Of a DNA stretch of 64,000 bases, positions 1 through 64,000 are shown in pieces. The stretch lies in contig JAFQZN010000022.1 of NCBI GenBank assembly GCA_017405865.1, forward strand, positions 78,028 to 142,027, in the 5' to 3' direction. This DNA comes from Oscillospiraceae bacterium. GTDB lineage: Bacteria; Bacillota; Clostridia; Oscillospirales; Oscillospiraceae. The notes beneath the pieces are model-generated. The model saw nothing but the letters and a program-made list of their open reading frames with translations. It was not told the origin of the DNA and ran no database searches. Made by a program: the position numbers and the translations under genes. The stretch's first letter is position 1; the number at the start of each line of letters is the position of its first letter.

Positions 1-3000
1 CAGAGCAATCTGACGACCTCCGATGCTTTTAGCGTCGGCACGCTTTCTGCAGACTCCAGCCATCCCGCAATGACCAGCGACGGTTCGATCTACGGCATTG
101 CGGAAGGCGGCTATGCGGGCAACTGGCAGGAGTACAAGGCGGAAAGCATGGACTGCGTGAAGCTGCGTAAGAGCGGCTCCGATACGGACGTTCCGATCGG
201 CATTCCCGGCAGCCAGAACATCATGCGCAAGCGCGGCGACAATGTCTTCTGCATTATCAGCAGCCAATATTACCTGAATCTCGCAGGTCAGGGCAGTCTG
301 ACTCCCTTTGCAGAGGGCGATGTGATGATCGTCGAGGGCAACTTCACCGGCGTCAGCGACGGCATTACCGCGCATATTGAGAAGACTTACATCACCATCG
401 AAAACGGTAACCTGGTTTTTAGCACCACGGATCCGGCGGACGCTCCCACTCCTTCCGTCATTCAGGCGGGCGTGATGGCAATCGATTCCAACAACACCTC
501 GCTCACCAGCGGCAGCTTCTACTTCACCATGGCGGACAACGCCATCCCGTACGACGCGGGCTGGGCAAACGAGTTCTACGCGACAAGCGCCGACTGCGTC
601 AAGCTCATCCGCGGCGGCGGCACCGAAGCGGACGCGATCTCCATCGCGCAGACCACGCCGGGCAGAGCACCCTTCATCAAGTACGGTCAGACCGGTTACT
701 ACTTTAACGGCAGCGATGCATGGCATATTGGCAATAACGCGCCGCTGCAGAACGGCGATATCCTCATCGTGGGGGGCGAGTTCACCAACGGCACGACGAC
801 CTTTGAGGTTTCCAAGAGCGTCATCGTGATCGGCAGCGACGGATCGCTGACCTTCACTAACGCGGTTCCCGCCGGTCCCATTCAGGCCGGTGTGATGGTT
901 GCCGGAAGCAATACCTCGCTCAATAACGGCGGCTTCTACTTCAGCATGGCGGACAACGACATCCCCTATACCGACGGCGACTGGACGAACGAATTCTACG
1001 CCACGAGCGCAGACTGCATTAAGCTCATCCGCGGCGGCGGCAGTGCGGTTTCCATCGCGCAGACCACAGCGGGCAGAGCGCCCTTCATCAAATACGGCAA
1101 GAACAGCTACTACTTCAACGGCAGCGACGCTTGGCATATCGGCAACAGCGCGCCGCTGCGCAACGGTGATATCTTGATCGTCGAGGGCGAATTCACCAAT
1201 GGCACGACGAACTTCGTTGTCAGCAGAAGCGTCATCACCATCGGCAGCAACGGCACGGTATCCTTCGGCACGACCATTCCCACGGTCATCAGCGGTGGTC
1301 TGCTCTCCGCAGACTCGAACAACGGCTCCCTGCTCAACAGCGGCTCGTTCTACTTCGCCATGGCCGCGAACGACCTGCCGGCGGACGGCACATGGGCGAC
1401 GCGCTACTATCCGTCCAGTGCGTCCTGCATCAAACTGACGCACAACGGCACGACCACCAACATTGGCAACGTCAATGCCGGTACGCTCCTGAAGCTGGAT
1501 ACGACGCGCTACTATCTGGCACTGGACGCCTGGGCCTATCCCACCGTCCCGCAGCCCGGCGATATCGTAACGATCGAGGGCGACTTTGTCCTGAATGACG
1601 CAACGCTTCGTATCACCAAGACCTACATTGCGGTCAACTGGGACGGTTCTTTGACCTTCACCTCCACCCAGCCCACCGCGCCGGTGAAGCCCTTTGCGGA
1701 CACGCAGGCATATCCTGTCGCAATATGGAACGGCTCCTTCCACAATTTCAGCATGCAGCAGATGTACGACCTGCGCATGGCGGGCATCAACGAGATCATT
1801 GGCATCACGCCGTACTGGCTCGGCAGCAGCGACACAGAGCGCAACAACAATATGAACACGCTGCTCAAGTATGCCGCCATCTATGGCATCACGGTCTATC
1901 CGTCGCTGGACGTTTTCGACTCCAGCGGCAACGCGAGCATGTGGGACGGCACGACGGTGCCGGGCTACAACACCCAGCACGCTGCCATCGGCGGCTTCCT
2001 GATCAAGGACGAGCCCACCCTGTCGGAGATCAACACCCTCGGTACGCTGAAAACTGCATTTGACGCCAACAGCGCATTTGCCGGCAAGGTGTTCTACGTC
2101 AACCTCCACCCGCAGAGCTCGACCTCCAATATCGTCGGCTCGAGCTACGAGACCTACGTCAACAACTTCATTTCCACCGTGGATCCGGATGTCATCGGCG
2201 TGGACGTTTATCCGATCAATTCCAGCGGCGCGGCAAGAAAGATCTACTTCAGCAATCTTGCCATGCTGGCGACCAAGGCAAAGCAGAACGGCAGCACACT
2301 GCAGTACACGATGCTGTCCTGCGGTCATTCTTCCGGCAGCAGCACTTACACCGCGCCTTCGACCGCATTGATGCGCTGGCAGACGGACGTGGCGCTGGCG
2401 TTCGGCGTGAGCGGTCTTGCGCACTACCTCTATACTTCGCACGCCTCCGGCTATGACACCATGGCAAACACTTCCGGCGCTATCACCAACCAGACCCTGT
2501 ATAACAATATTGCGACTGCAGGAAGCGAGCATCTTGCGTGGCTCGATACCTACAGCGAATATATCTGGCAGGGCACCGCGGCAGTCAATAACGACAGCAA
2601 CCGGATGATCACCCGCATGGGCGAATACGCGTCGTCTCTGCCTTCGGGCACGACGGTGTCTTCTACCGGCGACGTGCTGGTCGGCATCTTCGACAAGAAC
2701 GGCGAAAAGGCGTACATGATCACAAACGCGGGCGCTTCCTCCCTGCAGGCTGCCGATCCGCTCGACAGAGAAACCGTCAGCGGCTTCTATAACTTCAGCA
2801 TGAGCGCCGTCACCGTGACGCTGGGTCTGACCGGCGTGGATTGGATCGAAGTGATCTCGGAGGGAACGACCTCCTATATCGCAAAGAGCAACGGCTCGTT
2901 CACGATTCCCGTCGCCGCCTATGAGGGTGTCTTCGTAAAACCGCATACGCACGTGTATGAAAACGGCGTCTGCGTCTGCGGCGACGCAACGCTGCGGATC

Positions 3001-3834
3001 CTCTCTGCTTCTCTCAGACTGGATGAGGACATCGACGTGATCTACACCGTTTCTGTCCCCACCGGCTACACCAATCCATATATGGTCGTCAACGGCACAA
3101 CGATCTCCTCCTCGGAGGCGTCCGGAGGCAACAGACTGTTCACCTATACCGGCATCACCCCGCAGAGAATGAGCGACAACATTTCCGCGACACTGTACGC
3201 GACCAAGAACGGAACGACGGAAAGCGTGTCCGTTGCAGAATACAGTGTCAAGCAGTACTGCACGAACCTGTTGAACAGCAATCCGAGCGCGCAGCTGAGA
3301 ACGCTCCTGTCCGATCTTCTGACCTACGGCGCGGCGGCGCAGACCTATACCAATTACAACACCGCAAATCTTGCGACCTCCGGCTTGACGCTGACGCCGA
3401 GCACATTCAGCGCGATCTCCGGCAAGAATGTAACCTTTACGGGAACGGCAGACGCGAATACCGATTGGATCGCTGCGACGCTGGTCCTCGGCAACAATGT
3501 CGCGACCCGTTTCTACTTCACGACGGACGATATCAGCAAGATCAACATTGATATCACGATCAACGGCGACACGGAGACCTTAGACGAGGGCTTTGTTTCC
3601 GTCGGCAATGGAAAGTACTATATCGACTTCTTCGGTATTGAAGCAACGCAGTTCGACGACACAATCACCGCCACCTTCTACGTCAACGGTGTGGAGACCG
3701 GCAGAACCATCGGTTATTCCGTCAACACCTACATCTGCGGTACGCAGAACAGCACTAACGCGACGCTGCGGGCGCTGGTCCGTGCGCTTTATAACTACGG
3801 CGCATCGGCAGCCGCTTATGCTCAAAATCAATGA
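1..3834 (+). CDS. Secreted repeat protein with TIM-barrel glycosidase-like core, 5' end missing
   Basis: The frame is open from base 1, so the start and any signal peptide lie outside the window; 1277 residues are visible. The first ~560 residues are four related units of about 130 residues (the first degenerate, then near residues 154, 294 and 430), with recurring motifs such as FYFTMAD, FYATSADC and GSDAWHIGN. Residues ~560-985 resemble a glycoside-hydrolase TIM barrel, with GGFLIKDEP (Glu671 a candidate catalytic acid) and VIGVDVYPI. After a Cys-pair motif (NGVCVCGD), two similar beta-rich modules finish the protein, each ending in a YGAAAQ/YGASAA segment. I infer an extracellular polysaccharide-active protein; no family is firmly recognised. 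Confidence 0.75.
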   Translation, partial: QSNLTTSDAFSVGTLSADSSHPAMTSDGSIYGIAEGGYAGNWQEYKAESMDCVKLRKSGSDTDVPIGIPGSQNIMRKRGDNVFCIISSQYYLNLAGQGSLTPFAEGDVMIVEGNFTGVSDGITAHIEKTYITIENGNLVFSTTDPADAPTPSVIQAGVMAIDSNNTSLTSGSFYFTMADNAIPYDAGWANEFYATSADCVKLIRGGGTEADAISIAQTTPGRAPFIKYGQTGYYFNGSDAWHIGNNAPLQNGDILIVGGEFTNGTTTFEVSKSVIVIGSDGSLTFTNAVPAGPIQAGVMVAGSNTSLNNGGFYFSMADNDIPYTDGDWTNEFYATSADCIKLIRGGGSAVSIAQTTAGRAPFIKYGKNSYYFNGSDAWHIGNSAPLRNGDILIVEGEFTNGTTNFVVSRSVITIGSNGTVSFGTTIPTVISGGLLSADSNNGSLLNSGSFYFAMAANDLPADGTWATRYYPSSASCIKLTHNGTTTNIGNVNAGTLLKLDTTRYYLALDAWAYPTVPQPGDIVTIEGDFVLNDATLRITKTYIAVNWDGSLTFTSTQPTAPVKPFADTQAYPVAIWNGSFHNFSMQQMYDLRMAGINEIIGITPYWLGSSDTERNNNMNTLLKYAAIYGITVYPSLDVFDSSGNASMWDGTTVPGYNTQHAAIGGFLIKDEPTLSEINTLGTLKTAFDANSAFAGKVFYVNLHPQSSTSNIVGSSYETYVNNFISTVDPDVIGVDVYPINSSGAARKIYFSNLAMLATKAKQNGSTLQYTMLSCGHSSGSSTYTAPSTALMRWQTDVALAFGVSGLAHYLYTSHASGYDTMANTSGAITNQTLYNNIATAGSEHLAWLDTYSEYIWQGTAAVNNDSNRMITRMGEYASSLPSGTTVSSTGDVLVGIFDKNGEKAYMITNAGASSLQAADPLDRETVSGFYNFSMSAVTVTLGLTGVDWIEVISEGTTSYIAKSNGSFTIPVAAYEGVFVKPHTHVYENGVCVCGDATLRILSASLRLDEDIDVIYTVSVPTGYTNPYMVVNGTTISSSEASGGNRLFTYTGITPQRMSDNISATLYATKNGTTESVSVAEYSVKQYCTNLLNSNPSAQLRTLLSDLLTYGAAAQTYTNYNTANLATSGLTLTPSTFSAISGKNVTFTGTADANTDWIAATLVLGNNVATRFYFTTDDISKINIDITINGDTETLDEGFVSVGNGKYYIDFFGIEATQFDDTITATFYVNGVETGRTIGYSVNTYICGTQNSTNATLRALVRALYNYGASAAAYAQNQ

Positions 3835-3840
3835 TAAACT

Positions 3841-3874
3841 GCAGTGCTGCGGCAGCTTGCTGCCGCAGCACTGC
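3841..3874 (+). other. Strong hairpin after the secreted protein gene
   Basis: A 16-bp perfect inverted repeat (GCAGTGCTGCGGCAGC and its complement) with a 2-base centre sits 6 bases after the stop codon. No T-run follows, so it is either a terminator without a U-tract or an mRNA 3'-end stabiliser. Confidence 0.6.
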
Positions 3875-3887
3875 CAGCGAAAAGGCG

Positions 3888-3916
3888 TTGCACAGCAAGC
3901 GTCGTTTTGATATAAT
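3888..3916 (+). promoter_or_regulatory. Promoter of the mannoside operon
   Basis: TTGCAC, 17 bases, then a perfect TATAAT at 3911-3916. It reads toward the SGNH hydrolase at 4095 and is the only clear promoter before the six-gene operon. The leader holds a hairpin at 4045-4074 (GCCGTGCTT paired with AAGCACGGC). Confidence 0.7.
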
Positions 3917-4094
3917 CAGTTCAGGAAGGCAATACGATCGGAAAAGGAACGGCACAAGCTGTCAAACAGGAGTGACGGCTGCGACCTTTCTTGATACGAA
4001 ACTGAAATGCTTTCATTGAAGTTTGCTGCGCGCCACAACTGAAAGCCGTGCTTTGGCAAGCGCCGAAGCACGGCAAAATGATACGGAGAAGAAT

Positions 4095-4655
4095 ATGAAA
4101 AAAGTAGTTTTGTTGGGCGATTCCATTCGCATGGTCGGCTACGGACCGTTGGTGCCCGAGCTGCTCGGCAGCGAATACACGGTCTGGCAGCCGGAGGATA
4201 ACTGCCGCTTTGTAAAATACACCCTGCGCGGACTGTTTGAATGGCGCGACGAGATCGCCGGCGCAGACGTCATTCACTGGAACAACGGTCTGTGGGACAC
4301 CTCCACCGGTCTGTTCGACGACGGCGGCAAGCCGTTTACGGATGAGGAAGAATACGTCGCGAATATGCTTCGCGTGGCAAAGGAACTGAAAAAGATCGCA
4401 CCGCGCGTAATCTTTGCGACGACGACGCCTGTCCGCCCTGACTACGAATATAACAACAACGCGGTGATCGAGCGGTATAATCGGGTCCTTGTTCCCGAGC
4501 TTCGGGCGCTGGGACTGGAAATCAACGATTTACATCCGCTGATCGCCGCCGATGTTTACAGATATATCCGGGAAAGCGACAGGATCCATCTGTCCGAGGA
4601 TGGCGCGAGGCTCTGCGCCGAACAGGTGGCGCGCGTGATCCGCGGGGAAGTCTGA
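4095..4655 (+). CDS. SGNH/GDSL-family hydrolase
   Basis: This 186-residue protein is a probable esterase that removes acyl groups from sugars. It starts MKKVVLLGDSIRMVGYG, a block I GDS motif with Ser nine residues in, and ends with a DRIHLSEDG segment that supplies the block V Asp/His pair; HWNNGLWD lies in the region of the Asn block. There is no signal peptide, so it should act in the cytoplasm. ATG 4095 is chosen because GGAGAAG lies just upstream and the Rossmann-like first strand begins at once. It is the first gene of the operon, one base before the glycosidase, which suggests deacylation of imported oligosaccharides. Confidence 0.8.
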   Translation: MKKVVLLGDSIRMVGYGPLVPELLGSEYTVWQPEDNCRFVKYTLRGLFEWRDEIAGADVIHWNNGLWDTSTGLFDDGGKPFTDEEEYVANMLRVAKELKKIAPRVIFATTTPVRPDYEYNNNAVIERYNRVLVPELRALGLEINDLHPLIAADVYRYIRESDRIHLSEDGARLCAEQVARVIRGEV

Positions 4656-4656
4656 A

Positions 4657-5697
4657 ATGGCGGGATTCGGATATGCGGCGAAAGACGCCGTGATCGCGCT
4701 GGAGCTTTCGGACGACTACGTCTGGGACTGCTCCGTGATCCATGCGGAGGGCAAGTATCACTTGTTCTGCTCCCGCTGGGAAAGGTCACTGGGCTTCGGC
4801 TGGAACTGGCTTTATCACAGCGAGATCGTGCAATGTGTCGCCGATCAGCCGCAGGGACCCTATCGCTTCCTGCGCGTCGTGCTGCCGCCTCGCGGCGGGA
4901 AGTTCTTCGACGGCAGGAACACGCACAATCCCTGCATCCGTTATTACGACGGAAAATACTATTTGTACTATATGGGCACTACCTACGACGGCGATGCGCC
5001 GCCCTTGGAGACGCAGACAGCCGAAACGGCGCTTCCGGTCTGGAACCGGAAGCGAATCGGCGTGGCGGTGGCGAATTCGATTTACGGGGACTTTGTCCGC
5101 AGAGATACGCCGCTGCTTCCTCCGCGAGGCAAGGAGTTTTGGGATTGCACGGTGACGACCAACCCGACGGTGGCGATCCTGCCGTCGGGAAAAACCTACA
5201 TGATCTACAAATCCCGCAGAGGGAAGGGCGCGCCGCTGATGCTCGGCAGCGCGGCGGCAGAACATCCGGACGGAGCATTTCACCGCCTGTCCGATACGCC
5301 GATTTTTTCTTTCGACGATCCGGATATCCACGTGGAAGATCCGTTCTTGTGGTATGATGAAAGAAAAGAGCGCTTCTGCCTGCTTGTCAAGGACGACAGC
5401 AAGAACGGCGCTTTCGGCATCACGGGCGAATGGGGAAGCGGCTTTTACGCCGAAAGCAGCGACTGCGTCCGCTTCGAGATTTCCCCGGAAAAGGTCTATT
5501 CGCGCAAGGTCATGTGGAAGGACGGACACAGCAGCCTGCAGGGCAATATGGAACGCCCGTGGGTGCTGTTTGATGGCGACGGTAAGCCTGCATGGCTGTT
5601 CTGCGCCACGGGCGCGGGCAGCAACCCATACAGCTTTGGCGGCAGGACCTTCATCACGGCGCAGGAGCTGATACGGACAGGACGGACAGAGAAATGA
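4657..5697 (+). CDS. Five-bladed beta-propeller glycosidase (GH43/GH32-like)
   Basis: A 346-residue cytoplasmic protein with no signal peptide. It shows repeated propeller-blade motifs typical of GH43/GH32/GH130-like enzymes: DDYVWDCSVI, NTHNPCIRYYDGKYYLYYMG, EFWDCTVTTNPTV and DIHVEDPFLWYDE. Acidic residues at these places are candidates for the catalytic set, but the substrate cannot be read from sequence. It lies between the SGNH esterase and the alpha-mannosidase, overlapping the latter by ATGA, so it probably trims the same glycan. A mannoside phosphorylase-type activity is an alternative. Confidence 0.7.
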   Translation: MAGFGYAAKDAVIALELSDDYVWDCSVIHAEGKYHLFCSRWERSLGFGWNWLYHSEIVQCVADQPQGPYRFLRVVLPPRGGKFFDGRNTHNPCIRYYDGKYYLYYMGTTYDGDAPPLETQTAETALPVWNRKRIGVAVANSIYGDFVRRDTPLLPPRGKEFWDCTVTTNPTVAILPSGKTYMIYKSRRGKGAPLMLGSAAAEHPDGAFHRLSDTPIFSFDDPDIHVEDPFLWYDERKERFCLLVKDDSKNGAFGITGEWGSGFYAESSDCVRFEISPEKVYSRKVMWKDGHSSLQGNMERPWVLFDGDGKPAWLFCATGAGSNPYSFGGRTFITAQELIRTGRTEK

Positions 5698-8093
5698 AAA
5701 AGCTGCATTTGATCTGCAATTCTCATATCGACCCGGTCTGGATGTGGGACTGGGAGGAGGGCATGGGAGAGGCGATTTCTACATTTTACCAGGCGGAACG
5801 CTTCTGCCGGGAGTTCGATTTTATATTCAACCACAACGAAGCGATGCTCTACGAGTTCATCGAGGAGAAGGATCCCGCGCTTTTTGCGGATATCTGCGCA
5901 CAGGTGAAAGCGGGGAAGTGGCACGTCATGGGCGGCTGGTATCTTCAGCCGGACTGCAATTTACCCTCCGGAGAGGCGTTCGTCCGCCAGATCGCGCTGG
6001 GAAGAAAGTATTTTAAGGAAAAATTCGGCGTGCGCCCGACGACTGCCGTTAATTTCGACAGCTTCGGACATTCCGTCGGGCTGGTGCAGATCCTAAAGAA
6101 GTGCGGTTATGATTCCTATCTGTTCTGCCGCCCAATGCTGGAGATGCTGGCGCTGCCCGCACGGGAGTTCGTCTGGGTCGGTAAGGACGGCAGCCGGATC
6201 AAGGCAACGCGCGCAGAGGACGACGCGCTATATACGAGCGGGTACGGGACGGCGCTGGCAGACGTCAGAAGAAAAGCGTCCGTATACGACACGGAGAAGG
6301 TCGGCGTTGCCCTCTGGGGGGTGGGGAATCACGGCGGTCTGCCTTCCCGGAAGGATCTGCAGGAAATCAACGACTATATCCGCACTGCGGACATGCAGGT
6401 TCTGCACAGTACGCCGGAGCAGTTCTTCGCGGATATCGAACCTGCGGCAGAATACCACGGCTCGCTCCCTTGCCTGATCGGTGCGTATACGTCCATGCAG
6501 CGCATCAAAAAGAAGCATATTGAGCTGGAGCACAAGCTTTTCACCACGGAAAAGCTCTGCGCGATCGCAGCGATCAACGGCTTATATCAGAAAAACGACG
6601 CTGCGTTTTTGTCGGCGCAGAAGCGGCTTGCCGCCGTGGAGTTCCACGACGTTTTATCCGGCACCTGCACGCAGGAGGGCGAAAGAAGCTGCCTGCGGCT
6701 TGCCGACAGTGCGCTCGACCTTCTGCAGAGAGAATTTGACCGGGCGTTCTTTGCCCTCTGCAGTCAATTTGAACAGGCTGCGGAAGGGGAGTTTCCTGTG
6801 TTTCTCTTCAATGCGCAGCCGTATGAGCGAGAAACGGTCTGCGAAACGGAATTTCTTGTGCCGAAGGCGCTGATCTCCGATACCGAGCAGTACACGGTGA
6901 CGGCATATCAGGACGGCACGGAGATTCCGACGCAATGCATCAAAGAGGAGTCCAATATCAATTACGACCGGCGAAAGCGCATCGCATATCGCTGCCGGCT
7001 TGCGCCGCTTGGGATCACGAAGGTGGTCTTCCGTGTCGCGGTCACGCCGAAGCAGCAGGAAACGCAGACCGACGCGGAACAGATCGTGTTTTCCGACAGC
7101 AGGAAAACCGTCGTTATCAGCCGCAAGACAGGACTGGTGGAACGTTTTGCAGTCGACGGAAAGGAGCTTCTCTCCGGCGGGGCGTTCCAGCCGGTTTTGT
7201 GCGAGGATAACGCCGACCCCTGGGGCTGGGACATGGATCGGATCGGCAAGAATCCGGTACCTTTTGTCCTGTCAGACTGCCGTCGCGGTCCGTTTGCGGG
7301 GCTGAAAAACGTCGCTGTCGTGGAAGACGGCGACGTGCTGACTGAGGTGGAGAGCTTCTTCGAGGCAGGCAGCGATTTCGTTCGCATTTCATATAAGCTC
7401 TATCGGGAGCTGCCGTATATGGACGTCCATGTGGACGTGCTGCACAACGAGCAGCAAAAGGCGGTCAGGCTGCAGATCCCGACCGCGCTGGACGGTGCGT
7501 TTTTCGGACAGATTCCGTTCGCGACCGACCGCTTTGCGAAGGACGGCGGTGAAATCACCGCGCAGCGCTTCATCGGTATAGAGGACGTAGACAACGCACT
7601 GGCGCTCTATAACAACTGCACCAACGGCTTCAGCGCGGAGGAAGGCGCACTCTATGCGACCTTGCTACGCGGCGTTGCCTACAGCGCCCATCCGATCGAG
7701 GACAGACCGCTGATCGAAAAAAACCGCTTCATTCCGTACATTGAGCAGGGGAGGCACGAGTTTTCCTTCCGCCTTGCCTATCACGAACGGACAACGCTTG
7801 AAAACAGAGCGCAGGAGTTTGTCATTCCACCTTACAGCCTCTGCTTTTTTCCGCACGGCAGCGGAGCGATCGCGAAGGACACGCTGCGCGTTGACAATCC
7901 TGCGGTATCGCTCGCCGCCTTCTATCAGACGGAGGACGGCTACACTCTCCGCCTGTGCAACAACAACGAGGTGGAAGTCGTAGCTGCCGTTTCCCTCTGC
8001 GGGAAAGAAACAACGCTGCGCTTTGGAAAATATGAGACGAAGACCGTCGTGTTTGACGGCAAAGTCTTCAAGGAAAAACTTCTGTGGGTGTAG
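5694..8093 (+). CDS. Alpha-mannosidase, GH38 family
   Basis: A 799-residue retaining alpha-mannosidase. The N-terminal catalytic domain opens with the zinc motif HIDPVWMW (His11, Asp13), and the expected nucleophile is Asp122 in NFDSFGHS. The large C-terminal beta-domains match the family architecture. No signal peptide is seen, so mannosides would be hydrolysed in the cytoplasm. ATG 5694 overlaps the preceding stop codon (ATGA); the frame is open further upstream but that stretch lies inside the preceding gene. Its product, mannose, fits the isomerase and fructokinase genes downstream. Confidence 0.92.
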   Translation: MKKLHLICNSHIDPVWMWDWEEGMGEAISTFYQAERFCREFDFIFNHNEAMLYEFIEEKDPALFADICAQVKAGKWHVMGGWYLQPDCNLPSGEAFVRQIALGRKYFKEKFGVRPTTAVNFDSFGHSVGLVQILKKCGYDSYLFCRPMLEMLALPAREFVWVGKDGSRIKATRAEDDALYTSGYGTALADVRRKASVYDTEKVGVALWGVGNHGGLPSRKDLQEINDYIRTADMQVLHSTPEQFFADIEPAAEYHGSLPCLIGAYTSMQRIKKKHIELEHKLFTTEKLCAIAAINGLYQKNDAAFLSAQKRLAAVEFHDVLSGTCTQEGERSCLRLADSALDLLQREFDRAFFALCSQFEQAAEGEFPVFLFNAQPYERETVCETEFLVPKALISDTEQYTVTAYQDGTEIPTQCIKEESNINYDRRKRIAYRCRLAPLGITKVVFRVAVTPKQQETQTDAEQIVFSDSRKTVVISRKTGLVERFAVDGKELLSGGAFQPVLCEDNADPWGWDMDRIGKNPVPFVLSDCRRGPFAGLKNVAVVEDGDVLTEVESFFEAGSDFVRISYKLYRELPYMDVHVDVLHNEQQKAVRLQIPTALDGAFFGQIPFATDRFAKDGGEITAQRFIGIEDVDNALALYNNCTNGFSAEEGALYATLLRGVAYSAHPIEDRPLIEKNRFIPYIEQGRHEFSFRLAYHERTTLENRAQEFVIPPYSLCFFPHGSGAIAKDTLRVDNPAVSLAAFYQTEDGYTLRLCNNNEVEVVAAVSLCGKETTLRFGKYETKTVVFDGKVFKEKLLWV

Positions 8094-8109
8094 AAAGGGA
8101 ATGGAACGT

Positions 8110-9252
8110 ATGAGCAATTATTATTTTCCTGAAAACGAAGCGCATCTGCGGCAGGTGATGGAAGCGTTCTCGTTTCCTGCAACACTTGTCGGGGCGGTGC
8201 GCTACGGCTGCGGGCATATCAACGACACGTTCTGCGTCCTCTGCCAGCCAAAGGAGGGCGACTGCATCCGCTTTATTCTGCAAGGACTGTCGCAGGCGGC
8301 GTTCCCGAGGCAGGACGAGGTCATGGAGAACTTCGAGCGCGTGACGGATTATCTGCGCGAGCAGATCAAAGCGCAGGGCGGCGATCCCGCGCGAGAGACG
8401 CTGTCTCTGCTCCCGACGAAGGACGGAAACCACTATTATACGGACGAAAACGGCAAGGTCTGGCGTCTGATGCCCTTCATTGAGGGCACGGAATGCTATC
8501 AAACCGCTACGCCGGAGCGCTTTGCCGCTTCCGCGAGCGCGTTCGGCAGATTCCAGTATCTGCTGCGCGACTTTCCGGCGCACCTGCTCCACGAGCCGAT
8601 CGCGCGCTTCCACGACACGGAGAACCGATTTGAGAAGCTCCTTGCCGCAGTCGAAGCCGATAAGGCGGGAAGAAAGACCTCTGTTCAAGCGGAGATCGAC
8701 TTTGCCCTCGCGCGGCAGGAGGACTGCTCCGTTGCGCTGAACGCACTGCGTGCGGGCGTTTTGCCACTGCGCGTGACGCACAACGACACCAAGCTCAATA
8801 ACGTCCTCATCGACCGCGCGACAGGCAGGGGACTGTGCGTCGTTGACCTTGATACCGTAATGCCGGGGCTGGTCATCAACGACTTCGGCGATTCCATCCG
8901 TTTCGGCGCGAATCATGCTGCCGAGGACGAAAAAGACCTGTCGAAGGTAAACTTTGACATTTCTTTGTATGAGATTTACGCGCGCAGCTTTATTCAAGGT
9001 ACGCAGGGCGGTCTGACGCAGGCGGAGCTGGAGTATCTGCCGTGGGGCGCCAGACTGATGACCTTCGAGTGCGGCATCCGCTTTTTGACGGACTATCTGG
9101 ACGGGGACGTGTATTTCCACACGACCTATCCGGAGCACAATCTGGATCGCTGCCGCACGCAGTTCAAGCTGGTGCGCGATATGGAGGAGCAGTTCGACAA
9201 GATGCGTAAGATCATACGAAATATTCAGAATGCAGGAGGAAACGAGCCATGA
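8110..9252 (+). CDS. NahK-like N-acetylhexosamine/hexose 1-kinase
   Basis: A 380-residue kinase of the aminoglycoside-phosphotransferase fold, close to the N-acetylhexosamine 1-kinases that phosphorylate the anomeric hydroxyl of GlcNAc/GalNAc. It shows the Brenner-type catalytic motif THNDTKLNNVLID (Asp226), the metal-binding VVDLDTVMPG and GDSIRFGAN. ATG 8110 has AAAGGGA nine bases upstream; ATG 8101 is an in-frame alternative with poor spacing. The end overlaps the isomerase gene. In this operon it may handle the GlcNAc end of N-glycan or mannosyl-GlcNAc units; that substrate is an inference. Confidence 0.82.
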   Translation: MSNYYFPENEAHLRQVMEAFSFPATLVGAVRYGCGHINDTFCVLCQPKEGDCIRFILQGLSQAAFPRQDEVMENFERVTDYLREQIKAQGGDPARETLSLLPTKDGNHYYTDENGKVWRLMPFIEGTECYQTATPERFAASASAFGRFQYLLRDFPAHLLHEPIARFHDTENRFEKLLAAVEADKAGRKTSVQAEIDFALARQEDCSVALNALRAGVLPLRVTHNDTKLNNVLIDRATGRGLCVVDLDTVMPGLVINDFGDSIRFGANHAAEDEKDLSKVNFDISLYEIYARSFIQGTQGGLTQAELEYLPWGARLMTFECGIRFLTDYLDGDVYFHTTYPEHNLDRCRTQFKLVRDMEEQFDKMRKIIRNIQNAGGNEP

Positions 9253-9935
9253 AGCGTTCGGAAATCAACAAGGCGTTAAAAGAGCTGGAGGCGATGTGCG
9301 AAAAGGAGCATTGCTACCTGCCGCCGTTCTGTCATTTCACGCCGGAGCAGTGGCAGACGCTCGGGCATGAGTATGACGAGGTGCGCGACTGCATGCTCGG
9401 CTGGGACATCACCGACTACGGTATGGGTGATTTTGAAAAGATGGGTTTTTCCCTCATCACCATCCGCAACGGCAACCGCGCGATGGCGGACAAGTACCCG
9501 AAGGTCTACGCTGAAAAGCTCCTGTATCTCAAGGAGGGGCAGTACGCGCCCAACCATTTCCACTGGTACAAGACCGAGGACATCATCAACCGCGGCGGCG
9601 GCAACGTGCTCATCCGCGTGTATAATTCTCTTCCCAATGAGGAGATCGACAAAGAATCCGACGTCACCGTGCATACGGACGGGAGAACCTATACCGTTCC
9701 CGCCGGCACGCAGATCCGCCTGACGCCGGGCGAGAGCATCCACATCCAGCAGTATCTGTACCACGATTTCGAGGTCGAGCCGGGGACCGGGGCGGTCCTG
9801 CTCGGCGAGGTCAGTCAGTGCAACGACGACAACAACGACAACCGCTTCAACCCGCCGATGGGTCGCTTCCCGAAGATCGAGGAGGACGAGCCACCGTACC
9901 GTTTGCTCTGCAACGAGTACCCTGCAGCGAAATAG
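9249..9935 (+). CDS. D-lyxose/D-mannose isomerase (cupin type)
   Basis: A 228-residue cupin ketol-isomerase. The metal ligands expected for the D-lyxose isomerase family are visible: NHFHWYKTED gives His103, His105 and Glu110, and YHDFEV gives His172. Family members interconvert D-lyxose and D-xylulose and also D-mannose and D-fructose. Between a mannosidase and a fructokinase, mannose-to-fructose isomerisation is the likely role here. GGAGG-type ribosome binding lies inside the end of the kinase gene, with a 4-base overlap. Confidence 0.85.
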   Translation: MKRSEINKALKELEAMCEKEHCYLPPFCHFTPEQWQTLGHEYDEVRDCMLGWDITDYGMGDFEKMGFSLITIRNGNRAMADKYPKVYAEKLLYLKEGQYAPNHFHWYKTEDIINRGGGNVLIRVYNSLPNEEIDKESDVTVHTDGRTYTVPAGTQIRLTPGESIHIQQYLYHDFEVEPGTGAVLLGEVSQCNDDNNDNRFNPPMGRFPKIEEDEPPYRLLCNEYPAAK

Positions 9936-9945
9936 GAGGGAACCC

Positions 9946-10902
9946 ATGATCGACGTTGTTGCGCTCGGAGAGCTTTTGATCGACTTTACCTGTGAAAAGA
10001 CGGATGCGGACGGCTATCCGACGATGGCGGCGCATCCCGGCGGCGCACCGGCGAACTTCCTCGCCGCACTGACGAAATACGGCGCAAAGAGCGCTTTGAT
10101 CGGCAAGGTCGGCGCGGACACCTTCGGCAAGCTTCTGCTCGGGACGCTCCAAAACGCGGGCATCGACACGCGCGGTATGCTCGTAGACGAGGACTGCTTT
10201 ACCACCCTTGCCTTCGTCACGCTGGACGAAAGCGGCAACCGTGAATTTGCCTTCGCGCGCAAGCCCGGCGCAGATACCCGACTGACCGCCGAGGAGATTG
10301 ATTACTCCCTGATCGACGAGGCAAAGGTGTTCCATTTCGGTACGCTTTCCTTAACGGACGAGCCTGCACGGACGGCGACGCAGAAGGCGGTTGCCTACGC
10401 GAAAGAGAAGGGCAAGCTGATCTCCTGCGATCCCAATCTCCGCCTGCCGCTGTGGCGCAGTGCGGAGGAAGCAAAAGAGCAGCTCCTCTGGGCGATCGCA
10501 CAGGCGGACGTCGTCAAGATCAGCGACAATGAGCTGGAATTCCTCTTCGGCTGCACGCCGGAAAAGGGCGCGGAGAGGATTCTCCGAGACTTCGGCGCGA
10601 AGCTGGTGTTCGTCACCTGCGGTGCGGACGGCTGCTATTTCAAAAACGCCCTTGCCTGCGGGCAGGTATCTGCGCCGAAGGGACTGAACGTGATCGATAC
10701 CACCGGCGCGGGGGACATTTTCGGCGGCAGCGCGATGTGCAAGCTGCTGGAAGCCGGCGTCGCGCCGGAAGAATTGGACGAGGCGAAGCTGCGCGAGATT
10801 GCGTCCTTTGCCTGCGCTGCGGCGAGCCTCTCCGCGACGAAAAGCGGCGGCATCTCCTCCGTTCCGCCCTTGAGGGAAGTCCTCGAAAAGCTAAATAGCT
10901 GA
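9946..10902 (+). CDS. scrK: PfkB-family fructokinase
   Basis: A 318-residue ribokinase-fold sugar kinase that would make fructose-6-phosphate from fructose and ATP. PfkB signature 1 is HPGGAPANFLAALTKYG; signature 2 is DTTGAGDIFGGS, with Asp257 the catalytic base. Overall sequence and length fit bacterial fructokinases. GGAGG lies 5 bases before the ATG, and the gene follows the isomerase by 10 bases. It closes the operon, with a strong terminator 14 bases after its stop. Other hexose specificities within the family cannot be excluded. Confidence 0.88.
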   Translation: MIDVVALGELLIDFTCEKTDADGYPTMAAHPGGAPANFLAALTKYGAKSALIGKVGADTFGKLLLGTLQNAGIDTRGMLVDEDCFTTLAFVTLDESGNREFAFARKPGADTRLTAEEIDYSLIDEAKVFHFGTLSLTDEPARTATQKAVAYAKEKGKLISCDPNLRLPLWRSAEEAKEQLLWAIAQADVVKISDNELEFLFGCTPEKGAERILRDFGAKLVFVTCGADGCYFKNALACGQVSAPKGLNVIDTTGAGDIFGGSAMCKLLEAGVAPEELDEAKLREIASFACAAASLSATKSGGISSVPPLREVLEKLNS

Positions 10903-10915
10903 TTTAAATCTGCAT

Positions 10916-10965
10916 AAAGCGCCGCTGTTCCGGATAGGTTTCCGAAACAGCGGCGCTTTCCATCA
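10916..10965. terminator. Bidirectional terminator
   Basis: A 14-bp stem (AAAGCGCCGCTGTT at 10916-10929 with its complement at 10946-10959) lies between the convergent fructokinase and PQ-loop genes. A short A-run on the left and T-run on the right allow it to work in both directions. Confidence 0.8.
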
Positions 10966-11259
10966 ATTTGCGGTCTGACTGTCGAGTCTGCGATTGCGAT
11001 AATACAGACAAAGATCTGCCGTTACCATCAGGAGATTCAGAAGATAGAAGAATAGAACGTACCACTTTTGACCGAACTGCGCCATATAGGCGGCGTTCGT
11101 GAGCTTCGCGGCGATTCCGGAGAGATAACCGACGATTATCAGGAACAAAAACGTGGGGCTTTTTCCTTTCGCCGTTCTTGCACGCCATGCCTTTGCAACG
11201 TTAAACGGCCAGGATGCGCCAAAACACACGATCATAATGATTTCAAGGATTTCGGGCAT
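10963..11259 (-). CDS. Small PQ-loop/SWEET-like membrane protein
   Basis: A 98-residue protein with three hydrophobic segments (about residues 3-20, 36-55 and 66-87) and a WPFNVAKAWRARTAKGKS stretch that resembles a PQ-loop motif. A single three-helix unit of this kind is the size of a SemiSWEET transporter, which works as a dimer. The start is ATG 11259 because GGAGGAAATGGT precedes it; the frame stays open upstream but runs into the regulator's promoter. It is transcribed divergently from the GntR-type regulator, so the two may be linked. Function is an inference. Confidence 0.65.
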   Translation of the reverse strand: MPEILEIIMIVCFGASWPFNVAKAWRARTAKGKSPTFLFLIIVGYLSGIAAKLTNAAYMAQFGQKWYVLFFYLLNLLMVTADLCLYYRNRRLDSQTAN

Positions 11260-11358
11260 ACCATTTCCTCCGTTGCTTTCAGTTTCCTCATTATACCATC
11301 GGGGAACGACGCAGTCCATTTCTGCAAAAAGAAAATGGTACTGTGGTACCTTTTTCTG

Positions 11359-11387
11359 TTTACAAAACGGACAGATTGTGCAATAAT
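11359..11387 (+). promoter_or_regulatory. Promoter of the GntR-type regulator operon
   Basis: TTTACA, 17 bases, then AATAAT, about 68 bases before the regulator's start. Just upstream, TGGTAC occurs twice two bases apart (11336-11349), a possible operator. Confidence 0.5.
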
Positions 11388-11454
11388 GCAAGTAGAAAAC
11401 GGCGATTTGGTCGTTTTCCCTCAAGTCATTGGAACCAGTCGAAAAGAGCTTGAT

Positions 11455-12564
11455 ATGGAAACATCGATTTACAAAACAATCACGACCTATCTGCTGGAGT
11501 TGATCAGCAGGAACGTCAATACGCCGAATTACAAGCTGCCCAGCGAGCGTATGCTTGCGACGAATTTCAACGTCAGCCGCAAGCCGGTACGCCATGCCTA
11601 TGACGACCTGATCGACAGAGGGTATGTTACGCGGATTCACGGAAGCGGCTATTATATCAGCAGCAGTATTGATGCGGATCAACTGCAGTCAAGTTTTCAG
11701 AAACGAATCAAAATATCCTTCATCATTCCGGCGGTCACGACGCAGTACTCCCACGCGCTGCTATCGGGCGTTTCCGATTTCTGCGCAAAAAACAGGGTGG
11801 AGTATACCATCCACGTCAGCGACGACCTTCCGGAAAAGGAGAATTCTCTGATCCGCTCCGCATCGAAGACGGGCTCGATGGGGATCATTCTCTTTCCGGC
11901 GGATAATGACGCCGCCAATTACAACGAGCTGGCTCGGCTTGCCGTGCGGAAGTTCCCGTTTGTTCTGGTGGACAGGCGAATCCCGAACTTCAACACGTCT
12001 TTCGTCGCGTCTGACGATCACCAGTCCATGATCGACGCGCTGCAGTTCCTCTTCCAGCGAGGCTATCACAATCCCGTTTTCGTAACGCCTTCGCCGCGCA
12101 GCGCCTCGTCCATTGATTCGCGCATCAACGGATATACCCACGGGCTATTGCGATTCTATAAAATGGCGTCGCCGTCCAACCTGCTGATCCTGAGCGAAAA
12201 CCGCTCGCAGCATAAAAACGAAGTGATGCAACACTTGCAGAAATACCCGCAGACAGACGTAATGATCCTGCTCGGCACCAAAAAAACGCCCGTTATCTCC
12301 GCTTTGAAGGGCATGGGAAAAAACGCGATCAAGCTGATGCTTTTCGACGACGAGTTGAGCCATACGGAGCGAGAGACGCTGAAGCCGTTCTTTATTCTTC
12401 AAGATGGCTATTCGATCGGTTACGTGGCTGCGGAGATCTTATATAATCACATCCTCGGAGATATGCGTCCGTCCGTGCGGCTGTTTCCCGTCACCATCGC
12501 GGACGCCGACGGCAATCCGCTGATGCCGACGGAGCCTATTCGCCGGGGTGCAGAGCCGCACTGA
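11455..12564 (+). CDS. GntR-type regulator with LacI-like sugar-binding domain
   Basis: A 369-residue transcription factor. Residues ~1-75 form a GntR winged helix (YKLPSERMLATNFNVSRKPV, then GYVTRIHGSGYYI). Residues ~85-360 resemble the periplasmic-binding fold used by LacI/AraR regulators (SFIIPAVTTQYSHALLSGV, GIILFPADND, FVLVDRRIPN). AraR-like domain order suggests control of a sugar-use operon by a sugar ligand. ATG 11455 is placed where the winged-helix domain begins, though the upstream frame is open. It is followed by the ABC ATPase after 13 bases and is probably co-transcribed with it. Confidence 0.82.
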   Translation: METSIYKTITTYLLELISRNVNTPNYKLPSERMLATNFNVSRKPVRHAYDDLIDRGYVTRIHGSGYYISSSIDADQLQSSFQKRIKISFIIPAVTTQYSHALLSGVSDFCAKNRVEYTIHVSDDLPEKENSLIRSASKTGSMGIILFPADNDAANYNELARLAVRKFPFVLVDRRIPNFNTSFVASDDHQSMIDALQFLFQRGYHNPVFVTPSPRSASSIDSRINGYTHGLLRFYKMASPSNLLILSENRSQHKNEVMQHLQKYPQTDVMILLGTKKTPVISALKGMGKNAIKLMLFDDELSHTERETLKPFFILQDGYSIGYVAAEILYNHILGDMRPSVRLFPVTIADADGNPLMPTEPIRRGAEPH

Positions 12565-12577
12565 AACGGAGGCGGGC

Positions 12578-13297
12578 ATGTCCGAGATCGTTTTTGATGA
12601 TTTTTCCTGCTGGTATCGGGTAAAAAAGGAATATGTTAAGGCGTTGGACGGTCTGTCCTTTATGATTCGCGAGGGAGAATTTTTTGTCGTCGCCGGACTG
12701 TCCGGCTGCGGAAAGACGACCCTGCTGCGCAGTGTTCTTGGGCATTGTGACTACACAGAGGGGAGCTTGACGGTAGACGGCGTTCGAGTGGAAGAGAAGG
12801 ACAGCCGCACAAGCAACGTCGGCTATGTCCGGCAGGAGGCGGAGTTATACCCGCATTTGACGGTTTATGATAATATCGCTTTTCCGCTGCGCGCCATGCG
12901 CACGGAGCAGGACGAGGTTGACCGGCGTGTGAAGGAGCTTGCCCACCGTCTGGAGCTGGACTGGCTCCTGACCCGTGTTCCGAGGCAGCTTTCCGGTGGA
13001 CAGCAGCAGCGGGTCGCCATTGCGCGTGCGCTGATTAAAAAGCCGATGCTGCTGCTGTTTGACGAGCCGTTCTCCAATCTGGAACCCGAGCTGCGCGGTA
13101 CACTCCGTCGGCTTGTGAAGTCGCTGCAGCGGGAGTACGCGATTACCGTTCTGTTCGTCACGCACGATCTTCAAGAGGCATTCTCCCTCGCTGACCGCAT
13201 GCTCATTTTGGAAAATGGACGCGTGGCGGACCTCGGTACGCCGATGGAACTGGTGCACGACTATAAATCCGAGTTACTTAAAGGTTTTTTGAAATGA
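12578..13297 (+). CDS. ABC transporter ATP-binding protein
   Basis: A 239-residue nucleotide-binding domain with Walker [11 protein letters not shown]-loop region [20 protein letters not shown], signature [15 protein letters not shown], Walker [17 protein letters not shown] and H-loop VTHD. It looks MalK-like up to the NBD but lacks the MalK regulatory C-terminal domain. GGAGG precedes ATG 12578. The next three genes overlap one another by ATGA or TTGA junctions and encode unusual membrane proteins rather than canonical permeases, so its partner subunits are unclear. Confidence 0.85.
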
Positions 13298-13740
13298 AAC
13301 AGACCGTTCTGAACCTGCCGGTGCAGACCGCTTCCCGCAAGCTTTCTCTGTGCGCTGCGCTGTGTGTGCTTGCGGCGGCGGTCACACTGGGCGTCAACGT
13401 TCTTCTGGCGCTGACCTTCACGGAAACGACGCGGCTGCCGTATCTGTTGATCAACATCGCGTCCGATGCGATCGTCGGCAACGCAATCATTTTGGTTCTG
13501 GATACCTATCTTCTGCCGCGCAGGAAGCTCCTGTGCCTTGTTCGGCAGAAGGGGAGCGCCGTGACGGCGCTTGTGGACAACATTTCCGAGTCGCATCATC
13601 GGTATCTGGGGCTCGACTGTCTGGAGATCGCTGCAGAGGGACGCAGACTGTTTCTGCCATGTGATACGATCCGGCTGGAAACCGGCGTTCGCTATCGCTT
13701 TCAAACGGTTTCCAACGTGATCGTGGAGGCGGAGCGATGA
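13294..13740 (+). CDS. Membrane protein of unknown function
   Basis: 148 residues with two hydrophobic segments (about 19-41 and 47-70) separated by a short polar loop, then a basic stretch (LPRRKLL) and a C-terminal soluble beta-rich part. No family is recognised. It overlaps the ABC ATPase and the next gene by four bases each, so it is translationally coupled. I infer a subunit or accessory protein of the ABC module. Confidence 0.6.
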   Translation: MKQTVLNLPVQTASRKLSLCAALCVLAAAVTLGVNVLLALTFTETTRLPYLLINIASDAIVGNAIILVLDTYLLPRRKLLCLVRQKGSAVTALVDNISESHHRYLGLDCLEIAAEGRRLFLPCDTIRLETGVRYRFQTVSNVIVEAER

Positions 13741-14342
13741 AAAAGCATCTGCGGATGAATTGGTGGAAGTATATAGCGGTGCTGCTTCTGCCTGCGATTC
13801 TATGGAGCACTGTGTTTTCCCTGCGTGAACGGCCGAGCGGCAATGAACGCCTGCGCATCCTGTTCGTCGGAGAAGGAGTGAATACGACCGCCCTACAGGA
13901 GGATCTTGAGGCAGCGCTGCCTCACCTGACGACGCAGACTGTCAAAGAGATCACCGTCGTGCAGCAAATCCCGGATAACGTCGACTACGGCCAATGGCTG
14001 ATCTCCAGACAATTCTCCTATGATATTCTGATCATTTCAGAGCCGTGGCGTATGGGAGATATGGGACAAAACTATTTCAGCAGATTGCGCGAGCCGCTTC
14101 TCTCGCACTTTCCGTCTGTGCGGCAATACTGTGAGACGGTGGACGGAGGGAGGCTTCCTTTCGCGCTTGCATTGACCTCGGTACAGACGCGGCTTGGGGA
14201 CTACTTGAAGATGGAAAATGCCTCGTGGCTTCTGTTTTTCAGCCCGGAGAGCGTCAATCTCGGCGGCGAAAACGGAAAAGGGAACGCGGCAGATGATGCG
14301 GCAATCGCAGCAGCCCGGTATTTGTCGGAGGAAAAACATTGA
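13737..14342 (+). CDS. Membrane-anchored extracytoplasmic protein of unknown function
   Basis: 201 residues. One N-terminal hydrophobic segment (residues ~11-29, after KKHLRMNWWK) acts as an uncleaved signal anchor. The rest is a soluble alpha/beta domain facing out, with strands such as RLRILFVGEG and SYDILIISEPW. Its alternating strand/helix layout recalls a small substrate-binding domain, but no family is recognised. It is coupled to both neighbours and may be the outer component of the same ABC module. Confidence 0.6.
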   Translation: MKKHLRMNWWKYIAVLLLPAILWSTVFSLRERPSGNERLRILFVGEGVNTTALQEDLEAALPHLTTQTVKEITVVQQIPDNVDYGQWLISRQFSYDILIISEPWRMGDMGQNYFSRLREPLLSHFPSVRQYCETVDGGRLPFALALTSVQTRLGDYLKMENASWLLFFSPESVNLGGENGKGNAADDAAIAAARYLSEEKH

Positions 14343-15226
14343 AAAGAAAACGCAGGGCGGCGAGCAAAGACTATACCAAAGCGATGCTGCCGCAAAGCAG
14401 AAAAGAAATATTTTTCGACGTTTTGAAGCTGCAGTGGCGCAAGCTGTTGCTGCTCGGCGTGATCACAGCACTGTTTTCCCTGCCGCTGCTCGTCTCCGCG
14501 CTGGTGGGCGACGCCTATGCCGGGAGCATGATCGCCGCAGTGGGAGCCAGCGAGCCGGAAATGCAGGCGATGGCAGCAGTCTCGCTGCTCCGCTTTGAGC
14601 TCCTGCGCGGCGCGGTCGATCTGTTGCTGCTTCTGCTGTTCCTCATCGGTCTGTCCGGTACGCTTCGTGTGCTGCGGCAGCTGGCATGGGAAGAAAACGT
14701 CCATTTGCCGACGGAGTTTGCGGCAGGCATTCGGAGCAATCTCGGTCAGTTGAGCGCGCTTGGGCTCCTATGCGGCGTGATCGCGCTGCTGTGCAAGCTG
14801 CTGCTGTATTTTTCGACGTTTTACCGTTCCGCTTTGACGGCGACGGTGTCGCTGCTGCCCGCGGCAGTCAGCGGCTTGATCCTGCTTCCTGCAGCGTGTA
14901 TCTGCGCGGTGATGATCCCTGTCTATGCCAATCCCTTCCGGGCGAATCTGAAAAATGCGTTTTACGTATATTTCAGCGCGCCGTGGCGGGTCATGGGGAC
15001 ACTTGCAGTATGCGCGCTGTTTTGGCTGCCTGCGCTGCTGCCCGGTCTTACGATGCGGGTCTTCGGGCATCTGTTCGCATATTTGTCGATCCCGGTGACG
15101 CTGCTGGCGTGGACGCTGTTCTGCTACGGCAAATTCGACGCATTTATCAATCGTGAGCAATGCCCGGAGCTGGTCGGCAGAGGTATCTATTCCGCGCAGG
15201 CAGAAACGGAAGCGACACAAAAATAA
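14339..15226 (+). CDS. Polytopic membrane protein, YesL/DUF624-like
   Basis: 295 residues with about six hydrophobic segments, starting at residue ~36 (LLLLGVITALFSLPLLVSAL). The topology and NPFRANLKNAFYVYF motif resemble the YesL/DUF624 family found beside carbohydrate ABC transporters. The start codon is TTG at 14339 with GGAGG upstream, overlapping the previous stop. It probably forms the main membrane part of the module begun by the ATPase at 12578; that role is an inference. Confidence 0.6.
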   Translation: MKRKRRAASKDYTKAMLPQSRKEIFFDVLKLQWRKLLLLGVITALFSLPLLVSALVGDAYAGSMIAAVGASEPEMQAMAAVSLLRFELLRGAVDLLLLLLFLIGLSGTLRVLRQLAWEENVHLPTEFAAGIRSNLGQLSALGLLCGVIALLCKLLLYFSTFYRSALTATVSLLPAAVSGLILLPAACICAVMIPVYANPFRANLKNAFYVYFSAPWRVMGTLAVCALFWLPALLPGLTMRVFGHLFAYLSIPVTLLAWTLFCYGKFDAFINREQCPELVGRGIYSAQAETEATQK

Positions 15227-15250
15227 GAAAAACACGGAGGATGACGTTAC

Positions 15251-15598
15251 TTGGAAGGACTGGATATTTTAGACTACACCGGCGATGGCTATCAGCCTGT
15301 GCACGACTTTGCTTCCTGGCGGGTCGCCTATCTGAATTGTCAGGAAAGCAATACCGCAGAGGGAATGCGCTATATCGAGCGGCACAACGAAACGGATGAG
15401 ATTTTTGTTCTTTTGAACGGCGAGGCGACGCTTCTGATCGGAGAGGAACGCGCGCCCGTCGTGATGGAAAAATTCAAAACCTATAACGTCAAACAGGGCG
15501 TCTGGCACAACGTCATTGTCAGCAGGGACGTGAAGATCCTGATCGTGGAAAACAGCAATACCTCGGAAGAAAACTCCGATTATCTCTATTTCCGGTAA
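15251..15598 (+). CDS. Small cupin-fold protein
   Basis: 115 residues forming one cupin barrel: motif-1-like ERHNETDEIFVLLNGEATLLIG and motif-2-like FKTYNVKQGVWHNV. Such proteins bind a metal and often a sugar or small ligand, as in sugar-epimerase or sensor cupins; the reaction here is unknown. The likely start is TTG 15251, preceded by CGGAGGA. It lies 24 bases after the YesL-like gene and 30 before the esterase, so it is part of the same operon. Confidence 0.65.
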   Translation: MEGLDILDYTGDGYQPVHDFASWRVAYLNCQESNTAEGMRYIERHNETDEIFVLLNGEATLLIGEERAPVVMEKFKTYNVKQGVWHNVIVSRDVKILIVENSNTSEENSDYLYFR

Positions 15599-15628
15599 AG
15601 AGCCGGACGACGGAAAGGAACGGAAGCA

Positions 15629-16426
15629 ATGGCACTGATGCACGTGGACTTTTTCTCCAATGTCCTGGGCATGTGTATGCAGATGGACGTCATTCTGCCG
15701 CAGAAGACCTATGGACAGATCGGCATGGAGGGTACAGCGGAGGAGAGCTATCCGACCCTCTATCTGCTGCACGGTATGAGCGACGATCACACGATCTGGC
15801 AGCGGCGCACCTCCATTGAGCGCTACGTCAGCGACCGCAATCTCGCGGTGGTCATGCCGAGCACGCATCTGGGCTGGTACACGGACATGGCGTACGGTCT
15901 GCCGTACTTTACCTATATCACCAAGGAACTCCCAGAGATCTGCCGCAGCTTTTTCCGCGGGATGAGCGAAAAACGGGAGGACACCTACATTGCAGGGCTT
16001 TCCATGGGCGGCTACGGCGCGCTGAAGGCTGCTCTGACACGTCCGGAGACCTACTGTGCCGCAGCGGCGCTTTCCGCGGCGACGGACGTCTTCGTCCGTG
16101 CGCAGCGCGAGGACAAGAGCGGCCGCAGGCATTACTGGGAGAGTATCTTCGGCAAGCCGGAGCAGGTCCCGGGCAGCGAAAACGACCTCTTCGCGCTGGC
16201 GGAACGCTGCGCAAAGGGCGGGCTTAAGCCGGAGCTGTTCCAGTGCTGCGGCACGGAGGACGACCATCTGGAGGAAAACCGCCGTTTGCGCGACACGCTG
16301 CAAACACTCGGATACCGTCTGCAATATCGGGAGCCGCAGGGCGGTCATTCATGGATCTTATGGGATGCGGAAATCCAAACGGTGCTAAACTGGATCGACG
16401 AGATCAGACGGCGATCACCGCGCTGA
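15629..16426 (+). CDS. Alpha/beta-hydrolase esterase (tributyrin esterase/EstA type)
   Basis: 265-residue esterase of the esterase-D/S-formylglutathione-hydrolase-like family. The nucleophile elbow is GLSMGGYGA with Ser125; the oxyanion region is LYLLHGMSDDHT; His in GGHSWILWD completes the triad, with Asp in CGTEDDH. No signal peptide. Family members remove acetyl or other short acyl groups from carbohydrates, which suits a location between a cupin and a sugar kinase. Confidence 0.85.
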   Translation: MALMHVDFFSNVLGMCMQMDVILPQKTYGQIGMEGTAEESYPTLYLLHGMSDDHTIWQRRTSIERYVSDRNLAVVMPSTHLGWYTDMAYGLPYFTYITKELPEICRSFFRGMSEKREDTYIAGLSMGGYGALKAALTRPETYCAAAALSAATDVFVRAQREDKSGRRHYWESIFGKPEQVPGSENDLFALAERCAKGGLKPELFQCCGTEDDHLEENRRLRDTLQTLGYRLQYREPQGGHSWILWDAEIQTVLNWIDEIRRRSPR

Positions 16427-16450
16427 TCCGGACGAAGAAGGAGAGCGCGT

Positions 16451-17758
16451 ATGAAGTATTATCTTGCGATCGACATCGGCGCGTCCTCCGGACGGCACAT
16501 CATCGGCTGGGAGGAAAACGGCGCGCTGCGGAATCAGGAGATCTACCGCTTCGAAAACAAACTGGTGAAGCGGGACAACCATCTGACGTGGGACATCCAT
16601 GCGCTGCTGCGCGGAGTCAAGGAAGGAATTCGGCTGGCGTTTAAGGCGTTCGGCGCACTGCAGAGCCTCTCCATAGATACATGGGGCGTAGACTACGTTC
16701 TGCTGAACGGAGACAGGGAGATCCTGCCGTGCTATGCCTACCGTGACCACCGTACGGAGGCGATCATCGACAGCGTCCACGCAAAGCTCCCGTTTTCCGA
16801 ATTGTATCAGCGCACCGGCTGCCAGTTCCAGACCTTCACGACGGTTTATCAGCTCTACTGCGACCTCCATGCCGGACGACTGGCAAAGGCAACAGACTTT
16901 TTGATGATGCCGGAATACCTGATGTATAAGCTGACCGGCGTAAAGAAAAAAGAGTATACCCATGGAACGACGACCGGGCTTGTGAACGTCCGGACGGGCG
17001 AATTTGACAAGGAACTGATCGACGCCTTCTCATTCCCACGGCGCTTGTTTCCAAAGCTTTTGCAGCCGGGAACCTATTTGGGGAGACTCCTGCCGGAGGT
17101 CGCCTCGGAGGTCGGCGGTAACTGCAGCGTCGTCTTCTGCGCGACCCATGACACGGCGTCGGCGGTTGAGGGGATCCCGATGGAAGGGAACTATCCCTAT
17201 ATTTCCTCCGGCACGTGGAGCCTGCTCGGCGTGAAAACGGAGCATGCGCTCACAGACCGCAAGAGCGAGAATAGCAACTATTCCAACGAGGGCGGCGTCG
17301 GCTATAACCGCTATCAGAAGAATATTATGGGCTTGTGGATCGTCAATTCCCTCCGACAGGAGCTTTGCCCGGACAAGCCTTTTTCCGAGATCGTCGAAGA
17401 GGCGGAAAAGAGTGATTTCGACGAGACGGTGGACGTAAACAACGAACGTTTCTTCTCGCCGAGCGGAATGCGGCAGGCGTTCGATCTGACGCTGAAGCAG
17501 CTGCCGAAAACGCCGGCGGATTACTTCCGCTGTGCATACCGCTCCCTGGCGTTAGGCTATAAGAATGCGCTTGACGAGCTGGAAGAAAACACCGGGAAAC
17601 GCTATGACAGGCTCTATATCGTCGGCGGCGGCGCAAAAAACAATTTCCTGAACAGATTGACGGCGGAATTCACGGAGAAGGAAATCGTCGCTCTTCCGAT
17701 CGAGGCAACAGCGATCGGCAACCTGCTCGTACAGGTAAGGCTTGACAGGAAAGGATGA
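16451..17758 (+). CDS. rhaB: Rhamnulokinase-like FGGY kinase, short C terminus
   Basis: A 435-residue FGGY-family kinase; rhamnulokinase phosphorylates L-rhamnulose at O-1. N-terminal motif AIDIGASSGRHIIG, then LSIDTWGVDYVLL, ATHDTASAVEGIP, FPYISSGTWS-like YISSGTWSLLG, and VGGGAKNNFLNRL support the call. The protein stops just after EATAIGNLLVQ, where relatives usually continue for some 35-50 residues, so the end may be truncated or shortened by a frameshift. Whether it is active is unclear. No rhamnose isomerase or aldolase lies in this window. Confidence 0.8.
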   Translation: MKYYLAIDIGASSGRHIIGWEENGALRNQEIYRFENKLVKRDNHLTWDIHALLRGVKEGIRLAFKAFGALQSLSIDTWGVDYVLLNGDREILPCYAYRDHRTEAIIDSVHAKLPFSELYQRTGCQFQTFTTVYQLYCDLHAGRLAKATDFLMMPEYLMYKLTGVKKKEYTHGTTTGLVNVRTGEFDKELIDAFSFPRRLFPKLLQPGTYLGRLLPEVASEVGGNCSVVFCATHDTASAVEGIPMEGNYPYISSGTWSLLGVKTEHALTDRKSENSNYSNEGGVGYNRYQKNIMGLWIVNSLRQELCPDKPFSEIVEEAEKSDFDETVDVNNERFFSPSGMRQAFDLTLKQLPKTPADYFRCAYRSLALGYKNALDELEENTGKRYDRLYIVGGGAKNNFLNRLTAEFTEKEIVALPIEATAIGNLLVQVRLDRKG

Positions 17759-17808
17759 TAGCGCCGCTGCGGCAAACGATCCGCTCTGCGGAATAATGGA
17801 GGTACATT

Positions 17809-19002
17809 ATGGCTGGTCTGACGCTGAAAAACGTCGAAAAAATCTATCCTTTTACCAATGAAGACAAAAAGGCGAAGAAGTGGAAGAGAAAGAAGAACGA
17901 AATTGAGGAGCCCGAGAAGAAGGTTAATCTCCAGATCACCGACAAGGGTGTGGTCGCTGTGCAGCAGTTCAGTCTGGACATTGCAGATAAAGAATTTATC
18001 GTGCTGGTCGGACCATCCGGCTGCGGCAAGTCCACGACGCTACGCATGATCGCCGGGCTGGAGGAGATCACCTCCGGCGAGATTTATATCGACGGCAAGC
18101 TCGTCAATGACGTTGCGCCGAAGGATCGCGACATCGCGATGGTCTTCCAGAGCTACGCGCTCTACCCCCACATGACGGTCTACAACAACATGGCGTTCTC
18201 GCTGAAAATGAAGCACACGCCCAAGGACGAGATCGACCGCAAGGTACGAGAGGCTGCGGAGATCCTCGACATCACCGAGTATCTGCACCGCAAACCGAAG
18301 GCGCTTTCCGGCGGCCAGCGGCAGCGCGTCGCCATCGGCCGCGCCATCGTGCGCAATCCGAAGGTCTTCCTGATGGACGAGCCGCTGTCCAATCTGGACG
18401 CGAAGCTCCGCAACCAGATGCGCGCGGAGATCATCAAGCTGCGCGAGAAGATCAACACCACCTTCATCTACGTCACCCACGACCAGACGGAGGCGATGAC
18501 GCTGGGCGACCGCATCGTCATTATGCGCGACGGCTTCATCCAGCAGATCGGCACGCCGCAGGAGGTCTTCAACCATCCCGCCAATCTGTTCGTCGCGGGC
18601 TTCATCGGCACGCCGCAGATGAACTTCTTCCGCGACGCGCAGCTCAAGAAGAACGGCTATACCTATTCCGTCGAGATCCTCGGTAAGGAGTTCGTCCTGC
18701 CCGAGGACAAGCAGGAGAAACTGCACACCGACGGTGCAGAACCCGGCAAGGTGATCGCAGGCGTCCGTCCCGTGCATCTGACGATCGCTGACGACGGCAT
18801 CGCCGCGACGGTGGACGTCTCCGAAATGATGGGCAGCGAGCTGCACCTGCACATGGACGTGGGCGGCAGCGACGTCGTTGCCGTCGTTCCGACTGCCGAT
18901 CTGAATGTCGGCATGATCGCGAACCATCAGAGCGTTCACTTCACGATGAAGCCCTACCTGATCCATCTGTTCGATACCGAGACAGAAAAGAGCCTGCTGT
19001 AA
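17809..19002 (+). CDS. Sugar ABC transporter ATPase, MsmK/UgpC type
   Basis: 397-residue ATPase of the CUT1 carbohydrate transporter group. Walker A GPSGCGKST, signature LSGGQRQRVAIGRAI, Walker B VFLMDEPLSNLDAKLRNQM, H-loop VTHDQTEAM, and a C-terminal MalK-type regulatory domain from about residue 250. A Lys/Glu-rich insert lies at residues ~16-42, a trait seen in clostridial members. No permease or binding protein is adjacent, so it probably energises several CUT1 transporters encoded elsewhere. GGAGG precedes ATG 17809. Confidence 0.9.
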   Translation: MAGLTLKNVEKIYPFTNEDKKAKKWKRKKNEIEEPEKKVNLQITDKGVVAVQQFSLDIADKEFIVLVGPSGCGKSTTLRMIAGLEEITSGEIYIDGKLVNDVAPKDRDIAMVFQSYALYPHMTVYNNMAFSLKMKHTPKDEIDRKVREAAEILDITEYLHRKPKALSGGQRQRVAIGRAIVRNPKVFLMDEPLSNLDAKLRNQMRAEIIKLREKINTTFIYVTHDQTEAMTLGDRIVIMRDGFIQQIGTPQEVFNHPANLFVAGFIGTPQMNFFRDAQLKKNGYTYSVEILGKEFVLPEDKQEKLHTDGAEPGKVIAGVRPVHLTIADDGIAATVDVSEMMGSELHLHMDVGGSDVVAVVPTADLNVGMIANHQSVHFTMKPYLIHLFDTETEKSLL

Positions 19003-19169
19003 AGAAAACGGCAGCATAACGCAGAGAAGCAGCGGTGTTACCGGTGCTTGCAACGGTCAGTCGCACCCACGGTGTACGGGTGCACAGTTCTTCGGCTGCT
19101 CGGAGCAAAAGGCCGATATTCCTGCTTTAGGGTGATCGGGAATAATCTTCCCGATTTCCCGCATAACCC

Positions 19170-19203
19170 AAGCCACCGCTTCGGGCATCCGAAGCGGTGG
19201 CTT
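19170..19203 (+). terminator. Hairpin terminator downstream of the sugar ATPase
   Basis: A 15-bp perfect stem (19170-19184 with 19189-19203) and a GCAT loop. Only a short T-rich tail follows. It ends the long sugar operon before the A+T-rich gene-free region. Confidence 0.65.
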
Positions 19204-19803
19204 TGTGCGGCTGCCGGCAACGGACAATGGCAGCGAGACAGCTCATAGACTGTACGATACGATACAAAAATATGATACAAATCAACGATCCGACTTTTAG
19301 TCCGAAAGGATAGACAATTTGGATGGTATGGGGCAGAGAGCCACAGAAGAATGATGATGTCAAAAGTATATGTGCATCAATTCACGCAATTTGTGTCTGC
19401 TTTTTTCCAATTATTTCGCAGGAAGCAATGACAGCAAATCACGCAATTCTTAAAAAAATAGAAGATGTTCATTCACGCAATTAGTGGTCGCGAAAGGTGG
19501 CGCGACGATCACGTCAAAAGACAAGCAGAATAACACTTCACAATCACGCAATTATGGGTACGGTATCGTTGCCGCAATTCACGCAATTCTGAAAGCACAA
19601 CTTCTCAAGCCGTTTGCCAAAAACCCTGATAAATACAGGGAAAAGCGGATTTGGAAGTAAAAACGATTCGTTATGTGGAAATAGAAAAAGAACAATCAAA
19701 AAATATAGAAAACTGAGAATTATTTGAGGATCAAAAGTTTTCGATTTTGCAGATTTTACGAACCATCTGAATTTTCTGAACTCTTTGTAAAAATGATGTT
19801 CTA
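19204..19803. other. Gene-free, A+T-rich stretch
   Basis: About 600 bases with no convincing gene and a base composition much richer in A+T than the flanking operons. It carries the TCACGCAATT repeats and a small hairpin at 19487-19506 (GTCGCG with CGCGAC). Its composition and position next to a broken tRNA suggest foreign origin. Confidence 0.6.
19382..19588 (+). repeat. Five direct repeats of TCACGCAATT
   Basis: Exact copies at 19382-19391, 19439-19448, 19473-19482, 19544-19553 and 19579-19588, all in the same orientation, with start-to-start spacings of 57, 34, 71 and 35 bases. Most are followed by a variable base and then different sequence, so only the 10-mer is conserved. Such clusters bind a protein; arm-type sites of a tyrosine recombinase or iterons are the leading explanations. 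Confidence 0.8.
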
Positions 19804-19847
19804 TGGGGTTCAAGAGGCCGCTGGTTCGAATCCAGTCACTCGGACCA
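19804..19847 (+). pseudogene. 3' half of a tRNA-Pro gene, 5' half absent
   Basis: The sequence reads as the end of a tRNA from within the anticodon loop: T, GGG (anticodon GGG), GT, stem TCAAG, 5-base variable region AGGCC, T-arm GCTGG-TTCGAAT-CCAGT, acceptor CACTCGG, discriminator A and CCA. No matching 5' half (CCGAGTG acceptor, CTTGA anticodon stem) occurs upstream. The break in the anticodon loop is typical of a site used by tyrosine recombinases. Confidence 0.7.
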
Positions 19848-19848
19848 A

Positions 19849-19882
19849 AAACTCCGCAGGGCATAAGCTCTGCGGAGTTTTT
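19849..19882 (+). terminator. Terminator after the tRNA-Pro remnant
   Basis: ACTCCGCAG paired with CTGCGGAGT around a short loop, followed by TTTTT. It was presumably the tRNA's own terminator and is copied exactly at 20184-20217. Confidence 0.8.
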
Positions 19883-20004
19883 GCATCTGCAGGAAAGGAC
19901 GAACCGGCGGCCTCTTGATTGTCATCCCTTCGCGGTTGCCGCGCAGCGGCGAGCGAATGGGGACATCATGCCGCACGGCAGTGCCCGCGCGAAGCGCTGC
20001 ACTG

Positions 20005-20034
20005 CCGCTGGTTCGAATCCAGTCACTCGGACCA
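20005..20034 (+). pseudogene. Second tRNA-Pro 3'-end copy
   Basis: Thirty bases covering T-arm, acceptor strand and CCA, identical to the corresponding part of the remnant at 19804-19847. It abuts a different terminator (20035-20075). An inverted partial T-arm copy lies at 20085-20106 (TGACTGGATTCGAA at 20086-20099). Confidence 0.7.
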
Positions 20035-20075
20035 ACAATCGGGACAGTCCTTTCGGACTGCCTCGATTGTTCTTT
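20035..20075 (+). terminator. Terminator of the second tRNA-end copy
   Basis: ACAATCG...CAGTCC paired with GGACTG...CGATTGT around TTTC, followed by TTCTTT. A related copy with changed stem bases occurs at 21471-21508. Confidence 0.75.
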
Positions 20076-20161
20076 CTATATGCTGTGACTGGATTCGAAA
20101 GGCGGCTTTTGGCGACAGTCCGGTGGACTGTCGCAACCGCCGTGGCTTTTCCGCAGAAAAG

Positions 20162-20217
20162 CGAATCCAGTCACTCGGACCAAAAACTCCGCAGGGCATA
20201 AGCTCTGCGGAGTTTTT
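20162..20217 (+). pseudogene. Third tRNA-Pro 3'-end copy with terminator
   Basis: Bases 20162-20218 are identical to 19827-19883 over 57 positions, 335 bases apart: half of the T-loop, acceptor strand, CCA and the whole terminator. The upstream part of the tRNA is replaced by unrelated sequence. Confidence 0.75.
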
Positions 20218-20218
20218 G

Positions 20219-20335
20219 TATCTTATCACACAGGGAAACATTACAGAAGCGGAACTTGCAAGAAGACTGGGTATCACGCCGCAAAAGCTGAGTTATAAGT
20301 TTAAGAAAAACAATTTTAGCCTTCCAGAATTTTGA
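20219..20335 (+). pseudogene. Remnant of a XRE-type helix-turn-helix gene
   Basis: The reading frame from 20219 to the stop at 20333-20335 gives a typical HTH segment (TEAELARRLGITPQKLSYKF) with the end of a small phage-type repressor, but there is no start codon or N-terminal half: the homology begins directly at the end of the third tRNA-end copy. I read it as a truncated regulator left by the element that used this tRNA. Confidence 0.55.
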
Positions 20336-20341
20336 AAACTC

Positions 20342-20370
20342 TTGCAGACTTTCCGTGTTTCGTTTATAAT
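20342..20370 (+). promoter_or_regulatory. Promoter for the gene at 20403
   Basis: TTGCAG, 17 bases, TATAAT, 32 bases before the GTG start. Confidence 0.7.
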
Positions 20371-20402
20371 GAAGAAAACGTACCGGATGGGAGGCAAGAG
20401 CC

Positions 20403-21404
20403 GTGAATGAAGAATTGCTGGAGCAATGGGCAAAGCTTTATCATTTTACCCGGGAGATCAGCGAGCTTGAACCCTGGGAACGACTGACAGAGGAAGACGC
20501 ACTTGTCTATGCGCAAAAGGAAAAAGGGAAAGAACTGGTGTTCAGCGTTCTCGGCAATGCGTGCCCCTTCTGCGGAATTGCCTGCTATCCGAGTTGGGCT
20601 GCTTACAGCAGGGCTCGTCTGCGCTTGCGTGGGAAGAATGGCCGACAAGAGCCACTGTTTATGCTGCAAGACGCCATGATCGGAATCTGGGGTGCAAGGA
20701 AGGACGTCAGCAAGGACAACTACGAAATAATCAAAGCGTTAGGGCTTCGGGGACATGGAGATGGAAGTTGGCTGCATTTTGAAAAATATGAGGAAGGCTT
20801 CTATCCAGCGACGCTCTCTGAAGTAGAGGTGGAGGAGCTTGCTGATGCCATGGGAAATCTCTACATGATGATGCGGGCAATTTATGAGAATCGTCTTCCC
20901 GACTTCAAGCCGGGCATGATGCTTTTGCGCTGGTATGACGAGAAAACCAAGCTTTACATGACACACCCGTTCCCGATGCAGAAGCTGGCAATACCAAGCT
21001 ACCCCGTGGTTCACATTAAGGAGAATGATTACTTCCAATCAACCGCAGCCCTGCCAACGGTTGCGTATACCCTGTCTTTGGATTGGTCCTATCTTCCCTT
21101 CACCGCAAAAGACGGCGGACGCGAGTTTTTCCCAAAGCTGCTGCTTGGCATTAATCAGGAAGAGATAATCCTGTGCAGCGATTTGCTTTCCCCAAACCAA
21201 AGCCGGGTCAACATAGTCTTCAACGCAATAGAGCAGTTGTTTCGCAGCGCAGGAAAGCCCAATGCAATCCGGGTCTGTGACCGGGAGTTGGAGGCAATTC
21301 TGTCCGAGTTCTGCCATAAGCTCGGGATTCGCCTGAACTATATGAAAACACTCCCAGCGCTGAACCGTGTTCGTAAGATGTTTATTGACCATATGACGAG
21401 ATGA
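20403..21404 (+). CDS. Protein of unknown function, DUF7309/DUF6930-like
   Basis: 333 residues, soluble, no signal peptide. The N-terminal part has NACPFCGIACYPSW, whose Cys pair could bind a metal. The C-terminal part (from about residue 215: AYTLSLDWSYLPFTAKDG, then RVCDRELEAILSEFC) resembles the DUF6930 type of uncharacterised domain; the family names come from recall and are uncertain. GTG 20403 has GGGAGG upstream and its own promoter. It is the only intact gene among tRNA-Pro 3'-end and terminator copies, which suggests cargo of a former mobile element. Confidence 0.65.
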   Translation: MNEELLEQWAKLYHFTREISELEPWERLTEEDALVYAQKEKGKELVFSVLGNACPFCGIACYPSWAAYSRARLRLRGKNGRQEPLFMLQDAMIGIWGARKDVSKDNYEIIKALGLRGHGDGSWLHFEKYEEGFYPATLSEVEVEELADAMGNLYMMMRAIYENRLPDFKPGMMLLRWYDEKTKLYMTHPFPMQKLAIPSYPVVHIKENDYFQSTAALPTVAYTLSLDWSYLPFTAKDGGREFFPKLLLGINQEEIILCSDLLSPNQSRVNIVFNAIEQLFRSAGKPNAIRVCDRELEAILSEFCHKLGIRLNYMKTLPALNRVRKMFIDHMTR

Positions 21405-21470
21405 TTTACTTCCAGAATCTGTGTCTGCTGCTATCTATGTTTCGACAAATCCGCTATAAACACTACGACC

Positions 21471-21508
21471 AACAATCGGGGCCGTCCTTTCGGACTGCCC
21501 CGATTGTC
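21471..21508 (+). terminator. Terminator copy downstream of the island gene
   Basis: ACAATCGGGGC...GTCC with GGAC...GCCCCGATTGT around TTTC, preceded by GACCA as if from a tRNA end. It closely matches 20035-20070, with base changes on both arms that keep most pairs. Confidence 0.7.
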
Positions 21509-21556
21509 TGCTTTGTACGTTATTTCATGCGATGGCGCAGCTTTCAGTGCATTAAG

Positions 21557-22849
21557 TCAGGGACGTCTGCCGCCGCCCATGCCGCCGAAGTCGCCCATGC
21601 CGCCCATGCCGCCGCCCATCATCTGGTTGGGGATGGAATCGACCTGCTGCCCATTGACGATGAGCGTACCGCCATTGAACTGCGCGGTGCCGTCGTAGTC
21701 GAAGGGGGACTGCGCGGTGACGTCGATCGTGCCGCCGTTGATGACGATGTTCCCGTTGGAGTCGATGCCGTCGGTGTCGCCTGCGCCCATCACGACAGTC
21801 AGGGTGCCTGCGTTCATCTCAAAGGTCGGCGTGTAGGCGGACGACTTGTAGGCCGCGTTGACGCCGTCGTCGGATGCCGAGATGGAGATGTCGCCTCCGT
21901 TGATCTGGATATAGGTCGCCTCCAGACCCTCCGCCGCAGTGAGGATGATGCTGCCGCCGTCGATCTGCAGAAGCGTGTTTGCGTGGATCGCGTCGTCGCC
22001 GACGGTGATAGTGAAGCTGCCGCCTGCAATGTAGATGCTGCCGAGCGTATCGTCGTCGCTGTTTTCGGCGTGCAGACCGTCCTCGCCTGCGCTGATGGTG
22101 AACGTGCCGTCCGCAATGGCGAGGCTGTCCTTTGCCCGGATGCCGTGCTTCGCCGCAGAGATCTCATACACACCGTCGGTGATCGTCACCTCGTCCTTGC
22201 CGACGATGCCGCTGCCTGCTGCTGCACTGATGCAGAGCTTGCCGCTGCCGTTGAAGGTGACGTCGTCCTTTGCAAAGACGACCGCGTCCACGTCGTTGTC
22301 GTCAATCTGCACGTAGCTGCCCCCGTTGGAGAGCGTGTTGACCGAGCCGCCTGCAAGCGTCACAAATACCTTGTCTGCCTGCACGACGTAGATCGCGGCA
22401 AAGGTTTCGGAATGGATTGTCGCTCCGTCGAGGACGAGCTGCACCTTGTCGTCCTTGCTGACATTGACGATGATGCTGCCGTTATCGAGCGTGCCGGAGA
22501 GCACATAGGTGCCTGCGGCGGTGATCGTCACATCGCCGCCGTCGATCTGCACGCCGTCGCCGTCTGCTGTGGCGGACGCGCCGTTCAGCGTGATCGTGAC
22601 TGCTTCGTCCGTATCGTATTCGCCGGACAGATCACGGTCGGAGAAGGCACCGCTGTTGTCTGCGGAAGATGCTGCGGTTGCGCTGCTGCTGTTAGAAGCA
22701 GCCTCGCTTGCACTTGCTGTGCTTTCCGTTGTGGTGGCGACGGCGACGGTCGCCGTCTGGGTCGCTGCAATCCCGCAGGCGGACAGAAGCAGTGCTGCTG
22801 CCAGCGTAAGAACGAGAAGCGTAGCGAGATGATTCTTCAGAATTTTCAT
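21557..22849 (-). CDS. Carbohydrate-binding-domain (DUF4353-like) lipoprotein
   Basis: 430 residues. Lipoprotein signal peptide with lipobox LLLSAC near residue 25, a Ser/Thr/Ala-rich linker to about residue 75, then a right-handed beta-helix-like domain of Gly/Asp-rich repeats (QIDGGDVTITAAGTYVLSG, VTITDGVYEISAAKHGIRAKD) typical of the DUF4353 carbohydrate-binding family, and a Gly/Met-rich tail (MGGGMGGMGDFGGMGGG). It is cell-surface attached. It lies next to the two-component system and the polyphosphate polymerase operon; these families often cluster in Firmicutes. Confidence 0.8.
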   Translation of the reverse strand: MKILKNHLATLLVLTLAAALLLSACGIAATQTATVAVATTTESTASASEAASNSSSATAASSADNSGAFSDRDLSGEYDTDEAVTITLNGASATADGDGVQIDGGDVTITAAGTYVLSGTLDNGSIIVNVSKDDKVQLVLDGATIHSETFAAIYVVQADKVFVTLAGGSVNTLSNGGSYVQIDDNDVDAVVFAKDDVTFNGSGKLCISAAAGSGIVGKDEVTITDGVYEISAAKHGIRAKDSLAIADGTFTISAGEDGLHAENSDDDTLGSIYIAGGSFTITVGDDAIHANTLLQIDGGSIILTAAEGLEATYIQINGGDISISASDDGVNAAYKSSAYTPTFEMNAGTLTVVMGAGDTDGIDSNGNIVINGGTIDVTAQSPFDYDGTAQFNGGTLIVNGQQVDSIPNQMMGGGMGGMGDFGGMGGGRRP

Positions 22850-22944
22850 GATGAATACCTCCGTTCATGTTTGATTTCTGCCGTCATTGTAGCACACGGA
22901 AGGAAAACAATCTCCGAAAAACAACGGCAGAAAATACGCAGAAT

Positions 22945-22976
22945 GCACGAAAAAAGAACGCCGACGGGCGTTCTTT
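22945..22976 (-). terminator. Terminator of the two-component operon
   Basis: A 10-bp stem (AAAGAACGCC with GGCGTTCTTT) and 4-base loop; on the minus strand a T-run follows. It lies 12 bases past the kinase stop codon. Confidence 0.8.
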
Positions 22977-22987
22977 ATATGTGGTTC

Positions 22988-24337
22988 TCAAGTGGGGAAG
23001 ACGGCCTCAAAGACCGCGCCGCCGTTGTTCCATACACGCAGCGTTCCGTGATATGTCTCCGCAACAGACTTTGCGATGGCAAGCCCGATGCCGTGCTTCC
23101 CGCCCTTTCCTTTATAAAAGCGTTCAAAAACGTAGGGCAGATCCTCCGGCGCAATGCCAACTCCGTCGTCGGCGACGCGGACGGTGACCGCCCCTTCCTC
23201 GCTGCGGCAGGTCAGGTGGATGTCTCTGCTTGCGTAGCGCACCGCGTTGGAGATGAGATTGCCGAACAGCCGCTGCGCGTCCTGCTCACGGATTGCCAGC
23301 AGGACGGGCGCTTCGTCGAAATCAAAAGAGAAGGTGAGGCTTCTCTTTTCCGCCTCCGTGTGCTGCTCCGAGACGCAAAGCGACAGCACCTCGCGCAGGT
23401 CAATCGGCTCTGCTTTGCCCTCCTGTCTGCCCTTGCCCATGCGCGAAAGATAGAGGATATCCTCCACCATGTTGCCGAGCTTGTCCGACTCCGAGAGGAT
23501 GACCCTGCCTGCAGTTTGCGGCTCAATGACTCCGTAGACGATGCCCTCCGCATTTCCGCGGATGGAGGTCAGAGGCGTCCGCAGCTCATGGGAGACGTTT
23601 TGGAAGAAGGTTTCCTGCTTTTGCTTCGCCTCCTGCAGTTCTCCGACCATGCGGTTCATGGATTCGGCAAGCTGCGTAAACTCCACGTCACGGAACGCCA
23701 GCTCCTGCTGCTCGAGTTTGCCGCTGCCGATCTGCGCGGCAAAATCGGACAGCTTCTGCACCGGCTTTGCAAAGGTGCGCGCGAAGCGGCGGCTGAAAAG
23801 GACCGAGATCAGGATCGCCGCGAGGACGACGATTAATAAAATCACATTTACCTGCCGGGAAAACGCCGTGATGGCAGTCACGTCCGCATAGACGAGCAGT
23901 CGGTTGCTTTGCTCCATGGAGTCCTGCATCAGAGAGATCGTATAGGTTCCGCGGTCGAGAGAGACGACTTTACTCTCCGTACCGACAGACAGTGCCTGCT
24001 CGCGGACGCAGGCTGCCAGCGCCTCTGCCACATCCCGCTCCCCGTGCAGCACGACGACGATGGAGCCGTCCTCGGAGAGGACCGCAGCGCTGTATTCTGC
24101 GCCGGTCACATGATCCGGTCGCTCGTCAAAGGGAGGCTCGTCCCGGGGGAACTGAACGGCTCCGCGCCGATCCTCGGAAATGCTCTGCGTCACCTCGCCC
24201 AGCTGCGTGGAGACTCTGGAGCGGATATAGCTTTGCATCGCGATATTGAATGCCAGCATCACGGCGAGCAGGATCGCGCAGGTCAGCCCGATCAGCGTGA
24301 AGGTCAGGCGCGTTCGGATATGTCGCTGCTTTTTCAT
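22988..24337 (-). CDS. Sensor histidine kinase
   Basis: 449-residue membrane kinase. Hydrophobic segments at ~11-33 and ~160-182 flank an extracytoplasmic sensor domain; a HAMP linker follows, then the HisKA box VSHELRTPLTSIRGN with His250, N-box SNAVRYA, and G-boxes DDGVGIAPEDLPYVFERFYKG and KHGIGLAIAK. It would phosphorylate the response regulator that starts the operon; the two genes overlap by four bases. The signal is unknown, but divergence from the polyphosphate polymerase operon hints at envelope or phosphate-related sensing. Confidence 0.9.
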   Translation of the reverse strand: MKKQRHIRTRLTFTLIGLTCAILLAVMLAFNIAMQSYIRSRVSTQLGEVTQSISEDRRGAVQFPRDEPPFDERPDHVTGAEYSAAVLSEDGSIVVVLHGERDVAEALAACVREQALSVGTESKVVSLDRGTYTISLMQDSMEQSNRLLVYADVTAITAFSRQVNVILLIVVLAAILISVLFSRRFARTFAKPVQKLSDFAAQIGSGKLEQQELAFRDVEFTQLAESMNRMVGELQEAKQKQETFFQNVSHELRTPLTSIRGNAEGIVYGVIEPQTAGRVILSESDKLGNMVEDILYLSRMGKGRQEGKAEPIDLREVLSLCVSEQHTEAEKRSLTFSFDFDEAPVLLAIREQDAQRLFGNLISNAVRYASRDIHLTCRSEEGAVTVRVADDGVGIAPEDLPYVFERFYKGKGGKHGIGLAIAKSVAETYHGTLRVWNNGGAVFEAVFPT

Positions 24338-25035
24338 GCGGTTTCCTCCAATCGGAAGCCGTAGCCCCAGACGGCGGCGATATTCACGCCGCAGCCGCCC
24401 AGCTTCTGGCGCAGCCGGCGCACGGTGTCGTCCGTCGCTCTGGTTTCTACCACGGATTCAAAGCCCCAGACGGTATTGAGCAGCTCCTCGCGGGAGACGG
24501 CCTGATCTTTGTGCAGCATCAGATATTTCAGCACCTCATATTCCGTCGGCGTCAAAGCAAGGGGCGTACCGTTGTTGAGAATATGCCGCCTGTCTTCGTC
24601 CAGCGTCAATCGTCCGACGGTTACGGCGGCAGGCGCAGACGGCTCATGCTTCCGGCTTTCAAAGTCGATCCGCCGGAAGATCGCGCGCACCCGCATCAAA
24701 AGCGCCATGGCGGAGAAGGGCTTGGTGATGTAGTCGTCGCTGCCGAGGCCAAGACCCATGGCGTAGTCGTTTTCCGAGTCGCGGGCGGTCAGCATAATGA
24801 TCGGCACCGTGCTGATCTTGCGCAGCTCCGTGCAGACGGTAAAGCCGTCCGAGCCGGGCATCATCACGTCAAGGATCGCCAGATCGCAGGGCGTCTGACG
24901 GAAGCGCTCGAGCAGCAGATCGCCGGTGGGGAAGTCCTCGACGGCGTAGCCGTCGCTGGAGAGGAAGGTCTTGACGATCTGCCGGATATTGTCGTCGTCG
25001 TCGGCTATATAGATGCGCTTGCTTTCTGTTTGCAT
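24334..25035 (-). CDS. OmpR-type response regulator
   Basis: 233 residues: receiver domain with DDDD acidic pocket at 12-15, phospho-acceptor Asp56 in ILDVMMPG, Thr in MLTARD and Lys in DYITKPF; then an OmpR/PhoB winged helix (LTPTEYEVLKYLMLHKDQAV, TRATDDTVRRLRQKLG). ATG 25035 begins the receiver strand; the frame is open upstream but overlaps the promoter at 25067-25095. It is the first gene of the operon. Confidence 0.9.
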   Translation of the reverse strand: MQTESKRIYIADDDDNIRQIVKTFLSSDGYAVEDFPTGDLLLERFRQTPCDLAILDVMMPGSDGFTVCTELRKISTVPIIMLTARDSENDYAMGLGLGSDDYITKPFSAMALLMRVRAIFRRIDFESRKHEPSAPAAVTVGRLTLDEDRRHILNNGTPLALTPTEYEVLKYLMLHKDQAVSREELLNTVWGFESVVETRATDDTVRRLRQKLGGCGVNIAAVWGYGFRLEETA

Positions 25036-25066
25036 TTCATTCGGCTCCGTTTCTGCGTTTTTCTTT

Positions 25067-25095
25067 ATTATATCAGCGCATGAACGCAAAATCAA
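25067..25095 (-). promoter_or_regulatory. Promoter of the response-regulator operon
   Basis: On the minus strand TTGATT, 17 bases, perfect TATAAT, 31 bases before the ATG at 25035. Confidence 0.7.
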
Positions 25096-25250
25096 CGGGG
25101 ACGAGCGATGCAAACAGCCGCAATCCATACGAAGCGCTTCGTGCGCTTTTCGTATTTTTTGCCGCGAATTCTCGGAGATTTCCGCCTGCGCCGTCTGCTA
25201 TGATTTGGGCAGATGAAGCCAATGGGCTTTGCTGAAAGGAGGCAAACAAA

Positions 25251-25982
25251 ATGAATCAGCTGCAAACCTGCTTCAAGCGCTATGAAAAGAAGTATCTGCT
25301 GACCAGAGCGCAGTACCTCGCGGTACGGCTCGGTATGGCGACATATATGACGCCCGATGCACATCCGCACTATACGATCAGCAATGTGTATTACGATACG
25401 GAGCATTACGATCTGATCCGCACGTCGCTGGAGCGGCCGGTATATAAGGAAAAGCTGCGGCTGCGCAGCTACGGCGTGCCCGCAGAGCGCGACAGCGTGT
25501 TCGTCGAGATCAAGAAGAAGTATGACGGCGTGGTCTACAAGCGCCGCGTCACAATGCCGATGCAGGACGCCGCCTCGTGGCTTTCCGGCGTGTCGGACGG
25601 CAGCGGCAGCCAGATCAGCCGCGAGATCGAATGGTTCCTGCGGCTGTACCGCCCGGAGCCGAAGGTCATGATCGCCTATGACCGCGAGGCGTGGGCGGCG
25701 GCAGACGGCGGAGAGCTGCGTATCACGTTCGATACCGGGCTGCGTGCCAGAGATAACGACGTCGATCTTCGCTTCGGCGATCACGGTCTGCCGCTTCTGC
25801 CGGACGACCGGATCCTGATGGAGGTCAAGATCCCCGGTGCAGCACCGCTGTGGCTGACGAGGCTGCTCTCGGAAAACCGCATCTTCCCGACGTCGTTCTC
25901 CAAATACGGAACCTATTACAAGCAATTCGTGCTCGGCGGCATGCCCGCCGCAATGCAAAAGGAGGTCATTCGCAGTGCTTGA
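25251..25982 (+). CDS. VTC-domain polyphosphate polymerase-like protein
   Basis: 243 residues with the VTC catalytic-tunnel fold: basic N-terminal strand FKRYEKKYLLT, ISNVYYDTEHYDLIR, the KLRLRSYG basic motif, VFVEIKKKYDGVVYKRR and ILMEVKIPGAAPLWL. Yeast Vtc4 with this domain makes polyphosphate from ATP; in bacteria the family typically sits next to DUF4956 membrane proteins, as here. GGAGG precedes the ATG and the end overlaps the DUF4956 gene by eight bases. Confidence 0.85.
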   Translation: MNQLQTCFKRYEKKYLLTRAQYLAVRLGMATYMTPDAHPHYTISNVYYDTEHYDLIRTSLERPVYKEKLRLRSYGVPAERDSVFVEIKKKYDGVVYKRRVTMPMQDAASWLSGVSDGSGSQISREIEWFLRLYRPEPKVMIAYDREAWAAADGGELRITFDTGLRARDNDVDLRFGDHGLPLLPDDRILMEVKIPGAAPLWLTRLLSENRIFPTSFSKYGTYYKQFVLGGMPAAMQKEVIRSA

Positions 25983-26640
25983 CACGATCATCACGGGAAC
26001 GGAAATCACCGTATCCGCATTCTTTATCTGCACGGCAGTTTCTCTGCTGCTCGGTCTCGGCGCGGCAGCGCTGGGCATGTTCAGATCCAAATATTCCAAG
26101 AGCTTTGTTCTGACGCTTGCCGTTCTGCCGGCAATGGTACAGATCATCATTATGATGGTCAACGGCAATATCGGCGCAGGCGTTGCTGTTGCAGGCGCGT
26201 TCGGTCTGATCCGCTTCCGCAGCGCGCCGGGCAGCGCAAAGGAAATCGGTCTGGTTTTCCTGGCGACGGCGATCGGTCTTGCCACCGGCATGGGCTACGT
26301 TGTGATCGCAGCGGTATTCTTCGCGGTGATCGCAGCAGTCTGGCTGGGGCTGACCGCGACCCGCTTCGGCGCGGGAGCGGAGGAAGAGCGTGAGCTGAAG
26401 ATCACCATTCCGGAAAATCTCGACTACGACGGCCTGTTCGACGATCTGTTCATGAAGTACACCCGCACGTCGGAGCTGGAGCGCGTCAAGACGACGAATA
26501 TGGGCACACTCTATGAACTGAGCTATAAGATCGTCCTGCGCGACACGCACGAGACAAAGGCGTTCCTTGACGAGCTGCGCACGCGCAACGGAAATCTGAA
26601 CATCGTCTGCGGCAAGCCCGTGACGAAGGAGGCGCTCTGA
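25975..26640 (+). CDS. DUF4956 membrane protein
   Basis: 221 residues. Four hydrophobic segments in the first ~125 residues (ITVSAFFICTAVSLLLGLGA onward) include the conserved GAGVAVAGAFGLIRFRSAPG stretch of DUF4956; a soluble C-terminal domain follows. It starts at GTG 25975 inside the end of the polyphosphate polymerase gene, with AGGAGG upstream, so the two are coupled. I infer it forms the membrane partner of the polymerase. Confidence 0.85.
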   Translation: MLDTIITGTEITVSAFFICTAVSLLLGLGAAALGMFRSKYSKSFVLTLAVLPAMVQIIIMMVNGNIGAGVAVAGAFGLIRFRSAPGSAKEIGLVFLATAIGLATGMGYVVIAAVFFAVIAAVWLGLTATRFGAGAEEERELKITIPENLDYDGLFDDLFMKYTRTSELERVKTTNMGTLYELSYKIVLRDTHETKAFLDELRTRNGNLNIVCGKPVTKEAL

Positions 26641-26642
26641 AG

Positions 26643-27473
26643 ATGATCCGCAGGCTCTGGGGCATGCTGCTCGCCGCCGCACTCCTGCTGTCTGGCTGCG
26701 CGCCTATGGAGGAAGGGCTGCCGACGCAGCAGGATCAGGCGCAGGATCTGGAGGTCTGCTTCTTTGACGCGGGGAAGGCGGACGCAATCCTGCTGACCAC
26801 GGGCAGCAGCGCCGTTCTGATCGACGCGGGCGAAAAGGGCTTCGGAAAAACGATCTTGACCTATCTTGAAGAGAAAGGCGTAGAGCAGCTCGATTGTCTG
26901 ATCGTCACGCACTTTGACAAGGATCACGTCGGCGGAGCGGCGAAGGTGCTCGAGAGCATCCCTGTCGGAACCGTCCTGCAGAGCAATCAGCCCAAGAACA
27001 GCGACGAGTATGCAAGCTATGTCAGCGCGCTCGGCGCCGCAGGGATCACACCGCTGACCGTGCGAGAGACGTATGCGTTTACGTTGGACGGCGTATCCTA
27101 TTCGGTCGATCCGCCGCGCCGGACAGAATATGACGAGGACAGCAGCAACAATTCCTCGCTGATCGTCACCGTTACGAACGGAGACAACCGCTTCCTGTTT
27201 ACAGGCGATGCGCAGACGCAGCGGCTTGCAGAGTTCCTCGATACGAATGCTGCGACCTGCGACGTGCTGAAGCTGCCGCACCACGGCAAGGATGAGCCTC
27301 TGCTGGACGCGCTGCTTGCTTCGACGCAGCCAAGGTATGCAGTCATCACCTCGTCGGACGAGGAGCCGGAGAGCACAGCGGTCGTCGCGGCGCTGCAAGA
27401 TGCAGGGATCGGCGTTCTGCTCACACGCAACGGCGCTGTTATACTGCACAGCAACGGAATAAGGATCACATAA
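26643..27473 (+). CDS. MBL-fold hydrolase lipoprotein, ComEC C-terminal-like
   Basis: 276 residues. Signal peptide with lipobox LLLSGC (Cys19), then a metallo-beta-lactamase fold: VCFFDAGKADAILL, metal motif VTHFDKDHVGGA, FLFTGDA and LPHHGKDEPLL. It resembles the extracellular nuclease-like domain of ComEC, but here as a free lipoprotein. It follows DUF4956 by three bases and ends at a strong terminator, so it is part of the polyphosphate operon. The substrate, phosphodiester or polyphosphate, is not known. Confidence 0.8.
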   Translation: MIRRLWGMLLAAALLLSGCAPMEEGLPTQQDQAQDLEVCFFDAGKADAILLTTGSSAVLIDAGEKGFGKTILTYLEEKGVEQLDCLIVTHFDKDHVGGAAKVLESIPVGTVLQSNQPKNSDEYASYVSALGAAGITPLTVRETYAFTLDGVSYSVDPPRRTEYDEDSSNNSSLIVTVTNGDNRFLFTGDAQTQRLAEFLDTNAATCDVLKLPHHGKDEPLLDALLASTQPRYAVITSSDEEPESTAVVAALQDAGIGVLLTRNGAVILHSNGIRIT

Positions 27474-27491
27474 CATACAGCTGGTTCTGGC

Positions 27492-27543
27492 AACGGACCG
27501 CTTTGCCTGACGGGAAACGTCAAGCAAAGCAGTCCGTTTTTTG
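27492..27543 (+). terminator. Strong terminator of the polyphosphate operon
   Basis: A 21-bp stem with three mismatched or wobble positions (27492-27512 with 27518-27538), a five-base loop, and a run of six T. Confidence 0.85.
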
Positions 27544-27608
27544 CCGATTGCCAAAGAATACCATGCAGAAATTGCGGCAGGATTTTCCAAAGTTGTAGCG
27601 TCAAACTG

Positions 27609-27637
27609 TTGCAATCGCTCAAAAGTACAGGTATAAT
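27609..27637 (+). promoter_or_regulatory. Promoter of the zinc-ribbon operon
   Basis: TTGCAA, 17 bases, TATAAT, 34 bases before the ATG at 27671. Confidence 0.75.
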
Positions 27638-27670
27638 GAAAACAGAATACAACAATGGAGGAAGATAGAT

Positions 27671-28564
27671 ATGGCAAAGTTTTGTGCAAATTGCGGAAAT
27701 CCCATCGAAGACGGCAGCGTGTTCTGCGATAACTGCGGCGCAAGACTGGGCGGCGCTCCTGCTTCCGCACCGCAGCAGTCTGCGCAGCCGCAGTACCAGC
27801 AGCCGCAGTATCCGCAGCAGCCACAGTATCCGCAGCAGCCTCAATATCCGCAGCAGCCGCAGTACGGCTATATGCAGCCTGCGCAGCAGCCAAAAAAGAA
27901 GACCGGACTGATCGTCGGGCTGATCATCGGCGGCGTCGTCCTGATCGCAGCGATCGTGGCGGCAGTGCTTCTCCTGTCTCCGAAATCGGAGCCGCAGGAC
28001 GAGCCTCCTGCAACGCAAGCCGTACCGACCGTGACGGAGCGACCGTCCGAACGTCCGACGCAGCCGCCCACGGAAGCGCCGACCGAAGCGCCCACCGAAG
28101 CGCCGACCGAAGCGCCGACCGAGGCTCCTACCGAAGCTCCCACCGAGCCGCCCACGGAAGCGCCGCTTCCCTATGAGACGGGGCTTGCCGCGCCGCGCGG
28201 CGAGGACTTCATCTGGATCTCCGACGCGCAGAGCGGCAGCCTTTCCGGCACCGCCCTCAGCAATGAGGAGCTCCTCGGCAGGTGGAAGGGCGAATTCATC
28301 TATAACGGCACGTGGGAGCTGGTGTACGTCACCATCGCCCGCGACGGAACGGTCACCATCGAGCCGTATCAGATCTATACCAGCGACTGGACGGATAACA
28401 GCGGCGCAGCAGTGCGCACCTTCCAGGGCACGTTCGGCGTGAGCAGCGTCAGCGGTCCCGGCGAGGTCGGCAACATTAACCTGTATACTTTCATTGTCAT
28501 TAACGGCATCCAGTACGGCGTCGGTACCTGCGGCGCAGGAAACCTCTATCTGACCAGACCGTAA
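27671..28564 (+). CDS. Zinc-ribbon membrane protein with PTEA repeats
   Basis: 297 residues. A double-CxxC zinc ribbon (CANCGNPIEDGSVFCDNCG) is followed by Pro/Gln/Tyr repeats (YPQQPQ) to residue ~75, one transmembrane helix (~78-100), an outer Pro/Thr/Glu linker with repeated PTEA units (~118-170), and a C-terminal beta-rich domain of about 125 residues (LLGRWKGEFIYNGTWELVYV). The layout puts the zinc ribbon inside and the domain outside. Its role is unknown; similar proteins are thought to take part in envelope sensing or protein interactions. Confidence 0.75.
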   Translation: MAKFCANCGNPIEDGSVFCDNCGARLGGAPASAPQQSAQPQYQQPQYPQQPQYPQQPQYPQQPQYGYMQPAQQPKKKTGLIVGLIIGGVVLIAAIVAAVLLLSPKSEPQDEPPATQAVPTVTERPSERPTQPPTEAPTEAPTEAPTEAPTEAPTEAPTEPPTEAPLPYETGLAAPRGEDFIWISDAQSGSLSGTALSNEELLGRWKGEFIYNGTWELVYVTIARDGTVTIEPYQIYTSDWTDNSGAAVRTFQGTFGVSSVSGPGEVGNINLYTFIVINGIQYGVGTCGAGNLYLTRP

Positions 28565-28595
28565 ACGGATCACCTTTTTGAGGAGGGACATCAGC

Positions 28596-29123
28596 ATGGC
28601 AAAGTTTTGCAAACAGTGCGGACGCCCCTTGCGGGAGAACGCGAAATTCTGCCCGACCTGCGGTGTAACGGTCACGAAGACCGTTCAGCCCGCTGCGCCC
28701 GTCTGCGCCAGCTGCGGCGGCGCACTGAAGGCGACCTCAAAATTTTGCCCACGGTGTGGGCAAACGGTCGGCGTAACCTGCGACCCTGCGGTGCAGTTTG
28801 CCCCACAGGCAAGCGGAAAACAGAAGAAACCGGGTCTGTTTTACGCAAATATTGCGCTTGCGGCGGTGTGCGTCGGGCTGATCGTGCTCGGCATCTTCAC
28901 CATCCCACAAAAAAAGGGCGAAAGCCCGACCGTGCAGCCCGGCAGCGTGCTGGCGGGCGACTACGGCGAGGGCGACTACGACGCGGACGCTTCCGCCGCG
29001 ATCGCGGCGGACTATGAAGCGATCGCGCGCGGCGAAACGCTTTTGCCCGCCGCGGAAGAGAGCGCGGAAGATTTCACACCCCACGCCTTCAGCGACTGGG
29101 CGTCGGAAGGGGAGGAGGATTGA
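28596..29123 (+). CDS. Double zinc-ribbon single-pass membrane protein
   Basis: 175 residues. Two zinc ribbons (CKQCGRPLRENAKFCPTCG and CASCGGALKATSKFCPRCG) precede one transmembrane helix (~88-108) and an acidic outer tail. ATG 28596 follows GGAGGG; the frame opens 18 bases earlier but the zinc ribbon fits this start, parallel to the preceding gene. It lies between the other zinc-ribbon gene and the large HExxH protein and is almost contiguous with both. Confidence 0.75.
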   Translation: MAKFCKQCGRPLRENAKFCPTCGVTVTKTVQPAAPVCASCGGALKATSKFCPRCGQTVGVTCDPAVQFAPQASGKQKKPGLFYANIALAAVCVGLIVLGIFTIPQKKGESPTVQPGSVLAGDYGEGDYDADASAAIAADYEAIARGETLLPAAEESAEDFTPHAFSDWASEGEED

Positions 29124-29125
29124 GC

Positions 29126-31972
29126 ATGGGCAAGGAAAAGAAGATCTTTATCAGCCTGCTTTCGCTGACGCTTGTGCTTGCGATCCTCGTCACGGGCTTC
29201 GGCTGGCCCGGCTTTTTCCGAAGCGCGTCCTCCCGCAGCGGCAGCAGCTCCGATTTCACGGTCGAGGGCAACAGCAAAGCCATTCACCTGCAGCCCTTGG
29301 ACTATCTGACCATCGACGCCCCGGAGAACGCCTTTGCGCAGGACACCGAGGTGCGCTTTACCGAGATCACGGACGATAGCGCGCTGGACGAGCTGGAATC
29401 CACGCTCCGCACCGACGTCGAGGCGCATAACGACTACGTCCTCGCCGCCTACGAGATCGACATGGGGCTGGAGCCGGATGAGCTGATGCCCGGCAGCTAC
29501 ACGGTCGCCATTGATCTGGAAAAGGCGGGTATTCCGGAGGAGCTGTGGCAGAGCGTCACCGCCTACCGCGTGGACGCGGACGGCTACTGGAGCGAATACG
29601 CCGTCAGCTTTGACGGAAATTCCATGATCGTGGAGAGCCAGCAGAACTCCGCCCTTGTCATTTCTGCGTTCGTCGGCTACGTCATCATCGACGAGCTGGT
29701 TCCCACGATCAGCGCCATGGATCTCAGCCTCAAGCGCTTCTTCACGCCGGAGGACAGCATCTACGTCTACGAGAACAACGACTGGCGCACCGGCAAGCGC
29801 ATCTTCAAGCTGAAATTCACCTACAACGACACCGTCGCCGAGCTGATGAAGCGCAAAGATTTACTGCGCGTTTTGGTGAACGACGATAAGCGGCTCATTA
29901 TAGCTGATGCGCGGGAAGCCTTGGGGCGGGAGCTGGGCATCCAGCCAAACGAAGTGACCGGCCCGCAGCTGCGCGTCTACAGAGAGCGCATCAAGGATGA
30001 GATCTGCCGGAAAAACGCGGAATACGTCGCCTTGGAGGCGCAGATCAATCAGTATGAGGAAACGCAGAAGCTGTCGAATTTGGAAATGATCGGGCGCGTC
30101 GCCAAGAACCTGCGCACCGCCTACCAGTATCTCAAGGAGCAGGTCAAGGTCAACATGCCCAAGTACGTCATGGACGTGCGCCTGTCCTACGTCGTGGGCG
30201 GCGAGGGCGCGACGGGCGTGACCGTCAACCACATCCTGCTCAAAAACTCCTATCTGATGATCAATACCAGCTATCTGCTGACGCAGGGCTCGGAGAAATG
30301 GTACGACAAGATGCTCGTCACCGCGACGCACGAGGTCTTCCACGCCTGCCAGCGCACCTATTGCTCGCGGCTTTACAACATCAAGTTCGAGGAAGCCACG
30401 GCGCAGATGATCGAGGACGACTGCAACGAGTACTATCTTAAAAACGGCATCACCACCCACGACGGCAGGGGCGAAAACGCAGGGAAGCTAGAGGTCTACG
30501 CCATACCGATCGACAAATTCTCCGTCACCTACGACGGCGAAACGATCAAATATAAAGGCGACGACAAATCCGACGCGGGCTATCCGCTCTGTCACTTCAT
30601 CCGTTACCTGCGAGACAAGCTCGCGCCGGAGATGACCTACGCGCAGATGTGCCAGGTCTACAAGAAGTTCTGGACGACGCCGACCGTGACAGAGCTTTTG
30701 AAGGAGCTGTTCGGCCTGAACGATGAAGGTCTGACGCTTCAGTTTCAGATGTTTGCCCACGATAAGCAGGCGATGTTCTATGAGAAAGCGGAGAGTGCGT
30801 CGGAAAACATGGATCACACGAAACGCTGGGCGTTCCCGTTCAGTATGAAATTCAGCGACGATACCGACCCCACCCCGCGCTTGCGCGTGGAGGTGAAGGA
30901 CTATGCCTATACCCTTCGCACGCGCTACCTCCTGCCCGTCCTGCCGACGGGCTACGATGGCGACATCGCGCTTTTGCTTGTTCCAGACCCGGGCTTTGAA
31001 GAAGCGCTGCCCGACCTGCGGCTCGTTCCCGCCGGCCCCAATCAGGCGAACGCGAAGCGCAGCAGGAACGGACTGTTCTTCCCCCCGCAGCCGGTTTGGG
31101 ACCCGTTCTACGTCATTGAGGCGGACGGGGGTACCTCCGACACGGGCAGGAGCGCGTACTACTCCGTCTGGACGCTGACCGCGCCTCAAATGGACCCGCC
31201 GAAAACCGAGGGCGGCGAGCTGATCTTCACCCTGCCGGAACTCTCCGGCGCAGCAGGCGCAGGGCAGGGCCTGATCGATGGCTACCGCATCACCGTCACC
31301 TGCTCGGACGGCACGGTGACCGAGAAATACTATCCCATCTCCGACGCTGCCACGGAGCAGTCGCTGTATCTCAACGATCTCAAGGCGAGCAGCTCCAAGG
31401 CGGAGGACGTGACCTTCTCCCTGACCGTCTGCGAGTACATCGACGAGGGCGGCGGCAGCTACACGTTCTGCCCCGAATCCGGCGCGATCAGCGGCAAGTC
31501 CGGCGGCACGTTTGAGGACACGCTCTCCTGGGGCAATACGACAAGCTCCGTGCGTATTGAGGGCGCGGAGATCACGGACGTGGAGGACGCGCGCGAGAGC
31601 AGCATCGGCGGACTTGTCAAGCAGGTCAACGGCACGGTGAGCCGCAGCGGCACGCTTACGCTGTCCGTGCAGGCAAACGTCGATTTGAGCGGCTTTGATT
31701 CGCTGGGCGCTTATCTGTATTATTACGACGCTGCCGGAAATATGATCCGCTCTGAGATGATCACCGCGCTGGAAAACGGCAGGCTCTCCGTTATGACAAA
31801 GGAAGGCAACGATCCGAACATGACCGAAACGATGCCGGGCAAGGGCGCAAACCGCATTGACTGGGAGGTGGACCTCTCCCGGTATCCGAACGTCACGCAG
31901 GTTCGTATCCACTTTCTCTCCTGGGGCGAAGACGCGATTGACTACTGGGCGTACCTCACCGTGAAGGACTAA
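29126..31972 (+). CDS. Large membrane-anchored protein with HExxH metallopeptidase motif
   Basis: 948 residues. One N-terminal hydrophobic segment (~7-27) anchors or exports it. A beta domain follows to ~200, then an alpha-rich region with ATHEVFHACQR: His402, Glu403 and His406 form an HExxH zinc site, and FEEATAQMIED about 16 residues later could give the third ligand, as in gluzincins. The C-terminal third is beta-sandwich-like. The protein resembles no peptidase family I can name. ATG 29126 has GGAGGAGG at good spacing; TTG 29120 is too close to it. It is co-transcribed with two zinc-ribbon proteins. Confidence 0.7.
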   Translation: MGKEKKIFISLLSLTLVLAILVTGFGWPGFFRSASSRSGSSSDFTVEGNSKAIHLQPLDYLTIDAPENAFAQDTEVRFTEITDDSALDELESTLRTDVEAHNDYVLAAYEIDMGLEPDELMPGSYTVAIDLEKAGIPEELWQSVTAYRVDADGYWSEYAVSFDGNSMIVESQQNSALVISAFVGYVIIDELVPTISAMDLSLKRFFTPEDSIYVYENNDWRTGKRIFKLKFTYNDTVAELMKRKDLLRVLVNDDKRLIIADAREALGRELGIQPNEVTGPQLRVYRERIKDEICRKNAEYVALEAQINQYEETQKLSNLEMIGRVAKNLRTAYQYLKEQVKVNMPKYVMDVRLSYVVGGEGATGVTVNHILLKNSYLMINTSYLLTQGSEKWYDKMLVTATHEVFHACQRTYCSRLYNIKFEEATAQMIEDDCNEYYLKNGITTHDGRGENAGKLEVYAIPIDKFSVTYDGETIKYKGDDKSDAGYPLCHFIRYLRDKLAPEMTYAQMCQVYKKFWTTPTVTELLKELFGLNDEGLTLQFQMFAHDKQAMFYEKAESASENMDHTKRWAFPFSMKFSDDTDPTPRLRVEVKDYAYTLRTRYLLPVLPTGYDGDIALLLVPDPGFEEALPDLRLVPAGPNQANAKRSRNGLFFPPQPVWDPFYVIEADGGTSDTGRSAYYSVWTLTAPQMDPPKTEGGELIFTLPELSGAAGAGQGLIDGYRITVTCSDGTVTEKYYPISDAATEQSLYLNDLKASSSKAEDVTFSLTVCEYIDEGGGSYTFCPESGAISGKSGGTFEDTLSWGNTTSSVRIEGAEITDVEDARESSIGGLVKQVNGTVSRSGTLTLSVQANVDLSGFDSLGAYLYYYDAAGNMIRSEMITALENGRLSVMTKEGNDPNMTETMPGKGANRIDWEVDLSRYPNVTQVRIHFLSWGEDAIDYWAYLTVKD

Positions 31973-31982
31973 TACTAAAAAT

Positions 31983-32116
31983 CAATTTAAATATTAATTG
32001 AATTTTGCTGTGCTACGCACAGCCATTTCAGCGCGTTGCGCTGAAATGCCGTCTCATGCAGACTTCGACGCGCCTTCGGCGCTATAAAGTGCTTTTTATA
32101 GTATTTTATCGAAGTC
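31983..32116. repeat. Cluster of intergenic hairpins
   Basis: After the stop codon come an A+T inverted repeat (TCAATT/AATTGA), GCTGTGC-TAC-GCACAGC (32007-32023), ATTTCAGCGC-GTT-GCGCTGAAAT (32025-32047), and a three-way arrangement in which GACTTCGA (32061-32068) pairs with TCGAAGTC (32109-32116) around two smaller hairpins. None has a T-run. The ATTTC/GAAAT stem recurs at 51425-51446 with different inner pairs. Confidence 0.6.
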
Positions 32117-32134
32117 TAGTATAATACGAAAATG

Positions 32135-32172
32135 GCGACAGCCCCTCGGGATTGAAGGGCTGTCGCTTTTTT
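32135..32172 (+). terminator. Terminator between convergent genes
   Basis: GCGACAGCCC (32135-32144) pairs with GGGCTGTCGC (32157-32166), followed by six T on the plus strand. On the minus strand only CATTTTC follows, so it acts mainly on rightward transcripts. Confidence 0.75.
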
Positions 32173-33367
32173 ATTGCAGCGGGATGCGAATGCCGTTGAT
32201 CACGATGGCGGTCGCCTGCGAGATCGGCTGCGGATTGAGGAAGGCGATGGAGCAATAGAGTACGCCGTCGTCGTCCCAGTCGATCCACAGATTGTCTCCG
32301 TAGGTGCCGTAGGACACGGTATATTCCGTACCGTCAGGGTACTCGAGCGTCAGGGTCGTCGGCCGGGCGAAAGTATACGGCTGCAGATTCCGAAGCAGCT
32401 CCTGCAGATGTTCGTATTCGTCTTCCGTGAGGAAGCCGTCCGTATCGCCGCTGTTGCAGAGCGCAAGGAAATCCGCGTCGTCCATGCGGTCGAAGTCGAT
32501 GGTGGGGAAGTCGGTCTTGAGCTGCGCGCCGTATGCAAAGCGGAAAAACTCGAGCTGGCACAGCTCCTGCTTTTCCAGTTCCGCGACGCCGCCGAAGGAA
32601 TTGAGACGCAGCGCGGTCATCGGAAGACCCGCTTCCTTCACGGCGGCGTGATCGAAAGCGATATTCTGCGTTTCCGGGAGCGCGGGCACGTCAAAGTCGA
32701 ACGTCCATTGACCGGGCAGGTCGATCGTCCGGTTGCCCAAGTAGAGATCCTCGCAGACCTCCTTGCTCGCCATGCCGAAGCCGCCGAGCTCGATATGCAG
32801 CTTGTGCCCGGCAATATCTCCCATCGGAGAGAGCACCCACAGTACGCTCGCCGTGCCGTCGGGGTTTCTGACGGTCGCTTCGGTGCGGCCGATCGGAACG
32901 TCGTCCGGTACGGGGGTATAATGGACGTCCCAGAAGCACCAGTAGGACATATCCTCCGGGAATGCAAAGCCCTCCGGCGGCGTGACCGTAAAGGTGAGAT
33001 AGAGCTTCGACTCCGTCGGGTCCTGATAGCCCATGATAGAGTCGACCGTGACGGTCGTGCCGTTGCTGGTCTGCGAAATGCCGAGGTCGATCGCGGCGTC
33101 GTCAATGATCTGCTGACCGGTTTTGTCTACGTGTACCTCGATAGGAAGATCCGTCATCGGATGTGTTTCAAGCAAGGCGGCGGTATTTGCGTGAGAGATT
33201 GCGTAATATGCGGCTGCGCTGAGACTCAGAAATACGGCCAGCGCCGCCGCGATCAGCGCGGCTCTCGGAATGCGGCGGCGCACGGGGACGGGCGGCGTCT
33301 CGCGGGCTGCAAGAACGGTCTCGTCATCGAGCGCGCCGAGGGCTTCGATCAAATCATGGGGTTTCAT
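32171..33367 (-). CDS. DUF4179-type anti-sigma/regulatory membrane protein
   Basis: 398 residues: a cytoplasmic N-terminal tail of ~35 residues, one transmembrane helix (about 36-58, ALIAAALAVFLSLSAAAYYA), and a long extracytoplasmic beta-rich domain, the layout of DUF4179 proteins paired with ECF-like sigma factors. The gene overlaps the sigma-factor gene's end by 14 bases. ATG 33367 is chosen because AAAGGAG lies upstream; GTG 33379 is possible but too near it. It should hold the sigma factor at the membrane until a signal arrives; this is inferred from family pairing. Confidence 0.72.
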   Translation of the reverse strand: MKPHDLIEALGALDDETVLAARETPPVPVRRRIPRAALIAAALAVFLSLSAAAYYAISHANTAALLETHPMTDLPIEVHVDKTGQQIIDDAAIDLGISQTSNGTTVTVDSIMGYQDPTESKLYLTFTVTPPEGFAFPEDMSYWCFWDVHYTPVPDDVPIGRTEATVRNPDGTASVLWVLSPMGDIAGHKLHIELGGFGMASKEVCEDLYLGNRTIDLPGQWTFDFDVPALPETQNIAFDHAAVKEAGLPMTALRLNSFGGVAELEKQELCQLEFFRFAYGAQLKTDFPTIDFDRMDDADFLALCNSGDTDGFLTEDEYEHLQELLRNLQPYTFARPTTLTLEYPDGTEYTVSYGTYGDNLWIDWDDDGVLYCSIAFLNPQPISQATAIVINGIRIPLQ

Positions 33368-33923
33368 CGGAATAACCACGCTCCTTTAAGTAAGATTTCA
33401 GTTGTTTTCGTGTGCGGTGCAGCATAGAGGCGATCTTGGCGCGGGAGAAGCCGAAACGCTTTGCAATCTCCGGCTCTGTGTCAAAATACCAGTAGCGACA
33501 GAGAAAGACGCTTCTCTGCGTAGCATCGAGCGTGGAGATAAAACGCTTCACGGTCTGCGCAAGCTCCTTTTTCTCGACCGCTGTCTCCACGTCGCTCTTT
33601 GCCGGCAGACATTCCGACAGCTCGTCCAGACAAAGCGGAAGCTCTCCGCCGCCGCGCTTATCGCTGTGGCTTCTGCGCCACAGGTCGATGGCATGCTCGC
33701 GTGTCAGCTTGGCAAAATACGCCTGCAATTGGAGCGGCGCGGCGTTCGGAATGCCGTTCCACGCCTTGAGCCAGACGTCGTTGACGCATTCTCGCGCGTC
33801 CTCTGCGTCGCCCAGCACCTGCAATGCGATCTTGAGACAGTACGCGCCGTACTTTCGCTCGCTCGCCTCGACTGCAGCCTCTGACCCTGCCTGATACAGG
33901 CGGATCAGTTCAATATCTTCGAT
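33354..33923 (-). CDS. ECF-type sigma-70 family factor, apparent ATC start
   Basis: 189 residues with sigma region 2 (ECVNDVWLKAWNGIPNAAP...AIDLWRR) and region 4 (LDATQRSVFLCRYW, EIAKRFGFSRAKIASMLHRT). The homology runs upstream of the first conventional start (TTG 33824) through IELIRLYQAGSEAAVEASERKYGAYCLKIA, but the frame has a stop at 33927-33929 and no ATG, GTG or TTG in between. A perfect AGGAGGT at 33931-33937 sits seven bases before the ATC at 33923, so I place the start there. It controls an unknown regulon with its membrane partner. Confidence 0.7.
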   Translation of the reverse strand: MEDIELIRLYQAGSEAAVEASERKYGAYCLKIALQVLGDAEDARECVNDVWLKAWNGIPNAAPLQLQAYFAKLTREHAIDLWRRSHSDKRGGGELPLCLDELSECLPAKSDVETAVEKKELAQTVKRFISTLDATQRSVFLCRYWYFDTEPEIAKRFGFSRAKIASMLHRTRKQLKSYLKERGYSDETP

Positions 33924-34139
33924 GATTCACACCTCCTGTCGGGGATCCCTTCACCCATAATACCGCAAAATAATGAAATCTGTTGCAAAAATGCGGAAAG
34001 AAACGAACGCAGAGGGAACAAAACGAGCGCTGCTTCTATGTCGATGCACCAAAACCTGTACAAGTCGCACAAAAACGGACAGAGAATCCACCCCGTTTGG
34101 TGCAGATATACAAAGAATGTAAATTAAAGGAAATTGTTA

Positions 34140-34168
34140 TTTACTTTAGTTCGCTAATTTGGTAATAT
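34140..34168 (+). promoter_or_regulatory. Promoter of the amino-acid ABC operon
   Basis: TTTACT, 17 bases, TAATAT, 33 bases before the ATG at 34201; AAAAGGAG lies in between. Confidence 0.5.
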
Positions 34169-34200
34169 GGTAGCGTACTAAAGAAAAGGAGATAACCACC

Positions 34201-35058
34201 ATGAAAACTGCAATGAAACTGATCGCATTGATCCTCGTGTTCGCCATGGCACTGTGCGTGTTCGCAGGCTGCGCCAAGAGTGAGACCGATACGACCCCGA
34301 CCGAGGCAAAGAAGGACGACACTCCTGCCACGACCGAGGCTGTACAGGCGGACGATTCCGACTCGGCCTACGTGCTGGACAAGGGAACGCTCGTGATCGG
34401 CATCACCGATTTTGCCCCGATGGACTACATGGAAGCGGGCGAGTGGGTCGGCTTTGACGCGGATATGGCAAACGCCTTTGCCGCCTATCTCGGCGTGGAA
34501 GCGCAGTTCGTTGAGATCGTTTGGGAGACCAAGACGATGGAGCTTGACAACAAGAATATCGACTGCGTCTGGAACGGCATGACGCTGACTGACGCCGTCA
34601 AGACCGCGATGGAGACCTCGAACGCCTACTGCAACAACGCGCAGGTCGTCGTCGTCAGAAGCGACGTCGCCGCGCAGTATCAGGATATCGACAGCATCCG
34701 CGATCTGAAATTCGTCGTGGAAGCGGGCAGCGCAGGCGCGGAGCAGCTGGACGCGCTCAATATTCCCTATATTGAGGCGGATTCCCAGGCGGACGCGCTG
34801 ATGGAGGTTGCCGCAGGTACCTCCGAGGCGTGCGTCATCGACCTTTTGATGGCGGGCGCTATGATCGGCGAGGGCACAAGCTATGCCGATCTGACCTATA
34901 CCGTCGCGCTCAACAGTGAAGAATACGGCGTCGGCTTCCGCAAGGGCTCCGACCTTGCCGCAAAGCTGAATGAGTTCTTTGCCGCAGCCTACAAGGACGG
35001 CTCCATGCTGGCGATCGCCGAGAAATACGGCGTTCAGGAGTCGCTGATCGCGCAGTAA
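34201..35058 (+). CDS. Amino-acid ABC transporter substrate-binding lipoprotein
   Basis: 285 residues. Signal peptide with lipobox VFAGC, an acidic Thr-rich linker, then a family 3 (polar amino acid/GlnH-like) binding domain: GTLVIGITDFAPMDYMEAGEWVGFDADMA in two parts, NKNIDCVWNGMTLT, and a C-terminal VGFRKGSDLAAKLNEFF. The protein captures an amino acid outside the membrane for the permease and ATPase encoded next. The exact amino acid cannot be read from sequence. Confidence 0.9.
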   Translation: MKTAMKLIALILVFAMALCVFAGCAKSETDTTPTEAKKDDTPATTEAVQADDSDSAYVLDKGTLVIGITDFAPMDYMEAGEWVGFDADMANAFAAYLGVEAQFVEIVWETKTMELDNKNIDCVWNGMTLTDAVKTAMETSNAYCNNAQVVVVRSDVAAQYQDIDSIRDLKFVVEAGSAGAEQLDALNIPYIEADSQADALMEVAAGTSEACVIDLLMAGAMIGEGTSYADLTYTVALNSEEYGVGFRKGSDLAAKLNEFFAAAYKDGSMLAIAEKYGVQESLIAQ

Positions 35059-35062
35059 GGCG

Positions 35063-35722
35063 ATGGTCCAGACCGTAATCAGCGCGCTCTACGGCGGCTT
35101 CCTCGTCTCGATCAAGCTATTCGGGCTGACGCTTTTGGGCGCGCTGCCGCTCGGACTTGTAATCTCCTTCGGCTCTATGAGCCGGGTCAAGCCGATCGCC
35201 CTGCTGACGCGGGGGCTTGTGTGGATTGTGCGCGGCTCGCCTCTGATGCTGCAGCTGCTGGTGATCTTCTACGGTCCGGGGCTGCTGTTCGGATGGAATA
35301 TCTGGGGCGGCAGCGATTCCGGGCGCATGCTCGCGGCGCTGACGGCGTTCATCCTCAATTACGCCTGCTATTTTTCGGAGATCTATCGCGGCGGCATTGA
35401 GGGCATCCCGCAGGGACAGCGTGAGGCAGGGCAGGTGCTGGGTATGACGCGCTCGCAGATCTTCTTCCGCGTGACGCTCCTGCAGCTTGTCAAGCGCATC
35501 CTGCCGCCGATCTCCAACGAGGTCATCACCCTTGTCAAGGATACCTCCCTTGCCCGCGTCATCCTCGTGTACGAACTGATGTGGGAGGGGCAGCGGTTCA
35601 TCAAGTCCGCAGGTATCATCTGGCCGCTGTTCTTTACCGGCGTGTTCTATCTGGTCTTTACCGGTCTGCTGTCACTCCTGTTCCGGCGGCTTGAAAAGCG
35701 ACTGGACTATTTCACGGTGTAA
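35063..35722 (+). CDS. Amino-acid ABC transporter permease (HisM type)
   Basis: 219 residues with about five membrane helices and the EAA loop motif EAGQVLGMTRSQIFFRVTL that docks the ATPase. RGSPLMLQLLVIFYG near residue 55 is typical of polar amino-acid permeases. It begins four bases after the binding-protein gene and is followed by the ATPase gene. One permease gene only, so it probably forms a homodimer. Confidence 0.92.
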   Translation: MVQTVISALYGGFLVSIKLFGLTLLGALPLGLVISFGSMSRVKPIALLTRGLVWIVRGSPLMLQLLVIFYGPGLLFGWNIWGGSDSGRMLAALTAFILNYACYFSEIYRGGIEGIPQGQREAGQVLGMTRSQIFFRVTLLQLVKRILPPISNEVITLVKDTSLARVILVYELMWEGQRFIKSAGIIWPLFFTGVFYLVFTGLLSLLFRRLEKRLDYFTV

Positions 35723-35726
35723 CGAT

Positions 35727-36500
35727 ATGGCACTACTGGAAGTTAAAAATCTGAATAAGTCCTTCGGAAAGACGGCGGTACTGAAAAACGTTTCGCTTTC
35801 GCTGCCGAAGGGGAAATGCCTTGCGGTCATCGGCTCGTCCGGCAGCGGCAAGACGACGCTGCTGCGCTGTCTGAACTTTTTGGAAACGCCGGATGAGGGG
35901 TCGGTCTACGTCGGTGGCGAGCTGCTCTATGACGCAGCAAAGCAGAAAACGTATTCCGAGAACGACATCCGCAGCATGCGCATGCATTTCGGTCTGGTGT
36001 TTCAGAGCTTCAACCTGTTCCGGCAGTATACCGCCCTGCAGAACGTTACCCTTGCGCCCCTCCTTGCCGCAAAGGCAAACAAGGCGCCTAAAGAGGAGCT
36101 TGATCTGTTCCGCGAAAAGGGGATCGCGCTGTTGCGCCGGGTCGGACTGGAGAACAAGCTGGAAAACTACCCGCATCAGCTTTCCGGCGGACAGCAGCAG
36201 CGGGTGGCGATCGCGCGGGCGCTGGCGCTGGAGCCGGCGATCCTCTGCTTCGACGAGCCGACCAGCGCGTTAGACCCCGAGCTGACCGGAGAAGTCCTCA
36301 AGGTCATCAGCAGCCTTCGCGAGCAGGATACTACCATGATCATCGTCACACATGAGATCCGCTTTGCCCGGGATATTGCGGACTACGTGATCTTCATGGA
36401 CGACGGCGTGATCGTGGAGGAGGGACCGCCCGAGCAGGTGATCGACGCGCCAACGAATGCGCGCACCGTGCGCTTCCTGGAGCGCTACGCTGAAATGTAA
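35727..36500 (+). CDS. Amino-acid ABC transporter ATP-binding protein (GlnQ type)
   Basis: 257 residues: Walker A GSSGSGKTT, Q-loop LVFQSFNLFRQYTALQNVTL, signature [17 protein letters not shown], Walker B ILCFDEPTSALDPEL and H-loop VTHEIRFARDIADYVIFMD. It energises the adjacent permease. ATG 35727 is chosen because the family begins MALLEVKNLNKSF; an earlier in-frame ATG lies inside the permease gene. It is the last gene before a terminator. Confidence 0.93.
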   Translation: MALLEVKNLNKSFGKTAVLKNVSLSLPKGKCLAVIGSSGSGKTTLLRCLNFLETPDEGSVYVGGELLYDAAKQKTYSENDIRSMRMHFGLVFQSFNLFRQYTALQNVTLAPLLAAKANKAPKEELDLFREKGIALLRRVGLENKLENYPHQLSGGQQQRVAIARALALEPAILCFDEPTSALDPELTGEVLKVISSLREQDTTMIIVTHEIRFARDIADYVIFMDDGVIVEEGPPEQVIDAPTNARTVRFLERYAEM

Positions 36501-36521
36501 AGAGGGAAATGATAAAGAGGG

Positions 36522-36552
36522 ACAACGCCCTGCGCCTTACGCAGGGTGTTGT
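36522..36552 (+). terminator. Terminator of the amino-acid ABC operon
   Basis: A 13-bp stem (ACAACGCCCTGCG with CGCAGGGTGTTGT, one wobble pair) and five-base loop; the following sequence is T-rich but not a pure T-run. Confidence 0.65.
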
Positions 36553-36569
36553 TCTGTAACATTTTGTTA

Positions 36570-36598
36570 TTGCTATTCCGAAGATTGTATGCTAATAT
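36570..36598 (+). promoter_or_regulatory. Promoter of the glycosyltransferase operon
   Basis: TTGCTA, 17 bases, TAATAT; the 5' leader of ~75 bases contains a G+C-rich inverted repeat (CGCGCC/GGCGCG). Confidence 0.45.
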
Positions 36599-36681
36599 TA
36601 CATGGATGGTCGCGCCATGCCGCCGGGGAAAGTGGCGAGGCGCGCCGTCATTGCGAAAAGAAGAGAGAAAGAGGAATTGAA

Positions 36682-37821
36682 ATGACAATTTGTGTTGTCT
36701 GCGACGTGCTGGGTCGTGAAAACAACGGCACGACCATCGCGGCAATGAACTTGATCCGCTCGCTGCGCGCGAAGGGGCATGCCGTCCGCGTCGTCTGCCC
36801 CGACGCCGAGCGCAAAGGCGAGCCGGATTGCTTTGTTGTGCCAACACTGAATTTAGGACCGATCAACGCCTATGTCAGGAAAAACGGCGTTGTGATCGCA
36901 AAGCCGGAGCGCAAGGTGCTGGAGGCTGCGCTGGACGGCGTGGATCACGTGCATCTGATGGTGCCGTTCGCGGTGAGCCGCGCGGCTTTGAAACTGGCGC
37001 GGGAAAGAGGACTTTCCGTCACGGCGGGCTTCCACTGTCAGGCGGAGAACTTTACCTCCCACATTTTTATGAAGAACAACCGGCTGGCAAACCTGCTGAC
37101 CTACCGCAATTTCTATCAGCATTGCTATCGCTGGGTGGACGGCGTGCACTACCCGTCAGAGTTCATCCGCGGCGTATTTGAGCGCTATGGCGGCAAGACC
37201 AACGCCTACGTGATCTCCAACGGGGTGAATCGGCAGTTTCGCCCGATGCAGGTCGAGCGCCCGAAGGAATTAGAGGGCAAGCGCGTGATCTTGTTCACCG
37301 GTCGCTACAGCAAGGAAAAATCGCATACCGTCCTGATCGACGCGGCGAAGCTGAGCCGCCACGCCGACGAGCTGCAGCTCGTTTTCGCGGGCGACGGACC
37401 GCTGAAAAAGAAGCTGGAAAAGCGCAGCAGGGGATTGAAGCACCCGCCGATTTTCCGCTTTTTCTCGCGCGAGGAGCTTCTGCAGGTCATCAACAGCGCC
37501 GATCTTTACGTCCATCCGGCGGAGATCGAGATCGAGGCGATCTCCTGCCTTGAAGCGATTTCCTGCGGTCTTGTGCCTGTGATCTCGGATTCAGAGCGCA
37601 GTGCGACCCGTTTCTTTGCGCTGCGGGAGGAGAATCTCTTTCCCTGCAACGACAGCAGGACGCTGGCAACGCGGATCGACTACTGGCTGGAGCATCCGCA
37701 GGAAAAAGAGAAGTGCAGCAGAGCATACCTCGGCTACACCAAGCAGTTCGATTTTGACGTCTGCATGGATCGGATGGAGCAGATGATTCTGGAAACCCAT
37801 GAAAACAAGCATAGGGCGTGA
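36682..37821 (+). CDS. Glycosyltransferase family 4 protein
   Basis: 379 residues, GT-B fold. N-terminal MTICVVCDVLGRENNGTT and GHAVRVVCPDAE; C-terminal nucleotide-sugar domain with VILFTGRYSKEKSHTVLIDAA, LVFAGDGPLKKKLE and the EX7E-like EIEIEAISCLEAISCGLVPV. Close in type to enzymes that put a sugar on diacylglycerol. It overlaps the acyltransferase gene by four bases, which supports a glycolipid or lipid-anchor role at the membrane. AGAGGAA precedes ATG 36682; the open frame upstream of it covers the terminator and is not coding. Confidence 0.85.
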   Translation: MTICVVCDVLGRENNGTTIAAMNLIRSLRAKGHAVRVVCPDAERKGEPDCFVVPTLNLGPINAYVRKNGVVIAKPERKVLEAALDGVDHVHLMVPFAVSRAALKLARERGLSVTAGFHCQAENFTSHIFMKNNRLANLLTYRNFYQHCYRWVDGVHYPSEFIRGVFERYGGKTNAYVISNGVNRQFRPMQVERPKELEGKRVILFTGRYSKEKSHTVLIDAAKLSRHADELQLVFAGDGPLKKKLEKRSRGLKHPPIFRFFSREELLQVINSADLYVHPAEIEIEAISCLEAISCGLVPVISDSERSATRFFALREENLFPCNDSRTLATRIDYWLEHPQEKEKCSRAYLGYTKQFDFDVCMDRMEQMILETHENKHRA

Positions 37822-38621
37822 GCAAATTGGCAAAGAAAATCATCTATTATAAAGATGCGCTCAACGACGATTTTGCGGACAACGGCATCGAGGCAAAGCC
37901 TGTTCCGGCTGACTTTCCGTTTGCGATCCGCAATCCGTTCTGGCGTGTGCTGGAATTCATCCTTTACCGACTGATCGCCACGCCTGCGGTGTGGCTGATC
38001 GGAAAAATCGGCTTTGGTCTGCGGATCAAAAACCGTAAGGTTTTGCGGCAGCTGCGCGGCAGGGGTTTTTTTCTCTACGGCAACCACACGCAGAATATGA
38101 TGGACGCCTACACGCCGACGTTAGCGGTCTTTCCGAGCCACGCGCATATCGTGGTCGGCCCGGCGGCGGTTTCCGTCCCGTTCTTGCGCAGATTCGTGCA
38201 GCTACTGGGCGGGATCCCGCTGCCAGGCAGCGTGAAGGGCTACCGCCCGTTTCTGGAGGCGGTGCATTACAGAATGGAGCAGAAGCGCGTCGTGACGATC
38301 TATCCCGAGGCGCATATCTGGCCGTGGTACACGGGCATCCGCCCCTTCCCGGACGGCAGCTTTGCCTATCCCGTGCGGGAGGATGCGCCCGTTGTGGCGT
38401 TCGTGACGACCTACCGGGAGCGCAGGGTTTTCAAAAAGCTCTGGCCGTGCCTGACGGTGACGCTGTCAGAGCCCTTTTATCCGGACAAAACCCTTCCGGC
38501 GCATGAGGCAAAGAAGCGGCTGCGCGACGAGGTCTACGACTTCATGTGTAAAACAGCAGCCACGCCGGACAACTACGTCTATTACGAGTACCGGCAGGAA
38601 GCGCCGAAGGTGGAAGTATAA
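37818..38621 (+). CDS. Lysophospholipid acyltransferase-like (PlsC family) protein
   Basis: 267 residues. The PlsC catalytic box is GNHTQNMMDAY (His then Asp six residues later, an HX5D spacing seen in this subfamily), with block III IYPEAHIWPWYTGIRPFPDG. One membrane-associated hydrophobic segment lies near residues 40-60. It should transfer an acyl chain to a lysolipid-like acceptor at the cytoplasmic membrane face. GTG 37818 overlaps the glycosyltransferase stop codon. Target lipid is unknown. Confidence 0.8.
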   Translation: MSKLAKKIIYYKDALNDDFADNGIEAKPVPADFPFAIRNPFWRVLEFILYRLIATPAVWLIGKIGFGLRIKNRKVLRQLRGRGFFLYGNHTQNMMDAYTPTLAVFPSHAHIVVGPAAVSVPFLRRFVQLLGGIPLPGSVKGYRPFLEAVHYRMEQKRVVTIYPEAHIWPWYTGIRPFPDGSFAYPVREDAPVVAFVTTYRERRVFKKLWPCLTVTLSEPFYPDKTLPAHEAKKRLRDEVYDFMCKTAATPDNYVYYEYRQEAPKVEV

Positions 38622-38624
38622 AGA

Positions 38625-38661
38625 ACGGCACAGCGGAAGCACCGCTGTGCCGTAAATTTTT
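38625..38661. terminator. Bidirectional terminator
   Basis: A 12-bp stem (ACGGCACAGCGG with its complement at 38642-38653), AAGCA loop and T-run on the right. It separates the convergent acyltransferase and redox operons. Confidence 0.8.
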
Positions 38662-38666
38662 TTGCC

Positions 38667-39188
38667 TCACCGTTGTGCGTCGTTGACGAGCGCCAGAAGC
38701 GTATCAAAGGTGAGCGCCCCGGTTCGGTGCGCCGTGACGACGCCCTCCGGCGAGACGATGATCGTCTCCGGCAGGACGGTCGAGGCGCCGAGCAGCTCGC
38801 TCACGCTGCCGCTGTCGTCAACGGCAAAGGGGAGCGTATACGAAAAATCCTCCAAATAGGCAGATACGTCCGCAGTCACAGGCAGTGAATGCACCGCCAG
38901 AACGGCAACCTCCGAGGCTCGCTCCCGCAGGAGCCGGTCAAAGTTCGGAAGCTCCTCGACGCACGGCGCACACCATGTCGCCCAGAAGTTGATCACGACG
39001 ACCTTGCCGCGCTGCGCGGAGAGCTGAAACTCGCTTCCGTTCACGCATGTCATGCGAAAATCCGGCAGTAGCTCGCCGACCTCCGTTCCCGTCGGCGGCG
39101 CTTCGTCCGGCAGATTGACAATAACCAGCACTGCGATCAGCGCCGCGATCGCCAGCGTCCACAGCAGATAATACGTTATCCTTTTCAC
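38667..39188 (-). CDS. TlpA-like membrane-anchored thioredoxin
   Basis: 173 residues. An N-terminal transmembrane anchor (~5-25) exports a thioredoxin-fold domain with the active site WCAPC (Cys73, Cys76) in INFWATWCAPCVEELPNF, and a cis-Pro region VLPETIIV. It would reduce disulfides or partner proteins outside the membrane. GTG 39188 has AAAGGAGG upstream and overlaps the end of the 4Fe-4S membrane gene. It is the last gene of a four-gene redox operon. Confidence 0.85.
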   Translation of the reverse strand: MKRITYYLLWTLAIAALIAVLVIVNLPDEAPPTGTEVGELLPDFRMTCVNGSEFQLSAQRGKVVVINFWATWCAPCVEELPNFDRLLRERASEVAVLAVHSLPVTADVSAYLEDFSYTLPFAVDDSGSVSELLGASTVLPETIIVSPEGVVTAHRTGALTFDTLLALVNDAQR

Positions 39189-40072
39189 GAATGCCGCCTC
39201 CTTTCGGGAAGCTCCGGCCCGTGCAGGACGAGCTTTCCTGCGCGGAAGGAGATCGCCTTCGTCGGGCAGACCGTGATGCAGTGCATGCAATGCACGCATT
39301 CTGCGTCGCCGACCCTGCGGATGTCCGTCGGACACTGACTGACGCAAGCGCCGCAGTCGGTGCAGCGGGAAGGGTCGACACGCACACCGAGCAGGGCGAG
39401 CTTCGACAGCAAGCCGTACAGCGCGCCGAGCGGGCAGAGAAAGCGGCAAAAGGCGCGGTAAACAAAAACGCAGCCGAGCAGCACCGCGAGCAGTACCCAG
39501 AGCTTCCACCAGAACAGACCGCCAATCAGACTGCGCAGGGCGGTGTTCGCCGGATGGAGCAGCAGCAATACTGCGCCCTCGAGCGTTCCCGCAGGGCAGA
39601 CGTACTTGCAGAACGCAGGCAGCGGAACGCGCCGGAAGGCAAAGTAAAGAGGAATCACAACGACCAAAAGCACAAGCAGAACGTATTTGATGCGGCTGAT
39701 TCTTCTGGTCAGCGGACTCTTTTTGACTTTTTTTGTCGGAATCTTGTGCAGCAGCTCCTGGATCAGACCGAACGGACACAAGAATCCGCAGATCACCCTG
39801 CCCAGCAGCAGCCCGAATACGAGCAAAACACCGACGACGTAAAACGCCGGACGGTCTGCAGCGGAGGCGATCGCATTCTGCAGCGCGCCGAGCGGACACG
39901 CGGCGACCGCACCGGGGCAGGAATAGCAGTTCAGCCCCGGCACGCAGAGATTTTTGAGCGGACCCGTGTAGATCTGCCCCTTGGCGAAGCCCTTGAGGTG
40001 GGCGTTATAGAGCAGCGCCGCATAGAGCTGGATCAGACGCCGTACACGCGGCGTTTTCAGTCGCCTATCCAA
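39185..40072 (-). CDS. 4Fe-4S membrane protein (NapH/YccM type)
   Basis: 295 residues with about four or five membrane helices and many cysteines: CYSCPGAVAACP, CGFLCPFGL, CKYVCPAG and CRFLCPLGAL at membrane edges, then two ferredoxin clusters CTDCGACVSQCP and CVHCMHCITVCP. This is the NapH/NosR-like layout that passes electrons across the membrane. I place the start at TTG 40072, which overlaps the small CXXC gene and follows a GGAG; a longer frame to TTG 40111 lacks a ribosome site. It probably supplies electrons to the thioredoxin-like proteins around it. Confidence 0.82.
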   Translation of the reverse strand: MDRRLKTPRVRRLIQLYAALLYNAHLKGFAKGQIYTGPLKNLCVPGLNCYSCPGAVAACPLGALQNAIASAADRPAFYVVGVLLVFGLLLGRVICGFLCPFGLIQELLHKIPTKKVKKSPLTRRISRIKYVLLVLLVVVIPLYFAFRRVPLPAFCKYVCPAGTLEGAVLLLLHPANTALRSLIGGLFWWKLWVLLAVLLGCVFVYRAFCRFLCPLGALYGLLSKLALLGVRVDPSRCTDCGACVSQCPTDIRRVGDAECVHCMHCITVCPTKAISFRAGKLVLHGPELPERRRHS

Positions 40073-40205
40073 GACCGATGCACTCCGAGCAGATTTTGAC
40101 TGCCTTTGCAAGCACGTCTCGTGCGCCGCCGTTCCAAACGCCCAGCACGATCAGCAGCACGCCTGCGCCCAGCAGCGCCGCCCACAGCGCAGCCCTCCGG
40201 CTCAT
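40065..40205 (-). CDS. CD1871A-family CXXC small membrane protein
   Basis: A 46-residue protein: a hydrophobic helix (residues ~7-24) and a C-terminal KAVKICSECIGLG with a CxxC pair. This matches the CD1871A family of tiny clostridial membrane proteins found next to 4Fe-4S and thioredoxin-like genes. ATG 40205 overlaps the preceding lipoprotein gene by four bases, and its end overlaps the 4Fe-4S gene. The CxxC pair may relay electrons or shuttle a disulfide at the membrane; this is an inference. Confidence 0.8.
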   Translation of the reverse strand: MSRRAALWAALLGAGVLLIVLGVWNGGARDVLAKAVKICSECIGLG

Positions 40206-41047
40206 CGCCCGTCCTCCGTAAACAGAAGGGTGATCGTGCTGCTGTCGGCATCCACAGAAAAGTCCGGCTCACCGAGAAGGCGGAAGCCCTCCGGTGCGGA
40301 TACGACCTGCACGTGGTATTCCTGCGGCTGACCGCTGAAGACGGCGTGTCCGTCTGCCTGCGTGGTCACGGGGGCGCAGAACTCATCGGTGCAGAAGTTG
40401 ACGATCACGCCCTGCAGCGGCTGCCCGTCTGCTTCGGCGTAGACCGTGAAGGTACGAAGCGACGGCTCGCTTTCCGCCAGACTGTCGAACAGATCAAGGA
40501 AGTCCTGCGTCGACTGACGTGCGCCGATCTCGACAGAGGCGACGCAGCCGTTTCGATCGACAAGGATCGTCGTCGGAATGCCGACGGTCACGAAGCGGTC
40601 AAGCTCGGTGCCTTCCGTGCGACCCATCGGGAAGGTGAGCCCCATGTCGCCCGCAAACGTCTTCAGAACGTCAAGACTGTCCTCCGGCTCGATGGAGAGA
40701 GCGACTACAGCGACGCGATCCGCGCGCTGCATCCAAGCCTCCTGCAGGAAGGGGAATTCATAGCGGCAGGGCGGACACCAGGTCGCAAAAAGGTTGATCA
40801 AAACAAGCTCATGCGTTTTGAGCGCCTCGGAGAGGGTAAAGGTCGCTCCGTCGGTCGTCTGCACCGTGAAGTCCTCCAAATGCTCCGCCTCTTCGGACGG
40901 CTCCGGCGCATTCGTAGCGGGCGCTGAGGTCACATGCGCAGTCTGTTCGGTCGTTTGCGGGACTGTTGTGGGCTGCCCGAACCATGCACAGCCTGCCAGA
41001 CAGCCCGCCAGGAGCGTCAGGACAAGCAGGATACTGATGTGTTTCAT
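40202..41047 (-). CDS. Redoxin lipoprotein with C-terminal beta-sandwich domain
   Basis: 281 residues. Signal peptide with a doubled lipobox (LLAGCLAGC; Cys16 or Cys20), linker to ~55, then a TlpA/redoxin thioredoxin domain with FATWCPPCRYEFP (Cys91, Cys94) and VGIPTTILVDRNG, and from ~185 a carboxypeptidase-regulatory-like beta-sandwich (QGVIVNFCTDEFC) with two extra cysteines. GGAGG precedes ATG 41047. It is the first gene of the redox operon and faces the outside. Confidence 0.82.
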   Translation of the reverse strand: MKHISILLVLTLLAGCLAGCAWFGQPTTVPQTTEQTAHVTSAPATNAPEPSEEAEHLEDFTVQTTDGATFTLSEALKTHELVLINLFATWCPPCRYEFPFLQEAWMQRADRVAVVALSIEPEDSLDVLKTFAGDMGLTFPMGRTEGTELDRFVTVGIPTTILVDRNGCVASVEIGARQSTQDFLDLFDSLAESEPSLRTFTVYAEADGQPLQGVIVNFCTDEFCAPVTTQADGHAVFSGQPQEYHVQVVSAPEGFRLLGEPDFSVDADSSTITLLFTEDGR

Positions 41048-41093
41048 TTCGTTCCTCCAACCTGCTGAAATCAGCTTGCAATATCGTATATAC

Positions 41094-41122
41094 AATATAG
41101 CACGGCGTTTTTTTCGTGTCAA
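41094..41122 (-). promoter_or_regulatory. Promoter of the redox operon
   Basis: On the minus strand a perfect TTGACA, 17 bases, then TATATT, 46 bases before the ATG at 41047. Confidence 0.75.
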
Positions 41123-41187
41123 TTGCCTTGCTCCCGGCAGACCGGTGCGCGATCGGGAAAAGAACACGGGTGTTCGCAAAAATGGCT

Positions 41188-41215
41188 TTGCTTTTCCACT
41201 GCCTTATGATAGAAT
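41188..41215 (+). promoter_or_regulatory. Promoter of the flavin reductase-like gene
   Basis: TTGCTT, 16 bases, TAGAAT, 34 bases before the ATG at 41250. Confidence 0.5.
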
Positions 41216-41249
41216 AAAATGGAAGAAAACGAAATGGAGGTTCAACAGT

Positions 41250-41813
41250 ATGAAAAAACAGATCAAAACCACGGAAGCGATTTTCCCGATGCCGGTGCTT
41301 CTCATCTCCACCTTTAACGAGGACGGCACGGTAGACGTGATGAACGCAGCTTGGGGTACGATGCTCGACCGCGACATGGTCGCGCTTAACCTGACCGAAA
41401 CCCATAAGACGGTGCAGAACATCAAGGCGCGCGGCGGCTTCGTCGTCCACATCGCCGACGCAAAGCATGTCGCGGAGGCGGATTACTTCGGCGTTGTCAG
41501 CGGGAACAAGGTCGCCGACAAGCTGGGCAAGGCGGGAATGACCTTTGTGAAGTCCGAGCTGGTCGACGCGCCGATCATCAACGAGCTTCCGATCGCCATG
41601 GAGTGCGCCTTCGTGGAGTATCAGAGCGACGAGACGGGCATGGGCGTGATCGGCAAGGTGCTTCGCACGAGCGTCGAGGAGGACAAGCTGAAGGACGGCA
41701 AGGTCGACGTCGACGCGCTGGAGGCGATCGCCTTCGATCCCTATACCCACGGCTATTACAAGGTCTGCGGGAGAGTCGGAGAAGCCTTCAAGGACGGCCT
41801 GAAAATCAACTAA
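41250..41813 (+). CDS. Flavin reductase/flavoredoxin-family protein
   Basis: 187 residues of the split-barrel FMN-binding flavin reductase-like family: FPMPVLLISTFNEDGTVDVMNAAWG, ALNLTETHKTVQNIKARGGFVVHI in two parts, and a C-terminal AIAFDPYTHGYYKVCGRVG ending. Members bind FMN and pass electrons to or from other proteins. It has its own promoter and terminator and stands alone, divergent from the redox operon. GGAGG precedes the ATG. Confidence 0.85.
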   Translation: MKKQIKTTEAIFPMPVLLISTFNEDGTVDVMNAAWGTMLDRDMVALNLTETHKTVQNIKARGGFVVHIADAKHVAEADYFGVVSGNKVADKLGKAGMTFVKSELVDAPIINELPIAMECAFVEYQSDETGMGVIGKVLRTSVEEDKLKDGKVDVDALEAIAFDPYTHGYYKVCGRVGEAFKDGLKIN

Positions 41814-41852
41814 AGTACTGAAACTGCGGTTTTATAACCTGATGAAACGAAT

Positions 41853-41897
41853 ACCGGCTGAAGCAGAGAGGACTTGCTTCAGCCGGTGTTGTCTTTT
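41853..41897. terminator. Terminator between convergent genes
   Basis: A 13-bp stem (ACCGGCTGAAGCA with TGCTTCAGCCGGT) and nine-base loop, followed by GTTGTCTTTTT on the plus strand. Confidence 0.75.
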
Positions 41898-41921
41898 TAA
41901 GCGGGAATGGCCTGCAAACGG

Positions 41922-44900
41922 TTATTCCGATCGCAGCGCAGTCACAGGATCGCTGTGCGCAGCCTTGCGCGAGGGGATGATGCCGCCGATCAGCGTCAGC
42001 ACGATGCTCAACGCAATGAGCAGGAGGGCTGCGCCGGGCGGCAGCGCCGCGTTGACGCCGTACTGCCCCGTGACCGCGTGCAAAATGGCGTTGGCGGGGA
42101 TGATCAGCAGCAGCGTAATGCCCACGCCGAGAATGCCGGCCAGAGAGCCGATGATAAACGTCTCGGCGTTGAAGACGTTGGAGACGTTTCGCTTGGAGGC
42201 GCCGATCGCGCGAAGAATGCCGATCTCTTTTTTGCGCTCCAGTACGCTGATATAGGTGATCACGCCGATCATCACCGAGGAGACTACCAGCGAAATCCCA
42301 ACGAAAGCGATCAATACCGCGCTGATTGCGTCAATGATTTTGGTGACCGAGCTCATCAGTGTGTCCACCACGTCGGTGTAGCGCACGATCTTGTCCTCGT
42401 TCCCGGCGTCCTCCTGCGTGTCGTTGTAACGGTCGATCGCATCCTTGATTTTCACTTTGCTGTCGAAGTCTCTGGGGTAGATCGTAATGGTAAACGGTTC
42501 GTCGACCGATGCATAGCCCAGCTTTGCCAGCACACTCTGCAGCGTATCGGTCGTGTCGCCGGACAGAAGCGAATTGAACAAATCCTTCAATTCATTGATG
42601 GACAGTGCGCTGCTGAAGGCGTCCTTCAGACTCTCTTCGTCAAAGGAGAATGCGTTTTGCAGACGACTTTGCAGCTGACGGGCAACCTGCCCCATTGCGC
42701 CTGCCATGACGGAGGCGAGCTGCTGCCCGACGGCGCCCTGCGCCTGCTGCATCAGCTCCGCCGTTTTTTCTTCCAGCCCGTCGGTACGTATCACCTTGCC
42801 CGCCGTCTCCGTCAGCTGCTCCTTCACGTCAGGGGTGTTTACGTATTCCAGGAAGGAACTGACCATTTTTTGCGGGTCGGGCAGGGCGTTCGCTTCGGCA
42901 TAGGCGTGATAGCCGTCGTACAGCGCCGCAGCAATGCCCTGCAGCTGGGTCTCGGAAAGCTCCAGCGCGGCAAAACGCCCGTTGATGTTCTGACTGACAG
43001 TCTCCAGCTTTGCGGCGACCTCCGCGCTTGCCAGATACTCGTTGAGCAGCGCGGCGATCTGCCCCGGCTCCTCCGTCTGTCTGCCTTCGGCATACGCAGG
43101 GAAGCCGTCAAGAATGCCGTTCAGCAGAGCGGAGATTTCCTCCGTGCTCATCAGACCTTTAGAGTTTTCACGGATCGCCTCGCTGATTTTGTCTGACAGC
43201 AGCGTCAAGGCGTCTTCGGAGCGTAGATAGCTTAATGCGCCGTCAAAGAGCCTGCCGTAGTCGGTGGAGGGATCGCCTGCCGCGTAGTCGGCATAGCCCT
43301 CGACCAGCGTGCTGAAGAGGGCGCGCGCATCCTCTTCGGAAAGCTCGATCTCAACGGAGGACAGCAGCTCCTTCAGCGTATCCTCCGACACCACGCCGTC
43401 CAGACTCTGCATCCCGGAAAAATCCAGCTGCGAAAAATCGAACGCAGACGGATCGAAATCGAGCGCACTCTTGTCAAATGCAAAGAGACTTGACAGCGCG
43501 CTTTCATCAAAGGAGAAGACGTCGGACAAATCAAACGCAGTGTCGGTTTTCTTCTCGCCGAAGTTTACTCCGGTCAGAATGTTGCTCTGCGGCTGCTCCA
43601 GCTGCGCCTTGACAATGGGAGTAGCTGCTGCAAGCTCCATCAGATGCGTGACCAGCGAAGCGGGATATACGATGCCCTGCCGCAGCAGCGGGGCGTCCGT
43701 GTCCCCGGACGGCTGCACGATGCCGACGATCCGGACGGTTTCCGCACCGTCCAGCAGCTGCTCCATGTAGACCTCGTCCTCGGAGCGGTCGATCCAGCTG
43801 CCGGAATGCTCCTCGTAGGTATAGAACTGGGCAGGGGAGAGCAATCGAAACTCGATGCCGAGGAAGTCCCGATAAGCGTAGGAGTCGTCGCTGACCTCTC
43901 CTTCATAGCTCTTGCCCTGCATGAAGGACTGTATGATCTCGTCCAGCGTTTTCGGATCCTTCAAGCCCATCGCGTAGAGGGCAATATCGGACACGCGGCC
44001 GTTTCTCGTCAGCACCAGCACACATTCGTTGTAGCGCTCCGGCCAGTTTCCCGCCTTGAGCTCATACTGATCCTTGTAGACAACGTCGTTCTCAGGCATC
44101 CGGGAGAATACGTCCCGGTTGGTGAAGGCCGACATCATGGAGTTCATGGACGTGCCGGAGGAAAAACCGAGTTTTGCAAGCGCCGTGTCCGGGTTGACCT
44201 GCCGATAGACGCCGCCAGTCTGCGCGTAAAGATAGGGCGTGACGTTATAGGTGTATTCCACCGCCTGCGCGCTGCTCCGTATGACCTCGTCGTCGGTTTC
44301 AATGAATTCGCGCAGGGATTTCAGATCGTTAGCGGTCACCTGCGAGAACATTTTTGTGATCATATTCCATTCCCTGACCTCTGCCGGCTCCTGCCCGGTG
44401 CCATCGCCGCCCTCATTTTCGGCAACGTCGGTCAAAAGAGAGGTGAAGTCCATGCCCGAGGCGGTGATCGTCAGCGGATAGCTTTTCAGCGTATTTTCCT
44501 CGGTGTCGCGGATATAATTATTCGCGCCGTTGGAAAGCGAAAGGATCAGGGCAATGCCGATGATGCCGATAGAGCCGGCGAACGCCACCAGCAGCGTGCG
44601 TACCTTCTTCGTCCAAAGGTTGTTCAGGCTCAAGCCGAAGGCCGTCATCACGCGCATCGACGCTTTGCCGGGCTTCTTGTGCTCCGCAGTGACGTCCGAA
44701 GCGCGGAAGGGGTCGGAGTCCGCAATGATCTTTCCGTCGTGAAGCTTTACGATCCGCGTGGCGTATCGGTCGGCAAGCTCCGGATTGTGGGTCACCATGA
44801 CGACCAGACGGTCCTTTGCGACCTCCTTCAACAGATCCATGACCTGCAGGCTGGTTTCGCTGTCCAGCGCGCCGGTCGGTTCGTCGGCAAGCAGAATGTC

Positions 44901-45380
44901 GGGGTTGTTCACCAGCGCTCTGGCGATCGCAACGCGCTGCATCTGTCCACCGGAAAGCTGCGAGGGCTTTTTGTGCATATGCTGTCCGAGACCGACCTGC
45001 TCCAGCGCGTCCTTCGCGCGGCGGGTGCGCTCCCTTTTCGACACGCCGCCGATCGTCAGTGCAAGCTCAACATTCCGCAGGACAGTCTGATGCGGAATCA
45101 GATTGTAGCTTTGGAATACGAAGCCGATCGAATGGTTGCGGTAGGCGTCCCAGTCGCGCGCCTTATATTTCTTGGTGGATATGCCGTTGATGATCAGGTC
45201 GCCGGAGTCGTAGTGATCCAGACCGCCGATCACGTTGAGCAGGGTGGTCTTGCCGGAGCCGCTCGGCCCCAATACGGCGACAAATTCATTGTCCCGCAGG
45301 TCGAGCGAAAGATCGTTGAGCGCCTGCTGAACGAACGGCCCCGTCTGATAGGTCTTGCTGATATTCCTGATTTGCAGCAT
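41922..45380 (-). CDS. MacB-like ABC transporter, ATPase fused to permease
   Basis: 1152 residues. N-terminal ATPase (~1-235): Walker A GPSGSGKTT, signature [15 protein letters not shown], Walker B ILLADEPTGALDSE, H-loop VTHNPEL. Then one helix (~265-290), a very long extracytoplasmic domain (~290-1000) rich in Asp/Phe/Ser repeats such as FDFSQLDFSG, and three helices with the FtsX fold (ISLVVSSVMIGVITYISVLE, then GILRAIGASKRNVSNVF). Type VII ABC proteins of this sort do not pump across the membrane but drive outer mechanical work such as peptide or lipid export. ATG 45380 has GGAGGG at six bases. Confidence 0.88.
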   Translation of the reverse strand: MLQIRNISKTYQTGPFVQQALNDLSLDLRDNEFVAVLGPSGSGKTTLLNVIGGLDHYDSGDLIINGISTKKYKARDWDAYRNHSIGFVFQSYNLIPHQTVLRNVELALTIGGVSKRERTRRAKDALEQVGLGQHMHKKPSQLSGGQMQRVAIARALVNNPDILLADEPTGALDSETSLQVMDLLKEVAKDRLVVMVTHNPELADRYATRIVKLHDGKIIADSDPFRASDVTAEHKKPGKASMRVMTAFGLSLNNLWTKKVRTLLVAFAGSIGIIGIALILSLSNGANNYIRDTEENTLKSYPLTITASGMDFTSLLTDVAENEGGDGTGQEPAEVREWNMITKMFSQVTANDLKSLREFIETDDEVIRSSAQAVEYTYNVTPYLYAQTGGVYRQVNPDTALAKLGFSSGTSMNSMMSAFTNRDVFSRMPENDVVYKDQYELKAGNWPERYNECVLVLTRNGRVSDIALYAMGLKDPKTLDEIIQSFMQGKSYEGEVSDDSYAYRDFLGIEFRLLSPAQFYTYEEHSGSWIDRSEDEVYMEQLLDGAETVRIVGIVQPSGDTDAPLLRQGIVYPASLVTHLMELAAATPIVKAQLEQPQSNILTGVNFGEKKTDTAFDLSDVFSFDESALSSLFAFDKSALDFDPSAFDFSQLDFSGMQSLDGVVSEDTLKELLSSVEIELSEEDARALFSTLVEGYADYAAGDPSTDYGRLFDGALSYLRSEDALTLLSDKISEAIRENSKGLMSTEEISALLNGILDGFPAYAEGRQTEEPGQIAALLNEYLASAEVAAKLETVSQNINGRFAALELSETQLQGIAAALYDGYHAYAEANALPDPQKMVSSFLEYVNTPDVKEQLTETAGKVIRTDGLEEKTAELMQQAQGAVGQQLASVMAGAMGQVARQLQSRLQNAFSFDEESLKDAFSSALSINELKDLFNSLLSGDTTDTLQSVLAKLGYASVDEPFTITIYPRDFDSKVKIKDAIDRYNDTQEDAGNEDKIVRYTDVVDTLMSSVTKIIDAISAVLIAFVGISLVVSSVMIGVITYISVLERKKEIGILRAIGASKRNVSNVFNAETFIIGSLAGILGVGITLLLIIPANAILHAVTGQYGVNAALPPGAALLLIALSIVLTLIGGIIPSRKAAHSDPVTALRSE

Positions 45381-45447
45381 AAGCATCCCTCCGTTGGAGC
45401 AGACCGCGCCTGCTCCAGAGCTGCGAATTCTCCTGTTATTTTCGCCT

Positions 45448-45476
45448 ATTATACAATAAGTTAAACAGGCAATCAA
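45448..45476 (-). promoter_or_regulatory. Promoter of the MacB-like gene
   Basis: On the minus strand TTGATT, 17 bases, perfect TATAAT, about 68 bases before the start codon. Confidence 0.75.
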
Positions 45477-45560
45477 GCATGCGCGCGGCGCGGTAAAAAA
45501 ATTTACAAATGCGTAAAAAACGGTTGATTTTTACAAGCAAAAATATTTTGTCAAAACTAC

Positions 45561-45588
45561 TTGACAGGGGCGGGGGCTATGGTATAAT
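45561..45588 (+). promoter_or_regulatory. Perfect-consensus promoter of the flotillin gene
   Basis: TTGACA, 16 bases, TATAAT: both hexamers match consensus exactly. It is about 260 bases upstream of the coding start, so the transcript carries a long leader. Confidence 0.85.
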
Positions 45589-45603
45589 GATAATACAAAT
45601 TGA

Positions 45604-45731
45604 TACTGCTCTTGAGGGAGTAGTACCCCGGAAGGGGAGGCGCCGCCGTCAAGCCGTCGCTTTGCGACCGGCGCGCCTGTAAGTACGAGACTCATGTTGA
45701 ACGTTGTCGTTCGGCATGGGCCTTTTGTTTT
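45604..45731 (+). promoter_or_regulatory. Structured leader RNA, yybP-ykoY-like, with intrinsic terminator
   Basis: The leader begins with GAGGGAGTAG, has a CCCC-GGAA-GGGG hairpin, a long G+C stem (GGCGC...GCGCC) containing GCCGTCAAG, then GTAAGTACGAGAC, and ends in a hairpin (CATGTTGAACG-TTGT-CGTTCGGCATG) followed by CCTTTTGTTTTT. The GGGAGTAG and (A/G)CGAGAC elements and their order fit the yybP-ykoY Mn2+ riboswitch, with the 3' hairpin as the terminator arm. The middle part matches less well, so the class is probable rather than certain. It would control the flotillin at 45849. Confidence 0.55.
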
Positions 45732-45848
45732 TATCGAGACGGCAAGGGCAGTATCGCAGCCTGCGCGGGAAAGGAGGCGACCGACTGCGGCAGACAGCCG
45801 CCCGCGCGGGAGGAAGTAAGTGTCTACATACAGAATCGGAGGTATACC

Positions 45849-47306
45849 ATGAAAGATTTGATTCCCTTTCTTCCCATCGTCATCGGCGTAATCGCGCTGA
45901 TTTCACTGCTGTGTGCTGGTTACGTCAAGTCCCCGCCCGATCAGGCGTATATCATCTCCGGCATTAAGAAGAACGGCCGCATCCTGATCGGCAGAGCCGG
46001 CATCAAGATCCCGTTCTTTGAAAGACTCGACAAGCTCTATCTCGGGCAGATGACCGTCGATATTAAAACGGAGCAATCCGTGCCGACCAACGATTTTATC
46101 AACGTCAACGTCGACGCCGTCGCAAAGGTACGTATCTCGGCAAATCCCGAGGGCATCAAGCTCGCCGCCAAAAACTTTTTGAACATGCGCCCGGAGCGGA
46201 TCGCCGCAGAGCTGCAGGATTCGCTGCAGGGCAACATGCGTGAAATTATCGGCACACTGTCCCTGAAGGACATTAACACCGACCGCGACTCCTTCTCCGA
46301 TCAGGTCATGATGAAGGCCGCAAGAGACATGGACAAGCTCGGCATCGAGATCCTGTCGTGCAATATTCAGAACGTGACCGACGAAAACGGCCTGATCCGC
46401 GACCTCGGTGCAGACAACACTTCTCTGATTAAAAAGAACGCCGCCATTGCAAAGGCGCAGGCGGACCGTGACGTCGCCATCGCCAAGGCGCAGGCGGACA
46501 AGGCCGCCAATGACGCCCGCGTGGAGGCGGACACCGTGATCGCCCAGCGCCAGAACGAGCTGGCGATCCGCCAGGCTGAGCTGAAGGTTTCGGCAGACAC
46601 GAAAAAGGCGGAGGCAGACGCTGCCTATGAGATCCAGAGACAGGAGCAGCAGAAGTCCATCCAGACCGCTACGGTCAATGCCGAGATCGCCCGCGCCGAG
46701 CGCGACGCAGAGCTGAAAAAGCAAAACGTCGAGGTCACGAAGCAGATGCTCGACGCGGAGATTCGCGCCAGAGCGGACGCCGAGCTGTACCGTCAGAAGC
46801 AGGTGGCCGAGGCGGACCTCTTCCGCCGCCAGAAGGAGGCAGAGGCGCAGCGCTACGAGCGCGAGCAGAACGCGCAGGCGCAGAAGATCGCCGCAGAGGC
46901 GGTGCGCTTTGCAAAGGAGCAGGAGGCCGAAGGCATCCGCGCCGTCGGTGAGGCGGAGGCCTCTGCAATCCGCGCCAAGGCGATCGCGGAAGCCGAAGGC
47001 ATTGATAAAAAGGCGGAGGCCATGCGTAAGTACGGCGAGGCTGCCGTGATCGAAATGGTCATGAACGCCCTGCCGGAAATTGCAAAGAACGTGGCAGAGC
47101 CGCTGTCCAAGGTCGACAAGATCACCATGTACGGCGAGGGCAACTCTGCAAAGCTGATCTCCGACATCGTCGGCTCCACCACCCAGATCACCGAGGGCTT
47201 TGCCTCCGGCATGGGGCTGGATATCAAGAGCCTGCTGGTGGGCGCGCTCGGCGGAAAGCTGGCGTCCCAGCCCGTCATCGTGGAAGGAACAAAGCAGGAT
47301 AAGTAA
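45849..47306 (+). CDS. Flotillin-like SPFH/band 7 protein
   Basis: 485 residues. One N-terminal membrane helix (~5-25), an SPFH domain to about residue 195 (RAGIKIPFFERLDKLYLGQM, VNVDAVAKVRIS), then a long coiled coil rich in Ala/Glu/Lys/Gln with AQAD and EAEA repeats to ~410, and a Gly-containing tail. This is the FloT/YqiK layout. Flotillins oligomerise on the inner membrane face and organise membrane domains. It has no NfeD partner gene next to it. GGAGG lies before the ATG. Confidence 0.9.
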   Translation: MKDLIPFLPIVIGVIALISLLCAGYVKSPPDQAYIISGIKKNGRILIGRAGIKIPFFERLDKLYLGQMTVDIKTEQSVPTNDFINVNVDAVAKVRISANPEGIKLAAKNFLNMRPERIAAELQDSLQGNMREIIGTLSLKDINTDRDSFSDQVMMKAARDMDKLGIEILSCNIQNVTDENGLIRDLGADNTSLIKKNAAIAKAQADRDVAIAKAQADKAANDARVEADTVIAQRQNELAIRQAELKVSADTKKAEADAAYEIQRQEQQKSIQTATVNAEIARAERDAELKKQNVEVTKQMLDAEIRARADAELYRQKQVAEADLFRRQKEAEAQRYEREQNAQAQKIAAEAVRFAKEQEAEGIRAVGEAEASAIRAKAIAEAEGIDKKAEAMRKYGEAAVIEMVMNALPEIAKNVAEPLSKVDKITMYGEGNSAKLISDIVGSTTQITEGFASGMGLDIKSLLVGALGGKLASQPVIVEGTKQDK

Positions 47307-47354
47307 TCCTCACACGCAGAAGCACTGACAGCTCCGCTGCAACATAAACACGCA

Positions 47355-47388
47355 GGTCCGGCACGGAAGCCCCGTGCCGGACCGTTTT
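47355..47388 (+). terminator. Terminator of the flotillin gene
   Basis: A 12-bp stem (GGTCCGGCACGG with its complement), AAGCC loop, followed by GTTTTC. Confidence 0.75.
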
Positions 47389-47417
47389 CACTGCAGCGCT
47401 TTCTATGACGGTCGGGC

Positions 47418-47445
47418 TTGACAAGCAGCAAGTTTCGCGTAAAAT
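47418..47445 (+). promoter_or_regulatory. Promoter of the acyltransferase operon
   Basis: Perfect TTGACA, 16 bases, TAAAAT, 64 bases before the ATG at 47510. Confidence 0.6.
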
Positions 47446-47509
47446 TATATAGAGAAGACGTGAACGATCTGACGTGCGCCTTCCTTATCCTCAACGAAGG
47501 AGGATCGCA

Positions 47510-48865
47510 ATGAAAGACAACAGGACTGCACAGAAGCATGAGCAAGCGCCCCTTCCCAAGGCTGGGCGTCAGCATATCAACCGCACAGGCACATCTGCGG
47601 TCGACTGGCTCCGGCTCGACAACGCGGCAAAGATCTACCCGCCCGCCAGATCGAGGTACTGGGCGCCTATGTTCCGGCTTTCTGCGGATCTGACAGAAGA
47701 GGTCGACACGGATATTCTGAAAACTGCGCTGGATCACACGCTTGCGAGGCTGCCGTCCTTCGCCTGCCGACTGCGAAAGGGCATGTTCTGGTATTACCTC
47801 GAACGGATCGAGGGCGCGCCCGCCATCGTGCAGGACGTCAATAATCCGATGACGTATTTCAACGTCAGGGAAAATCGCAACTTCCTGTTCCGGGTGCGCT
47901 GCTTCAACACAAAAATAGCGGTCGAGTTCTTCCATGTCGTAACAGACGGCAGCGGCGGCATGACGTTCCTGCTGACGCTGATCGGCGAATACGTGCGCCT
48001 TCGGTACGGCGTGACGATCCCGACGTCCCGGCACGTTCTCTCCTGCGATGACAGCCCGAAGGAAGAGGAGTATGAGGACAGCTTTTTGAAATATGCAAGG
48101 AAAGAAACGATGAGCCGCAGCGAGAAGCCTGCGTATTATCCGAGCCGGACGCCGATGGCTCCGTTTGACGTCTCCTACATTTGCGGCAGCGTCCCGACAG
48201 ACCGGCTGCACCGCGCCGCCAGGGAATACGGCGCCAGCATCAGCGAGTTCATCACGGCGGTGCTGATCCAGATCGTTGCAAGACTGCAGGCGGCGGAGCC
48301 TTCCCGCGCAAAACGGAGGCTGCCCGTCAAGGTGTCCGTTCCGGTCGACCTGCGGAGGTTTTATCCGACGAAAACGCTGCGCAACTTTTCCTCGTATATC
48401 AACCCGGGGATCGAGACGCGCCTGGGGGAATACTCTTTTGAAGAGATCCTCGTGCAGGTGCAGAGCATCATGAAATCGCAGATTACGGAAAAGCAGCTCA
48501 ACGCCCGATTTTCCGAAAACGTAGCGACGGAGCGGATCCCGATCCTGCGGGCGACGCCGCTGTTTATCAAGGATCCTCTGCTGAAGATGTTTTATAACAT
48601 GCAGGGCGACCGCTACGTTTCCATGACGTTCTCCAACCTCGGCGCGGTGGAAGTGCCGGAAGAGCTGCGTCGCTACGTCAGTCAGCTGGACTTCGCTTTG
48701 GGTCCGTCCAAGAAGAAACGCTGCATGTGCACCTGCGCCAGCTACGCGGGAAAAACGCGGTTCATTTTTACAAGGACATCCGAAGGATCGGATATTGAGC
48801 GGGAATTCTTTTGCGCGTTGGTGAAAATGGGGATTCCCGTAATGGTCGAGAGCAACAGGAGGTAG
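47510..48865 (+). CDS. Alcohol acetyltransferase/condensation-domain-like protein
   Basis: 451 residues with the chloramphenicol-acetyltransferase-like fold of condensation domains: the active-site motif HVVTDGSGG (HxxxD) near residue 145, and KVSVPVDLRRFYPTKTLRNF, the second conserved block of these enzymes. Such proteins join an acyl group to an alcohol or amine. ATG 47510 has AAGGAGG upstream. It is followed two bases later by the DUF6320 membrane gene, a pair that recurs in clostridia. Substrates are unknown. Confidence 0.78.
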   Translation: MKDNRTAQKHEQAPLPKAGRQHINRTGTSAVDWLRLDNAAKIYPPARSRYWAPMFRLSADLTEEVDTDILKTALDHTLARLPSFACRLRKGMFWYYLERIEGAPAIVQDVNNPMTYFNVRENRNFLFRVRCFNTKIAVEFFHVVTDGSGGMTFLLTLIGEYVRLRYGVTIPTSRHVLSCDDSPKEEEYEDSFLKYARKETMSRSEKPAYYPSRTPMAPFDVSYICGSVPTDRLHRAAREYGASISEFITAVLIQIVARLQAAEPSRAKRRLPVKVSVPVDLRRFYPTKTLRNFSSYINPGIETRLGEYSFEEILVQVQSIMKSQITEKQLNARFSENVATERIPILRATPLFIKDPLLKMFYNMQGDRYVSMTFSNLGAVEVPEELRRYVSQLDFALGPSKKKRCMCTCASYAGKTRFIFTRTSEGSDIEREFFCALVKMGIPVMVESNRR

Positions 48866-48867
48866 AT

Positions 48868-49575
48868 ATGTCATACTGCGTACATTGCGGCGTGGAATTG
48901 GAAGACAGGGCAAAAAGATGCCCTCTGTGCCAAACGCCCGTAATCGACCTTTGGAAGGCCAATAACACCGACCCGGTCCCGGAGATTCCGTTGCCCTCGG
49001 AACAGCCGCAAAGAAAAATCAACAGACGGCTTCTCGTCCTGCTGATCGGGCTGCTACTCCTGATCCCGCTGCTTGTGGTCGTGATCATCAATCTTGCGAT
49101 GACGCACACGCTGACATGGGCGCTTTACGTGTTAGGAAGCGAAATATGCTTCTGGACCATTTTTGTGCTCCCGCTGAACGGCTCGGGAAAGTCGCCGTAC
49201 CTCTATGTGGCGGTCGATACCGCCGTGATCGCGCTGCTTCTGTTGATGATCTACCTGGAGAATCATGCAACCGACTGGTTTCTTCCGCTCGCTCTGCCGA
49301 TCACGCTCCTGAGCGGCGCTGCAGTCCTTCTGCAGGTGTTGATATGGAGAGGGAAGCGGATCGGAAAAATTCGCAAAACCGGCTGGGGCGTATGGGTAAT
49401 CGCATGCCTTCTGATCGGCTTGGATCTTACGATCACGCATTACCTGAACAATGCATTCGGCCTGACATGGGCATGGTATGCGGCGTTTCCGCTGCTGATC
49501 ATCAGCGTCGTTCTGCTTGCCGTTTCGTACAACAAAAAAGCCGTCCAATGGCTGCGCAGGAACCTGTTCGTCTGA
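48868..49575 (+). CDS. DUF6320-type zinc-ribbon membrane protein
   Basis: 235 residues. N-terminal zinc ribbon CVHCGVELEDRAKRCPLC, then about six membrane helices from residue ~54 (RLLVLLIGLLLLIPLLVVVI onward). It is coupled to the acyltransferase gene and probably places that enzyme at the membrane or moves its product. GGAGG precedes the ATG. Confidence 0.75.
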   Translation: MSYCVHCGVELEDRAKRCPLCQTPVIDLWKANNTDPVPEIPLPSEQPQRKINRRLLVLLIGLLLLIPLLVVVIINLAMTHTLTWALYVLGSEICFWTIFVLPLNGSGKSPYLYVAVDTAVIALLLLMIYLENHATDWFLPLALPITLLSGAAVLLQVLIWRGKRIGKIRKTGWGVWVIACLLIGLDLTITHYLNNAFGLTWAWYAAFPLLIISVVLLAVSYNKKAVQWLRRNLFV

Positions 49576-49658
49576 TCCTTCCCGCTGTTCCTGCCGCCAA
49601 GAGCGCTCGACCGGCATACATGAACCTGCGCACCTGCTGCAGAGAAAGAAGGGTTGCC

Positions 49659-50816
49659 TTGAAGAGTATCTACGTCAATAAGGATTTTATGCCCAGGATA
49701 CAGCACACCATGCTGGCAGACAGCCTGCTCAACGCTTTGATTGCCTTCAGCGGCGATTTCACATGGAACGAGGGCGTCAATCTCCTGTATTACTACGCAG
49801 TCCGGCTTGCGGTCCGCCCGTATGACGTCAGTGTCGTCAACGCCATTTTGGCGGATCTCGGTCTTGCTAAAATCAGAAAACCGGCGACCTATGGTGCGCT
49901 GAAGGAGCTGCTTGCCGATGAAAACGTGGCGTTCGGGCGAATCGGCGCCGGAATGAATTCTGCGCGGATGGCGGTGTTTGTCAGCGACGGCGAGGATCTT
50001 CTGGCGTTCTCGGACACGGATCCCTTTACGCACAAAGTGAATGCCGTATGGATGGCCGGAAAAGAACTCGTTCGCAGCCGCATCCGGGAACTGCGCGACA
50101 AAGCGGGTGAGGAGCAGGATGTAGAAACGAGCCTTCTCGATGACGGGCAGACGCATTGGGAGGATACCAAATACTTTCATTACTTCCAGCCGAATCCGCA
50201 GTCGCGCAATATCGGCGACTGTGTAATTCGGGCGTTTTGCGCCGTGACGGGAGAAAGCTGGGGCGCGGTGATGAAGCAGCTGGCAGAATCCCTCGGCAGC
50301 AGGAACCTCGACTTCAACTATAACAATAATTTCCTGAATCTGCTGCTCGATAAGGGCTTTGGACGCTGCCACCCGGTGCCCAAAAAGGGCGGCCGGCTGA
50401 TGACGGGCGAAGAGGTGTGCGAATGGTTAAAGCAGAGGTATCCCAAGGGGAACTGCAAAGCCTTTGCCTTCGTCGGCCGCTCTCACGTTGCCGGCGTTCT
50501 TCCGTATCAAGAGGACGCAGGCGAGATCTGTTATCGCTATCACGATTCGTGGGACAGTACCCGGAGAAGAGTGACGGAGATCTATACCAAGGTTGAGGAA
50601 TCGGAGCAGCCGAAAGAGGTACCGAAGCAACGCCTTACATCCGTTGAGTTAGATATGTATCTGGAGCACCCGCAATACGGCGTCGGACAGGTGCGCAGCA
50701 TAACGCCCTATCAGCAGGACGCCTTCGTGACGGTGCAGTTTGACACCGGGCTGAAAAGCATATTGAAAAGCTGGGCGCTGCAGCATTGCTGGTTGCCGCC
50801 GGAAACATCTTCCTAA
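49659..50816 (+). CDS. Papain-like cysteine-protease-fold protein with Tudor-like tail
   Basis: 385 residues. Residues ~175-310 resemble bacterial papain-like proteins: SRNIGDCVIRAFCAVTG with a candidate Cys, then FVGRSHVAGVLPY with a candidate His and YHDSWDSTRR. The C-terminal ~60 residues (LEHPQYGVGQVRSITPYQQD) look like the Tudor-like end of UvrD/PcrA helicases and CarD-type proteins. The N-terminal part is unrecognised. TTG 49659 is preferred for the AGAAGGG upstream; ATG 49620 is an alternative. Role unknown. Confidence 0.6.
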   Translation: MKSIYVNKDFMPRIQHTMLADSLLNALIAFSGDFTWNEGVNLLYYYAVRLAVRPYDVSVVNAILADLGLAKIRKPATYGALKELLADENVAFGRIGAGMNSARMAVFVSDGEDLLAFSDTDPFTHKVNAVWMAGKELVRSRIRELRDKAGEEQDVETSLLDDGQTHWEDTKYFHYFQPNPQSRNIGDCVIRAFCAVTGESWGAVMKQLAESLGSRNLDFNYNNNFLNLLLDKGFGRCHPVPKKGGRLMTGEEVCEWLKQRYPKGNCKAFAFVGRSHVAGVLPYQEDAGEICYRYHDSWDSTRRRVTEIYTKVEESEQPKEVPKQRLTSVELDMYLEHPQYGVGQVRSITPYQQDAFVTVQFDTGLKSILKSWALQHCWLPPETSS

Positions 50817-50897
50817 ACGCACGGCTCTGTATGCAGCATTCAAATACAACAGAGTTCGGAAGGAAGACGTCTGTTTTCCGCCGAATCGGAGGTAGTT

Positions 50898-51287
50898 ATG
50901 AAAGATGCGATCAATCCAGAAGCAATCTCCAAACTGATCAAAAGCAGCAAAGACGACAGCGAGCTGCTTGAGTACATCTACGCAGCGTTGAAATCGTTTG
51001 CAAACTATCACGCCGCTGTCATGGAAGATCAGCTTTTCCCGCTGGTTTATTCTGACGGCGGCATCGACGCGGAACAGTATCGCTCCCGCCGTTCTTCGCT
51101 TGATAAGCGGCGAACCGTCGCGCACAATGCGCTGATCGCTAACGTGAACCTGCTGAACAGAATGGCGGCTGCGGCAGACGTCGAGCCGATCTACGATGGA
51201 GTCGTATCAGAAGAAAGCCCGTACCGCCGCATGCTTGCAAATGCAGTTTTTGAGTATATTACGTATTTGCTGGACAGACGCACTTGA
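50898..51287 (+). CDS. Small helical protein, DUF3232-like
   Basis: 129 residues, almost all helical, with no membrane segment (SKDDSELLEYIYAALKSF, SRRSSLDKRRTVAHNALIAN). The R-R-x-x-x-D-x-x-R-x-x-x-H-N pattern fits the DUF3232 family, as I recall it. GGAGG precedes ATG 50898. It follows the papain-like gene by 81 bases. Function unknown. Confidence 0.6.
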   Translation: MKDAINPEAISKLIKSSKDDSELLEYIYAALKSFANYHAAVMEDQLFPLVYSDGGIDAEQYRSRRSSLDKRRTVAHNALIANVNLLNRMAAAADVEPIYDGVVSEESPYRRMLANAVFEYITYLLDRRT

Positions 51288-51312
51288 AAAAGAGCCGTTT
51301 GGCTGGAAAGCG

Positions 51313-51380
51313 ACCACCGGAACAAAAGGAAGAGGAGAGCCAAAGCTCTCCTCAAGATTTAAACAGCCGGTGGCCGGAAT
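51313..51380. repeat. Diverged copy of the tRNA-Leu end/terminator palindrome
   Basis: ACCACCGG...ACAAAAGG...AGAGGA followed by GAGAGC/GCTCTC and later GCCGGTGGCCGGA parallels the sequence 188 bases downstream at 51501-51570. The inner part is mutated and the stem no longer perfect. Confidence 0.55.
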
Positions 51381-51470
51381 ACTCCGGCGGCGAAGCCGCC
51401 TCCGTGACACTTCGCATTTGCCGTATTTCTCCGCAGGCGGAGAAATGCAGCGCTCCGCGCTGCCAAATGC
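51376..51470. repeat. Hairpin-rich spacer with three-way-junction layout
   Basis: GGCGGC-GAA-GCCGCC (51376-51390) is followed by GCATTTG (51414-51420) pairing with CAAATGC (51464-51470) around two hairpins: ATTTCTCCGC with GCGGAGAAAT (51425-51446) and GCAGCGC-TCC-GCGCTGC (51447-51463). It resembles the hairpin cluster at 31983-32116. Confidence 0.6.
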
Positions 51471-51501
51471 TTGTGTTCGAACCATGCTTCTCGTCAAGCG
51501 A

Positions 51502-51561
51502 CCACCGGCACCAAAAGGCAGAGGATGGCAATTGCCATCCTCTGCCTTTTGGTGCCGGTGG
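51502..51561. repeat. Sixty-base perfect palindrome at the tRNA-Leu 3' end
   Basis: All 30 pairs match about a centre at 51531/51532. The right arm holds the last 12 bases of the tRNA-Leu gene and the left half of its terminator; the left arm repeats them inverted. It includes the tRNA terminator (51514-51549 on the minus strand). Confidence 0.9.
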
Positions 51562-51636
51562 CCGGACTCGAACCGGCACGCTGTCGCCAGCGGTGGATTT
51601 TGAGTCCACTACGTCTACCAATTCCATCACACCGGC
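51550..51636 (-). tRNA. tRNA-Leu (anticodon CAA)
   Basis: 87 bases on the minus strand: acceptor GCCGGTG with CACCGGC, D-arm region GGAATTGGTAGACG, anticodon stem GTGGA-CTCAAAA-TCCAC (CAA at loop positions 34-36), a long class II variable arm (GCTGGCGACAGC), T-arm with TTCGAGT, discriminator A and encoded CCA. The long variable arm and A73 fit leucine. It lies before the terminator palindrome. Confidence 0.93.
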
Positions 51637-51710
51637 GTGGTGTGCGGCGCAGTCTGCGCCGCACATTATTATAACTGCTGCACGTCGGAAATGCAAGAGT
51701 TTTTTTCAAT

Positions 51711-52412
51711 TTACGATACCTGCCGCAGCAGGTCGCGGCGCAGGCGCTGCATGATGCGCTTTTCCAGCCGCGAAATATACGACTGCGAAATACCCATGAG
51801 ATCGGCGACCTCCTTCTGCGTCTTTTCCTGCTGACCGGCCAATCCGAAACGCATGGAAACAATATAGCGGTCGCGCTCCGGCAGGCGCGAGAGCGCCTCG
51901 TGGAGGAGTTGATGCTCCACGTCCTCCTCCATCGGGCGCATGACGGTGTCGCCGTCCGTGCCGAGAATATCGGAAAGCAGAAGCTCGTTGCCGTCCCAGT
52001 CGGTATTGATCGGCTCGTCGAGAGAGACTTCGGTTTTCTGGCCGGATACTTTCCGTATGTGCATTAAAATCTCGTTTTCAATACAACGGGAGGCGTAAGT
52101 CGCGAGCTTGATATTCCGGTCGGCGCGGAAGGTGCCGATCGCTTTGATCAGACCGATCGTGCCGATGGAGATGAGGTCTTCAATATTGATTCCCGTGTTT
52201 TCAAAACGGCGGGCAATGTAGACGACAAGACGAAGATTCCGCTCGATCAGGCATTGCTTCGCCTGTTCGTCGCCTTCGGAAATGCACTGCAAAAGGCGCT
52301 GCTCCTCTGCAGCGGAGAGTGGCGGCGGCAGGACGTCGCTCCCTCCGATGTAGAAAACGGCCTCCGGCGGATGGAGCAGGGCGTTGATTAGCTGGGACAG
52401 TGTTTTAAGCAT
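51711..52412 (-). CDS. sigE: Sporulation sigma factor SigE precursor
   Basis: 233 residues. The N terminus is a pro-sequence of about 20 residues before [13 protein letters not shown], the usual cleavage region of pro-SigE. Then sigma region 2 ([26 protein letters not shown], in parts, [24 protein letters not shown]) and region 4 ([37 protein letters not shown]). It directs mother-cell transcription early in sporulation. It overlaps the spoIIGA gene by eight bases, the standard operon order. Confidence 0.95.
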
Positions 52413-53238
52413 ATTGATTTCCTCCTGTCAGTGCCTCATACGCGCCGCGCGCCGATACGGGCGTCGGAGAGAGCGCGATGAGGCCGGTTTTGGTTCGGTT
52501 GTTGATCGTGATTTCACAGGGGATTGCAAGGAGAAGCCCGGAGGGCACGCCGACGGCGCGGTAGGGGATCAGCCTCGGCGCATAATCCTTCAGCTTCAGA
52601 GCGAACGTCGCGGGACAGGCAATTTCCGCCTCGGAAAGTGTGCAGGGGAAAAGACCGCGCACGGCCCGCCAGTAGACGGTCAGGACGTTCTCGCCGCTGA
52701 CCGGATCGCACAGCGTATTGCCGCTGTCGCGCAGCGCACTCAACCGGACGGTCCTGCCGCGTAGCCGCAGCGTGACAGGTAAAATGCTGTCTGCGGCGAA
52801 CGTCAGCTTCGGCAACAGCAGACGGCAGGCTGCACTGACGGCTGCGGCGGTCAGCAGGAGGGAGAAGAAGCTGACGGGATAGAAGAGCGCGTTTTCACGG
52901 TAGTGCAATTGACCTCCCCTCAAAAGCTCCACGCCGTAGACCGCGCCGCACAGCACCAGCGTCATTCCGCCGAAGACTGCCGCAAGCCGGAACGTCGAGC
53001 GCCGCCATCCGAAGGAAAGGACGATCATTCCGGCTGCGCACAATACCTTGCAGGGGAAAAGGGTCATCCATCGCAAACCAGGCAGATAAACCGCGACTGC
53101 GTAGGCCGCACCGAGCAGCGCGCCGAGCAGCAGCCGCCGTGTTCGGATCGCCGCGCCGCCGAGCCGCGCGCTCGCGCGCAGGAGCAGATAGTTGACGGAA
53201 AAGTTCAGTACGAAAACGGCGTCTGCGTAAACAGTCAA
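52405..53238 (-). CDS. spoIIGA: Sigma-E processing peptidase SpoIIGA
   Basis: 277 residues. About five membrane helices fill the N-terminal half ([19 protein letters not shown]...), and the C-terminal half holds the aspartic-protease motif [20 protein letters not shown]. SpoIIGA sits in the septal membrane and cleaves the SigE pro-sequence after a forespore signal. The likely start is TTG 53238, six bases after AGAGGTG; ATG 53244 is in frame but almost on the ribosome site. Confidence 0.92.
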
Positions 53239-53278
53239 GCGCATCACCTCTGTGGACAAAGCATAGCGCCGTGAACGC

Positions 53279-53319
53279 AAAAAACAGGTCGCAATCCCCA
53301 ACGGGGAATGCGGCCTGTT
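53279..53319 (-). terminator. Terminator after the DUF951 gene
   Basis: A stem between 53283-53299 and 53303-53319 (ACAGG...CCTGT, CCCC/GGGG) with a three-base loop; on the minus strand a run of T follows (plus-strand A-run at 53279-53284). It closes the leftward operon that begins at 59698. Confidence 0.75.
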
Positions 53320-53413
53320 TCGTATCGGTCAGTCGTGTTTTCGGGTGTTTCAATCGGGAATATCATTTCCCGCCGAACTTTTTTGCAAAAAAACGTATCG
53401 AGAAGTCGAACGA

Positions 53414-53599
53414 TTATTCCGGGCGCTTGACTGCCTTGATATTCTTCTCTGCCTGAAAGCGCGGAAGCATGATCTCATGCGCGCAGCCGGTGCATTTGAG
53501 CTTAAAATCCGCGCCGATGCGCAGAACGGTCCAGGTGTTGCTTCCGCAGGGGTGCTGCTTTTTCATCGTCAGCACGTCACCCGGGCGAATATCCATCAT
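53414..53599 (-). CDS. DUF951 small zinc-binding-like protein
   Basis: 61 residues (or 60 from the second Met). The pattern DIRPGDVLTMKKQHPCGSNT, then FKLKCTGCAHEIMLPR, is the DUF951 signature; its cysteines could bind zinc. Families like this occur across Firmicutes next to DNA-maintenance genes. It follows rarA by nine bases. Function unknown. Confidence 0.85.
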   Translation of the reverse strand: MMDIRPGDVLTMKKQHPCGSNTWTVLRIGADFKLKCTGCAHEIMLPRFQAEKNIKAVKRPE

Positions 53600-53608
53600 T
53601 TTACTCCC

Positions 53609-54868
53609 TCATTTCTTGATCTCATCCCAGTAATGCTTCGCGGCCTGCTCGATCTTATTGTCGCCGTATTCATAGTAGTGCGCGTCCTTGATCAGATCGG
53701 GCAGATACTGCTGCCTGACCCAGTGGTTCGGAAAGTTATGCGGGTAGAGGTAACCCTGCTCGCGCTCCTGCCCGAAGGAATCGGCGTGGACGTTCTGAAG
53801 CTCGCGCGGGAAGTCGCCGAGCCTGCCGGCACGGACGTCCGAAAGGGCTTTGTCGATCGCCATGACGCCGGAGTTGGACTTCGGCGCGGTAGCGAGGAAA
53901 ATCACGGCGTCCGCCAAGGGGAGCCGCGCCTCCGGCATGCCGAGCTGCAGCGCGGAGTCCACGCATGCCTTGACGATCGGGATCGCCAGAGGATAGGCAA
54001 GCCCGATGTCCTCGCAGGCAGAGCAGAGGATTCTGCGGCAGCAGGCGGGAAGATCGCCCGCCTCCAAAAATCGCGCCAGATAGTGGATCGCGGCGTCGGG
54101 ATCGGAGCCACGGATGGATTTCATCAGCGCCGAGAGGCAGTCGTAATGGTTGTCTCCCTCGCGGTCGTAGCGCATGGCGGAGCGCTGTGTCACTGCCTTT
54201 GCGTCCTCTAATGTCAAGGTCAAGGCGGCGTCGCCCGGCCGCGCGGCGATAAACAGCGCCTCCACGGCGTTGATCGCCTTACGGATGTCGCCGCCGCAGC
54301 TGGTGGCGATATACTCCAGCGCGCCGTCCTCGGCGGTGACGGAAAGTCCTGTTTTTCCTGCCATATAATTCACGGCGCGTTGAACAGCCCTGAGGGCTGC
54401 CTCCGGCGTGATCGGCTTGAACTCAAACACCGTGCTGCGGCTCAGGATCGCGTTGAATACGTAGAAATACGGATTCTCCGTCGTGGAGGCGATCAGCGTG
54501 ATCTTGCCGTTTTCGATATGCTCCAGCAGCGTCTGCTGCTGCTTTTTATTGAAGGACTGAATCTCGTCCAGATACAGCAGCACGCCGTTCGGGGCAAGGA
54601 GCGTGTCAAGCTGGGAGACGATCTCCTTGATGTCCGCAGTCGAGGCGGTCGTTGCGTTGAGCTTGTAGAGCGTGCGCTGCGTTGCGTCGGCGATGATGTT
54701 GGCGACCGTCGTTTTGCCCGTTCCGCTCGGACCGTAAAAGATCAGATTCGGGACCTTGCCGGATTCGATCATCCGGCGCAGCATCTTGCCCTCGCCGAGG
54801 ATCTCGTCCTGACCGTAGACTTCATCTAAAGTTGTCGGGCGAAGCTCGTCCGCCAGAGGTTGATACAT
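53609..54868 (-). CDS. rarA: Replication-associated recombination protein A (RarA/MgsA)
   Basis: 419 residues, AAA+ clamp-loader family. Walker A GPSGTGKTT, Walker B VLLYLDEIQSFNKKQQQ, sensor 1 region LIASTTENPYFYVFNAILSRS, and the C-terminal tetramerisation part with SIRGSDPDAAIHYLARFLEA and ALQLGMPEARLPLADAVIFLA in pieces. RarA acts at stalled replication forks. It lies in a leftward operon behind the EamA transporter gene, with three bases between them. Confidence 0.95.
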   Translation of the reverse strand: MYQPLADELRPTTLDEVYGQDEILGEGKMLRRMIESGKVPNLIFYGPSGTGKTTVANIIADATQRTLYKLNATTASTADIKEIVSQLDTLLAPNGVLLYLDEIQSFNKKQQQTLLEHIENGKITLIASTTENPYFYVFNAILSRSTVFEFKPITPEAALRAVQRAVNYMAGKTGLSVTAEDGALEYIATSCGGDIRKAINAVEALFIAARPGDAALTLTLEDAKAVTQRSAMRYDREGDNHYDCLSALMKSIRGSDPDAAIHYLARFLEAGDLPACCRRILCSACEDIGLAYPLAIPIVKACVDSALQLGMPEARLPLADAVIFLATAPKSNSGVMAIDKALSDVRAGRLGDFPRELQNVHADSFGQEREQGYLYPHNFPNHWVRQQYLPDLIKDAHYYEYGDNKIEQAAKHYWDEIKK

Positions 54869-54871
54869 TGC

Positions 54872-55744
54872 TTATACTCCTTTCGGCTGATGCTCGGGAA
54901 GCTCGCTGATGAGCGCCGCGCCGAGAATGAGGACCGCACCGGCTGCCTCCTTCCATCCGAACGGCTCTTTGAGCACGAGCGCGGACAGGAGAACCGCTAT
55001 CAGTGGGTCGATATAGCTTAAAATTGCGACCGTCTGCGCTTTCAGGCTGCGCAGAGCGCCGAAATAGAGCGCGTAGGCAGCGCCCGTGTGGACGATGCAG
55101 ACGGTGAGCAGCAGGATCACTGCCGAGCAGGTGAAATCGTGAACGCTCCACTGCTCTGCCAGAAGCGTATAGGGCAGGGTAACTGCGGCTGCGGAGAGAA
55201 GCTGCACGATGGTCTTGTCGAACGCATTGACCTCGGTCAGCCGCTTGCTGAGCAGGACGATCATCGGATAGAGGAGCGCAGCGCCCAGTGCGAATGCAAT
55301 GCCGCCCGAATCGACTGCCCCGCCGCCGAATACGCCGGAGATGAAGGTCATGCCGACAAGCGCAGCAAAAATGCAGAGCACCTTGCGCGCGCTCAGACGT
55401 TCCTTCAGCGCAAACGGCGCGGTCAGAAGCAGGAGGATCGGCGCAAAATAATAGGTCAGTGTCGCACTGGACACAGTGGTGCGGTTATACGCCTCAAAGA
55501 GCAGAACCCAGTTCGCGCCGAGCGCAGCGCCGGACAGGCAGAGGGGGAGCAGATTGCGCCGAATGGCAGCCCGATCCGCCTTCCTCCTTGCTATCAGAAG
55601 AAAAAGAACCAAAGAGAGCGCGCCGATCAGACCCCGGGCGCAGGCGATCAGCCCGGAGGGAAGAGGAATATAGTGCCGGAAGACGCCGATGGTGCCATAC
55701 AGCGCCATCGCGGCGATCAGCATCCATTTTCCTCTGTTTTGCAT
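54872..55744 (-). CDS. EamA-family drug/metabolite transporter
   Basis: 290 residues forming ten membrane helices in two EamA repeats (first ~5-135, second ~150-285; GAALGANWVLLFEAYNRTTV and LSYIDPLIAVLLSALVLKEP are conserved loops). Members export metabolites, amino acids or drugs with a proton. It shares one base with the amidohydrolase stop codon, so it may export a product of that enzyme. Substrate unknown. Confidence 0.88.
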   Translation of the reverse strand: MQNRGKWMLIAAMALYGTIGVFRHYIPLPSGLIACARGLIGALSLVLFLLIARRKADRAAIRRNLLPLCLSGAALGANWVLLFEAYNRTTVSSATLTYYFAPILLLLTAPFALKERLSARKVLCIFAALVGMTFISGVFGGGAVDSGGIAFALGAALLYPMIVLLSKRLTEVNAFDKTIVQLLSAAAVTLPYTLLAEQWSVHDFTCSAVILLLTVCIVHTGAAYALYFGALRSLKAQTVAILSYIDPLIAVLLSALVLKEPFGWKEAAGAVLILGAALISELPEHQPKGV

Positions 55745-57099
55745 TATTTTGACAGATATGCGTCGCAGACTTTTCTTGCCTCTTCTGCGATGACGGGCTC
55801 GTCAATGTTGACGAGATGTCCCTGATCGACGGTGACCTTGCCGTTTACGACGGTGTAGTCCACCGCGCCGCGCAGACCCACCGTGCCGAAGACGTTCTTC
55901 GGGTCATAGGTCGCGCCGACCAGCTCAAGGCGGCGGGAATCGACGAGGAAGAAGTCTGCGCACTTGCCGACCTCGACGGAGCCGATGTCGCTTCGTCCGA
56001 GCAGGGAAGCAGAGCCGCGGGTCGCCATCTTGAGCACGTCGTAGCCCGTCGGCGCCTTTGCCGAAGAGTTCAGACGGTGCAGCAGGAAGCAGATGCGAAT
56101 CTCCTCGAGCAGATTCGAGCCGTCCTGCGAGGCGGAGCCGTCGACCGCAAGACCGACCTTGACGCCGCGCTCCAGCATCTCCGGGATACGGGCGATGCCG
56201 GACGAGAGCTTCATGTTGGAAACCGGGCAATGGGCAACGCCCGTGCCGGTCTTGGCAAGAACGTCCAGCTCCTCCGTGGTGAAGTGGATGCCGTGAGCGT
56301 ACCAAACGTCGTCGCCGATCCAGCCGAGAGACTCCATGTATTCCAAGGGGCGCATGTTGTAACGGGAGAGCGTGTAGTTTTCTTCATCCTTCGTTTCGCA
56401 AAGATGCGTGTGCAGGCGGACGCCGTACTGACGGGCAAGGATCGCGGACTGCTTCAGAAGCTCTGCGCTGACGGAGAACGGGGAGCAGGGCGCAAGGACG
56501 ATCTGGTGCATCGAGCCGAAGGACGGATCGTGATACTTTTCGATCAGATACGCGCTGTCCTTCATGATCTCGTCGACGGTCTGCACGACGCTGTCGGGCG
56601 GCAGACCACCGTCCTTGACGGAAAGATCCATGCTGCCGCGCGAGGAGACCATGCGCATGCCGAGCTCGTCGGCAGTCGCCAGCTGCGCGCCAATCAGGTC
56701 GCCCGTGCCTGCGGGGAAAACGTAGTGATGGTCAAAGCAGGTCGTGCAGCCGTTTTTCATCAGCTCGCCCATACCGGTAAGGCCGGAATAGCGGATGACC
56801 GTCTGATCAAGATTTTTCCAGATCTCGTACAGGGTCTTGAGCCAGTCGAACAGCTCCATGTTCTGCACCTGCGGGAGATTGCGGGAGAACTGCTGATACA
56901 GATGGTGGTGCGTGTTGATCAGACCGGGATAGCAGAACAGATACGTTCCGTCGATCTCGCGGTCTGCCTTCTGCGGAAGCTGCTTGCCGATGGCACGGAT
57001 CACGCCGTCTTCACAGTAAAGATCAACGCCCTTCTGTACCTCGTCGGCATCGTTGCAGGTGACAAGTGCGGAAATGTTGCGGATCATCAGCGTAGACAT
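55744..57099 (-). CDS. Amidohydrolase, 8-oxoguanine deaminase/TrzN type
   Basis: 451 residues, cytosine-deaminase-like amidohydrolase subgroup. Metal ligands are seen in GLINTHHHLYQ, LHTHLCETKDE and AHGIHFTTEE, with the late Asp in LAVDGSASQDGSN. The set GSASQDGSN and the CPVSNMKLSSG motif fit the 8-oxoguanine/triazine/guanine aminohydrolase cluster. It would deaminate a purine-like base; 8-oxoguanine is a plausible substrate but not proven. ATG 57099 has AGGAGG upstream. It lies 16 bases after the GTPase-nuclease gene. Confidence 0.85.
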   Translation of the reverse strand: MSTLMIRNISALVTCNDADEVQKGVDLYCEDGVIRAIGKQLPQKADREIDGTYLFCYPGLINTHHHLYQQFSRNLPQVQNMELFDWLKTLYEIWKNLDQTVIRYSGLTGMGELMKNGCTTCFDHHYVFPAGTGDLIGAQLATADELGMRMVSSRGSMDLSVKDGGLPPDSVVQTVDEIMKDSAYLIEKYHDPSFGSMHQIVLAPCSPFSVSAELLKQSAILARQYGVRLHTHLCETKDEENYTLSRYNMRPLEYMESLGWIGDDVWYAHGIHFTTEELDVLAKTGTGVAHCPVSNMKLSSGIARIPEMLERGVKVGLAVDGSASQDGSNLLEEIRICFLLHRLNSSAKAPTGYDVLKMATRGSASLLGRSDIGSVEVGKCADFFLVDSRRLELVGATYDPKNVFGTVGLRGAVDYTVVNGKVTVDQGHLVNIDEPVIAEEARKVCDAYLSK

Positions 57100-57115
57100 A
57101 GAAAAACCTCCTAAA

Positions 57116-59698
57116 TTATGTTTCTTTCTCTGTGAGTTTTCGCAGGGGATTATCGCGGATGGAGGCGCGCTTTGCCTCCTCGCGCAGTTGACGGATGACG
57201 GCGGCGATCTTTTCGTTGACCTGCTCGATCTCGCCCAGAAGCTCGCTTGCGGAGATGCGCAGCACACCGCTGCGCAGGGCGGAGAGCTGGATCAGCGCGT
57301 CCGAGGTCGCCACACGGACGGCGTAGTTTTTGCCGATTTTGCCTACCAGCGTTTCAATATAGAGGTCGGCGCTTTCGTTCTCTTTGGTATAGACGACGCG
57401 CAGGTTGTCGTGCTTCGTCTTCGAGCCGACGCCGCCCTTGACGCGATAGCTGTCAAAGACGACGACTAACTCGCACGGCCGGTAGCCGCAGTAGTTGCTC
57501 AAGATATCCAGAAGACGCTCTCTTGCGCCTGGCAGGTCGCTTTGCGCCTGCTCACGCAGCCCGTCCCACGCGAAAATCATATTGTAGCCGTCGACGATCA
57601 GATAGTCCTTTTTGCGCGGCGGCAGGGTGATCTCCGAGGCCTCGGCCTTGGGCGGCGGACGGTGAAGCACGTATTTTTCCGGCCCGAATTCACGCTCCAT
57701 GATCCGCTGCAGCTCTTTCTCATCCAGATCCAGATTCTGCGTTCTGACCTGTACGGGCGCGTCCTCGCGCTTCGGGCGGAGAACGCTGTCGAGATGCATA
57801 TGCTCAAAGACCTGATTCCATTTGACGGTAAATCCGCCGCCGTGCGCGCAGAAGACGGAGTCGGGCGTGTTTTCCAAGTCACGCTCGGGATCGTAGGCAG
57901 CTGCCTCGATGACCTGATCTGCGTTGTGGCACGGCGCATAGCCGTCTGCCTCGCACAGCAGCCTGCCGCGCCCCTTCGTGTAGGACACGACCTGCGCCAT
58001 ATAGTCCTGCAGCTCCGAAACCGGCGCTCTGCCGGTCAGTCGCATTCCATCCTCAACTTCGGCGGGAGGCTCAAAAGAACCGCCCATGGCGCGGATATCA
58101 TTGATCGCCCGCCCAATCTGATCGGCTGGAACGCTCAGCGTGAATTTGTAAAACGGCTCGAGCAGCACGCTTTCCGCCTGCATGAGCCCCTGACGGACGG
58201 CGCGGTAGGTCGCCTGGCGGAAGTCGCCTCCCTCTGTGTGCTTCAGATGGGCGCGGCCTGCAGACAGCGTGATCTTCATATCGGTGATCGGAAAACCAGC
58301 CAGTACGCCGAGGTGCTGCTTTTCCGCAAGATGCGTGAGGATCAGCCGCTGCCAGTTGCGGTCGAGCGAATCCTCGCTGCAGGCCGACGCAAAGACCAGT
58401 CCACTGCCCTGCGGCAGCGGCTCCAGCAGCAGATGCACCTCCGCATAGTGGCGCAGCGGCTCAAAGTGTCCGACGCCCTCGACGGTGCTGCGGATCGTTT
58501 CGCGGTAGCAGACACGGCCGCTGTCAATGATAACGTCCAGCTCGAAGCGCTCGCGGATCAGGCTTTGCAAAACCTCGATCTGTACCTGCCCCATGAGCTG
58601 CGCGTGGATCTCGCGCAGGCGTTCGTCCCAGACGATATGCAGCTGCGGCTCCTCGTCCTCCAGCTGCTTTAATTTCGGAAGCGCGGTGCGAGCATCCGTA
58701 TTCTGCGGAAGCCGGATGCGGTAAGTCATCACAGGCGTGAGCAGAGGGGACGCGGACTGCGGCTCGGCCCCGAGCCGATCGCCTGCTGTCAGACCGGAGA
58801 TGCCGGTCACTGCGCACAGCGTCCCGGCGGGCGCCTCCTCCGCCTGCGTGAAGTTCGCGCCGGAATACAGGCGGATCTGCGTGACTTTTTCTTCAACAGC
58901 TTGGCCGTCCTGTCCGTTATAGTGCAGCGGCATACGTACGCGCAGCGAGCCGCCGGTGACCTTCAGCCAGGCCAGACGGTTTCCCTGCGCGTCGCGGGAG
59001 ATCTTATAGACCCGCGCAGCAAACTCCGGGGGATATGAGGGCGTGAGCGTATAGCGCTCCAGCGCGCGGAGCAGCGCGTCGTCTCCCATGGCGTTGAGCG
59101 CTTCGCCGAACAGACAGGGAAAGAGCTTTTCCTGCGCGATCATAGCGGCAACCTCGTCGGGCGCAAGCGTTCCGCTTTCCAGAAAATGCTCCAGCACCGT
59201 TTCGTCGCAAAGCGCGAGCGCTTCCGTGTCGGAAAGATCGCAGCAGAAGCTGCTCAAATTTGCCTTGGCGTCGTTTAGCAGATGCTCCCGGTCCGCACCG
59301 GGGAGATCCATTTTGTTGAAAAACAGAAAGGTCGGGATATGATAGCGGCGCAGGAGCTTCCAAATCGTCTGCGTATGACCCTGTACGCCGTCCGTGGCGC
59401 TGATAAGCAGGATCGCGTAGTCGAGCACCTGCATCGCTCGCTCCGCCTCGGGAGAAAAGTCCACGTGACCGGGCGTATCCAAAAGCGTCACGGCAAGCTC
59501 CTCTGTTTGAAAGCGCGCCTGCTTGGAGAAGATCGTAATGCCGCGGCTTCGCTCCAGAGCGAAGTGATCCAGAAAGGCGTCGCCGTGGTCGACCCGACCG
59601 AGCTTTTTCAGTTGTCCGGTGCGGTAGAGCAGGGCTTCGGAGAGCGTCGTCTTGCCTGCGTCAACCTGCGCGAAGATACCGACGGCTAATTCTTTCAT
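57116..59698 (-). CDS. Tet(M)-like translational GTPase fused to Rae1/YacP-type endonuclease
   Basis: 860 residues. Residues 1-~650 follow the EF-G/ribosomal-protection plan: G1 AQVDAGKTTL (Gln where Tet(M) has His), G2 region RSRGITIF, G3 DTPGHVDF, G4 NKMD, then domains II-V. Residues ~697-850 are a NYN/PIN nuclease very like Rae1 (YacP): IVDGYNMIFAW with Asp703, VVFDSYRVKGG, VVYTKENESADLYIE and VATSDALIQ...ASELL. Rae1 cuts mRNA in the ribosomal A site in Bacillus subtilis. A fused GTPase would bring the nuclease to the ribosome. It starts a leftward operon; the ATG has a weak upstream site. Confidence 0.88.
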   Translation of the reverse strand: MKELAVGIFAQVDAGKTTLSEALLYRTGQLKKLGRVDHGDAFLDHFALERSRGITIFSKQARFQTEELAVTLLDTPGHVDFSPEAERAMQVLDYAILLISATDGVQGHTQTIWKLLRRYHIPTFLFFNKMDLPGADREHLLNDAKANLSSFCCDLSDTEALALCDETVLEHFLESGTLAPDEVAAMIAQEKLFPCLFGEALNAMGDDALLRALERYTLTPSYPPEFAARVYKISRDAQGNRLAWLKVTGGSLRVRMPLHYNGQDGQAVEEKVTQIRLYSGANFTQAEEAPAGTLCAVTGISGLTAGDRLGAEPQSASPLLTPVMTYRIRLPQNTDARTALPKLKQLEDEEPQLHIVWDERLREIHAQLMGQVQIEVLQSLIRERFELDVIIDSGRVCYRETIRSTVEGVGHFEPLRHYAEVHLLLEPLPQGSGLVFASACSEDSLDRNWQRLILTHLAEKQHLGVLAGFPITDMKITLSAGRAHLKHTEGGDFRQATYRAVRQGLMQAESVLLEPFYKFTLSVPADQIGRAINDIRAMGGSFEPPAEVEDGMRLTGRAPVSELQDYMAQVVSYTKGRGRLLCEADGYAPCHNADQVIEAAAYDPERDLENTPDSVFCAHGGGFTVKWNQVFEHMHLDSVLRPKREDAPVQVRTQNLDLDEKELQRIMEREFGPEKYVLHRPPPKAEASEITLPPRKKDYLIVDGYNMIFAWDGLREQAQSDLPGARERLLDILSNYCGYRPCELVVVFDSYRVKGGVGSKTKHDNLRVVYTKENESADLYIETLVGKIGKNYAVRVATSDALIQLSALRSGVLRISASELLGEIEQVNEKIAAVIRQLREEAKRASIRDNPLRKLTEKET

Positions 59699-59715
59699 AG
59701 AGGACCTCGTCGTAC

Positions 59716-59744
59716 TTGCAACTTTGCAATGAATGCGCTATAAT
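59716..59744 (+). promoter_or_regulatory. Promoter of the ornithine cyclodeaminase-like gene
   Basis: TTGCAA, 17 bases, TATAAT; 27 bases before the ATG at 59772, with AAAAGGAG between. Confidence 0.75.
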
Positions 59745-59771
59745 GTAGAAAAAACAAAAGGAGATATTCCT

Positions 59772-60857
59772 ATGTTTCAATTGAGAAAATACTGCCCGCC
59801 CGATTTTTCCGCGCCGGAATTCCGCAACGCGCCGAACGTCGTTCTGGAGCCTGCGCCGATGGACGGCGTCGCGCCGATGACCTACCATGCCATGAGCATT
59901 TTCCCGGAATACTTCAAGGTCGACGGGCAGTGGCTCCTTGCGGAGGAAAGCCGTATGGACTGCGTGGCGGTCTATGAAAACGGAAAGATCGTCGTCCGCG
60001 AGTTCCGCCTGCTCAAAAAGGGCGACCTCGTTGTGACCGGCCGCACGGAAAAGTGCGAGGACGGCATCTACGTTCATCCGAACGGCTTCATGGAAAAAGC
60101 GGAGGAGAAGGACGTGTTTGCCTTCCGCCAGAACCGCTCCAGAGAGACGGCGTTCTCCCGCGATTACGACGAGATCTATGAGCTGCTCAGGCATGAGCGC
60201 GACCACGGCAAAATCGTCTGGGTCATGGGCCCTGCCTTCGCCTTTGACGCCGACGCGAGATGCGCCATGTCGAAGCTGATCGAAAACGGCTATGTTCACG
60301 CAATCCTTGCGGGCAACGCACTGGCGACCCACGATCTGGAGGGTGCGTATCTCAAGACCGCGCTCGGACAGGACATCTATACCCAGCAGTCCGTGCCGAA
60401 CGGACACTATAATCATCTGGACCTGATCAACCGCGTGAAATATCACGGCAGCATCAGAAAGTTCATCGAGGAAGAGAAGATCGACAACGGCATCATCTAC
60501 AGCTGCGAGAAGTGCGGCGTACCGTACGTTCTCGGCGGCTCGATCCGCGACGACGGCCCTCTGCCTCCGGTCTACGGCAACGTCTATGCCGCGCAGGACG
60601 CCATGCGGAACGAAATTCGCGGCGCGACCACGGTGATCGCCATGGCGACGATGCTGCATACCATCGCGACCGGCAATATGACCCCGTCGTACCGCGTGAT
60701 GCCGGACGGCACCGTGCGGCAGATCTATTTCTACTGCGTGGACGTGTCGGAATTCGTCGTCAACAAGCTCGCCGACCGCGGCAGCCTTTCCGCGCGCGGC
60801 ATCGTGACCAATGTGCAGGACTTCGTCGTGAACCTGCAAAAGGGACTCGGACTGTAA
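59772..60857 (+). CDS. LOR/SDH-domain ornithine cyclodeaminase-like protein (TIGR00300 type)
   Basis: 361 residues. The second half matches the LOR/SDH conserved region found in archaeal ornithine cyclodeaminase and the C-terminal part of cyanobacterial ArgZ/AgrE: AILAGNALATHDLEGAYLKT, VPNGHYNHLDLINRVK, GIIYSCEKCGVPYVLGGSIRDDG in parts and GNVYAAQDAMR. Those enzymes convert ornithine to proline and ammonia with NAD. The first ~120 residues are the small N-terminal domain of the same family. ATG 59772 has AGGAG upstream; an earlier in-frame ATG overlaps the promoter. It is a single-gene unit. Confidence 0.8.
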   Translation: MFQLRKYCPPDFSAPEFRNAPNVVLEPAPMDGVAPMTYHAMSIFPEYFKVDGQWLLAEESRMDCVAVYENGKIVVREFRLLKKGDLVVTGRTEKCEDGIYVHPNGFMEKAEEKDVFAFRQNRSRETAFSRDYDEIYELLRHERDHGKIVWVMGPAFAFDADARCAMSKLIENGYVHAILAGNALATHDLEGAYLKTALGQDIYTQQSVPNGHYNHLDLINRVKYHGSIRKFIEEEKIDNGIIYSCEKCGVPYVLGGSIRDDGPLPPVYGNVYAAQDAMRNEIRGATTVIAMATMLHTIATGNMTPSYRVMPDGTVRQIYFYCVDVSEFVVNKLADRGSLSARGIVTNVQDFVVNLQKGLGL

Positions 60858-60858
60858 A

Positions 60859-61254
60859 TTATTTTTCCGGCGACGCTGCAGCTGCTGCAGCGTCGCTTTT
60901 CTCTGCTTTTTTCGCGGCGAGCCTGTCCTTGAACTGGGCGACCAGCGGGGTCAGACTCTCCACAATGCTCTTTTTGCCTGCGTCCTCGGCGACGTGCAGG
61001 ATCTGCACCTCCGAGCCGCTGACAGCGAGAAAGGAGAGCGGCGTTTTCGTGACCTTCACGCCGGCGCCCGCCGCGACGCCGTCCGGATTTTTGAGCAGGT
61101 CGGAGCCGCCGCCTGCAAAGCCGCAGGAGAGCTTGGAAACGGGGATGACCGTCACGCCGTCGAGCACGATCGGCGCGTCCGTGACGGATTGACCGGCAGA
61201 CAGCGTTTTTGCCTGCTGCGCAGTGAATTCCAAAACTTTCATTATCTGGCTCAT
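60859..61254 (-). CDS. gerW: Spore protein GerW (YtfJ family)
   Basis: 131 residues with the GerW core VIPVSKLSCGFAGGGSD, GVKVTKTPLSFLAVSG and a basic coiled segment before an Ala-rich tail (DAAAAAASPEK). In Bacillus subtilis GerW is made in the forespore and is needed for some germination responses. The start is ATG 61254. It lies 10 bases after the DUF2953 gene, the conserved ytfI-ytfJ order, and its stop is one base past the convergent gene's end. Confidence 0.9.
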   Translation of the reverse strand: MSQIMKVLEFTAQQAKTLSAGQSVTDAPIVLDGVTVIPVSKLSCGFAGGGSDLLKNPDGVAAGAGVKVTKTPLSFLAVSGSEVQILHVAEDAGKKSIVESLTPLVAQFKDRLAAKKAEKSDAAAAAASPEK

Positions 61255-61264
61255 TTGCTGTACC

Positions 61265-61933
61265 TCACTTTTTTGCACTCTGCCTGATATAACGCCCGAT
61301 CAGCCAGAACAGAAAGCTGACGATATGGACCGGACGGTAGTTGAGCTGCCCGTCAAAGACGGCAGCAATGTCCTCTCGCTCAAAATCGCAGCCGATGTCG
61401 ACGCTGCGTTTTTTGAATTTCATTGTTCTGTCCAGCAGGGTCAGAAGGGGATAGACCGCAGCGCAGACCTCGCCGTAGCGGAAGGCCGCGTCGGCAGCGT
61501 CTGCGTCGCCGACGGTGATTTTCAGATCAAAGCGCTTGAAGACGCTTCGTCTGACCAGCCTGCCGATGCGCGAAAACAGCGCGCCGACGGCGGCGGCAAC
61601 GCCGCGGAAGGCTTCAATCAGTCCCTTGCTGTCAACAGCGCGCCGGAAATTCAGCTTGCTGCTGACGTCCTGCAGACCGAGCAGATCGAGCAGCTTTTCG
61701 ACCGCTTTGCCGTCGCTTTCCTTCTTCTTTCCGGCAGACGGTTTCTTTTTGGCAGGCTTCTTTGGCTGCTTCGGCTTCGGCTCCTTCGTACTGTCGACAA
61801 GGGTCAGAAACAGGTATTTGACCCGGTAACAAAAGCCCGACTCCGGCGCATAGTGCAGATAGATCCGCAGGGGGAGCAGCAGCGGCAGCGTGATCAGCGC
61901 AAGGATCGCAAGTATGATATATAACGCGGGCAT
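61265..61933 (-). CDS. DUF2953 membrane protein (YtfI-like)
   Basis: 222 residues. One N-terminal membrane helix (~3-22), a Lys/Pro-rich stretch (KEPKPKQPKKPAKKKP), and a soluble domain containing FKRFDLKITVGDADAADAAF and the DIGCDFEREDI region of DUF2953. It pairs with gerW in spore formers, so a sporulation role is likely. The first base of its ATG is 61933, with GGAGG-like sequence upstream. Confidence 0.85.
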   Translation of the reverse strand: MPALYIILAILALITLPLLLPLRIYLHYAPESGFCYRVKYLFLTLVDSTKEPKPKQPKKPAKKKPSAGKKKESDGKAVEKLLDLLGLQDVSSKLNFRRAVDSKGLIEAFRGVAAAVGALFSRIGRLVRRSVFKRFDLKITVGDADAADAAFRYGEVCAAVYPLLTLLDRTMKFKKRSVDIGCDFEREDIAAVFDGQLNYRPVHIVSFLFWLIGRYIRQSAKK

Positions 61934-62002
61934 GGCGGCACTCCTCCCTACTTATTCTATTGTATTATAATCTATTTGCAGCCGATTTACAAGAGCGACC
62001 TC

Positions 62003-62031
62003 TTTACTTTTTCGCCTTCTTGTGCTATCTT
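62003..62031 (+). promoter_or_regulatory. Promoter of the ABC flippase-like gene
   Basis: TTTACT, 17 bases, TATCTT, 32 bases before the ATG at 62063, with AAAGGAG between. Confidence 0.5.
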
Positions 62032-62062
62032 ATTAGCAACGCAGAAAAAGGAGAAGATCGCG

Positions 62063-63823
62063 ATGAAGCTGATGAAACAGCTTTTTTATATTTTTCCGAC
62101 GAAGCAGAGACTGCAGTATGCGGGTCTGTTTATCCTGCAGCTGATCGAAACCGCGCTTGATTTCTTCGGCGTTGCGCTGATCCTGCCGTTTGTCAACCTT
62201 TTGGTAAACGCCGAGCAGATGCAGGCGAGCTGGTGGTATCGGATCGTCGTTCGGCTCATCGGCACGGAGGAAATGTCTTCCGTTCTGCTGTTCCTGACGG
62301 GTCTGATGGCGCTCGTTTATCTCGTGAAGAACCTCTTTATCATGTTCCTGACGTGGCTGCGGATCAACTTCATCGGCAAGAGCAAGATTCGCATGGGTGC
62401 GCGGATGATCACCTGCTATATGCACAAGCCATATACCTTCCATCTGCAGCGCAACACCTCCGAGATCATCCGAAACATCAACGGCGACGTAAACGGCGCG
62501 TTCAGCGTGATCTCTTCCATGTTTGCCCTCGTTTCCGACGCGCTGATCGTCATTTCACTGACGACGTACCTGTTTGCGGTCGATCTGCAGATGACGGTCG
62601 GCATTCTCATCGCGCTGGCGATCTGCTCTGCGCTGTATTTCCTGGTCGTGCGGAAAAAGATCCGCACCATCGGGCAGGAGAACAGAAAAGTCACTGCAAA
62701 GATGTACAAGGCGATCCAGCAGGCGATGGGCGGCATCAAGGAAGTCAAGATCATGGGCAGAGAGAAATTCTTTGCCGACGTCTATAAGCGCTCCGGCGCG
62801 GAATCCGTGGAGTTGAGCAAGCGCTACAACATCATCGCCGCGATCCCGGGAAGGCTGATTGAAACCCTCTGCATGTTTGCCATTCTGACGATCGTTGCAG
62901 TCAAGATCCTGAAAGGGGAGGACCTTGCGCAGATCGTTCCGAACCTGTCTGCCTTTGCGGTCGCCGCAATCCGCCTGATGCCGCGCGCCAACAGCATCAA
63001 CGGCCATATCAATTCGATTACCTTCAACAAGCCGTCTATGGAGGCGCTGTATGAGGATCTCACGGAATCCGACCGTGAGGAAGCCGAGCGTCAGAAGGAG
63101 ATCGAAGAAAAGAAAAAGCAGAACAGAAAGGTCGACATCGGCGAAGAGCGGAACATTTTCGCAAAGAATATCACGTATACCTATCCGAACAAGACGGAAC
63201 CCGTGCTGAAAAACGTCAACGTGACGGTGAACGCCGGGGAGTCGGTAGGCATTGTCGGCGTCACCGGCGCGGGCAAGACGACCCTCGTCGATATCATCCT
63301 CGGCCTGCTGAAGCCGCAGGATGGGACGGTCTGCTACGGCGCGCTGGACATCCATGAGGACTACGGCGAATGGCAGAAGCACATCGGCTATATCCCGCAG
63401 TTCATCTATCTGATCGACGATACCATCCGCAACAATGTCGCCCTCGGCCTGGAGGCTGAAAAGATCGACGAAGACGCCGTCTGGCGCGCTCTGGAAAACG
63501 CACAGCTTGCCGATTTTGTCCGCACACTTGAGGACGGGCTCGATACCGTCATCGGAGAACGCGGCGTCCGCATCTCGGGCGGTCAGCGCCAGCGTATCGG
63601 CATTGCCCGCGCGCTGTATTACGATCCCGAGATCCTTTTCTTCGACGAAGCGACCTCGTCTCTGGACAACGAGACGGAGAAGGCGGTCATGAAGTCCGTC
63701 AACGCGCTCGGCGCGCAGAAAACCATGATCGTCGTCGCGCACCGCCTGACCACGTTGAGCGGCTGCGACCGCATCTATAAGGTGGAAAACGGAGGCGTTA
63801 CGGAGACGACGATCAACGATTGA
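62063..63823 (+). CDS. ABC exporter/flippase (PglK/MsbA-like), permease fused to ATPase
   Basis: 586 residues. About six membrane helices to residue ~320 (ALDFFGVALILPFVNLLVNA, LVYLVKNLFIMFLTWLRINF), a Lys/Glu-rich linker (EEAERQKEIEEKKKQNRK), and an ATPase with Walker A GVTGAGKTT, signature ISGGQRQRIGIARAL, Walker B ILFFDEATSSLDNETE and H-loop VAHRL. It looks most like PglK-type flippases of lipid-linked glycans. The helical PglK-style EMSSVLLF/GLMALVYLVKN region supports this. ATG 62063 has AAAGGAG upstream. Confidence 0.88.
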   Translation: MKLMKQLFYIFPTKQRLQYAGLFILQLIETALDFFGVALILPFVNLLVNAEQMQASWWYRIVVRLIGTEEMSSVLLFLTGLMALVYLVKNLFIMFLTWLRINFIGKSKIRMGARMITCYMHKPYTFHLQRNTSEIIRNINGDVNGAFSVISSMFALVSDALIVISLTTYLFAVDLQMTVGILIALAICSALYFLVVRKKIRTIGQENRKVTAKMYKAIQQAMGGIKEVKIMGREKFFADVYKRSGAESVELSKRYNIIAAIPGRLIETLCMFAILTIVAVKILKGEDLAQIVPNLSAFAVAAIRLMPRANSINGHINSITFNKPSMEALYEDLTESDREEAERQKEIEEKKKQNRKVDIGEERNIFAKNITYTYPNKTEPVLKNVNVTVNAGESVGIVGVTGAGKTTLVDIILGLLKPQDGTVCYGALDIHEDYGEWQKHIGYIPQFIYLIDDTIRNNVALGLEAEKIDEDAVWRALENAQLADFVRTLEDGLDTVIGERGVRISGGQRQRIGIARALYYDPEILFFDEATSSLDNETEKAVMKSVNALGAQKTMIVVAHRLTTLSGCDRIYKVENGGVTETTIND

Positions 63824-63843
63824 CGCCGCAATTTCCCGAGAAA

Positions 63844-63972
63844 ACGGAGGCAACTGCCTCCGTTCAGCGTGTCGAAAAACCCTTTTCGACACGCTGACAG
63901 GCTGTCAAAAAGTTCGGAAGACAAGCAACTCACGACCGTCGGCGTACATAGGTACGGTAGGTCGTGAGTTGC
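63844..63972. repeat. Three intergenic palindromes at the window end
   Basis: ACGGAGGCA-AC-TGCCTCCGT (63844-63863); CAGCGTGTCGAAAA with its complement (63865-63896); and GCAACTCACGACC (63925-63937) with GGTCGTGAGTTGC (63960-63972) around a 22-base core that is itself partly symmetric (GTAC on both sides). The first may terminate the flippase transcript. No gene is visible from 63824 to the end. Confidence 0.7.
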
Positions 63973-64000
63973 GCAGTAAGTCAAAATCCTTGCGAAGCAA

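Follow-up and report, generated by a model that had tools for sequence, protein, structure and literature searches.

A clostridial fusion of an EF-G-like translational GTPase to a Rae1-type NYN nuclease domain

The fused gene and its recurrence

The window, by which we mean the whole 64,000-nucleotide stretch of Oscillospiraceae DNA that was analysed, contains a gene whose product joins an EF-G-like translational GTPase of five domains to a C-terminal nuclease domain of the YacP/Rae1 type (Table 1). A sequence-only reading of this DNA had described an 860-residue open reading frame carrying the motifs VDGYNM, FDSYRVKGG, TKENESAD and DTPGH along with the G motifs of a GTPase, and had placed a GTPase and a Rae1/YacP NYN domain on one chain. 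The reading frame was confirmed, all of the motifs are present, and the union of the two halves is borne out by Pfam and by sequence matches to the PDB, in which residues 1-588 have TetM (3j9y, 6e-71) as their best match and residues 698-845 match YacP (5mq9/5mq8, 1.8e-22). The G motifs are intact, and the five GTPase domains include a domain III whose match lies below the Pfam cut-off.

Table 1. Features of the fused gene, in positions of the window and residues of the predicted protein.
Feature	Residues	Positions	Strand	Basis or conservation
Whole fused gene, translational GTPase plus YacP/Rae1-type NYN nuclease	860 aa	57116..59698	(-)	ATG start
G domain (AQVDAGKTT, RGITI, DTPGH, NKMD)	5-216	59051..59686	(-)	Pfam GTP_EFTU, 7.5e-47
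EF-G domain II	226-309	58772..59023	(-)	Pfam EF-G_D2
EF-G domain III	321-391	58526..58738	(-)	Pfam EFG_III, 23.8 bits, below cut-off 27
EF-G domain IV	394-508	58175..58519	(-)	Pfam EFG_IV
Domain IV tip segment, G-x-G-H-[FY]-E-P-L-[RK]-H-Y	408-421	58436..58477	(-)	G408, G410, H411, E413, P414, L415, H417 each 91/91 fused
Domain IV loop III, G-R-A-H-x-K-H-T-E-G-G-D-F-R (Tet: G-L-Y-Y-S-P-V-S-T-P-A-D-F-R)	481-494	58217..58258	(-)	Alignment
EF-G domain V	511-593	57920..58168	(-)	Pfam EFG_C
GTPase C-terminal extension	590-641	57776..57931	(-)	Conserved C590, C617, W627, H635
Linker	642-697	57608..57775	(-)	Variable, poor in hydrophobic residues
Short conserved linker motif	~658-674	57677..57727	(-)	E662 and I666
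NYN_YacP nuclease domain	700-847	57158..57601	(-)	Pfam, 1.6e-41, 142.5 bits, cut-off 24.6
NYN acid D703 (VDGYN)	703	57590..57592	(-)	91/91 fused, 24/24 free
NYN acid D749 (VFDSY)	749	57452..57454	(-)	91/91 fused, 24/24 free
NYN acid D778 (ESAD)	778	57365..57367	(-)	91/91 fused, 24/24 free
NYN acid D800 (TSD)	800	57299..57301	(-)	91/91 fused, 24/24 free

Long fusions recur across genomes, which rules out chance or an assembly artefact as the origin of the fusion. In one scan of a genome collection, 59 of 66 loci extend beyond query residue 800. Among 293 genomes of the class, 104 carry the fusion: in 99 the GTPase frame reaches 780 residues or more, and five are broken by contig ends or frame breaks. 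All 99 long-frame genomes have an NYN_YacP match. In two of them, G062 and G190, it sits in a different open frame, as would follow from a frame break, and in G071 it covers just 75 of 166 positions. The set of fused homologues comprises 91 proteins, with the partial sequences L045, L060, L062, L064 and L072 excluded, and the aligned unfused set comprises 20, with L030, at a contig end, excluded; a separate alignment, A1, holds 51 relatives, namely 50 fused proteins and the unfused L065. Within three ORFs on either side no conserved gene partner was found, the largest neighbour cluster occurring at 9 of 59 loci and in scattered positions.

The fusion itself is not new, having been known since 2015, when Atkinson 2015 (BMC Genomics, PMC4342817) found it in ten Clostridiales species, filed it under Tet and proposed RNase-based resistance for it. 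Those proteins, like the ones described here, have an EF-G-like GTPase followed by an NYN domain on one chain in Clostridia, and they very probably belong to the same family as the window protein; in contrast to that Tet filing in ten species, the GTPase half as seen here branches separately from TetM/W/O/S, and the fusion spans the 104 genomes. Besides PMC4342817, no other printed mention of the fusion was found by a search whose reach ended short of the main Rae1 papers. The accessible passages of a survey of tetracycline genes (PMC7725328) hold nothing on it, those of PMC8266666 name Rae1 and EF-G apart and not as a fusion, and in those of PMC11780869, which name the Rae1 substrate S1025, tetM serves just as a reporter. 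The present analysis adds the GTPase's own clade, the near-exclusion of separate Rae1, the tail loss and the conserved linker motif. The distribution of Rae1 was reportedly treated by Condon in 2018, in work that may well mention the fusion.

The GTPase half and the Tet proteins

Residues D13, G15, K16, T17, T18, H78, K129 and D131 are kept in all 91 fused homologues. The sequence-only reading took a His-to-Gln change in the G1 motif as setting the protein apart from classical Tet proteins. At residue 11, however, 86 of 91 fused and 19 of 20 unfused homologues have His, and Gln11 is limited, among the fused and unfused homologues aligned, to the window protein and five close relatives; it is a local variant, and we reject it as a mark of the family.

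The description of the GTPase as Tet(M)-type suits its EF-G-like fold and fails for its class. Tet(M) and Tet(O) resemble the fused protein in their EF-G-like domains, their GTPase motifs and about 30% identity, but they have other domain IV tip loops and another C-terminal extension. Against a curated Tet protection model the window protein scores 415.5 bits, below the cut-off of 775, with three other family members at 378-439 bits and a Tet(M) control at 877. In a quick tree, built with no mixture model, with a long EF-G outgroup branch and with TetQ, OtrA and others left out, the fused and unfused family forms one clade (SH-aLRT 100) apart from TetM/W/O/S. The tree rows comprised 46 of the 91 fused proteins, or 50 with L153, L169, L170 and L171 added, plus the window protein, and the 51 fused rows group with a single unfused row (SH-aLRT 99). 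TetB(P) was rejected as the nearest relative, a TetB(P)-type protein being nearer to the Tet-like protein G130 (41%), TetO and TetM than to the fused family (30-35%).

Domain IV of TetM is the part that enters the decoding site. Two segments of this domain have signatures of their own in the fused family (Table 1), and the divergent member L170 deviates from that of the tip segment. Positions of loop III are kept in 88-91 of the 91 fused proteins, save R482 (73) and L485 (42), and at most positions in 18-20 of the 20 unfused ones (A483 in 14, E489 in 9). The Tet loop SP[VA]STPADFR, common to TetM/W/O/S and one TetB(P)-type protein, is missing from the window protein, which has GRAHLKHTEGGDFR in its place; the Tet loop is likewise absent from G130 and G236, both of them distant Tet-like proteins. 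Judged by model score, separate clade and different tip loops, the GTPase half is a clade of its own with its own domain IV tip loops and not a Tet protein, and we reject membership of the Tet family.

These comparisons bear on a role in antibiotic target protection, in which the GTPase would drive tetracycline, or a different drug bound at the A site, off the ribosome, and mRNA on drug-stalled ribosomes would be cleared by the NYN domain. Such a role was put forward by Atkinson 2015 (PMC4342817), and it draws on TetM as the best PDB match by sequence and on a loop III that aligns to TetM without a gap. The missing SPV motif is insufficient to rule out drug protection, because TetM carrying S508A P509A V510A can remain active (PMC4750697). 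Family members also occur on plasmids: among the best 25 plasmid matches to the unfused Sporosarcina protein, 21 are from L. salivarius and the rest from Paenibacillus, Subdoligranulum, Monoglobus and Agathobacter; in the last two the gene is fused. Against drug protection stand the low score under the Tet model, the separate clade and the absent loop, and so does the distribution, since the gene is found in about a third of the class genomes, nearly always in single copy, as is more typical of a resident gene than of an acquired one. In the window just 73 bases separate the gene from its divergent neighbour (whose start was picked by hand), which leaves scant space for a leader of the tet(M) kind, although upstream gaps reach 607 bases at other loci and leaders are therefore possible there. 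On these grounds we consider drug protection unlikely.

The sequence-only reading also held that some clostridial fusions are annotated merely as tetracycline resistance, and at least one is, a 933-aa protein of Agathobacter rectalis. Another fused protein is annotated 'translation factor GTPase family protein', as is an unfused one from L. salivarius, and two further unfused examples are assigned to the TetM/TetW/TetO/TetS family. Labels of tetracycline resistance on at least one fused and several unfused relatives could inflate resistance counts in gut metagenomes. The tetracycline phenotype of L. salivarius is uninformative, because the strain described in PMC12502609 also has tet(M) and tet(L).

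The NYN domain and the distribution of separate Rae1

The four NYN acids, whose alignment had been suggested as a check on the nuclease assignment, are kept throughout (Table 1). Together with the VDGYN, TKENE and TSD segments they are common to the fusion and Rae1/YacP of Bacillus subtilis (5mq8, 5mq9), an enzyme that cleaves mRNA in the A site (PMC6613710, PMC12320835). In the class sample, free Rae1 stands alone at a length of about 160-216 aa (one frame is longer) and is mostly next to rlmB, which lies within the same 2-3.5 kb stretch at 20 of 25 loci; the fusion differs in being joined to a GTPase, in lying away from rlmB and in having mostly lost the C-terminal tail. In the window genome a different ORF comes 3 nt after rlmB. 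At positions 709 and 751 the fused proteins have F/Y and Y, respectively, and most of the free ones have N and H. All 24 free proteins end in L-[EDQ]-x-x-R, whereas at these positions the 91 fused proteins have both L and R in 4, R in 20 and a gap in 53; Blautia-type fusions retain a tail similar to that of Rae1. The substitution R166P in B. subtilis Rae1 was scored as loss of function (PMC6613710), and the residue number, taken without alignment, would place R166 inside the tail. A tree of NYN domains contained 46 of the 91 fused proteins and that of the window.

A survey of fused homologues and of genomes with free Rae1, also suggested at the outset, found a separate NYN match in only 1 of the 104 fused genomes (G284, above cut-off) as against 87 of the 189 others (Fisher 1.3e-19, with kinship not corrected for). 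Second NYN matches in G120, G174 and G208 were discounted, as they cover just 49 positions and score below cut-off. In the window genome, an assembly 92% complete, the fusion is the sole NYN_YacP match, and the domain occurs only within the fusion in all seven fused genomes reached through titled records. Within the family to which the window belongs, 22 of 61 genomes gave no match, so the gene is dispensable. Fusion of the NYN domain to some other protein in GTPase-less genomes was rejected: in 27 of 29 cases checked it lies in a frame of 160-197 aa, and of the other two, one is a 342-aa frame in which a free NYN carries a charged tail, next to an ORF judged by eye to be RlmB-like, and the last is a 27-aa contig-end fragment below cut-off.

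The unfused GTPase stops near residue 641 of the window protein, without an NYN domain, and has most tip-loop residues in common with the fused form. It occurs in Clostridia (19 of 293 class genomes) and Bacilli (20 of 200 Bacilli-class genomes), as in Sporosarcina (L065) and on a plasmid of L. salivarius UCC118 (L225); L065 and others fall in the clade of the fused GTPase, L225 not being among the tree rows. Inspection by eye of the L. salivarius plasmid gene found no leftover NYN behind it. The C-terminal extension is conserved in the 91 fused proteins (C590 in 90, C617 in 91, W627 in 89, H635 in 91), and the 20 aligned unfused proteins end 2-13 residues beyond it. Six of the 19 class genomes with the unfused form have no NYN match at all; since the GTPase thus occurs nuclease-free, it would have a job of its own, possibly unrelated to mRNA cleavage. 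The unfused GTPase and a separate NYN occur together in 13 of 19 genomes, while a separate NYN is present in 74 of the 170 genomes that have neither GTPase form, a weak association (p 0.05); one Sporosarcina genome encodes a free NYN along with the unfused GTPase.

Possible roles of the fusion

Because the fusion nearly excludes separate Rae1, it is suggested to have taken over the work of Rae1, and the genome pattern suggests a ribosome-targeted Rae1 in preference to a drug-resistance gene. We tentatively favour, as a reading that may well prove wrong, a clostridial, lineage-specific and ribosome-targeted form of the A-site endonuclease Rae1 in which targeting has been taken over by the GTPase. 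The GTPase, a translational factor of its own subfamily, would occupy the factor site so that its domain IV extends to the decoding centre, and a linker some 60-150 residues long would tether the Rae1-type nuclease to it. It would dock on ribosomes whose A site stays open, perhaps stalled or slow ones, and would depart upon GTP hydrolysis; the tethered NYN domain could then reach the vacated A site and cut the mRNA, after which tmRNA, found in the window genome, would rescue the truncated complex. Delivery would have to be sequential, or the cut would fall elsewhere on the mRNA path, because the A site would hardly have room for both domain IV and the nuclease at once. In free Rae1 the C-terminal tail may serve in targeting, and the GTPase would take its place in that role. 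A more specific form, a GTP-gated, ribosome-activated mRNA nuclease whose domain IV tip senses an open A site and in which GTP hydrolysis hands that site to the tethered Rae1, is possible but doubtful.

For the questions of how free Rae1 gets to the A site and which ribosomes it picks, a natural fusion to a putative ribosome-docking GTPase, present in a large bacterial group whose members mostly show no separate Rae1, offers a ready-made test system. If the GTP-gated form is true, Rae1 was converted in a large clostridial group into a nuclease that a factor delivers, and where other Clostridia and Bacilli have the GTPase unfused, it may assist free Rae1 as a partner or licensing factor.

The two halves might instead act independently although they share a chain, the GTPase as an EF-G-like factor in translocation, recycling or assembly and the nuclease in rRNA or tRNA maturation. 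The wide occurrence of the unfused GTPase, with most tip-loop residues conserved, argues that it works without the nuclease, and rRNA and tRNA maturation was an early proposal for the YacP domain (cited in PMC4342817). We nevertheless give this arrangement little credence, for the near-exclusion of separate Rae1 suggests takeover of a function that in B. subtilis is A-site mRNA cleavage, and neither active site is lost in any member of the fused set. That the GTPase is a regulator holding the nuclease inactive off the ribosome, with cleavage in trans on other RNAs, is a possibility that we judge very improbable, although the short conserved motif within the variable linker could dock one half onto the other. 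The distance from H635 to the start of the NYN domain ranges from 61 to 150 aa in 92 fused proteins; E662 and I666 of the motif are each kept in 88 of 91, and a pattern for the motif, drawn after inspection, matches 92 of 92 linkers as against 2.25 in shuffles.

Architecture of the fused gene

The gene encodes, from an ATG start codon, a single 860-residue protein in which Pfam models GTP_EFTU and NYN_YacP place an EF-G-like GTPase ahead of a C-terminal nuclease domain, just as the sequence-only reading had it. The nearest solved structures by sequence are TetM (3j9y, 6e-71) for residues 1-588 and YacP (5mq9, 1.8e-22) for residues 698-845. D13, G15, K16, T17, T18, H78, K129, and D131 are unchanged across all 91 fused homologues; A14 is kept in 70 and replaced by Ser in 21, and N128, counting the window protein, is kept in 87 of 92 and replaced by Thr in five. 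The four NYN acids, whose loss in an alignment would have counted against that reading, are invariant, together with E782, in 91 of 91 fused homologues and 24 of 24 free Rae1 (stand-alone NYN_YacP) proteins. From these residues, both the GTPase and NYN halves look active.

An amidohydrolase gene follows downstream on the same strand after a gap of about 16 bases. Of the 59 fused loci examined, five carry a homologue of the arginine dihydrolase-like upstream neighbor in the corresponding position. Two sporulation-related stretches of the window hold what we take to be a sigma-factor-like ORF adjoining a SpoIIGA-like ORF, and a YtfJ-type gene identified by Pfam; these genes suggest a spore-forming organism.

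Coordinates of features in the window and in related loci
Feature	Location	Strand	Remarks
GTPase-NYN fusion	57116-59698	-	
GTP_EFTU	residues 5-216	-	Pfam
EF-G domains II to V	between residues 226 and 593	-	Pfam; domain III under cut-off
Conserved short motif in otherwise variable linker	57677-57727		same place in 91 homologues
NYN_YacP	residues 700-847	-	Pfam
Arginine dihydrolase-like (ArgZ C-terminal) gene	59772-60857		upstream, divergent from fusion; start 59772 placed by author
Sporulation-related stretches	51711-53301; 60859-61278		
rlmB to EF-G-like ORF, window's genome	L192 2165-7151		
933-aa fusion with NYN_YacP, Agathobacter rectalis plasmid	L224 2971-5772		annotated only TetM/TetW/TetO/TetS family tetracycline resistance
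Unfused family member, L. salivarius UCC118 plasmid pMP118	L225 2384-4902		annotated tetracycline resistance

Distribution of the fusion and of separate Rae1

Scanning the genome collection turned up 66 loci. In 59 of them the fusion extends beyond query residue 800, six are partial (L030, L045, L060, L062, L064, L072), and one is an unfused GTPase, lacking NYN, from Sporosarcina (L065). Among 293 evenly drawn genomes from the window's class, the GTPase part matches in 125 (E up to 1e-90) and NYN_YacP in 192. Cross-tabulation finds a GTPase frame of at least 780 aa in 99 genomes, all 99 with a NYN match (a frame of at least 780 aa is listed for 83 of the NYN rows, and the remainder were checked via loci or by a further look at the match); G062 and G190 among them have frame breaks, and G071 half a NYN domain. 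Five further likely fusions, interrupted by contig ends or frame breaks (G235, G044, G172, G156, G185), bring the fused count to 104 of 293. An unfused GTPase of 624-729 aa occurs in 19 genomes, 13 with a separate NYN and 6 without NYN, and two more (G130, G236) have distant, Tet-like matches. The 74 genomes with NYN and no GTPase match comprise 45 with listed frames of 168-216 aa, 27 with frames of 160-197 aa, one of 342 aa, and one 27-aa fragment. Of 61 genomes in the window's own family, 39 have a match: 37 at a single place reaching at least query residue 776 (four with an internal stop inside the match), one split on two contigs, and one unfused; a second family checked matches in 20 of 24. 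The Bacilli-class sample matches in 35 of 200 genomes (E up to 1e-60), 20 being unfused GTPases (449-615 bits, frames 650-705 aa) and the rest distant (up to 242 bits), with no matched frame of fusion length in the 200. Stops or frame breaks were seen in fused or unfused copies in G062, G190 (L152), G235, G044, and the second copy in G106 (L172).

The survey for co-occurrence with free Rae1, proposed with the sequence-only reading, finds a second NYN above cut-off in 1 of 104 fused genomes (G284, 174 aa); in three others (G120, G174, G208) the only further match spans 49 positions and, at 21 bits, falls below cut-off. A separate NYN occurs in 87 of 189 non-fused genomes (Fisher 1.3e-19 over the 293 genomes, uncorrected for kinship). 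NYN is likewise confined to the fusion in 7 of 7 fused genomes reached via titled records and in the 92% complete assembly of the window's genome. An rlmB match shares the fetched stretch with free Rae1 in 20 of 25 loci, and none was found in the stretches of the other five. In the window's genome a 661-aa ORF, membrane-protein-like by eye, begins 3 nt after rlmB; next comes an EF-G-like ORF whose G motifs are altered (GHGGDGKSALC, DNPGY).

All 24 free proteins terminate in L-[EDQ]-x-x-R. In the fused set, L and R are both present in 4 of 91 tails and R in 20, with a gap at R in 53; Blautia-type fusions retain a similar tail. In B. subtilis Rae1, R166P is described as behaving as a loss of function (PMC6613710), and R166 probably lies within this conserved tail. 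The NYN tree, weakly supported overall, requires two changes between free and fused labels. The most economical history has NYN fused to a ribosome-docking GTPase in an ancestor of clostridial type, with loss of the free gene and decay of the tail. We infer fusion rather than fission, a direction favored by the unfused members in both Clostridia and Bacilli.

The GTPase half and the Tet proteins

The description of this half as EF-G/Tet(M)-type holds for its EF-G-like domains and its nearest structure, and fails for membership: we reject it as a Tet protein on its separate clade, its model score, and its domain IV tip loops. In an 89-row tree of the GTPase part, from a quick search with no mixture model and a long EF-G branch that leave deep order unsure, fused and unfused members form one clade (SH-aLRT 100) apart from TetM, TetW, TetO, and TetS; nested within it (SH-aLRT 99) are 51 fused rows and unfused L155, an L. 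salivarius plasmid gene. Against a curated Tet model with a cut-off of 775, the window protein scores 415.5, three relatives 378-439, and Tet(M) 877. TetM, TetW, TetO, TetS, and a TetB(P)-type protein share the tip SP[VA]STPADFR, whereas the fusion's family has AHxKHTEGGDFR, with GxGH[FY]EPL[RK]HY in the other loop. The strict loop III pattern occurs in 67 of the 82 family rows of the tree set, and GGDFR alone in 80; the 15 misses are 11 Bacilli, three fused (L036, L169, L170), and one clostridial unfused (L148). H484, at a position occupied by Tyr in TetM, aligns with a tip histidine of EF-G that we take to be H583 in the E. coli protein. G130 and G236 have the same histidine and lack the SP motif.

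Pro509 of TetM and the drug overlap (PMC8161019, PMC7456112). The loop difference lowers the likelihood of drug protection and is not decisive, because TetM with S508, P509, and V510 changed to Ala can stay active (PMC4750697).

The GTPase-NYN architecture is already known: Atkinson 2015 reports ten Clostridiales species whose Tet proteins gained a YacP-like NYN RNase domain, suggesting that these may work through RNase activity (PMC4342817). This analysis adds the placement of the GTPase in a clade of its own, the signatures at the domain IV tip, the rarity of a separate Rae1 in fused genomes, the loss of the Rae1 tail, and the motif in the linker, some of which may already be in print. The warning that annotation as tetracycline resistance misses the nuclease is borne out by the Agathobacter rectalis protein. 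Ligilactobacillus plasmid records matching the GTPase part at some level number 44, and 21 of the best 25 plasmid rows for the unfused Sporosarcina protein are L. salivarius. The pMP118 gene has as neighbors rpsN (S14) and a gene with a putative role in metal homeostasis. The family also appears in two human-faecal 'Bacteriophage sp.' records, L156 (MT835563.1, a full-length fusion, marked UNVERIFIED) and hit H42 (MT835514.1), which may be bacterial DNA instead of phage cargo.

The linker and a possible order of events

The distance from H635 to NYN is 61-150 residues (median 77.5), and hydrophobic residues make up 22% of the linker versus 33% of the GTPase part, suggesting disorder. A short motif, approximately [EA]-[LIV]-x-x-[IV]-[FILMYH], occurs in 92 of 92 linkers versus 2.25 in shuffled ones, a comparison that overstates, the pattern having been designed after inspection (earlier, stricter patterns found 28, then 52, of 92). 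E662 and I666 are each present in 88 of 91 fused homologues, and the 20 unfused proteins terminate ahead of the motif.

Domain IV of Tet proteins reaches the A-site tetracycline site (PMC8161019, PMC7456112), and Rae1 cleaves mRNA in the A site (PMC6613710, PMC12320835). Since both halves would be targeted there and could hardly occupy it simultaneously, we favor sequential action: the GTPase half would dock first and exit the A site driven by GTP, the tethered nuclease would then cleave the mRNA, and tmRNA would rescue the cleaved complex. A tmRNA was found in the window's genome (160 bits).
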